From Acidobacteriota bacterium (GTDB lineage: Bacteria > Actinomycetota > Acidimicrobiia > Acidimicrobiales > RAAP-2), in assembly GCA_028873575.1 (NCBI GenBank), contig JAGWHY010000016.1, forward strand, positions 1-32,329: a DNA stretch of 32,329 nucleotides, in the 5' to 3' direction. A model generated the notes under the pieces. It did not search any database, was not told the origin of the DNA, and saw only the letters and a list, made by a program, of their open reading frames with translations. This document shows positions 1 through 32,329 of the stretch, in pieces. The number at the start of each line of letters is the position of its first letter. The first letter of the stretch is position 1. The translations under genes were made by a program, and so were the position numbers.

Positions 1-1490
1 CGGAGCCACGTACTGTTGGCGGTCACCGGATTGAAGTTGGCGATGGCTTTGGCGTAGAGGGCGTCGACTGCTTTCATACGGACGCCGCTCGGAAAGCTGT
101 CGGGGTACGCCGGACCACTCCACGACCGCGCAGTTGTCGATGGCGCGGTGGTCGTAGGACGAGTGAAGATGGCGACGTCCACAACCCCCTTCGAGGCCGC
201 CGTAGCGGTCCCCACGTCACTCGCGAACGTTTGTACCGTGGACGGCACGCCTAGTCGTCGCCAACTCGCGACGACTAGGCGAGCAACGGTCCGGTCTAGC
301 GCACTCGGACCAACCCCGATGCGGACCAACAGTATCCGTCCGCGAACGTCGAACCATCCAGACGCCCGACGATCAAAGCCCGCGATCCGTAGGACTTGGA
401 CGGCGCAGGTGAAGCAATCGTTCAAGCCGTTGGTCGTCGCCGTCGGCGTCGACGTCGTCGTGGTGGTCTGCGCACCCGGTCCCACCCCGCCATTACCCGG
501 GTACGCGCTCTGGCCTTGTGAGAAGAGGGCCGACTGGGCGACCGAGGGAGAGAACGTGACATTGCCCCACAACGCGTTAATCATCGCTTGACGATCAAGT
601 GACCAGCTCAACGCCTTACGCACGAGAACGCGTCTCGTGAGCGGGCCGTGCGGCGCGAAGGTCAGTTCCTCGACGTCACTGGAGGTACCGATGCGACTCG
701 ACAAGTTGGGATACGAGCCCAGCGCCTCAACGTTGGACTTTGACACCACGAGCGAGTACCCCGCGAATGCACCCTCGTTCGTGCGTGCCGGCGTTGGGCT
801 GGAGGTGATAACGACACGGCCGAATCGATTGGTGTCGAGTGGCCAGGCCCGATTCATCGAGAGCACTACCCGAGACGGAGTGGCACTGCGAACCAGGTAC
901 GGTCCGAGCGATGGATCTCGTTGCAGTTTGCTGATCGCGCATCCTCCCGCGACGCCACGTTCTTCCACGTCACGAAAGAGCATGGCCCAGTCGGCGTAGT
1001 CACTCGAAAACGTGGCCGTCACGCTCAGGCCGTCGTTCGACACGCTGAGCGACTTGATGGCCCGGTAGCCGTCGGCGCGGATGCTCGCGAGGCGCCGAGC
1101 GCGCTGCCACCAACTCACGAGGTCACTCGCCGTAAAGAGCGCGCCATTGCTCCAGTGCAGTCCTTGAGCCAAGGTGTAACGGACGGTCTGTGGAGCGAGC
1201 GACGTGAGTTCCGTTGTGGTGATGGCTCCGCCCTCACCAACCAAAACGCCGCCGGGTGACGTCATAAACGCCGAAGGGCGCACGAGGTCCAAGATCGCGC
1301 TGGAACTGTTTCCGGCCGTCGCGTCGAAGAACGTGCATCCAGTGAACGGTCCGGGTAGCGAAAGAACCAGCGTTCGAGCGTTTTCATTGACGGCCGGCGC
1401 GGCACTCGACGTGCCCAGTGGCGTTAGTAACGCGCCGAGGACGAACGCGGCACCCGAGACGAGACGCAGTGAACTACGCCAGTGTGCCAC
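1..1490 (-). CDS. Exported solute-binding protein, ABC transporter family 5 (partial, C-terminus off the window)
   Basis: The frame is open from a GTG at 1490 to the left edge, giving about 496 residues with no stop. The N-terminus looks like a Sec signal peptide: basic residues, a hydrophobic stretch at about residues 9-27, then an Ala-rich cleavage site near SSAAP. There is no lipobox Cys. The mature part matches SBP_bac_5 (DppA/OppA type) features: a 'VRYTLAQGLHWSNG' segment followed by 'FTASDLVSWW', 'RKALSWSLDRQAMI', then a Pro-Gly stretch and 'RIAGFD'. It would bind a peptide or similar solute outside the membrane and hand it to permeases. A Thr-rich insert and a CFTC motif interrupt the usual post-hinge region. 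The start lies 3 nt after the secG stop, so translation is probably coupled. The cognate permeases may be the orphan set at 13.8-17.6 kb (inference). Family is fairly sure; ligand unknown. Confidence 0.82.
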   Translation of the reverse strand, partial: MAHWRSSLRLVSGAAFVLGALLTPLGTSSAAPAVNENARTLVLSLPGPFTGCTFFDATAGNSSSAILDLVRPSAFMTSPGGVLVGEGGAITTTELTSLAPQTVRYTLAQGLHWSNGALFTASDLVSWWQRARRLASIRADGYRAIKSLSVSNDGLSVTATFSSDYADWAMLFRDVEERGVAGGCAISKLQRDPSLGPYLVRSATPSRVVLSMNRAWPLDTNRFGRVVITSSPTPARTNEGAFAGYSLVVSKSNVEALGSYPNLSSRIGTSSDVEELTFAPHGPLTRRVLVRKALSWSLDRQAMINALWGNVTFSPSVAQSALFSQGQSAYPGNGGVGPGAQTTTTTSTPTATTNGLNDCFTCAVQVLRIAGFDRRASGWFDVRGRILLVRIGVGPSALDRTVARLVVASWRRLGVPSTVQTFASDVGTATAASKGVVDVAIFTRPTTTAPSTTARSWSGPAYPDSFPSGVRMKAVDALYAKAIANFNPVTANSTWL

Positions 1491-1493
1491 TGC

Positions 1494-1724
1494 CTACTGC
1501 AGGCGCAGATCGAGCGAAAGCGTCGCGAAGGTAAAGACGAGCGCGACGGCGATGGTGATGCGGTCGAGATTCTTCTCCGCCACCGTCGAGCCAGAGGCCA
1601 CCGAACCAAGTGATCCACCCATGAGGTCCGATATTCCCCCACCGCGCCCCGAGTGCAGGAGCACGAGGAAAATGAGACTGACGACGGAGAGGGACTCGAT
1701 CACGATGATGGTCCAGGTAAGCAT
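1494..1724 (-). CDS. secG: Preprotein translocase subunit SecG
   Basis: The product is a 76-residue membrane protein. Two hydrophobic helices (about residues 3-23 and 54-72) flank a cytoplasmic loop with the SecG signature LLHSGRGGGIS and a Gly/Ser-rich stretch. SecG associates with SecYE and helps SecA-driven export. The ATG is preceded by a clear GGAGG (spacing about 7 nt) lying in the 14-nt gap after tpiA. Its place after gap-pgk-tpiA is the usual actinobacterial arrangement, and the length is normal for the family. Confidence 0.93.
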   Translation of the reverse strand: MLTWTIIVIESLSVVSLIFLVLLHSGRGGGISDLMGGSLGSVASGSTVAEKNLDRITIAVALVFTFATLSLDLRLQ

Positions 1725-1738
1725 GAAAAAACCTCCGA

Positions 1739-2518
1739 TTAGCGCAGTTCAGCGTAGCAGTCGTCGACCGCCCGAATGATCGCAAGGAACGATTCAGCCT
1801 TTAGGCTGGCGCCACCCACGAGGAATCCGTTCACGCCCTGGCTAATGAGTTCTCCAGCGTTCTCGGGCGAGACCGACCCACCGTAAAGCACCAACGCCCC
1901 CGGCATCTCCAAGTCCGCCGCGACCAAACGCACGTGGGTGCTGATCGCGCGAACCTCGTCGGAGGTGGCGCTTCGCCCAGTTCCAATGGCCCAGAGTGGC
2001 TCGTAGGCGATCGTGACGAGGGCGCGCTGTGCGGGCGTGAGGGGCTCTAGTGCGTCACGGAGTTGGCCCGCGACGAACTCGTTCTGTCCTCCGGCGCTAC
2101 GCACGTCGAGGTCCTCGCCCACGCAGAGAATCGCGCGCAGGCCGGCGCGCACGACTGCGAACAGTGTCGCGCGCACGACGTCGTCACTCATGGCGTAGAG
2201 GGTTCGACGCTCGGAGTGTCCCACGATCACCTGCGTGACACCCAGTCGCGCGAGCTGCCCGACAGATATCTCACCGGTGTGCGCCCCCGCGTCGTGCGCG
2301 TTCACGTGCTGCGCGGCCATCGCCACCGGTACGCGGTCGGCTTCGAGCACCGACGAGACGCTGCGGAGGTCCACGAAAGGTGGCGCGACCACCACGTCGG
2401 TGTGCGCCACTGGCTGGTGTCGAAGGACGACACCAATCTGTTGGGTGAGGTGTACGGCCTCGACGAAGTCGAGATTCATCTTCCAGTTACCCACGACGAG
2501 GCCTCGGGCGTCACTCAT
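1739..2518 (-). CDS. tpiA: Triosephosphate isomerase
   Basis: A 259-residue TIM-barrel enzyme interconverting dihydroxyacetone phosphate and glyceraldehyde 3-phosphate. Visible active-site residues are N11 and K13 in GNWKMN, H101 in VIVGHSERR and E173 in AYEPLWAIGTG, with the phosphate-binding GGSV at about 213-216. I chose the ATG at 2518 because it overlaps the pgk stop as ATGA, a typical coupled start. A GTG three codons upstream would also be open. Length is normal. It belongs to the gap-pgk-tpiA glycolytic block of the long minus-strand run. Confidence 0.95.
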   Translation of the reverse strand: MSDARGLVVGNWKMNLDFVEAVHLTQQIGVVLRHQPVAHTDVVVAPPFVDLRSVSSVLEADRVPVAMAAQHVNAHDAGAHTGEISVGQLARLGVTQVIVGHSERRTLYAMSDDVVRATLFAVVRAGLRAILCVGEDLDVRSAGGQNEFVAGQLRDALEPLTPAQRALVTIAYEPLWAIGTGRSATSDEVRAISTHVRLVAADLEMPGALVLYGGSVSPENAGELISQGVNGFLVGGASLKAESFLAIIRAVDDCYAELR

Positions 2519-3654
2519 GCGTTCCACTTACTTTCTCGAAGGGCGCGCAGGCCCGGAAGGTCGCCGTACTGCACGAGCTCCAATGAGGCGCCACCACCGG
2601 TGGAGACAAAGCTCACCTGATCCTGCAGCCCAAAGCTGAAAAGTGCCGCCACTGAGTCGCCCCCACCAACGATTGACGTCGCCGACGACGCCGCCACGGC
2701 GCGCGCCACGGCTTCGGTCCCCGCGGCGAAGCGCGGATCTTCGAACACGCCCATGGGTCCGTTCCACAAAATGGTCCCCGCCCGCTCGATTACCTCCGCG
2801 AACTGCGCGGCACTGACTGGTCCGACGTCGAGGCCCATCGCGTCGTCGGGAATGTTGGGTCCGAAACTCATCACGGGTTCCGGGCCGCCCCGGCCAAAGG
2901 TTTGGTCGCGTCGCAGTCCACGCGCGTCGTGGGGAATCAACACCCGACCCGACGCCAACAGTGCGGCGCACTCGTCGACAAAATCCGCGTCGAAGAGCGA
3001 GCCCCCAATGGAGCGGCCCTCGGCCACCGCGAACGTGTACGACATGCCCCCGCCCACGATGACCGTGTCTGCTTTTTCGCACAGCACCTTCACCAGCGCC
3101 AATTTGTCCTTTACTTTGGCACCACCCACGATGGCCACGAACGGTCTGACGGGCTGCTCGAGGGCCGCGAGAATCATCTCCGTCTCGCGGCGCAGATTCG
3201 GTCCCGCCGCGCTGGGCACCAGGGTCGGCGGAACCATAATCGAGGCGTGCGCTCGATGCGACGCCCCAAAGGCCTCGTTGACGTAGTAGTCGAAGCCGTC
3301 GATCAGCGCGGCGCCGAATTCGTAGTCATTCGTCTCTTCTCCCGGCGAGAATCGCAGATTCTCGAGCAACGTCACGCCGGGGCAAAGTTCATCGAGGCGT
3401 TGGCGTACGGGCGCCACGCGATACTCCTCCACCACGTGGCCACGGGGTCGTCCAAAGTGCGTGCACACCACGACCTCAGCGCCCCGATTGAGCAGATCCT
3501 GCAGCAGAGGCACGGTCGCGCGAAGACGAAAGTCGTCACTAACGCGCAACGCCCCGTCCACCATCGTCACCGGCGCGTTCAAATCCGCGCGCACGAGGAC
3601 ACGCCGACCGTCGAGGCGGCCCCAGCGTTCGTGTGAGGGTAGTGCCGCGTCCAC
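2515..3654 (-). CDS. pgk: Phosphoglycerate kinase
   Basis: Transfers phosphate from 1,3-bisphosphoglycerate to ADP. The 379-residue product has the N-terminal substrate motif RVLVRADLNAP (about 18-28), the THFGRPRG loop, 'IVGGAKVKDKL', 'NGPMGVFE' and the C-terminal GGGDSVAAL nucleotide site. The length is slightly short (family about 390-400). The GTG start sits 3 nt after the gap stop with no good ribosome-binding site, so coupling to gap is likely. The stop overlaps the tpiA start by 4 nt. Confidence 0.95.
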   Translation of the reverse strand: MDAALPSHERWGRLDGRRVLVRADLNAPVTMVDGALRVSDDFRLRATVPLLQDLLNRGAEVVVCTHFGRPRGHVVEEYRVAPVRQRLDELCPGVTLLENLRFSPGEETNDYEFGAALIDGFDYYVNEAFGASHRAHASIMVPPTLVPSAAGPNLRRETEMILAALEQPVRPFVAIVGGAKVKDKLALVKVLCEKADTVIVGGGMSYTFAVAEGRSIGGSLFDADFVDECAALLASGRVLIPHDARGLRRDQTFGRGGPEPVMSFGPNIPDDAMGLDVGPVSAAQFAEVIERAGTILWNGPMGVFEDPRFAAGTEAVARAVAASSATSIVGGGDSVAALFSFGLQDQVSFVSTGGGASLELVQYGDLPGLRALRESKWNA

Positions 3655-3657
3655 GTC

Positions 3658-4668
3658 CTATCGACGACCAACGAGTGTGGTGAGGTCAACGAGACGATTC
3701 GAGTAACCCCACTCGTTGTCGTACCACCCGAAGACTTTGACCAGCGAGCGGTCGTGGTCGAGCTTTTGCACCATGGTCATTTCGGAGTCGAACGTGCACG
3801 AGGCCGCACTTCCCACGATGTCCGAGGACACAATGGGCTCGTCGGTGTAGACCAAGATCCCGGCCAGACGTCCCTTCGAGGCTTCGAGGAAGGCCGCGTT
3901 GATCTCCTCGACGCTCGTAGCACGCACCACGGCCGTAAAGTCGGTGATACTCCCTGCCGGCACCGGCACCCGCAAGGAAGTGCCGTCGAGGCGGCCCTTC
4001 ATCGCGGACAGCACCAGGCTGGTTGCGCGCGCCGCGCCGGTTGACGAGGGCACGATGTTGATGGCGGCCGCGCGAGAACGTCGGAGATCCTTATGCGCGA
4101 GGTCGAGCAGATTCTGGTCATTGGTGTAGGCGTGCACCGTGGTCATAAGGCCACCCTCCACGCCGAAGGCGTCGTCGAGTACCTTCACCATTGGCACGAA
4201 GCAGTTGGTCGTGCACGACGCGTTGGAGATCACGTGGTGGCGCTGCGGATCGTACGTGTCGTCGTTAACACCCATAACGAACGTCGCGTCGACGTCAGTG
4301 GCCGGCGCCGAAATTATGACCTTTTTGGCCCCCGCGTCAAGGTGCTGGGCGGCGGCGTCGCGACTCGTGAACAGCCCTGTGGACTCGATAACGACGTCAA
4401 CGTCGAGTTCACCCCACGGCAGCGCCGCCGGATTGCGCTCGGCGAAATCCTTAATTAGGCGCTCACCCACGAGAATGCCCTCGGCGCTTACCGAGACCGG
4501 AACACGCAGGGGGCCTTGCGTGGAATCGTGCTTCAACAAGTGGGCGTTCGTCGCTGACGAGGTCAAGTCATTCACCGCGACAATTTCGAGCTCGGGGTTG
4601 TTAAGTGACGCGCGCAGAAAGTTACGACCGATGCGGCCAAATCCATTAATGGCAATCCTGGTGCTCAC
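3658..4668 (-). CDS. gap: Glyceraldehyde-3-phosphate dehydrogenase, type I
   Basis: Oxidises glyceraldehyde 3-phosphate to 1,3-bisphosphoglycerate with NAD. The 336-residue protein shows the Rossmann start IAINGFGRIGRN, D34 in AVNDLT (favouring NAD over NADP), catalytic C152 in SNASCTTNC, and H179 in TTVHAYTNDQ. I chose the GTG at 4668 because it has a perfect AAGGAG five nt upstream and lies after the yvcK stop; a longer in-frame start at 4716 would run into yvcK. It follows yvcK by 19 nt, where many actinobacteria carry whiA. Confidence 0.96.
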   Translation of the reverse strand: MSTRIAINGFGRIGRNFLRASLNNPELEIVAVNDLTSSATNAHLLKHDSTQGPLRVPVSVSAEGILVGERLIKDFAERNPAALPWGELDVDVVIESTGLFTSRDAAAQHLDAGAKKVIISAPATDVDATFVMGVNDDTYDPQRHHVISNASCTTNCFVPMVKVLDDAFGVEGGLMTTVHAYTNDQNLLDLAHKDLRRSRAAAINIVPSSTGAARATSLVLSAMKGRLDGTSLRVPVPAGSITDFTAVVRATSVEEINAAFLEASKGRLAGILVYTDEPIVSSDIVGSAASCTFDSEMTMVQKLDHDRSLVKVFGWYDNEWGYSNRLVDLTTLVGRR

Positions 4669-4687
4669 GCGTTCTCCTTGAGTTTCG

Positions 4688-5554
4688 TTATAGGTCGCGA
4701 CGCAATTCGAGTCCAACGGCGTCGGACAATTTTGTCACATCGTGCACCAGGCGATTGCGGTCGGTCAACGGCCGAACACGCGTCCTGAGCGAACAGGGCT
4801 GACCGGCGAAGTCGCCGAACTCGTCCACGAGCACGACGTCGGGGACGACGCCGTGCGCCGTCAGAGCGTCGACGTGGTCTTGGAGCGAAAATCTCTCCGT
4901 CTCGGGCACCTGTGCTCGTAGGTTCGCGACGTAGATTTTACGCGCCCGAGTGCCGGCCAGCGCTTGGGTGATACCCGGAACGATGCAGGCCGCCAGCACA
5001 CTCGTGAATAGTGATCCAGGACCGATCACGACGGCGTCGGCGCGCTCGATGGTTTCGACCGCCTCGATTGGCGCCGCCGCGTTGGTCGGTTCCAGGTGCA
5101 GACGACGAATCGACGAAGAGCGCGCGACTTCGCTTTGGCCGCGCGACGATCCCTCTTCGGTCGTCGCGGTTAAGACCACGCCCTCACAGCTCGCCGGGAG
5201 GATTGCGCCGGTCACGCCGAGCACTTGCGCCACCGCACGAACCGACTCTTCCAAATTGCCCGTCGCGTCGAGCAGCCCGACGAGCAGCAAATTGCCCACC
5301 GTGTGACCGTCGAGCTCCCCGACGTGAAAACGATGCTCAAGGGACGCGGTCAAGGGATTCTCGGGATCGGCCAGTGCGCCCAGGCACTTGCGCAGGTCCC
5401 CAACCGCGGCCACGTTTAAGAGCGCGCGTAGCCGACCAGTAGACCCGCCGTCGTCGGCGACGGACACTACGCCTGTCACGTCGTCAGTCAACCGTCGCAG
5501 TGCGCGCAAAGAGACGGCGGTGCCGTGGCCGCCCCCGACCGCGACGAGTTTCAT
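4688..5554 (-). CDS. yvcK: YvcK/CofD-like protein (gluconeogenesis factor family)
   Basis: A 288-residue Rossmann-like protein of the YvcK branch of the CofD family. YvcK binds UDP-sugars and is linked to cell-wall precursor allocation and growth on gluconeogenic carbon in other bacteria. Visible motifs are GGGHGTAVSLRALR at the N-terminus, VSVADDGGSTGRLR (about 30-43) and VVIGPGSLFTSVLA. The start is the ATG at 5554, which overlaps the rapZ stop as ATGA; longer frames upstream lie inside rapZ. The neighbour order rapZ-yvcK is conserved widely. The exact role in this organism is inferred from the family. Confidence 0.9.
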   Translation of the reverse strand: MKLVAVGGGHGTAVSLRALRRLTDDVTGVVSVADDGGSTGRLRALLNVAAVGDLRKCLGALADPENPLTASLEHRFHVGELDGHTVGNLLLVGLLDATGNLEESVRAVAQVLGVTGAILPASCEGVVLTATTEEGSSRGQSEVARSSSIRRLHLEPTNAAAPIEAVETIERADAVVIGPGSLFTSVLAACIVPGITQALAGTRARKIYVANLRAQVPETERFSLQDHVDALTAHGVVPDVVLVDEFGDFAGQPCSLRTRVRPLTDRNRLVHDVTKLSDAVGLELRRDL

Positions 5555-6396
5555 CGTGTGACGTCGCGGTGAAAAACGACGTTGTCGACCCCGAGGCGTC
5601 GACGCAGTTCCTCGGCCACCGCGACGGAGCGGTGACGGCCACCCGTGCAGCCGATCGCGATCGAAAGATACGACTTGCCCTCGGCGGCGAAGGCGGGAAT
5701 CTGCCACTCGAGCAACTGGCTCACGTCGCGTAAAAAGTGCTGAGCCGGCTCTTGATTTAGGACGAACTCCGCGACCGGCTCGTCGAGCCCCGTCAGGGGA
5801 CGCAAGTCCTCGTCCCAGTGTGGATTCGGCAAAAAGCGGCAGTCAAAGACCAGGTCCACGTCGCGCGGAATACCGTAGGAGTACCCGAAGGAGACCAACG
5901 CGACGCGCATCGTTTCACCCGTGGAGGCATCCGAAAAGGTCTCCACAATCCGCCGTCGGAGCTGATTGGTGTTGAGAGAACCAGTGTCAAAGACCACGTC
6001 GGCGGCGTCGCGAATCGACTGAAGTCGCGCGCGTTCACCCTTGATGGAGTCGGCCAACGTCGGCGCAGGGAAAGGATGGCGGCGACGATTGCCTTCGTAG
6101 CGGTGAATGAGAACCTCGTCGGACGCGTCGAGGAACAGAATCTTGGCACTCTCGTGCAGCTGTTGGAGTTCACGCTCCACGGCGAGCAGTGCGTCAGGCT
6201 GCACGCGACCGGAACGACCCACGACAAAGGCGACACCCTTGAACTCGAGCGCACCCGCCGCCGCCAGTTCACTGACCCGCACGACCAGCTCAAGGGGCAG
6301 ATTGTCAATGACGAACCAGCCGAGATCCTCGAGCGCCGCCGACACCGTGGAGCGCCCCGCGCCGGACATTCCGGTGACTAAGAGGACCTCACTCAT
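5551..6396 (-). CDS. rapZ: RapZ/YvcJ-family nucleotide-binding protein
   Basis: A 281-residue P-loop protein of the usual family length (about 284). Its Walker A is GMSGAGRS (9-16), with Arg at the normal Lys position, as I recall for many actinobacterial members. Further family motifs are DTGSLNTNQLRR, SFGYSYGIPRDVDLVFDCRF (169-188) and the C-terminal GCTGGRHRS (249-257). In Enterobacteria RapZ controls the glmS-regulating small RNA pathway; in Gram-positives the role is less clear and tied to yvcK. The ATG at 6396 has GGGAGAG upstream and overlaps the uvrC end by 8 nt. Confidence 0.92.
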   Translation of the reverse strand: MSEVLLVTGMSGAGRSTVSAALEDLGWFVIDNLPLELVVRVSELAAAGALEFKGVAFVVGRSGRVQPDALLAVERELQQLHESAKILFLDASDEVLIHRYEGNRRRHPFPAPTLADSIKGERARLQSIRDAADVVFDTGSLNTNQLRRRIVETFSDASTGETMRVALVSFGYSYGIPRDVDLVFDCRFLPNPHWDEDLRPLTGLDEPVAEFVLNQEPAQHFLRDVSQLLEWQIPAFAAEGKSYLSIAIGCTGGRHRSVAVAEELRRRLGVDNVVFHRDVTR

Positions 6397-8254
6397 CGCG
6401 CGAACTCTCCCTCGCTGGACGTGGCGCCGTCGGCGCCTGTAAGTGATCGTAGAGCCTGCGCGCGACGTCACTGGGTAGCCACGCCAGCGCGTCAAGCTCC
6501 TCAAAGGTTGCACGACGTAACGCGTCGAGCGAGCCAAAGCACTCGAGTAAGCGTTCACGTCGGGCCGGACCAAGACCTCCCACGCCCTCAAGCGACGATG
6601 CGACCATGGACTTGCCACGCTTCGACCGGTGGAAGGTGATCGCGAAACGGTGCGCTTCGTCTCGGACGCGCTGCACGAGATAGAGCGCCTCGGAACCTCG
6701 TTCTAGCGCAATAGGCGTGTTCGAACCGGGTCGGTAGAGCAACTCTTCGCGCTTCGCGAGGGCTACGAACTCCACGTCGTGCTCGAGTCCGAGCGAGTGC
6801 GCGGCCTTTTGCGCGGCGTGCAGTTGAGGTAACCCACCGTCAATGATGATGAGATCCGGTCGGCGAAATTTGGACCCGGACTGTTCGTCGTGCCAGTGGC
6901 TTAAACGCCGGCGCACCACCTCCTCCATCGCTCCCGCGTCGTCGTTGCCCAGTATCTCCTTGACGTTGAAGTGTCGGTACTCACTCTTGAGCGCGAGACC
7001 GTCTTCCATGACCACCATGGAGCCGACGTAGTTCGTCCCTTGCAGATGACTCATGTCGAAGCATTCGATGCGATAGGGCGGTTCGGCTAAGCCCAACGCC
7101 TCGCCCAGCTCTTGCAGGGCCCGCGACCGCACGTTGTGATCACTCTGGCGACGTAGTGAATCGCGCTCAATCACCGCTTTGGCGTCGACGCGCGCCATCT
7201 CCACCACGCGGCGGCGCTTACCACGCTCGGGCGCGACGACGCGCACCTTCTTGCCCCGTAGCTCACTGAGGTAGGCCGCGACGAGCGGATTCGCGATATT
7301 GCTTGACGTGACGACTACTTCCTCGGGCACCGAGGTGGCGTCGAGATACATTTCGGTCAGCACACTCTCCACAATCTCGGTGTCATCTTCGTCCATCGAT
7401 CGATCGACCAGGTGCACGCTGCGACCAATGACGCGACCAAAGCGCACGCGAAAGCGCACCACCGCAGCCCTCGAACCCTCACTCGCCACCGCGATCACGT
7501 CGAGATTCGAATAGTCGTCGAGCACCACGTGCTGACTGGCCGCGGCGCGTTCCAGCGCCGCCAGTCCGTCACGCGCCTTAGCGGCCGCCTCGTAGTGCTT
7601 TTTCTCCGCCGCCGATTTCATCTGCGCGTTGAGTAGATCGCGCAGTGGCTTGACGTCACCTTCGAAGAATCGGGCCCAGGACTGCACGAGCCCCTGGTAC
7701 TGCGCCTCGTCGACCGCGCCAACGCACGGTCCCGAGCATTTGCCAATGTCGAAGAGAAGACAGGGCCGCTGTAGTCGTGCTTGATACTGGAACTTGTGTT
7801 TCGTGCACGTACGAAGAGGAAACGCGTACAGCAGCTCATCGATCGTGACGCGCAGGGCGCGCACGTCCACGAAGGGCCCAAAGTATCGCACCCCCTTGTG
7901 GTGCGCACCGCGCGTCGTGTACGGCGCCGGAAACGGCGTGCGCGCGTCGATCGCGACGTACGGAAAAGTCTTGTCATCCTTAAGGCGCAGGTTATAGCGC
8001 GGCTGATTTTCCTTAATTAGCTCGTTTTCCAGAACCAGCGCGTCGAGTTCACTCGGGGTGACGATCCACTCAACCGAGGCCGCGTCGTTCATGAGTAACT
8101 GCGTCTTTTGCGTCAATCCGTCGGGGCGCTGGAAGTAACTCGAGAGTCGCTGGCGCAATGAGCGCGCCTTACCCACGTAGATCACGACGCCACGGTCGTT
8201 GCGAAAGAGGTAGCAGCCGCTTTGGCGAGGAATGCCCGTCGGCTTTGGAAACAT
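6389..8254 (-). CDS. uvrC: UvrABC excinuclease subunit C
   Basis: The dual-incision nuclease of nucleotide-excision repair, 621 residues. The N-terminal GIY-YIG nuclease is visible (SGCYLFRND, then VIYVGKARSLRQRLSSYF). A Cys cluster follows around the CLLFDIGKCSGPC segment, then a UVR motif near 205-240 (the UvrB contact), the RNase H-like endonuclease half (IECFDMSH, LIIIDGG) and a C-terminal helix-hairpin-helix (LEGVGGLGPARRERLLECFG). The ATG overlaps the uvrA stop as TGATG, so the two are translationally coupled. Confidence 0.96.
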   Translation of the reverse strand: MFPKPTGIPRQSGCYLFRNDRGVVIYVGKARSLRQRLSSYFQRPDGLTQKTQLLMNDAASVEWIVTPSELDALVLENELIKENQPRYNLRLKDDKTFPYVAIDARTPFPAPYTTRGAHHKGVRYFGPFVDVRALRVTIDELLYAFPLRTCTKHKFQYQARLQRPCLLFDIGKCSGPCVGAVDEAQYQGLVQSWARFFEGDVKPLRDLLNAQMKSAAEKKHYEAAAKARDGLAALERAAASQHVVLDDYSNLDVIAVASEGSRAAVVRFRVRFGRVIGRSVHLVDRSMDEDDTEIVESVLTEMYLDATSVPEEVVVTSSNIANPLVAAYLSELRGKKVRVVAPERGKRRRVVEMARVDAKAVIERDSLRRQSDHNVRSRALQELGEALGLAEPPYRIECFDMSHLQGTNYVGSMVVMEDGLALKSEYRHFNVKEILGNDDAGAMEEVVRRRLSHWHDEQSGSKFRRPDLIIIDGGLPQLHAAQKAAHSLGLEHDVEFVALAKREELLYRPGSNTPIALERGSEALYLVQRVRDEAHRFAITFHRSKRGKSMVASSLEGVGGLGPARRERLLECFGSLDALRRATFEELDALAWLPSDVARRLYDHLQAPTAPRPARESSRDE

Positions 8255-11091
8255 CAGTGACGGCTTGACGCGGCGAGTACCTCTCTCAACACCGTGCCGG
8301 TCGCCGTGTCGAGTTTGGCGATCTGCTCGGGCGTGCCCTCGCCCACCAGGCGTCCTCCGCGTCGTCCGCCCTCGGGGCCAAGATCGAGAATCCAGTCAGC
8401 AGTCTTCACCACGTCAAGATTGTGCTCGATGACCAGTACCGTGTTGCCTTGATCGACCAAGCGGTGCAGCACTTCGAGCAAGCGCGCCACGTCCTCAAAG
8501 TGCAGACCCGTGGTCGGTTCGTCGAGTACGTAAAACGTGTGACCGGTGGGGCGTCGAGCGAGTTCGGTGGCGAGTTTGACGCGCTGCGCCTCGCCTCCCG
8601 AAAGCGTCGGCGCCGGTTGACCCAAGCGCACGTATCCCAATCCGACGTCGGCGAGACTTTGCACGTGTCGCAGGATTGACGGCTGTCGCTCAAAGAACGT
8701 AAGAGCCTCGTTGACCGGCATGTTCAACACGTCACTGATCGACTTGCCACGATAGGTAATTTCGAGGGTCTCACGGTTGTAACGAGCTCCGTCGCAGACT
8801 TCGCAGTTCACGTAGACGTCTGGAAGAAAATGCATCTCAATCTTGATAGTTCCGTCGCCCGCGCAGGTTTCGCATCGACCGCCCTTGACGTTGAACGAGA
8901 AACGCCCTTGTTGGTACCCGCGAACTTTGGCCTCTTGGGTCTCCGCGAAAAGTTTGCGAATCTTGTCGAAGACGCCCGTGTAAGTGGCCGGATTCGAGCG
9001 CGGCGTACGGCCAATAGGTTGCTGATCGACCGCGACCACTTTGTCGATATTGCCGACTCCGTTAATACGGTCGTGCGCGAGAACCACGGTTTTGGCTCGA
9101 TTGATCTGACGCTCCAGCGACGCGAGCAGAATGCCGTTGATCAACGTGGACTTCCCTGATCCCGAGACGCCGGTCACCGCGACGAAGGTACCGAGGGGAA
9201 TGTCGACGTCCACGTTCTGGAGATTGTTCGCGCGCGCACCCTTTACCGTAATCGTCTTGCCGTCGCCGAGTCGACGTTGCGCGGGCACCGCGATAGAGCG
9301 TCGGCCCGAAAGATATTGGCCAGTCAGCGACTCGGTATTGGCGAGTAACGACTTGTAGTCGCCGGCGTGCACGACCCGACCGCCGAACTCCCCCGCGCCA
9401 GGTCCAATGTCGACGATGAAGTCAGCGAGACGGATGGTCTCCTCGTCGTGCTCGACGACGATTACCGAGTTGCCCAGATCACGAAGTCGTTCGAGCGTGG
9501 TGATGAGCCGTCGATTGTCGCGTTGGTGCAGGCCAATGGAAGGTTCGTCGAGTACGTAGAGCACCCCGACGAGGTAACTGCCAATCTGGCTCGCCAAGCG
9601 AATCCGTTGTGCTTCTCCGCCCGAAAGTGTTGCCGAGGCTCGACTTAGGGTCAAATAATCGAGCCCTACGTCCATTAGAAAGGTCAAGCGCTCGACGATC
9701 TCCTTTACTACCTGACGCGCGATCGATTCTTCTCGCTTGGTGAGCTTGAGGTTCGTGAAAAACGCGATGGTTTCGTCAATGGTCATTGCGGAAATCTCGG
9801 CCAAGTCGCGACCGTGTACCTTCACCGCCAGCACCTCGGGACGAAGTCGCCGACCCTGGCAGACCGTGCATTCGACCTCTCGCATGAACTGTTCGGCCTG
9901 TTCGCGCGACCAGTCGCCGTCGGCCTCGTTACGCTTGCGCTCTAACCACTCCACGATGCCGTTGTACGACGTCTCGTAGGTGCGCACGCGCCCGTAGCGG
10001 TTGCGATACTTGACCGGTACCGACTTCTTCTCCACCCCGTGCAGGACGAGTTTGCGATCCTTCGCGCGCAATTTGTTCCAGGGCGTGTCGACGCTGAATC
10101 CACCCATGTCCGCGATGCCACCAATGAGACGCTCAAAGTACTTAAAGCGCGCACCACTCCAGGGCGCGAGTGCACCTTCGCCTAACGCGAGCGTGGGATC
10201 GGGTACCACGAGTTCCGGGTCGACCTCAAAACGCGTACCGAGCCCGGTGCAGGTCGGACAGGCGCCGTAGGGTGAGTTAAACGAGAAGTCGCGTGGCGCG
10301 AGTTCGCTGAAGGACAACCCGCAGTCGGTACAGGCCATCTTTTCGGAGAACTTGACCTCCTCGTCGGTGTCGAGAAAGTGGAAGACCACCGTACCCTTCG
10401 TGAGCTTGAGCGCCGCCTCAATCGACTCCGTGAGCCGCTGACGGTTTGACGATCGCACCGTGAGCCGATCAAGAACGACGTCGATGGAGTGTTGCTCGTA
10501 ACGAGCAAGATTCAGATCGTCACGTTGCGCCAGCTCAATCACCGTTCCGTCGACGCGGGCGCGAGAGAAGCCCTGTCCCACGAGTTCATTTAGCAGCGTT
10601 GAGTACTCGCCCTTTCGACCGTCGACGACCGTCGCGAGCACCATAAATCGTTCGCCGTCCTTACGCGTCAGAACCTGATCGACAATCTGCTGGGGTGTTT
10701 GACGCGAGACCGCTTTACCGCACTTTGGGCAGTGTTGCACCCCAACGCGCGCGAAGAGCAGTCGAAGGTAGTCGTGAACTTCGGTGATCGTGCCAACCGT
10801 GGAGCGAGGATTGCGTGACGCCGTCTTTTGATCAATCGAGATCGCCGGTGAAAGGCCCTCAATGAAGTCAACGTCGGGCTTGTCCATCTGTCCCAAAAAC
10901 TGACGGGCGTAGGCCGAAAGGCTTTCTACGTAACGGCGCTGACCCTCGGCGTAGATCGTGTCGAACGCGAGCGACGATTTGCCCGAACCCGAAAGGCCGG
11001 TAAAGACGACTAACTGGTCGCGGGGTATCTCGACGGAGAGGTTCTTCAGGTTGTGAACTCGTGCGCCCTGCACGCGAATCGACGTTGACAT
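8254..11091 (-). CDS. uvrA: UvrABC excinuclease subunit A
   Basis: The DNA-damage-sensing ABC ATPase of nucleotide-excision repair, 945 residues (normal). Two ATPase halves each show a Walker A (GLSGSGKSS near the N-terminus, GVSGSGKST in the second half), LSGGEAQR signatures, and Walker B followed by DEPSIGLH or DEPTTGLH. Zinc sites appear as CPKCG, CTDCG/CPTC and CETC/CEVC pairs. The ATG at 11091 lies 16 nt after the uvrB stop with only a weak ribosome-binding site. It forms a coaE-uvrB-uvrA-uvrC repair block. Confidence 0.97.
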
Positions 11092-11107
11092 AGGGGAAAT
11101 CTACCGG

Positions 11108-13123
11108 TTAGTCCAGGGAAACCGGCTCGACGCTCCCGTCGAGGGCGTGTTGCTGCAAGGTGTGTAAAAGATCACGTAGCGCCGCCGCCTCTTCGAAGCG
11201 AAGATCGTCCGCGGCGAGCAGCATGGCCTTTTCCACGCGCGCGATCTCTTGGCTGAGGTCGTCGGGCCAAACCCCCTCGAGGGACGCCACGCCGTGCACC
11301 TTGTCGTGGGGCACCGGCACCGACTCGCTGCGTAACCGGCCCAAAATGTCGGCGACATTCTTCATCACGGTTTTTGGTTCGATGCCGTGTTCGGTGTTGT
11401 AAGCAATCTGGGCGCGCCGACGGCGTTCCGTCAACGAGAGCGCCTGGCGCATCGAGTCGGTAACCCGGTCGGCGTAGAGAACGGCCAGACCGTTCGAGTT
11501 GCGCGCCGCTCGACCAATGGTCTGGATGAGCGCACTACGTGAACGGAGAAATCCTTCTTTGTCCGCGTCGAGAATCGCGACCAGGGACACCTCCGGAAGG
11601 TCCAATCCCTCGCGCAACAAGTTGATTCCTACGAGGACGTCGAACTCGCCGAGGCGTAGCGACCGGAGAATTTCAATGCGTTGGATGGTGTCGATGTCGC
11701 TGTGCAAGTACTGCACCCGATAGCCAGCCTTGGTCAAGAACGTCGTGAGGTCCTCGGCCATCTTCTTCGTCAGCGTCGTGATTAACGCGCGTTCGCCACG
11801 CGCGATCACCACGTCGAGGCGGCCTCGAAGATCCTCAATTTGATCCTTGGTGGGCACCACCAACACTTCGGGATCGAGAAGACCAGTGGGGCGAATGACC
11901 TGTTCGACGACCTGATCGGAGTGTTCCTCTTCGTACGGTCCGGGCGTCGCGGACACGAACACTATCTGGGGCACGAGATCGATGAACTCCTCAAAGTTCA
12001 AAGGTCGATTGTCGAGCGCACTCGGCAGACGGAAACCGTGTTCGACGAGGGTCTCTTTACGTGACTTGTCACCCGCGAACTGCCCACGTACCTGTGGCAC
12101 GGCGACGTGAGACTCGTCGATGACCACCAGAAAGTCGCTCGGGAAATAGTCGAGCAACGTGAAAGGGCGTTCACCACGCGAGCGCCCGTCAAGGTGCGCG
12201 GAGTAGTTCTCAATACCCGCACAGATTCCCGTCTGCTCGAGCATCTCGAGGTCGTGCTCCGTACGCGAGCGCAGTCGCTGCGCCTCGAGCAGTTTTCCTT
12301 GCGCCTGAAAGGCTGCCAACTGCACCTGCAACTCCTCTTCGATAGATCGACAGGCTCGTTGGAGAGTCTCGGCGCTGGTGGCGTAGTGCGACGCGGCGAA
12401 CAACGTCACTTCGTGGACCTTGCCACGGCTTTCCTGCGTCAGCGGATTGAAGAAAGAGATCTCTTCGATCTCGTCACCGAAAAACGAGACGCGAACGGCT
12501 TCGTTGCTGTACGCGGGCTGGATTTCAAGCGTGTCGCCCTTCATGCGAAAACTGCCTCGTTCGAGCACCAGTTCGTTGCGGTTGTACTGCATCTCCACGA
12601 GTCGTCGCAGGAGCCAGCGATTGTCAATCGTTAAGCCCACTTCGAGTGGCAACATGCGCTCGCGGTACTCGAGTGGCGAGCCCAGACCGTAGATGCACGA
12701 CACCGACGCGACGACGACGGTGTCGCGATGGGTCAAGAGTGACGACGTCGCGGCGTGGCGAAGTCGGTCAATTTCTTCGTTGACTGAACTGTCCTTTTCG
12801 ATGTAGGTGTCCGTACGAGGGATGTACGCCTCTGGCTGGTAGTAGTCGTAGTACGAGACGAAGAACTCCACCCGATTACTGGGTAACATGTCGCGCAACT
12901 CCGAGGCCAGTTGCGCCGCGAGAGACTTGTTAGGTTCGAGAATCAGCGTTGGTCGTTGCACGCGTTCAATCAGCCACGCGATGGTGGCGGTCTTTCCACT
13001 ACCGGTGATTCCCTCCAGCGTCTGGTACCGCAGCCCGTCGTCGACGCCCCGGGCGAGGGCCGCGATGGCGGCTGGTTGATCGCCCGCGGGTGAGAACGGC
13101 GATTCGACCTTAAAGAGAGTCAC
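11108..13123 (-). CDS. uvrB: UvrABC excinuclease subunit B
   Basis: The damage-verifying helicase-like subunit, 671 residues. It has Walker A EGITGSGKT (about 38-45), the Tyr-rich beta-hairpin SYYDYYQPEAYIP (about 90-105) that grips DNA, DESH in the Walker B position, helicase motif VI-like 'QTIGRAARN', and a C-terminal UVR motif (FEEAAALRDLL) that recruits UvrC. The GTG start overlaps the coaE stop as GTGA. Neighbours uvrA and uvrC complete the excinuclease. Confidence 0.97.
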   Translation of the reverse strand: MTLFKVESPFSPAGDQPAAIAALARGVDDGLRYQTLEGITGSGKTATIAWLIERVQRPTLILEPNKSLAAQLASELRDMLPSNRVEFFVSYYDYYQPEAYIPRTDTYIEKDSSVNEEIDRLRHAATSSLLTHRDTVVVASVSCIYGLGSPLEYRERMLPLEVGLTIDNRWLLRRLVEMQYNRNELVLERGSFRMKGDTLEIQPAYSNEAVRVSFFGDEIEEISFFNPLTQESRGKVHEVTLFAASHYATSAETLQRACRSIEEELQVQLAAFQAQGKLLEAQRLRSRTEHDLEMLEQTGICAGIENYSAHLDGRSRGERPFTLLDYFPSDFLVVIDESHVAVPQVRGQFAGDKSRKETLVEHGFRLPSALDNRPLNFEEFIDLVPQIVFVSATPGPYEEEHSDQVVEQVIRPTGLLDPEVLVVPTKDQIEDLRGRLDVVIARGERALITTLTKKMAEDLTTFLTKAGYRVQYLHSDIDTIQRIEILRSLRLGEFDVLVGINLLREGLDLPEVSLVAILDADKEGFLRSRSALIQTIGRAARNSNGLAVLYADRVTDSMRQALSLTERRRRAQIAYNTEHGIEPKTVMKNVADILGRLRSESVPVPHDKVHGVASLEGVWPDDLSQEIARVEKAMLLAADDLRFEEAAALRDLLHTLQQHALDGSVEPVSLD

Positions 13124-13710
13124 GCGAGTCCCCGTTGCGCCAGCAGCGCGTCAACCTGCGCCAAGAGTTCATCCACCGTCCCGTTATTCCACAGCGTCAC
13201 GTCGGCCAACGCCGCTCGTCGTTCGTTGGGTATTTGCACGCTTAGCCGCGCCGTCGCGTCCTCGACACTCATACGACGCATCGTGGTCAAGCGTTCCAGG
13301 GCGATCGCGGGATCGCTCAAAACTGCCCACACCTGATCGAGGCCGAGCAGCCCACGGTGTTCCGTCCGAAAGAGTGGCAGCGCGACGAAGCCCGCCTTGC
13401 CGTGGGCCTCACGCAATCGACGACTTAACTCCAAGCCAATTGGGCCGTGAGTAATCGCGTTCAATCGTCGCAGCGCACTGGCGTCGTGAAAGACCACGTC
13501 CGCCAGGAAAGCCCGGTCAATCGTGAGATCGTCGGTCAGGACTGCCGCGCCGAAGGCGTCGACGAGCGCTCGGTAGGCGCCTTGGCCCGGTTCAACCACG
13601 TCTCGCGCGACGTCATCGGCGTCCAGCACGAAGTAGCCCCGCGACGCCAAGTACGAAGAGACGGTGCTCTTGCCCGCTCCGATTCCGCCCGCGAGGGCAA
13701 TTCTCTGCAC
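13120..13710 (-). CDS. coaE: Dephospho-CoA kinase
   Basis: Catalyses the last step of coenzyme A synthesis, phosphorylating dephospho-CoA. The 196-residue product has the P-loop GGIGAGKST (8-16), the DADDVARDVV segment and the lid-region RRLREAHG. Actinobacterial forms that carry an extra C-terminal GrpB-like domain are longer; this one is the short type. The GTG start at 13710 has no good Shine-Dalgarno but a TAGCGT box 6 nt upstream, compatible with a leaderless mRNA. It is the first gene of the minus-strand run and is divergent from the transporter operon. Confidence 0.93.
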   Translation of the reverse strand: MQRIALAGGIGAGKSTVSSYLASRGYFVLDADDVARDVVEPGQGAYRALVDAFGAAVLTDDLTIDRAFLADVVFHDASALRRLNAITHGPIGLELSRRLREAHGKAGFVALPLFRTEHRGLLGLDQVWAVLSDPAIALERLTTMRRMSVEDATARLSVQIPNERRAALADVTLWNNGTVDELLAQVDALLAQRGLA

Positions 13711-13722
13711 GTTTCCACGCTA
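13711..13722 (-). promoter_or_regulatory. Candidate -10 box giving a leaderless coaE mRNA
   Basis: On the minus strand TAGCGT (13722-13717) fits the actinobacterial TANNNT -10 pattern and is followed by 6 nt and the GTG of coaE, so transcription could begin at the start codon. No convincing -35 was seen. The same spacing recurs at several first genes in the window. Inference only. Confidence 0.4.
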
Positions 13723-13817
13723 CTTGTGACCTGTAACGCGTCGGGCAGAATTGGCCACACGACACGAGTTACCTATCGGGGTTGGCTAGTGTCCTAGGAA
13801 GTCTCGGAGGGGGAACC

Positions 13818-14768
13818 TTGGCGCGTTATCTGATTCGGCGGGTGGTGATGCTGGTTGGCATCGTCTTCGTGATCTCGGTTGGCGCCTTTTACCTCATTCA
13901 TCTGCTTCCGGGTGACCCAGCCGTCGTCATCCTCGGCACCGGGGATAGCCCGCAGAACCGAGCCATCCTTTTCAAGGAGCTGGGACTCAATAAGCCGATT
14001 TGGGATCAGTACTTCATCTGGATGCGCAACATCCTCCACGGCAACTTGGGCACCTCGTTCATTTCGCAGACCTCGGTCGCCGGTACTATTCGCGCGGCCC
14101 TCCCAATCGACCTCGAACTCATCGTCTTGAGCCAAATACTCGCGTTCGCGACCGCTATTCCCGCGGCAATGCGTAGTGCGCGCAAACCGGACGGTCCACT
14201 CGACCGAGTGCTGGGGGCCACGAGTTTCACCCTGCTGTCCATTCCGCCTTTCATCATCATCGTGCTGCTCGTGTTGTTCATCGCCATCAAGCTGCAGATT
14301 CCTCACACCGGCCCGTCGTCGTACGTTTCATTCTCTTCTGACTGGATTGGCAATTTGGAGTCCCTCGCGCTGCCGGCCTTCACGTTGGCTATTGCCAGCT
14401 TCGTCGTCTACTACCGCGTCTTGCGCAGCGACTTGATCGCGACGTTGCAAGAGGAGTTCATTACCTTGGCGCGTTCCAAGGGTTTGAGTTCTCGTCGCAT
14501 AATGTGGCGACACGCCTTTCGACCCTCCTCGGTCGCGCTGCTCGGCACCGCGGGCGTCAATATCGGTGGCCTACTCGCGAGTGGCTTCGTGGTCCAGTAC
14601 CTCTTGGCCATTCCGGGTCTCGGCTACACGCTCATTTCGGCGATCGCGCAGAGTGACTATCTCCTGGTCCAGGGGATTGTTCTCGTCGTCTCGGTGGGCG
14701 TCATCGTGATCAATTTTCTCTTCGACTTCATCATCAATCTCGTCGACCCAAGGATTAGCCGTGAGTGA
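13818..14768 (+). CDS. dppB: Peptide ABC transporter permease, DppB/OppB type
   Basis: A 316-residue inner-membrane permease that with its partner forms the channel for imported peptides. It begins ARYLIRRVVMLVGIVFVI (first helix), then HLLPGDPAV, the periplasmic segment with 'LGTSF', and an EAA-type loop 'EEFITLARSKGLSSRRIMWRHA' region that docks on the ATPases. Later helices contain GYTLISAIAQSDYLLVQG. I chose the TTG at 13818 because GGAGGGGG lies just upstream and the protein then starts like other DppB proteins; an earlier TTG at 13782 is open but lacks this. Substrate class is inferred from the family. Confidence 0.9.
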   Translation: MARYLIRRVVMLVGIVFVISVGAFYLIHLLPGDPAVVILGTGDSPQNRAILFKELGLNKPIWDQYFIWMRNILHGNLGTSFISQTSVAGTIRAALPIDLELIVLSQILAFATAIPAAMRSARKPDGPLDRVLGATSFTLLSIPPFIIIVLLVLFIAIKLQIPHTGPSSYVSFSSDWIGNLESLALPAFTLAIASFVVYYRVLRSDLIATLQEEFITLARSKGLSSRRIMWRHAFRPSSVALLGTAGVNIGGLLASGFVVQYLLAIPGLGYTLISAIAQSDYLLVQGIVLVVSVGVIVINFLFDFIINLVDPRISRE

Positions 14769-15627
14769 CCAACTCGAAGAACTGACACTCATCAATCGCC
14801 CAGAGAAAAGTCGCCCACTCGGGCTACTGTTCTGGATCTGCGTTGGTTGGGTCGGACTCAACATTTTCGGCGCGATCTTCGCCAATCTTTTGCCCCTCCC
14901 CGACCCGCTCTTCCAGAACTACTCCGCCATCAACGTCGGACCAGGTATCCATCACTTGCTCGGCACCGACGACCTCGGCCGCGATATCTTCTCGCGGATC
15001 GTCTTTGGCTCGCGCGTGTCTCTGGCCGTCGGCGCGGGGGCGATGCTGATTGGCTTCGGTCTCGGGGCGCCTCTTGGAATGTTGGCGGCCTATCGACGCG
15101 GCCGCTTTGACGCGATCTTCACGACCTTCATGTACGTACTGTTGGCCTTTCCGGCCATCATCGCCACGATCGCGGTCCTCTCTTTTTGGACGCCTCGGGC
15201 GTTGGTCAAAATCATCGTCGTGATTGGCTTGGCGTCGGTGCCACTGGTCTACCGTGTTATTCGAACGGCCACCATGGGCATCGCGACCAAGGATTACGTC
15301 GTCGCGGCGAGGATTCAAGGCGCCACTGACACGCGAATTCTCTTTAAGGAGCTACTGCCGAACGTGGCGCCCATCGGCGTCTCGTTTCTCTTAATCGGCA
15401 TCGCGACGGTCATCACGCTCGAGGGGGCTTTGGCCTTTTTGGGTCTGTCGGTCAATCCGCCCACGCCCTCGTGGGGCAACATGATTAACGAAAGTCGAAC
15501 CGTGCTCGCCCAAAACCCTTGGTTGGTCATCTTTCCTTCGTTGGCGCTATGCCTGTTCCTGCTCTGCTTGAACTTCATTGGCGACCGCCTACGTAGTCAC
15601 TTCGACGTCACGGAGGTGAAACTGTGA
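14761..15627 (+). CDS. dppC: Peptide ABC transporter permease, DppC/OppC type
   Basis: The second membrane subunit, 288 residues. It shows an N-terminal helix (LGLLFWICVGWVGLNIFG), the DppC signature GTDDLGRDIFSRIVFGSRVSL-like segment at about 78-95, five further hydrophobic helices, and an EAA loop in 'VVAARIQGATDTRILFKELL'. The GTG start overlaps the dppB end by 8 nt, with AAGGAT upstream. Its own stop overlaps the next GTG by 4 nt, so the four transporter genes form one coupled operon. Confidence 0.92.
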   Translation: MSDQLEELTLINRPEKSRPLGLLFWICVGWVGLNIFGAIFANLLPLPDPLFQNYSAINVGPGIHHLLGTDDLGRDIFSRIVFGSRVSLAVGAGAMLIGFGLGAPLGMLAAYRRGRFDAIFTTFMYVLLAFPAIIATIAVLSFWTPRALVKIIVVIGLASVPLVYRVIRTATMGIATKDYVVAARIQGATDTRILFKELLPNVAPIGVSFLLIGIATVITLEGALAFLGLSVNPPTPSWGNMINESRTVLAQNPWLVIFPSLALCLFLLCLNFIGDRLRSHFDVTEVKL

Positions 15628-16616
15628 GCGACCGCCTCCTCGAGGTGCGCGACCTCGCCACCACCTTCGCCACGGCCGGCGGACCTCTCCCGGCCGTCGG
15701 CGGTGTTTCCTTCGATCTCAATCAGAACGAGACGCTCGGCATCGTGGGCGAATCGGGGTCCGGTAAAACCGTGCTCTCACGCACGATTATGGGGCTCCAG
15801 CCCCGTACCAACGTGACGGTGAGCGGCTCGGCTCGTTTGAACGGTTTCGAAGTCGTGGGCGCCAGCGAGGAAGCCAAGCGCGGCATCTGGGGCACCGAAG
15901 TCGCGATGGTCTTCCAGGACCCGATGACCTCACTCAATCCGGTAATGCGTATCGGCAAACAGATTGACGAGGTGCTGCGTGTCCGCTTAGGCATGGACAA
16001 GGCCGCGGCGAAGGCGCGCGCCATTGAACTCCTCGAACTGGTCGGGATTCCGTCGCCGGTCGAGCGCTATCGGGCCTACCCCGGTCAACTGTCGGGCGGC
16101 ATGCGCCAGCGCGTCGTTATCGCGATCGCGCTGGCCTGTTCACCCAAACTCTTGATGGCCGACGAGCCCACGACCGGCCTTGACGTCACGATCCAGGCGC
16201 AGATCTTGAACCTGCTGGATCGTCTCAAGTCCCAACTGCAGATGTCGGTGATCCTCGTGACCCACGACCTCGGGGTCGTGGCGACCAGGACGTCGCGCAT
16301 CATCGTGATGTACGCCGGCCGGGTAGTGGAGACGGGTTCCACCCGCGACGTGTTCCAAAATCACCGCATGCCCTACACACGCGCACTCTTGGAGAGTTCA
16401 CCCAAGGTGGCCAGTCACTCCCACACGCGACTGCAGGCCATTCCCGGTCGTCCGCCCAACTTGATGAAGTTGACCGCCGGCTGCGCCTTCGCGCCGCGTT
16501 GTGCGTACGCCACCGAACGGTGCCACCGCGAACGCCCCGAACTAACTGCCGCCGAGGGGCCAGGACACGCCTTCGCGTGCTGGAACCCCCTCCCCACGAC
16601 CCGAGGAGCCTCGTGA
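15624..16616 (+). CDS. dppD: Peptide ABC transporter ATP-binding protein, DppD/OppD type
   Basis: A cytoplasmic ATPase of 330 residues powering import. Walker A is GESGSGKTV (about 42-50), the Q-loop is in [15 protein letters not shown], the signature is LSGGMRQRV, Walker B runs into [10 protein letters not shown], and the switch His is in LVTHDLGVV. The C-terminal OppD/F extension has the Cys pattern GCAFAPRC ... C ... CW, which in related proteins can hold an Fe-S cluster. The GTG has an excellent GGAGGTG upstream and overlaps the dppC stop (GTGA). Confidence 0.94.
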
Positions 16617-17590
16617 GCGATCCCCGCACGCCTCTACTGAAGGTGCGCGACCTCAGCGTCACCTTTGGCACCAAGCGCCATCCGGTCTCGGCCGTGGCCG
16701 GCATCAGCTTCGACGTCTACGAGGGCGAGACCCTCGGATTAGTGGGCGAGTCGGGATGCGGCAAGTCGACGACCGGTAAAGCAATCATGCGCATCGTTGA
16801 GCCCACCGGCGGTACCGTCGAGCTCGAAGGGCGCGACATCACCACCGAAAAGGGACGCGCCTTGCGCCAACTGCGCACGCGTTTACAGATGATCTTTCAA
16901 GACCCTATTAGTTCACTCAATCCCCGCCGTCGGGTGAAAGACATCGTCGCGGAGCCCCTCGACTGCTGGAAGTCGGTGACTGGCGACGAACGCGAGCGTC
17001 TCGTGCAGGACCTCTTAAGCAAAGTAGGAATTGATCCGCTGGTGTACGGCAATCGCTACGCGCGCCAATTCTCTGGTGGTCAGTGTCAGCGCATCTCCAT
17101 CGCACGCTCGTTGGCGATGCGGCCGAAGTTGCTCATCTGCGACGAAATGGTCTCGGCGCTCGACGTCTCGGTCCAGGCCCAGATCTTGAACCTGCTCGAA
17201 GACCTCAAGAACGAGTACGGACTTACTCTGTTATTCATCGCCCACGACTTAGCGGTGGTGAAGAACGTGAGTGACCGCGTGGCCGTGATGTACCTCGGCA
17301 AAATTTGCGAAATTGGCCCCTCGGACACACTTTACGAAGACCCAGAACACCCCTACACCAAGTTTCTCCTCGGCGCGGCACTCGAGGCCGACGTCGACTC
17401 ACCGGTTCACGGCGACGTATTGGAGGGAGAACCGCCGAGCCCACTCAATCCTCCGAGTGGCTGTCGTTTTCGAACTCGTTGTCCGAACGCCACCGAAAAA
17501 TGCGCCAGCGAAGAGCCGTTGCTCCAAGAGATCGCGCCAGGCCACCAGGTCGCCTGTCACTACCCGTTGCGTACGCTCGCGCGGCGTTAG
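16613..17590 (+). CDS. dppF: Peptide ABC transporter ATP-binding protein, DppF/OppF type
   Basis: The partner ATPase, 325 residues: Walker A GESGCGKST (45-53), Q-loop in MIFQDPISSLNPR, signature FSGGQCQRIS, and switch region FIAHDLAVVK. Walker B continues as CDEMVSALDVS, with Met where most relatives have Pro after DE. A C-terminal Cys-rich extension is again present (GCRFRTRC ... C ... C). I chose the GTG at 16613, which overlaps the dppD stop and has GAGGAG upstream; a start at 16499 would overlap dppD by over 100 nt. No binding-protein gene follows. Confidence 0.93.
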   Translation: MSDPRTPLLKVRDLSVTFGTKRHPVSAVAGISFDVYEGETLGLVGESGCGKSTTGKAIMRIVEPTGGTVELEGRDITTEKGRALRQLRTRLQMIFQDPISSLNPRRRVKDIVAEPLDCWKSVTGDERERLVQDLLSKVGIDPLVYGNRYARQFSGGQCQRISIARSLAMRPKLLICDEMVSALDVSVQAQILNLLEDLKNEYGLTLLFIAHDLAVVKNVSDRVAVMYLGKICEIGPSDTLYEDPEHPYTKFLLGAALEADVDSPVHGDVLEGEPPSPLNPPSGCRFRTRCPNATEKCASEEPLLQEIAPGHQVACHYPLRTLARR

Positions 17591-17596
17591 CGCCGC
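17581..17596 (+). terminator. Weak hairpin at the end of dppF
   Basis: GCGGCG and CGCCGC pair around a TTAG loop that contains the dppF stop. The stem is only 6 bp and no T-run follows, so termination here is doubtful. The 134 bp from 17591 to 17724 hold no gene; I see only a 10-bp palindrome GAACCGGTTC at 17672-17681. Confidence 0.3.
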
Positions 17597-17724
17597 TTCA
17601 CGTCGGGTCACTACGGTTCAAGGGCAGATAAGTCGCAACGAATCACGGAATGGAACAAGACTTTCGGCGATGAACCGGTTCCGGGGACACGGCGTTCAGG
17701 AGTCTTCAATACCGACTAGCCCAG

Positions 17725-18177
17725 TCAGACTTGATCCGGTCCCTTAACCACTTTGGTGCGCAATCGAACGACAACGTCAGATGCTTGCGACGTGTTAACG
17801 CGCCTCGCCCCAACCCAATCGTCGACCGCGTGCCACGGAACTTCTCGAGGCGTCCCTGGCCACCTAGGCAATAAGTGCACGTGCAGGTGATCAATAGAGT
17901 GACCCACCGTCGCCACGTACACGCGTTCGGCCCCAATTCCCTTCAGCGCATTCGAACAGGTCGCGATAGCGACTCCAATCTCAGATGCTTCCTCTTGCGT
18001 GAGTGCGGCGAAGTCGGCCACGTGCCTCTTGGGCACCACCAAGATATGGCCGGAGTACACGTCCGATCCATCTAACGACGGAACGTGGAACGCGACGGAG
18101 AACGTCCCCGAGCTCACGTAACCGCCCGGCACTGCAACGACTCCGGAGACTTCATCACACACCACGCAAGAGGTCAT
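17725..18177 (-). CDS. HIT-family (histidine triad) nucleotide hydrolase
   Basis: A 150-residue cytoplasmic protein with the histidine triad H97-L-H99-V-H101-LL, the nucleophilic His being the middle one in the family. It also shows the upstream GHILVVPKRH segment and an N-terminal Cys pair (C4, C7) as in zinc-binding HIT proteins. Such enzymes split phosphoramidates or dinucleotides from AMP/GMP; the substrate here cannot be told. The ATG at 18177 has AGGGCGG at a rather long spacing. It lies downstream of the rpsA terminator, so it probably has its own promoter. Confidence 0.88.
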   Translation of the reverse strand: MTSCVVCDEVSGVVAVPGGYVSSGTFSVAFHVPSLDGSDVYSGHILVVPKRHVADFAALTQEEASEIGVAIATCSNALKGIGAERVYVATVGHSIDHLHVHLLPRWPGTPREVPWHAVDDWVGARRVNTSQASDVVVRLRTKVVKGPDQV

Positions 18178-18357
18178 TGCTTAAACCGCCCTAACGACGA
18201 CTGGATTACAAATGCCAGTTGGCGCGGAGCCTATGACACCCCGCGCGACTGCTCAACTACTCACAAGGTACGCCGAGTTCAATAACCGCGCAACGGGCCT
18301 AACTCCCCACCTCGCCAACGCTTCGCAGCAACTCTGTTGGCGCAGGGATCGAGACGA

Positions 18358-18391
18358 AACAATCCCCGGCGCTTCGGCGCCGGGGATTGTT
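18358..18391 (-). terminator. rpsA terminator, perfect 15-bp hairpin
   Basis: A 15-bp perfect inverted repeat (arms 18358-18372 and 18377-18391) with a 4-nt loop lies 31 nt beyond the rpsA stop. On the minus strand the second arm ends in a moderately T-rich stretch (ATTGTTTCGTCT), fitting an intrinsic terminator. A second, weaker inverted repeat CGCCAAC/GTTGGCG (18313-18319, 18336-18342) lies just beyond. The rest of 18178-18357 holds nothing I recognise. Confidence 0.8.
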
Positions 18392-18422
18392 GAGATTTGG
18401 TCTCCGAATAGACGTTGTCGAC

Positions 18423-19784
18423 CTACTCGGTCGCGACCGGAGCTTCGGTAGCGTCGGGCGTAGCGTCACTGTCGGCCGCCTTGTGCGTGACCTCAGTGGC
18501 GTACTCAGCCCAAGCGGCCTGCGCCTCGGTCTCGGGCGTGAACTCGCCGAGTTCGATGCCGCCGCCAATGTAGTTACCGTCCGCGTCGTAGGCGTGGGAA
18601 CCGAAGGCTTCGTGGTACTCCTCAGCCACTTCACCACCGTCGGCGGCCTGCTTGATCGAGAGGCTGATACGACGACGGGCGGTGTCGAGTTCGATGATCT
18701 TCACCCAGAGTTCTTCACCGGCGGTGACGACCTGCTCAGGCGACTCGACGTGGTGCGCCGCCATCTCCGAGATGTGCACGAGACCTTCGATGCCCTCGCC
18801 GACCTGAATAAACGCGCCGAAGGGCACCAGCTTGGTGACCCGGCCGTAGACCAACTGGCCGACCGCGTGACTGTCGGCGAAGACCTGCCACGGATCCGAC
18901 TGAGTGGCCTTGAGCGACAACGAGATGCGCTCCTTCGAGAAGTCAACGTCCAAGACCTCAACGTCCACCTCGTCACCCACCGTGACGACTTGACTCGGGT
19001 GATCGATGTGCTTCCAACTGAGTTCCGACACGTGGATAAGCCCGTCCATGCCGCCCAGGTCCACGAAGGCACCAAAGTTGACCACGCTCGAGATGACGCC
19101 GTGACGACGCTCCCCCGGCTTGAGATTGGACAGGAAGTCTCCGCGCTGCTCCTTTTGGGTCTCTTCGAGCCAGGCGCGGCGCGACAGCACGACGTTGTTG
19201 CGGTTGCGGTCGAGTTCGATGATCTTGGCTTCGACGGTCTTGCCGATGTAGGGCTGGAGCTCGCGCACGCGTCGTAGTTCTACGAGTGAAGCCGGCAAGA
19301 AGCCGCGCAGACCAATGTCCACGATGAGACCGCCCTTGACGACCTCAATGACGACACCCTTGACCACCTCGTCACGGTTCTTGAGTTCTTCGATGTTGGC
19401 CCACGCTTTTTCGTACTGCGCGCGCTTCTTCGACAGGACCAAGCGGCCTTCCTTGTCCTCTTTCATGAGGACGAGGCACTCAATCTTTTCGCCTAGCGAG
19501 ACAATCTCGGCGGGGTCCACGTCGTTGCGAATCGAGAGCTCGCGGGACGGAATCACGCCCTCGGACTTAAAGCCGATGTCGAGCAGGACTTCGTCGTGGT
19601 CGATCTTGACCACGGTGCCAGTGACCAAGTCACCGTCGTCGAATTCGAGAACACTGTCACCGACCAGGCTGGCGAGATCGGTCCCGACCAAGTTGTCTTC
19701 GGTGACGACGCGCGGAACGTAGTTCCCTTCGGCGTCAAAAGTACCCATTTGCTGGGAGGAGAGGAGGCTGGTGCCGTCCGACAT
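18423..19784 (-). CDS. rpsA: Small ribosomal subunit protein S1
   Basis: An RNA-binding ribosomal protein with four S1 (OB-fold) repeats in 453 residues, the short four-domain form usual in actinobacteria (E. coli has six). Repeat cores: VTGTVVKIDHDEVLLDIGFK (about 54-73), VKGVVIEVVKGGLIVDIGLR, RHGVISSVVNFGAFVDLGGM and VYGRVTKLVPFGAFIQVGEG. The C-terminus is an acidic, Ala/Thr-rich tail. I chose the ATG at 19784; the frame extends 29 codons upstream but that part has no S1 character. Upstream polA and downstream (beyond the inserted transporter) coaE match mycobacterial order. Confidence 0.94.
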   Translation of the reverse strand: MSDGTSLLSSQQMGTFDAEGNYVPRVVTEDNLVGTDLASLVGDSVLEFDDGDLVTGTVVKIDHDEVLLDIGFKSEGVIPSRELSIRNDVDPAEIVSLGEKIECLVLMKEDKEGRLVLSKKRAQYEKAWANIEELKNRDEVVKGVVIEVVKGGLIVDIGLRGFLPASLVELRRVRELQPYIGKTVEAKIIELDRNRNNVVLSRRAWLEETQKEQRGDFLSNLKPGERRHGVISSVVNFGAFVDLGGMDGLIHVSELSWKHIDHPSQVVTVGDEVDVEVLDVDFSKERISLSLKATQSDPWQVFADSHAVGQLVYGRVTKLVPFGAFIQVGEGIEGLVHISEMAAHHVESPEQVVTAGEELWVKIIELDTARRRISLSIKQAADGGEVAEEYHEAFGSHAYDADGNYIGGGIELGEFTPETEAQAAWAEYATEVTHKAADSDATPDATEAPVATE

Positions 19785-19880
19785 GCGTACTACTTTCGTG
19801 CGACCACACCGGGGTCTGACTAGGCGACGAGGCTGGGCCGCCGGTGTTGGCCCAGGGGACAACCTTAGCACTACGTGCGT

Positions 19881-22499
19881 TTAGCCCTTCGCGGCCGCCC
19901 AGTTCTCGCCCCAGTTCAAACTCACCTCAAGAGGCACGCGCAGATTCGCGGCGTGGGTCAACGCGTCGACGATACGCACGCCCACCTCGTCGCGTTCGTG
20001 CGGGGGCGCCTCGACGAGAACCTCATCGTGGACCTGGAGGATGAGTCGTGCCTCGAGGCCCGCCTCACTGAGCGCGTGATCCAGCCGCACCAGAGCCGAT
20101 TTGAAGATGTCGGCGGCCAATCCCTGAATACCGGCGTTCATGGCTTGACGCTCCGCGGCCTGCCGTTGGGGGCCGACGGCGGTCAGGAGATCGGGGAAGG
20201 GACGTATGCGACCAAATTCGGTACGGGAGTAGCCGACGCGACGAATTTCGGCAATCGTACGTTCCATGTAGGCGCGCAGGCTTGGAAAGCCCTCAAAATA
20301 GCGATCCATGATGGCCCGAGCCTCACTCACCGGTATCGCGAGACGCTGACTTAGACCGAAGGCCTCCATTCCGTAGGCCAGTCCGTAGGAAACCGCCTTC
20401 GCCTGTTCGCGCTGCTCGGCGGTCACCGCCTCGACCGACACGCCGAAGACGGACGACGCAATGGAACGATGCACGTCCTCGTGTCCGTCGAAGGCGCGCA
20501 ACAGCCCCTCGTCCTGGGAGAGGTGCGCCAAGATGCGTAACTCAATCTGGTTGTAGTCCGACACCGCGAGGAGCCAACCGGGCGACGGCACGAAGGCGTA
20601 GCGCAAGCGACGCCCCTCGAAGGAGCGCACCGGGATGTTGTGCAGATTCGGACTCTCCGACGAAAGGCGTCCCGTACGCGCGACGGTTTGATTAAACGAG
20701 GCGTGAATGCGACCGTCTGCCGCGATCGTCGAGATCAACGGCGCGCCGTACGTGGAGCGAAGTTTCTCGACTTCGCGGTAGCGGAGAATCTTGGCGATGA
20801 TCTCGTGTTCGCCCACGATCGCTTCGAGGCTGGTGGCGTCGGTGGAGTACCCCGACTTGATTTTCTTCGTCGGCGTCAGACCTAATTCCTCGAAAAGCAC
20901 GACCTGGAGCTGCTGTGGTGAGTTGACCTTGAAGGGGTGGCCGGCGATCTCTTGGATCGCCGCGTCCAACGAGGCCGCTTCACTGGCGAACTCCTCCGCG
21001 ATCGTGCGCAGAAGTTCCGCGTCGACGCGAACGCCTCGCGCTTCCATGCGACCCAGTACCGCCACCAAAGGCAGTTCGACTTTTTCGTAAATGAAAGTCA
21101 GCTCCCATTGGACGATTTCCTCACGCAATTTTTGACGCAGTCGCGCGATGACCTGCACGTCACGCGTCAACGTTTCGTCGTTCGAGCCACCAAAAAGCGA
21201 GGGCGCCTCGGTCGACAGACTCTCGTTAAGAAATCGCTCCACGACCGCGTTGAGCTCGTAGTGACCGCTGACCGGATCAACCAAAAAGGCCATGATGGCG
21301 GTGTCGTCCGACGGGTCACGCAGTCGCGCGCCTCGTTCTTCGGCCCGACGGTACAGGGCCTTCACGTCGTGACCTCCGAGCGCGACGTCACCCACGTTCG
21401 CGAAAAGATCGTCGACGTCAGCTAGGGCGAGCACCCCCGAGGCGAGGTCGTAGACGGCGACCCGGTCTCCCGCGAGTGCCACCGTCGGCGACGAGCCGGC
21501 CAAAACCGTGGCCAGTGGCGCCACCGTCGCTGCCGGGGCCACGGGGTGGACCTCTTTTGGCTCAGGCGTCACGGTGGCCGACGAGGTGGTGGCGGCCGCG
21601 CCCAAAAGGCCTTCGCTCATAAGACGCTCGACGCGCGCGCGCACGGAGTTCATTTCGAAACGATCAAAGAAGGCGTGCACCGCGGCGCGGTCCCAACCCC
21701 CGAGGGTCAAGTCCTCGGGCTTGACGCCCAGTGGCACGTCGCGAACCAGGCGCATGACCTTTTCGTTATTTCGGGCGCGCGCTTCAAAGTTGGCCAAGTT
21801 TTCACGAAGTTTGGGCGTGAGCTCGTCGAGGTGCGCGTAGAGCTCGTCGAGGTCGGCGTACTGCGCGAAGAGTTTCGCCGCGGTCTTCTCCCCCACTCCG
21901 GGCACCCCGGGCAGATTGTCCGACGCGTCACCGCGCAGCGCCGCGAGAAGCGGGTAGCGCGCGGCCTCAATGCCGCAGCGCTCGAAGATGCCGGCTTCGT
22001 CGTAGAGCGAGTAGTCCGACACGCCGCGGCGGTTGTAGAGCACGCGCACGTACGGGTCTTGCACGAGTTGGAACGTGTCGCGGTCGCCCGTCACGACGAT
22101 GACCGGCATCTGTTCGTCGCGCGCCCACGTGGCGAGGGTCGCTAAGACGTCGTCGGCCTCGAAGCCCTCGACCCCGAGTACCGGGATCGCCAATGTTTCG
22201 CACATGGCGCGAATTAGGTCGAACTGAGGTTCGAGATCGGCGGGGGTTTCGGCCCGCCCACCTTTGTAGTCGTCGGTCATCGCGTCTCGAAAAGTGCCAC
22301 CGGGCAGGTCGAAGGCCACGGCCAGTGCGCGTGGCCGTTGGCTCTTCACGAGTGAAATCAGCATGGAGGCGAAGCCGTGCAGCGCGTTGGTGACGAGACC
22401 CGAGGAGGTCTGGATGTCGGGTGACAACGCGAAGTAGGCCCGAAAGGCCAGCGACATTCCGTCGAGTAGTACCAGTGGGCCCTCTTCGGGGTTAGCCAC
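19881..22499 (-). CDS. polA: DNA polymerase I
   Basis: An 872-residue repair and replication polymerase. The N-terminal 5'-nuclease domain (about 1-300) shows LLDGMSLAFRAYFAL, GFEADDVLATLA and RGDASDNLPGVPGVGEKTA. The middle 3'-5' exonuclease-like domain (about 340-480) lacks the metal-binding Asp-x-Glu, so proofreading is probably absent. The polymerase domain carries motif A DYNQIELRILAHL, the fingers motif AKAVSYGLAYGME and motif C LQVHDEVLVE. The GTG at 22499 overlaps the response-regulator stop by 8 nt; further upstream frame lies within that gene. Confidence 0.95.
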   Translation of the reverse strand: MANPEEGPLVLLDGMSLAFRAYFALSPDIQTSSGLVTNALHGFASMLISLVKSQRPRALAVAFDLPGGTFRDAMTDDYKGGRAETPADLEPQFDLIRAMCETLAIPVLGVEGFEADDVLATLATWARDEQMPVIVVTGDRDTFQLVQDPYVRVLYNRRGVSDYSLYDEAGIFERCGIEAARYPLLAALRGDASDNLPGVPGVGEKTAAKLFAQYADLDELYAHLDELTPKLRENLANFEARARNNEKVMRLVRDVPLGVKPEDLTLGGWDRAAVHAFFDRFEMNSVRARVERLMSEGLLGAAATTSSATVTPEPKEVHPVAPAATVAPLATVLAGSSPTVALAGDRVAVYDLASGVLALADVDDLFANVGDVALGGHDVKALYRRAEERGARLRDPSDDTAIMAFLVDPVSGHYELNAVVERFLNESLSTEAPSLFGGSNDETLTRDVQVIARLRQKLREEIVQWELTFIYEKVELPLVAVLGRMEARGVRVDAELLRTIAEEFASEAASLDAAIQEIAGHPFKVNSPQQLQVVLFEELGLTPTKKIKSGYSTDATSLEAIVGEHEIIAKILRYREVEKLRSTYGAPLISTIAADGRIHASFNQTVARTGRLSSESPNLHNIPVRSFEGRRLRYAFVPSPGWLLAVSDYNQIELRILAHLSQDEGLLRAFDGHEDVHRSIASSVFGVSVEAVTAEQREQAKAVSYGLAYGMEAFGLSQRLAIPVSEARAIMDRYFEGFPSLRAYMERTIAEIRRVGYSRTEFGRIRPFPDLLTAVGPQRQAAERQAMNAGIQGLAADIFKSALVRLDHALSEAGLEARLILQVHDEVLVEAPPHERDEVGVRIVDALTHAANLRVPLEVSLNWGENWAAAKG

Positions 22500-23067
22500 C
22501 GGTGAACTCGCCGCGCAAGATCTGCTGGGCCACGTCGCGCATACGTACGCGCGCGCGCATCGCCGACTGCTGGATGACCTCGAAGGCGGAGGGTTCATCG
22601 AGTCCGCGATCGCGCATCAACTGTTCCTTCGCTCGCTGAACGATCTCGCGCGTCTCAATTTTGTCTTCCACGCGCGGCGCGTCGGCGTGCGACGCTTCGC
22701 CGGACGGCGACGGACTCAAAATGGACGCGAGCTTCGGCAAAATCTCACTCGAGCGAAAGGGCTTCACGAGGTAGGCCACGACGCCGGCGTCGCGTGCGCT
22801 TTCGATCAACGAGCGCTGACTGAAGGCGGTGAGAAGCACCACGCGCGTATTCGACCCCTTGACGGCGTGGGCGACCTCGATACCGTCGAGTCCCGGCATC
22901 TTGACGTCGAGTAGGGCCAGATCCGGTTGGTGATCACGAATCATGGTCAAGGCGTCATCACCGCGCGCGGCCTCGCCCACGACGAGGTAGCCGTCGCCCT
23001 CCAGAATCTCCTTGAGATCGAGGCGAATAATCGACTCGTCGTCGGCGATCACAACGCGCTTATCCAT
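22492..23067 (-). CDS. pdtaR: Response regulator with ANTAR RNA-binding domain (PdtaR-like)
   Basis: A 191-residue two-domain regulator. The receiver domain has the acidic DDES pocket, phospho-acceptor D54 in LLDVKMPGLDG, T80 and K102 (LVKPF). The C-terminal ANTAR domain runs from about 135 (EIVQRAKEQLMRDRGLDEPSAF-type) to the end; ANTAR proteins bind paired RNA hexaloop hairpins to prevent termination. In Mycobacterium, PdtaR (Rv1626) also lies just before polA-rpsA, which supports the name. The partner kinase PdtaS is not in the window. The ATG at 23067 has AAAGGA upstream and overlaps the preceding small gene by 8 nt. Confidence 0.9.
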   Translation of the reverse strand: MDKRVVIADDESIIRLDLKEILEGDGYLVVGEAARGDDALTMIRDHQPDLALLDVKMPGLDGIEVAHAVKGSNTRVVLLTAFSQRSLIESARDAGVVAYLVKPFRSSEILPKLASILSPSPSGEASHADAPRVEDKIETREIVQRAKEQLMRDRGLDEPSAFEVIQQSAMRARVRMRDVAQQILRGEFTGG

Positions 23068-23359
23068 TTTCGTCCTTTGGGGTCCACTCGCGCAGCAGTT
23101 CGTCACGCGCCGAAACCAAATCACGAACTTCGCGTGAGCGTCGTTCCAACTCCTTGTTCGCGGCCTGCACGTGACGCGCCAGGTCATCGTATTCTCTCGT
23201 CTGCAGCGGCGTCTCAGAGACCAGCGAGCGAATACGCGCGTCGTCCAACGCGTCGTTCCACACCGCGACCTGTTCTTCGAGGACGTGCAGGCTCTCGCGG
23301 GCCACGCCTAACTGGCGTTGGACGTCGTCCAGGCGCCGCTTCAGCATTCGTGAACCCAT
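23060..23359 (-). CDS. Small coiled-coil protein, function unknown
   Basis: A 99-residue, highly charged, predicted all-helical protein with heptad-like Leu/Val spacing (RRLDDVQRQLGVARESLHVL, then a second helix rich in Glu/Arg from about residue 60). No signal or membrane segment. Its stop overlaps the ANTAR regulator by 8 nt, so the two are probably co-translated. The ATG at 23359 has a TAGAAT box 6 nt upstream and no Shine-Dalgarno; an alternative in-frame ATG lies four codons in. I do not recognise a family; a partner or regulator role is only a guess from position. Confidence 0.7.
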   Translation of the reverse strand: MGSRMLKRRLDDVQRQLGVARESLHVLEEQVAVWNDALDDARIRSLVSETPLQTREYDDLARHVQAANKELERRSREVRDLVSARDELLREWTPKDENG

Positions 23360-23371
23360 GGCCGAATTCTA
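23360..23371 (-). promoter_or_regulatory. Candidate -10 box for the coiled-coil/pdtaR/polA/rpsA transcript
   Basis: TAGAAT (23371-23366, minus strand) matches five of six bases of TATAAT and is followed by 6 nt and the ATG at 23359, consistent with a leaderless start. The TAG of the box is also the stop of the upstream MenC-like gene. No clear -35. Confidence 0.45.
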
Positions 23372-24445
23372 AGTCCCACTCGAGAGCCGAACGAGCCGTG
23401 TCGTGGAAGCATCGAGAACTTCCTCGGGGAGCTCCCAGCCCACGCCAGCGCTACTTTCGACCAGCGCGAGTGGCGTACCGCGCGTGGTGACGGGCGCCAC
23501 GTCACTCGCCTCAACGTCGCTGTGTTGAGCCAGCAACTGGTGAACGCGACGGGCGTACGGCGACTCAAAGAATCCCCCAACGTAGACGCGCAGACCCCGC
23601 TCGCGCGCCTTCGCGATGATGGTTCGCGCGTTGGCGACGCCCCCGACCCGCGCCGGCTTGACGCACAGCATCGCCGCCGCTTCGTAACGCACGATCTGTT
23701 CGACGTCGATGAGTGAGCGAACACTTTCATCGAGTGAAATCGCGACGTCAATCTCGCGCGCCAGGGCCGCAGTGTCAACCAGATTTCCTACGCGAAATGG
23801 CTGCTCGACCGCGTCGACGTCGAGTCGCGTCGCCACCTTCGTTAACGCGTCACGGACCTGCGCGGCGTCCGTCGCCGTGGCGTTGAAATCAAGAATCACC
23901 GGCAGTCCCGTCGCCGCCACGCGCTCCAACGCCGCTGGGTCAATTCTCCCTGGGCGCAACTTGGCGCGCAGACGCCGCACCCCCGAAAGGTCTGGCCACT
24001 CGTCGTCGACGTCCATGAGCGACACCACGCGTTGAAAGCCCGGGTCGCGCGCGGCGGGCCACAACTCATCGAGACCCCGCGCCGCGCGTCGAAGTTCGAG
24101 ATCGAGTAGTGCCATCTCGACGAGCGCGACGGCGGGACGACTCGCCGGTCGGGGCCCCACCAATCGACCCCAACGCGACCACGACGCCAAGGCGCCCTCA
24201 CGCTCGCGTATCGCTAAGAGCTGAGGCAGGACCGTCTCGGCGAGCTCGACGATGACGTCGTCGACGCCGGGGTCGCCGTTGAGAAATTGCGGCTGCGGGG
24301 CAACCTCGCCGACGCCGCGAGAAGCGCCGTCACGCAACGAAAGATAGAGGCGGGTACGGGTTTCGTGGCGCTGCGCGCCACCGCGCACGGCGTGGGTCAA
24401 CGCGACCTCGTGTCGAAATAGCGTCACGTCCACTGCGACCACCAT
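23369..24445 (-). CDS. menC: Enolase-superfamily protein, probable o-succinylbenzoate synthase (MenC-like)
   Basis: A 358-residue member of the muconate lactonizing/mandelate racemase fold. Metal and catalytic positions are visible in order: a Lys in LRAKLRPG (the first Lys of the usual KxK is Arg), Asp in VILDFNA, Glu in AVEQPF, Asp in SLDESV and Lys in CVKPARVGG. This set fits OSBS (menaquinone pathway), though close relatives racemise N-acylamino acids. A probable menG/ubiE at the right edge and the absence of a ubiquinone gene make the menaquinone role reasonable. The start is uncertain; GTG codons follow the ATG at 24445. Confidence 0.72.
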   Translation of the reverse strand: MVVAVDVTLFRHEVALTHAVRGGAQRHETRTRLYLSLRDGASRGVGEVAPQPQFLNGDPGVDDVIVELAETVLPQLLAIREREGALASWSRWGRLVGPRPASRPAVALVEMALLDLELRRAARGLDELWPAARDPGFQRVVSLMDVDDEWPDLSGVRRLRAKLRPGRIDPAALERVAATGLPVILDFNATATDAAQVRDALTKVATRLDVDAVEQPFRVGNLVDTAALAREIDVAISLDESVRSLIDVEQIVRYEAAAMLCVKPARVGGVANARTIIAKARERGLRVYVGGFFESPYARRVHQLLAQHSDVEASDVAPVTTRGTPLALVESSAGVGWELPEEVLDASTTRLVRLSSGT

Positions 24446-24468
24446 ACGGTTACTGCTACCGTGGTCGC
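24435..24468. repeat. 8-bp inverted repeat between menC-like and tRNA-Leu
   Basis: GCGACCAC at 24435-24442 and GTGGTCGC at 24461-24468 are exact inverse complements separated by 18 bp. The left arm abuts the menC-like start codon and the right arm ends 4 nt before the tRNA. It could be an operator or chance. Confidence 0.35.
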
Positions 24469-24469
24469 C
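24453..24469 (+). repeat. Left copy of a 17-bp imperfect direct repeat flanking tRNA-Leu
   Basis: CTGCTACCGTGGTCGCC here and CTGTTACCGTGGGAGCC at 24557-24573 agree at 14 of 17 positions. The copies bracket the tRNA almost exactly. Each contains TACCGT, a TANNNT-type box, so each may carry a -10 element. Confidence 0.5.
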
Positions 24470-24472
24470 GCA

Positions 24473-24556
24473 GCCCGGATGGCGGAATCGGCAGACGCGG
24501 AGGCCTCAAAAGCCTTTACTCGAGAGGGTGTGTGGGTTCGAGTCCCACTCCGGGCA
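24473..24556 (+). tRNA. tRNA-Leu (anticodon CAA)
   Basis: An 84-nt class II tRNA. The acceptor stem GCCCGGA pairs with TCCGGGC, the discriminator is A, and CCA is not encoded. The anticodon arm GAGGC-CTCAAAA-GCCTT puts CAA at 34-36, reading UUG. A long variable arm follows, then the T arm GTGGG-TTCGAGT-CCCAC. The D loop contains the AATCGGCAGA segment typical of tRNA-Leu. The gene ends 17 nt before fabD on the same strand. Confidence 0.96.
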
Positions 24557-24573
24557 CTGTTACCGTGGGAGCC
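24557..24573 (+). promoter_or_regulatory. Right repeat copy; candidate -10 box for fabD
   Basis: This 17-bp copy of the tRNA-flanking repeat fills the whole gap between the tRNA and fabD. TACCGT at 24561-24566 is followed by 7 nt and the fabD ATG, so a leaderless fabD transcript could start here independently of the tRNA. GGGAG just before the ATG is too close to be a good ribosome-binding site. Confidence 0.35.
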
Positions 24574-25503
24574 ATGTCGTTTTCATCGGCTCTCGCGTTC
24601 CGCGACGACGTCGTCGCGCTCTTCCCCGGTCAGGGGTCCATCGCCCACGGTGCCGGCGCGCCGTGGCGCGACTCGCCGCACTGGTCGGTCGTCGCCGCCG
24701 TCAGCGACGTCAGCGGCGTGGACGTTGAGCGACTCTTGCTCGAGGCCGACGACGACGAAATCATCCGCACGGACAACGCCCAGCTGGCCACCTTCGCGCT
24801 CTCGCTGGTTGGCTTTGGCGATCTACTCGACTTAGGGGTGCGTCCGCGCTATCACCTCGGTCACAGCCTCGGCGAGTTCTCCGCGCTCGTCGCGGCCGGC
24901 GTGTTAACCCTCGACGACGGCGCCCGGGTCATTACGGCGCGAGGCCGCGCGATGGCGCGCGCCGCGCAACGTAGCGACGGCTCCATGGTCGCCGTGATGG
25001 GCGCCAGCAAGGGGGCCCGCGAGGCGCTCGCCGGAATTGACGGGCTCTGGGTCGCCAACGTCAACGGCGAAGGCCAGATCGTCACCAGTGGTACCCGCGC
25101 GGCACTCGACGAATTACTCGCGCGGCACCGCGAACTCGGCTGGCGACGCGCAACCCCGCTCGCCGTCGGCGGCGCGTTTCACTCGCCCCTTATGGCCGAC
25201 GCGCAAGCCGACCTTGACCACGCGCTCGCGAACGCGACCTATCACGACAGCGAGACTCGGGTCATCGCGAACGTCGACGCGTCGACGCCCGCGGACGCTC
25301 GGCACTGGCAGACCCTCTTGTCACGACAACTCACCTCACCCGTTGAGTTTCTCGACGCGTGCCTCGCGCTGCCGGGCCACGTCTCGACCACCGTCGAGTT
25401 ACCACCGGGCAACGTCTTGACGGGACTTAGTAAACGCATCCGCACCTTCGACGCGCAGTTCGCGCCGTCGAGTTCCCTCGAGCTTCGGGAGTCCTCCATA
25501 TGA
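24574..25503 (+). CDS. fabD: Malonyl-CoA:ACP transacylase
   Basis: Loads malonyl groups onto acyl carrier protein for type II fatty acid synthesis. The 309-residue protein has FPGQGS near the N-terminus, nucleophile S98 in GHSLGEFSALVAAG and catalytic H203 in GAFHSPLM. I chose the ATG at 24574 because the upstream in-frame ATG at 24532 lies inside the tRNA. Its stop overlaps the fabG ATG as ATGA, starting the fabD-fabG-acpP-fabF cluster. Confidence 0.95.
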   Translation: MSFSSALAFRDDVVALFPGQGSIAHGAGAPWRDSPHWSVVAAVSDVSGVDVERLLLEADDDEIIRTDNAQLATFALSLVGFGDLLDLGVRPRYHLGHSLGEFSALVAAGVLTLDDGARVITARGRAMARAAQRSDGSMVAVMGASKGAREALAGIDGLWVANVNGEGQIVTSGTRAALDELLARHRELGWRRATPLAVGGAFHSPLMADAQADLDHALANATYHDSETRVIANVDASTPADARHWQTLLSRQLTSPVEFLDACLALPGHVSTTVELPPGNVLTGLSKRIRTFDAQFAPSSSLELRESSI

Positions 25504-26204
25504 GTCGTCACGTTCTGGTCACCGGCGCGAGTCGCGGCATTGGCGCCGCCATCGCCGAACACTTCATCGCGTTAGGCGACCACGTCGTCGCGTTGTCGCG
25601 CTCGGGCGACGCGCCGGCGGGCGTCGCGCGCGCCGTGGCCGTCGACGTCACCGACTCCGTGGCCCTGAATGACGCCGTTAAGTCGGCGATTGACGAGTTT
25701 GGTCCCGTTGAGGTCTGCGTCGCTAACGCGGGCGTGACGCGCGACGGCCTCGCGATGCGCATGTCCGACGAACAGTGGCGCGAGGTTCTGTCTATCAACC
25801 TCGACGGCGCGTTCTACACGGCCCGCGCGGCGATGGCCTCAATGGTGCGCCAACGTCGCGGCTCGATCATCTTCATCGGTTCCGTGAGTCCCTTCATGGG
25901 CGTACCGGGACAGGCCAACTACGCCGCCGCGAAGGCCGGGCTCGTGGGACTGGCGCGCGCGCTGGCCAAGGAAGTCGCCACGCGCCAGATCACGGTCAAC
26001 GTCGTCGCGCCCGGCCTCATCGAGACTGACATGACGAGCGATCTCGGTCCGGCGAAGGCGGCTATGGAGGCGATGATTCCCGCGGGTCACTCCGGGCAGC
26101 CGTCCGATATCGCTGGCGTTGTTGGGTTCCTCGCCAGTAACCACGCGCGCTACATCACCGGCGTGGTCCTGAGCGTCGACGGAGGCCTGTCGCTCGGCCA
26201 CTAG
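25500..26204 (+). CDS. fabG: 3-oxoacyl-ACP reductase
   Basis: A 234-residue short-chain dehydrogenase reducing beta-ketoacyl-ACP with NADPH. It has the TGASRGIG cofactor loop (8-15), NAGVTRDGLAMRM after strand 4, and the tetrad N100, S128, Y141 and K145 (YAAAK). The C-terminal VDGGLSLGH is typical. Coupled to fabD by a 4-nt overlap. SDRs are easily misnamed, but NAGVTRDG and the location between fabD and acpP strongly favour FabG. Confidence 0.93.
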   Translation: MSRHVLVTGASRGIGAAIAEHFIALGDHVVALSRSGDAPAGVARAVAVDVTDSVALNDAVKSAIDEFGPVEVCVANAGVTRDGLAMRMSDEQWREVLSINLDGAFYTARAAMASMVRQRRGSIIFIGSVSPFMGVPGQANYAAAKAGLVGLARALAKEVATRQITVNVVAPGLIETDMTSDLGPAKAAMEAMIPAGHSGQPSDIAGVVGFLASNHARYITGVVLSVDGGLSLGH

Positions 26205-26231
26205 GTGACCCGAGTCGCGGGGTCGTTTGGT

Positions 26232-26237
26232 TACGAT
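26232..26237 (+). promoter_or_regulatory. Candidate -10 box upstream of acpP
   Basis: TACGAT lies 27 nt before the acpP ATG and fits TANNNT, leaving a short leader with its own AGAGGGG ribosome-binding site. A separate acpP promoter would allow ACP to be made in excess of its enzymes. No clear -35. Confidence 0.4.
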
Positions 26238-26264
26238 AGAACGACAGAAAAGAGGGGTACCCAC

Positions 26265-26504
26265 ATGGACCGAAACGAAGCATTCGCGAAATTCACTGAG
26301 AACGCCTGCGAAGTTCTCGCCGTGGAGCCGTCGAAGGTGACGCCTGAGGCGTCCTTCGCCGACGACCTGGGCGCCGACAGTCTCGACCTGGTCGAGTTGG
26401 TCATGGCGCTCGAAGAGACCTTCGACATCGAAGTCGCTGAAGACGAACTCAAAGAGATTCGTACCGTCGGCGAGGCCTTCGATTTGATCTACGCCAAGCT
26501 GTAG
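26265..26504 (+). CDS. acpP: Acyl carrier protein
   Basis: A 79-residue acidic four-helix carrier for growing acyl chains. The phosphopantetheine attachment Ser is S39 in the [11 protein letters not shown] motif. The ATG at 26265 has AGAGGGG 7 nt upstream; the frame upstream to 26205 is non-coding leader. It lies 60 nt after fabG, the only real gap in the fab cluster, and is followed by fabF with the stop's last base reused. Confidence 0.96.
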
Positions 26505-27703
26505 TGCGCGTCGCCGTCACGCCGTCGGGACCCGTCCAGGGCTACCGCGTTGCCGTCACGGGTCTCGGGGCACTGACCTGCGCCGGTGTTGGCGTTGACG
26601 CGCTGTGGGACGCGCTTCGTCGCCCCGTCGCGCCGTCGAGTGCCCGTGTGCCCGACTTTGACGCCTCGCACTTGGGGGGGCCTAAGGAACTGCGACGCTT
26701 TGACCCCTTCACGCTCTACGCGCTGATGGCCGCGGACGAGGCGTGGCGCCAGAGTGGCTTAGCGGGCCCACTGGTGGACGCCGGCTCGATCGTGACGACG
26801 GGCATCGGAGGTCTGCAGACCATTTTGGAGCAGGTGCGCGTACTCAACGACAAGGGTCCGGACCGCGTGTCGCCGTTCATGGTGCCCATGATGATGCCCA
26901 ACGCCGCGACGGCCGCCGTGTCAATGCGCTTTGGACTCGGCGGACCTTGCGAGACCGTGACCACGGCGTGTGCCGCGGGTACCCACGCGATTGGCAACGC
27001 GGCGCGACTGGTCGCGACCGGTCGCTGCAACGTCGTACTCGCGGGCGGTGCCGAAGCCGTAATGACCGAGATCGCCATTGCCGGATTTCGCAACATGACC
27101 GCGCTTTCGTCAACGGATCTCTCTCGCCCCTTCGACGTGGCCCGCGACGGCTTCGTGATGGGCGAAGGCGCTGGCGTGCTCGTCCTCGAGGAGTGGGAGC
27201 ACGCGAAAGCGCGGGGCGCCACGATTTTGGCCGAGGTCGTTGGCGCCGCGTCGACCGCCGACGCGCACCACATCACGGCGCCCGACCCCGACGGGCACGG
27301 CGCCATTCGCTGCATGCGCCTGGCGCTCGAGGACGCCGAACTCGACGTCAGCGACGTCTCGCACATCAACGCGCACGGCACGTCCACTCCACTCAATGAT
27401 CTCGCCGAGTCGGTCGCGGTGCGCAAGCTCTTTGGTGAGCACGCGCCACCCGTCACTTCGATCAAGGGTCACCTCGGTCACTCTTTAGCGGCGGCCGGCG
27501 CCCTGGAGGGCGTCGCCTCCGTCCTCACCCTGCAGCACCAAGAGATCCCCCCAACGGCCGGCACGACGGAGGTCGATCCCGAGGTCGGTCTCGACGTGGT
27601 CGTGGGCGCACCGCGCGCGGCGTCCGTTGACGTGGTGCTGTCCAACTCTTTTGGCTTCGGCGGCCACAACGGCAGCGTCGTGTTCCGCCGAGCCGTCGCC
27701 TAG
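26504..27703 (+). CDS. fabF: 3-oxoacyl-ACP synthase II
   Basis: The condensing enzyme of fatty acid elongation, 399 residues. The thiolase-fold triad is visible: C156 in TTACAAGTHAIG, H291 in INAHGTSTPLND and H326 in KGHLGHSLAAAGA, with K321 in the same loop. The GTG at 26504 shares its G with the acpP TAG stop; the N-terminus has about ten extra residues before the usual RVAVTGLGALT. No fabH or fabI/fabZ lies here, so initiation, dehydration and enoyl reduction must be encoded elsewhere. Confidence 0.94.
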   Translation: MRVAVTPSGPVQGYRVAVTGLGALTCAGVGVDALWDALRRPVAPSSARVPDFDASHLGGPKELRRFDPFTLYALMAADEAWRQSGLAGPLVDAGSIVTTGIGGLQTILEQVRVLNDKGPDRVSPFMVPMMMPNAATAAVSMRFGLGGPCETVTTACAAGTHAIGNAARLVATGRCNVVLAGGAEAVMTEIAIAGFRNMTALSSTDLSRPFDVARDGFVMGEGAGVLVLEEWEHAKARGATILAEVVGAASTADAHHITAPDPDGHGAIRCMRLALEDAELDVSDVSHINAHGTSTPLNDLAESVAVRKLFGEHAPPVTSIKGHLGHSLAAAGALEGVASVLTLQHQEIPPTAGTTEVDPEVGLDVVVGAPRAASVDVVLSNSFGFGGHNGSVVFRRAVA

Positions 27704-27735
27704 ACCGCGCCGCGCGTCGCTGACGACGAGGACTC

Positions 27736-28548
27736 GTGCGCCACGGTCTTTTTCTTCCGCCCTTTGACGAACTCGCCGACCCCCACCGACTCGTCGAACT
27801 CGCGGTGCTGGCCGAGTCGTCGGGTTGGGATGGATTCTTTCTCTGGGATCACCTGACGTACCCCGCGCCGGTTTCGGCCATTCTCGACCCGTACGTGTGC
27901 CTCAGCGCCGTCGCGACGGCGACGTCTCGAATGGCAATTGGCCCAATGATCACGCCACTCACCAAGCGCACCCTCGCCGTCGTGGCGCGCCAGGCGCTGG
28001 CGCTCGACGCGTTGAGCCACGGTCGCCTCATCATGGGCTTTGGTCTCGGCGATGATCCCCCGCTCGGTGAGCGCGACCAGCCACTCCACGTGCTCAACGG
28101 CGTTGAGCGTGGCCGCGCGCTTAGCGAAGCGGTCGCGCTCTTTCGCGATCTCCTGCGTGGCGACGCGCGGGCGCACGACGGTGAGTACTACCAGGTGCCC
28201 GCGCGGACCTTCGTCGGTGGTGGGACGAGGTCAAGAGACGTCCCGATTTGGCTCGGCGCGCGCTGGCCACATCAGGCGCCCCTGCGTCGCGCCGCCGCGT
28301 ATGACGGTGCGTTCGAAATCTTTCTCGACGGTCCCGAGAACGTCGCCGAGGTTCGCTCAACGCTGCAGACGGCGGGAGCAAATCTCGAGCACTTCGACGT
28401 GGTCGTCTGGTCGGGCGCGATTGACGCGCTCGACGCGGCGCGGTGGTCCGCCCAGGGCGTCACCTGGCTGCTCCGGGGCGCCGGCCCGTTCAACATGCGC
28501 TTTGAAGAGATTCGTGACCAGATTGCCGCCGGTCCGCGCCGAGAGTAG
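27736..28548 (+). CDS. LLM-class (luciferase-like) flavin-dependent oxidoreductase
   Basis: A 270-residue TIM-barrel protein of the bacterial luciferase-like/F420 family. It starts RHGLFLPPFDELADP, followed by AESSGWDGFFLWDHL, an alpha/beta pattern with 'LSHGRLIMGFGLGDDP' and 'VPIWLGARWP'. Relatives use FMN or F420; which one and what substrate cannot be read from sequence. The GTG at 27736 has GAGGA 4 nt upstream, 32 nt after fabF. It converges with the next gene with no intervening base. Confidence 0.82.
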   Translation: MRHGLFLPPFDELADPHRLVELAVLAESSGWDGFFLWDHLTYPAPVSAILDPYVCLSAVATATSRMAIGPMITPLTKRTLAVVARQALALDALSHGRLIMGFGLGDDPPLGERDQPLHVLNGVERGRALSEAVALFRDLLRGDARAHDGEYYQVPARTFVGGGTRSRDVPIWLGARWPHQAPLRRAAAYDGAFEIFLDGPENVAEVRSTLQTAGANLEHFDVVVWSGAIDALDAARWSAQGVTWLLRGAGPFNMRFEEIRDQIAAGPRRE

Positions 28549-29199
28549 CTAAAGTCCCCACTCGTTAAAGTCCCGCTCGACACGCGCGTGCTCGAACGCC
28601 CAGCGCGCGTTCGCGATGAACTCCCCCAGTCGCACGGGATCTTTGACGCCCGGTCGCTGCTCGACCGCTGATCGCGCCTCGACGCCAAAGACGGGGAAGT
28701 TCTGGACGACGTCGACCACGTTCGTCGGATCGAGTCCGCCCGAGGCGACCACCGGTCGACGAGCGTCGGAGGTGCGCAGGGTGTCGAGCGCCGCGTTCAG
28801 CGCGAAATGATCGTCGTCCTCGGGCACGACGAGGTAGTCGGCGTCTTCTGGTCCGCGACCCTCGACGCCGATTCGACGAAAAACTGTGTTGACGCGTTCA
28901 CGAACGTAGGCCAACTGTGAACCCGCCCACGCTCCCTCGAGTTGCACGGCACTAAGCCCCAAGGTGTTGGAGATTTCGACGACCCGTTGAGGCATTTCGT
29001 TACGAAACGACCCAACGCTGAGCGCCCCCTGCGGGAGTCGGCGAATGATGTCGTGCGCGTTGGTGGCGCTGATCTGACGCGGCGAGACGCCAAAATCGAA
29101 GCCCACGGCGTTCGCGCCGAGGCCAATCGCGAACAAGGCGTCCTCCTCGGAGGTCACGCCGGCGATTTTGATGAAGAGGCCCTCGACGTTTAGACGCAC
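28549..29199 (-). CDS. TrpF-fold protein lacking catalytic residues (phosphoribosylanthranilate isomerase-like)
   Basis: A 216-residue (beta/alpha)8 protein aligned by eye with TrpF: KIAGVT, GANAVGFDFGVSPRQIS, AVQLEG, ASGGLDPTNV and AVEQRPGVKDP. The catalytic Cys of KICG is Ala (A13), the QLHG His is Glu, the general-acid Asp and its following Gly-rich loop are absent (replaced by VVPEDDDHF), and SSGVE is RSAVE. Isomerase activity is therefore unlikely, and a new or structural role is possible. The GTG at 29199 has AGGAGG 4 nt upstream. The YgfZ-like gene lies 40 nt upstream on the same strand, so they are probably co-transcribed. I would not call it trpF. Confidence 0.75.
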   Translation of the reverse strand: MRLNVEGLFIKIAGVTSEEDALFAIGLGANAVGFDFGVSPRQISATNAHDIIRRLPQGALSVGSFRNEMPQRVVEISNTLGLSAVQLEGAWAGSQLAYVRERVNTVFRRIGVEGRGPEDADYLVVPEDDDHFALNAALDTLRTSDARRPVVASGGLDPTNVVDVVQNFPVFGVEARSAVEQRPGVKDPVRLGEFIANARWAFEHARVERDFNEWGL

Positions 29200-29239
29200 A
29201 CATCCTCCTGGTAACCAGGTTAGGTCCGCCGACGCGACG

Positions 29240-29929
29240 CTAGGAAAGCGCCACCACGCTCACGGGTCCCAGGTCGTCGCGCGTCAGGAGTGTCCGGTGC
29301 GCCACGCCAAAGCCGCGCACGCCGGCCGGCGTCGCGACGATGGACGTGACGCCTTGGGGACCGGCAGGCCCCGACGAGTGCAGACACGCGTCGACCGCCT
29401 CGACACTCGGACCGTCAAAGGTCACGACGCGCCAGGGAACGCTCGCGCCGCGCGCGTCGAGTCGACCCACGAGCTCTTGTCCAGTAAAACAGCCCTTCGT
29501 GAACGAAATCGTTTGATCAACGAAGGTTTGCCCGTAGCAGTGGGGGCTCAGTTGTCGGGCGAGTTCGCCGTACCCCGGCCAGCGCGCCTGGAGACGTTCC
29601 TCGACGGACGCAAATGGTCCCGCGACGACCCCGCCCGCGTCGAGCGTGCACGCCGTGCGCAGAAGAAAGCGACGGAGACGCGCCAGTACCGGGTCGACGA
29701 GCAGGCTCGGCAGCGTCAACACGAATCCTTCGTCGTCGCGCGCCACCACGACGCTCGACAGAACCGACGAGTCGGGCGCGAGCACGAGCGACCAGCGCGT
29801 CGACGTCGCGAGGTCGCTCACGTCTTGGCTGAGCTGACCCTGGAGAAAGCTCTCCGCCTCGGAGCCCGCGACGACGATGGTAGACCAGGACTCCGTTGAG
29901 AAATCCACGGGGGCGTAAGAAGTGGTCAC
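29240..29929 (-). CDS. ygfZ: YgfZ/GcvT-like folate-binding protein
   Basis: A 229-residue member of the aminomethyltransferase-fold YgfZ group, which supports iron-sulfur cluster enzymes in E. coli using folate. The diagnostic motif KGCFTGQE is present with C147; the N-terminal FLQGQLSQDV and 'GRLDARGASVPWR' also fit. It is shorter than E. coli YgfZ (about 326), as are many actinobacterial forms. The GTG at 29929 lies 8 nt after a minus-strand TAGCGT box. It is transcribed with the TrpF-like gene. Confidence 0.88.
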   Translation of the reverse strand: MTTSYAPVDFSTESWSTIVVAGSEAESFLQGQLSQDVSDLATSTRWSLVLAPDSSVLSSVVVARDDEGFVLTLPSLLVDPVLARLRRFLLRTACTLDAGGVVAGPFASVEERLQARWPGYGELARQLSPHCYGQTFVDQTISFTKGCFTGQELVGRLDARGASVPWRVVTFDGPSVEAVDACLHSSGPAGPQGVTSIVATPAGVRGFGVAHRTLLTRDDLGPVSVVALS

Positions 29930-29936
29930 GAACAGT

Positions 29937-29943
29937 TACGCTA
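29937..29943. promoter_or_regulatory. Symmetrical TACGCTA box, candidate bidirectional promoter
   Basis: TACGCT on the plus strand (29937-29942) and TAGCGT on the minus strand (29943-29938) are overlapping TANNNT boxes. The minus box is 8 nt from the ygfZ GTG; the plus box leaves a 39-nt stretch with an AAAGGGAG ribosome-binding site before the small gene at 29982. One site could open DNA for both directions. Confidence 0.4.
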
Positions 29944-29981
29944 GGCGCGGTCGCGCACACCTCGCACGGGCAAAGGGAGAC

Positions 29982-30179
29982 ATGAGCCTCGAATCAGAGT
30001 TAAACACCATCAACTCGTCGATGAGTGATCTCTCGCGTCGCATCACCGCCTTAGTCGAGTCGGAGGGTGATCACCTGCCGGCCGAGGTGTACACCGAGCT
30101 CGTGTCCGCCGAGCGCACGGTCGGCGCGTTGACGCGGCGGCTCACGCGCGTGGCCAGTCGTCTGAAGGGCCACCACTAG
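29982..30179 (+). CDS. Small helical protein, function unknown
   Basis: A 65-residue protein beginning MSLESELNTINSSMSDLSRR, predicted to form two amphipathic helices split by a Pro-containing turn (HLPAEV). The C-terminus is basic (RRLTRVASRLKGHH). No Cys, signal or membrane segment. I chose the ATG at 29982 for its AAAGGGAG five nt upstream. It lies 9 nt before mshD on the same strand. No family recognised; the good ribosome-binding site and codon pattern argue that it is expressed. Confidence 0.65.
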   Translation: MSLESELNTINSSMSDLSRRITALVESEGDHLPAEVYTELVSAERTVGALTRRLTRVASRLKGHH

Positions 30180-30188
30180 GCTCGCGAC
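30177..30188 (+). promoter_or_regulatory. Candidate -10 box giving a leaderless mshD mRNA
   Basis: TAGGCT at 30177-30182 (its TAG is the stop of the small gene) is followed by 6 nt and the mshD ATG. There is no Shine-Dalgarno at normal spacing, so a leaderless transcript or coupling from the small gene are the two options. Confidence 0.35.
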
Positions 30189-31031
30189 ATGAGTCTTTCG
30201 TGGCAACAACGCTCGGTGTTGTCGCCCGACGAGCGGCTCGCCGTTCTGGATTTCATGAATCGTCTGGAAACGCGCCTTGGCCGCGAGGCCATTGACGAGG
30301 CTCGTCGACGCACGGTCGTCCACGGATGGCGAGGCGAACACTGGTTGCGTCTCGACGGCGAACACGTTCTCGACTACGCCCTGGTCACCGGCGAACAAGA
30401 GGCGTCCGTCGAAATGGTGGGCGGTGGATTCGACGCTGCGCTGCTCAGCGAGCTCTTGCGTCGTCACGCCACGGTCGACTGGTGGACGAGGGGCGCCGGG
30501 AGCCCCGACTTCGACGGTGGCGAGGTTATTCGACTCCTTCAGCTGCTGAGGGTTGAGTTACCCGTGCCCGTCCAACCCGTTCCGCCCGGGGCGCACCTAC
30601 GCCAATTCGAGCCCACTCGTGACGCGGACTCGTGGTTGGCTCAGAACAACGCGGCCTTCGCCGACCACCCCGAACAAGGGGCGTGGACCTTGCGTGACCT
30701 CACCGATCGGACGCTGGAACCTTGGTTCGATCCCTCGGGATTTTTGCTGCTCGACGTCGACGGCGTACTCGCCGCCTCGTGCTGGACCAAGGTGCACGAA
30801 CTGCACCCCGATCGCTTTGGCGAGATCTACGTCATCTCGGTCGACCCCGCCTTTCAGGGACGTGGTCTCGGGCGCGTCATGGTCACCCAGGGACTCGACA
30901 CGCTTCGACGAAAGGGCGTCAGCGAGGCGGTCCTCTTCGTCGACGACTCCAACGAGTCGGCGAAGAAGCTCTACGGATCGCTCGGTTTCACGCTGCAACG
31001 CGAGGATCACCTCGTGCGCTTTTACGCCTAG
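30189..31031 (+). CDS. mshD: Mycothiol synthase, tandem GNAT acetyltransferase
   Basis: The final enzyme of mycothiol synthesis, acetylating Cys-GlcN-Ins. The 280-residue protein has two GNAT domains. The N-terminal one (1-130) is degenerate. The C-terminal one has the acetyl-CoA motif VDPAFQGRGLGRVMV and 'DDSNESAKKLYGSLGF'. MshD-specific segments are NNAAFADHPEQGAWTLRDL and GEIYVISVDP. Mycothiol is restricted to actinobacteria, so this is a strong lineage marker. Its stop overlaps the opposing transporter gene by 4 nt. Confidence 0.92.
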   Translation: MSLSWQQRSVLSPDERLAVLDFMNRLETRLGREAIDEARRRTVVHGWRGEHWLRLDGEHVLDYALVTGEQEASVEMVGGGFDAALLSELLRRHATVDWWTRGAGSPDFDGGEVIRLLQLLRVELPVPVQPVPPGAHLRQFEPTRDADSWLAQNNAAFADHPEQGAWTLRDLTDRTLEPWFDPSGFLLLDVDGVLAASCWTKVHELHPDRFGEIYVISVDPAFQGRGLGRVMVTQGLDTLRRKGVSEAVLFVDDSNESAKKLYGSLGFTLQREDHLVRFYA

Positions 31032-31738
31032 GCGACGGTACCCACGCCGACGAGGTGGCCAATGCCAAACGTCACGGCGGCCGACGCCGCGGTGACGAGC
31101 AGTTGACGAATCGCCCACTTCGCCACGCCTCGGCGGGTGTACCAACCCACCCCGCCACCCACAGCCAAAGAGGCGACGCCGCCCAGGAGGAGGGACCACC
31201 AGATCTCGTTACCCGAATTGGTCAATAGCCACGGAACGAGCGGGACGAACGCGCCGAGGGCAAAAAACAGAAAAGACGACGACGACGCCTTCCACGGCGA
31301 ACCCGTCGCCGCCGTGTCCACGCCGAGTTCCTCGCGCGCGTGCGTGCGCAACGCCAAGTCGGGATCACGCATCAGGTCCGTCGAAAGTCGATCGGCGAGA
31401 TCCTTTTCGATACCCCGAGCGACGAAGAGATCACGCAGTTCCTTTTGCTCGGCAGCCGGATAATCGGCGATCGCGCGTCGTTCGACGTCAATCTCGTACT
31501 CGAACATCTCCTTTTGAGCACGCATCGAGAGATACTCACCGCTGCCCATCGAAAACGCCCCGGCGACGAGGCCGGCGAGACCGGCCAAACGCACCACACT
31601 GTGGCCGGGATTCGCGCCAGCGAAACCGAGCATGAGTGAGATGTTGGTGACCAGACCATCCGAAAGTCCAAAGAGCGAGGCGCGAAAGCCACCGTCACTT
31701 AGTTGGCGGTGATGTTCATCTTGGGCCTTCGCGTTCAC
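31028..31738 (-). CDS. VIT1/CCC1-family iron/manganese transporter
   Basis: A 236-residue integral membrane protein. It starts with a His-containing cytoplasmic part, then RASLFGLSDGLVTNISLMLG (helix 1), a Gly/Ala-rich helix ending in FSMGSGEYLSMRAQ, a long charged cytoplasmic Glu-rich metal-binding domain (about 85-155), and three C-terminal helices. Relatives move Fe2+ or Mn2+ out of the cytoplasm. I chose the GTG at 31738: it directly follows a TAGGAT box (7 nt) and also has AGGA, whereas the longer frame to 31813 overlaps the divergent gene start. Confidence 0.85.
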   Translation of the reverse strand: MNAKAQDEHHRQLSDGGFRASLFGLSDGLVTNISLMLGFAGANPGHSVVRLAGLAGLVAGAFSMGSGEYLSMRAQKEMFEYEIDVERRAIADYPAAEQKELRDLFVARGIEKDLADRLSTDLMRDPDLALRTHAREELGVDTAATGSPWKASSSSFLFFALGAFVPLVPWLLTNSGNEIWWSLLLGGVASLAVGGGVGWYTRRGVAKWAIRQLLVTAASAAVTFGIGHLVGVGTVA

Positions 31739-31751
31739 GGTTTTTATCCTA
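31739..31751. promoter_or_regulatory. Symmetrical TATCCTA box between divergent genes
   Basis: TATCCT on the plus strand (31745-31750) and TAGGAT on the minus strand (31751-31746) overlap as a TANNNTA box. The minus box lies 7 nt from the transporter GTG, giving a possible leaderless start. On the plus strand a further TAGTGT at 31784-31789 is an equal candidate for the hydratase gene. Confidence 0.4.
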
Positions 31752-31805
31752 GGGGCGTTCGACTCACTATCGCGGCGTGACAGTAGTGTTTTCACGGAGG
31801 TGCAC

Positions 31806-32261
31806 ATGACCACGCACGTAAACGGCTTCGACGAACTTCGCGCCCTCGTGGGCGAACATTTGGGCTACTCGGACTACCTCGAGGTCACTCAAGAACAGGT
31901 CAATCTCTTCGCCGACGCGACCGGCGACCATCAGTGGATTCACGTCGACCCCGAGCGCGCCGCGAAAGGACCTTTCGGCGGCCCAATCGCGCACGGCTAC
32001 CTCACGCTCTCCTTGGTGCCCGTGTTGCTCGGCGGCGTCTTGAAGGTCGACGGCGTGGCGATGGGCGTCAATTACGGAACGAACAAAGTTCGCTTCACCT
32101 CACCAGTCCCGGTCGGCTCCTCCATTCGCGCCGGCGCGACGCTAGCGAGCGTTGAAGACGTCGCCGGTGGCGTGCAGGTGGCGCTCGACGTGGTCGTCGA
32201 AGTGAAGGACGCGCCCAAGCCCTCGTGCGTCGCTCAAGTCGTCTTTCGCTACTACAGCTGA
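31806..32261 (+). CDS. MaoC-like (R)-specific enoyl-CoA hydratase, HtdZ type
   Basis: A 151-residue single hot-dog-fold hydratase that hydrates trans-2-enoyl-CoA. Catalytic D41 and H46 lie in the motif DATGDHQWIHVDPERA, followed by GPFGGPIAHGYLTLSL and NYGTNKVRFTSPVPVGS. These segments closely resemble mycobacterial HtdZ (Rv0130) from memory. I chose the ATG at 31806, 5 nt after GGAGG; the GTG two codons earlier overlaps that site. It is followed 3 nt later by the next start. Role in fatty acid breakdown or supply of 3-hydroxyacyl-CoA is inferred. Confidence 0.9.
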   Translation: MTTHVNGFDELRALVGEHLGYSDYLEVTQEQVNLFADATGDHQWIHVDPERAAKGPFGGPIAHGYLTLSLVPVLLGGVLKVDGVAMGVNYGTNKVRFTSPVPVGSSIRAGATLASVEDVAGGVQVALDVVVEVKDAPKPSCVAQVVFRYYS

Positions 32262-32264
32262 TTC

Positions 32265-32329
32265 GTGCCGACTCCCCTCCCCCAAGGTGAGGCGAAGACG
32301 CGTCAGGTTCGCGCGATGTTCGACGCGAT
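32265..32329 (+). CDS. menG: Probable demethylmenaquinone methyltransferase, N-terminus only
   Basis: An open frame from a GTG 3 nt after the hydratase stop runs to the window edge, giving 21 residues that end RQVRAMFDA. MenG/UbiE proteins begin with a similar 'V..MFD.IA..YD' segment, so this is a plausible start of that menaquinone-pathway enzyme. There is no clear ribosome-binding site, suggesting coupling. With so few residues the assignment is tentative. Confidence 0.5.
   Translation, partial: MPTPLPQGEAKTRQVRAMFDA

Follow-up and report, generated by a model that had tools for sequence, protein, structure and literature searches.

The closest described relative of the protein analysed here is the phosphoribosylanthranilate (PRA) isomerase TrpF (PF00697; 1nsj/1lbm). 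The protein, designated TrpF*, shares with TrpF the fold, the GGL loop, Asp174, Glu180, the KD motif and an ancestral place in the trp operon; it differs in that the Cys, the Asp, the PGSG loop and the QLHG His are replaced, in having a new D/E35 and R176, and in having no trp neighbours. A similar case is that of the TSB-like pseudoenzyme of eudicots, described as a tryptophan-pathway enzyme turned non-catalytic at key residues and nevertheless kept (PMC12727527). Unlike the plant protein, TrpF* is a TrpF rather than a TrpB, it is bacterial, and any partner role is putative. Finally, PriA, HisA and SubTrpF2 of Actinomycetota are related phosphoribosyl isomerase barrels whose function shifts after gene loss or gain; they are reported to keep an Asp/Asp catalytic pair and isomerase activity (PMC13055916, PMC4462073), whereas TrpF* is a PF00697 member in which both catalytic residues are absent. 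A search of the open-licence literature found no description of a TrpF pseudoenzyme or of a trpF* gene.

The trpF* gene occupies positions 28549..29199, on the minus strand, of the window (the whole 32,329-nt stretch of DNA analysed). It encodes a TrpF-fold protein of 216 aa with its catalytic residues replaced. The reading frame is intact and starts with GTG, 4 nt downstream from a Shine-Dalgarno sequence, AGGAGG (29204..29209, minus strand), in agreement with the intact frame and strong ribosome-binding site reported in the initial annotation of this DNA. A Pfam search returns PRAI only, at 61.1 bits (cut-off 22.7; E = 1.5e-16), and the best score against the NCBIfam phosphoribosylanthranilate isomerase equivalogs is 92.5 bits, under the cut-off of 215. 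By sequence, the nearest solved structure is that of T. maritima TrpF (E = 9e-21). An AlphaFold model built from 78 aligned sequences (mean pLDDT 92.6) superposes on 1nsj with a Z score of 27.1 and an rmsd of 1.8 over 192 residues. The fold is that of TrpF; the Pfam match, the T. maritima match and the superposition agree on the scaffold that the initial annotation had recognised. Foldseek and VIA-align both place TrpFs at the top, followed at similar, lower scores by PdxJ, KDPGal aldolase and ribulose-phosphate epimerase; none of these matches beyond TrpF, to other phosphate-binding barrels, points to a function for TrpF*.

The register of the active-site residues was set by alignment with intact relatives, in which column 13 is Cys and column 126 is Asp in 59 of 59 sequences. 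These columns correspond to Cys7 and Asp126 of T. maritima TrpF, which we take to be the catalytic residues. In the window protein they are occupied by Ala13 (codon at 29161..29163; this and the following codons are on the minus strand) and Pro126 (28822..28824). The protein reads KIAGVT where TrpF has KICGxT, and QLEG in place of QLHG, with Glu88 (28936..28938) standing for the His at the end of strand 4. P126-E127 replaces the D-G of the catalytic Asp and the PGSG loop is absent. EARSAVE is found in place of DVSSGVE; its Arg176 (28672..28674) belongs to the second phosphate loop and directly follows strand 8. Asp35 (29095..29097) stands at the end of strand 2. Thus, the alignment and the mapping onto T. 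maritima TrpF bear out all four changes listed initially: Cys to Ala, QLHG His to Glu, loss of the catalytic Asp along with its Gly-rich loop, and SSGVE to RSAVE.

The genome from which the window derives (1.8 Mb in 95 contigs) has one other PRAI-family gene besides the window copy; it is intact and lies on a separate contig (C77), as part of a trpC-trpF-trpB-trpA cluster. The 99 genomes of the genus, one per species, were all searched; in 96 of them the gene at the old site or of the window type was read. The altered type is present in 85 of the 99 genomes; 11 have an old-site operon with a TrpF keeping the loop and the Asp; and 3 (G062, G102 and G148) have only a gene in C77-type context. 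TrpF* is full-length in 79 of its 85 carriers, and in the other 6 it is interrupted by contig ends or runs of N. Contamination or assembly error is ruled out by the recurrence of trpF* at an identical location across many independent genomes. When the TrpF* profile was run against 298 genomes of the order, TrpF*-level scores were confined to the window's genus: the best match outside it reached 200.8 bits, against at least 273.7 bits for TrpF* copies. Score alone does not part close intact relatives, however, since an intact copy from the same genus (G028) scored 267.8 with this profile. Among 24 loci from outside the family, QLHG was recovered from all 24 by one or both of two pattern reads, and the Cys position was Cys in 18, Glu in 1 and not read by the pattern in 5. 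A TrpF with KIEGMT, that is, with Glu for the catalytic Cys and with PGSG kept, occurs in another family of the order (locus L211, genome G283). The relatives identified were mostly metagenome-assembled genomes of Acidimicrobiales or Actinomycetes.

Replacement of the catalytic residues extends to the whole altered clade. Among the 79 full-length TrpF* sequences, position 13 is Ser in 71, Ala in 6, Gly in 1 and a gap in 1, and is never Cys. Position 126 is Pro in 75 and Asp in 4. The GSG loop motif was found in none of the TrpF* sequences read. The initial annotation had proposed a search for orthologs sharing the Ala and Glu substitutions; the changes are indeed clade-wide, but the usual replacement for Cys is Ser, not Ala. 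It had also held that orthologs with an intact Cys/Asp pair would speak against its reading: intact copies do exist at the same locus in relatives, but the altered clade is uniformly altered.

Other positions have acquired residues characteristic of the clade. D/E35 is present in 79 of 79 TrpF* and in none of the 59 intact TrpFs, R176 in 64 of 79 against none of 59, and D/E88 in 58 of 79, at a position where 58 of the 59 intact proteins have His. The same pattern was seen in a first set of 45 TrpF* and 59 intact sequences, in which D/E35 (45), D/E88 (31), P126 (41), D/E127 (37), D/E130 (33) and R176 (33) were all absent from the intact group. Mostly kept in TrpF* are the GGL phosphate loop, Asp174, Glu180 and the Lys186-Asp187 (KD) motif, as well as Arg41 (Arg36 of T. 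maritima), found in 65 of 79. In the AlphaFold model, residues 13, 35, 88, 126 and 176 are located at, or just past, the C-terminal ends of strands 1, 2, 4, 5 and 8. Such strand ends form the catalytic face of (beta-alpha)8 barrels, and judging from strand position the conserved side chains would face the pocket. We read the TrpF* site as a changed ligand site, and not as a simple loss. The initial description of an erased active site is therefore apt as regards the catalytic residues, which are gone, but misses that the site has been remodelled with clade-specific residues.

These data bear on the possibility that TrpF* still isomerises PRA by means of other residues. The GGL loop and Arg41 are mostly kept, and HisA-type barrels use an Asp for the Cys. 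We nonetheless hold this highly improbable: the Cys is gone in all TrpF* and the acid and loop in 75 of 79, Ser or Ala offers no equivalent base, and a second PRAI-family gene is present in 83 of the 85 carriers. The two carriers in which no such gene was detected are G114 (86% complete) and G167 (70% complete). Where second genes were fetched from matched genomes, they were intact at the Cys and Asp columns in 32 of 32.

The old site itself offers a different kind of exception. In one of its 11 operon loci (L169, genome G162), the TrpF reads KIDGVT, with Asp for Cys, in an operon that looks intact, as does the loop; the search of this genome gave no second TrpF. Asp serves as the base in HisA and PriA, and the G162 protein may be a working Cys-to-Asp TrpF. 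Loss of the Cys alone is thus no proof of lost activity.

Comparison of gene order shows what surrounded trpF* in the past. Where relatives keep the intact gene, the order at this place is fabD-fabG-fabF> <trpA<trpB<trpF<trpC<ygfZ<trpE<groES-like, mshD>, VIT1. In TrpF* genomes the identical borders, represented in the window by fabF (26504..27703, plus strand) and by an mshD-like (mycothiol synthase) gene (30189..31031, plus strand), enclose just trpF* and ygfZ, and a trpC-trpF-trpB-trpA cluster with an intact TrpF is located elsewhere. Since the same borders now hold these two genes only, trpE, trpC, trpB, trpA and the GroES-like gene appear, from gene order, to have left the old site, with trpF alone of the trp genes staying behind. 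Operon loci of the genus number 11 (L030, L031, L042, L050, L051, L052, L061, L064, L067, L169 and L173), some of them ending at contig ends or at the limits of short fetched stretches. In other genera, an intact TrpF lies beside trp genes in 18 of 18 loci, drawn from 70 genomes with a match. Altogether, pattern-readable TrpFs in trp context have both the Cys and the GSG, and those without trp neighbours lack both, a comparison in which the Cys pattern failed to read a few rows and to which G162 later provided an exception.

Some further features of these loci were noted. The GroES-like gene, gone here, precedes trpE in the ancestral operon of several genera (L067 8767-9096 and equivalents). 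Between fabF and trpF*, at positions 27736-28548 (plus strand), the window carries a gene for a luciferase-like (LLM) oxidoreductase that, among the loci read, is found at this place only in the window and in its nearest relative (L073, L125), and looks like a recent insertion. A match to TrpE lies about 4 kb away in several loci. It adjoins a ubiE/menG-like gene and is presumably an isochorismate synthase, for which reason we rejected it as a leftover trpE.

The initial annotation had suggested that a PriA replacing TrpF freed the window copy to evolve. This explanation does not stand, since the same genome has a second, intact TrpF in its trpC-trpF-trpB-trpA cluster. The genome also gives two strong matches to the His_biosynth family, the number expected for one hisA and one hisF, and the PriA argument is not needed. 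A PF00977 search of the genome gave matches on contigs C49, C70, C84 and C77 and none on the contig of the window (C29). In Acidimicrobium ferrooxidans, HisA is reported to be without PRA isomerase activity (PMC4462073). It is the second trp cluster, not PriA, that would have freed trpF*.

Phylogenetic analysis is compatible with descent from the operon gene. In a carefully built tree of 45 selected rows, which exclude L061 and L064, TrpF* forms one clade (support 100/99) that adjoins intact copies from the same genus (89/81, not starred), and the TrpFs of the new clusters form a separate clade (100/99). A quick tree of 106 rows, 47 of them TrpF*, again gives a single TrpF* clade; duplicates and fragments had been removed from it, and L033, L039 and L040 dropped for over-long reading frames. 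In this tree the old-site TrpFs L061 and L064 (G009 and G088) fall with the new type, a placement flagged as a long-branch join. In the TrpB tree, the new-cluster sequences make up one side of a branch (94), and their grouping with the old-site TrpB of this genus has weak support (54). Because an AU test does not reject the grouping of TrpF* with the new TrpFs (p = 0.246), synteny supports the claim of descent more than the tree does.

In the window, trpF* is preceded on the same strand by a ygfZ-like gene (29240..29929, minus strand; 229 aa, KGCFTGQE kept) that ends 40 nt upstream. The pairing recurs: of the 105 loci that could be measured, some genomes being counted twice, 103 have a same-strand ygfZ ending 2-48 nt upstream of trpF*; in 4 further loci there is no ygfZ within the fetched stretch. 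The KGCxxGQE motif of YgfZ is kept in 32 of 32. These figures, which confirm the ygfZ neighbour that the initial annotation proposed to look for in orthologs, could suggest that TrpF* works with the adjacent YgfZ (folate, repair of Fe-S cluster enzymes), for example as its client or effector. We consider this improbable, for ygfZ already stood beside trpC in the intact operon. Since it lay there between trpE and trpC, its adjacency to trpF* is inherited. Moreover, G062 and G102 keep ygfZ without trpF*, and in G099 and G139 the two genes are 4.5 and 1.7 kb apart. So the tie to ygfZ that had been pointed out is real, but the functional hint drawn from it is weakened. The inserts parting the two genes span 5460-9986 in L119 (4.5 kb) and 3038-4804 in L136 (1.7 kb).

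The rate at which TrpF* evolves indicates that it is under selection. Across 32 genomes with both copies (496 pairs), median identity is 54.8% for TrpF*, 44.5% for the live TrpF and 45.5% for YgfZ; corresponding values are 58.4% for TrpA (465 pairs) and 79.2% for FabF (325 pairs). TrpF* exceeds the live TrpF in identity in 477 of the 496 genome pairs, although these pairs are not independent. Values of dN/dS (NG86) range between 0.03 and 0.22 across 13 close TrpF* pairs, with 0.07 for the window gene and its nearest relative; in all 7 genome pairs compared, the live TrpF gave the higher value. TrpF* is kept by purifying selection and is more constrained than the live TrpF. The live TrpF of the C77-type clusters (L053-L063, L094-L118) is itself fast-evolving, at 44.5% identity as compared to 58.4% for TrpA and 79.0% for TrpB.

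A slowly decaying, functionless remnant might be expected of a dismantled operon, and trpF* is in fact absent from G062 and G102, both 96% complete and with ygfZ still between fabF and mshD, and was not found in G148 by the genus search. The gene is dispensable at least in G062 and G102. Decay is nonetheless rejected by the rates, slower than those of the live enzyme, and by the 79 intact frames, the 6 incomplete ones owing their truncation to contig ends or stretches of N; the new invariant residues count against it as well, and we give it next to no credence. The initial judgement that the gene is maintained was sound.

The main alternative is that TrpF* is a non-catalytic partner of a tryptophan-pathway enzyme (TrpC, TrpA or the live TrpF), which it would bind and thereby regulate or stabilise. 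The same pathway provides a precedent in TSB-like, a dead TSB paralogue reported to activate TSA, the tryptophan synthase alpha subunit (PMC12727527). A C-terminal tail that has a Trp close to its end is found in 24 of 29 ancestral TrpFs and 53 of 77 TrpF*, against 1 of 35 live TrpFs, and among pairs involving TrpF* the highest partial rate (distance) correlation is that with TrpA (0.48 and 0.42; L067 TrpA and C77-type loci). However, the rate test is unspecific, as live TrpF and YgfZ, without a known link, score 0.50, and the TrpA correlation is no more than a lead; the tail is absent from 24 of 77 TrpF*; and many of the clade-specific residues map, in the model, to the catalytic strand ends and not to the outside. 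By analogy with the plant system, a partner role for TrpF* is conceivable but rather unlikely.

The best reading of these results is that TrpF* was left over when a trp operon was replaced and has since been repurposed, as either a pseudoenzyme or a neofunctionalised paralogue. The features of a pseudoenzyme found in TrpF* are the lost residues, the purifying selection and, in nearly all carriers (83 of 85), the second PRAI gene; its inactivity is presumed. We propose that the old trp operon stood between fabF and mshD and that TrpF* would be its former TrpF. Within a single lineage of the genus, tryptophan synthesis would have passed to a second trpCFBA cluster, and trpE, trpC, trpB, trpA and the GroES-like gene would have disappeared from the original locus. 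The old trpF would have stayed and lost the equivalents of Cys7 and Asp126, while a new conserved set (S13, D/E35, mostly D/E88, P126-E127-x-D129 and R176) arose on the catalytic face of the barrel and the GGL phosphate loop, Asp174, Glu180 and Lys186-Asp187 were retained. Most likely, TrpF* would still bind a phosphate-bearing ligand, related to a tryptophan or a ribose-phosphate intermediate, in the rewritten pocket; it might sense or hold this ligand, or convert it by new chemistry, and would no longer isomerise PRA. Taken as a whole, we give this proposal slightly better than an even chance. That TrpF* is the founder of a new TrpF-barrel function, as a ligand binder or an enzyme with a rewritten site, born with the second trp cluster and now found in 85 of 99 species of a single acidimicrobial genus, we hold more tentatively, as falling a little short of an even chance.

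Residues, rates and the literature search thus uphold the core of the initial annotation, namely a protein with the TrpF fold for which PRA isomerase activity is very unlikely, which is under selection and which probably does an undescribed job. Pfam alone would label these genes as PRA isomerase, wrongly, and could mislead pathway models. Within one genus and at one locus, the intact operon, the dismantled operon and the loss of the gene all survive, amounting to a natural before-and-after experiment: extant species allow the passage from enzyme to altered protein to be put in order. That TrpF* is better conserved than the live enzyme speaks for a genuine task, and makes the role of a former TrpF a directly testable question.
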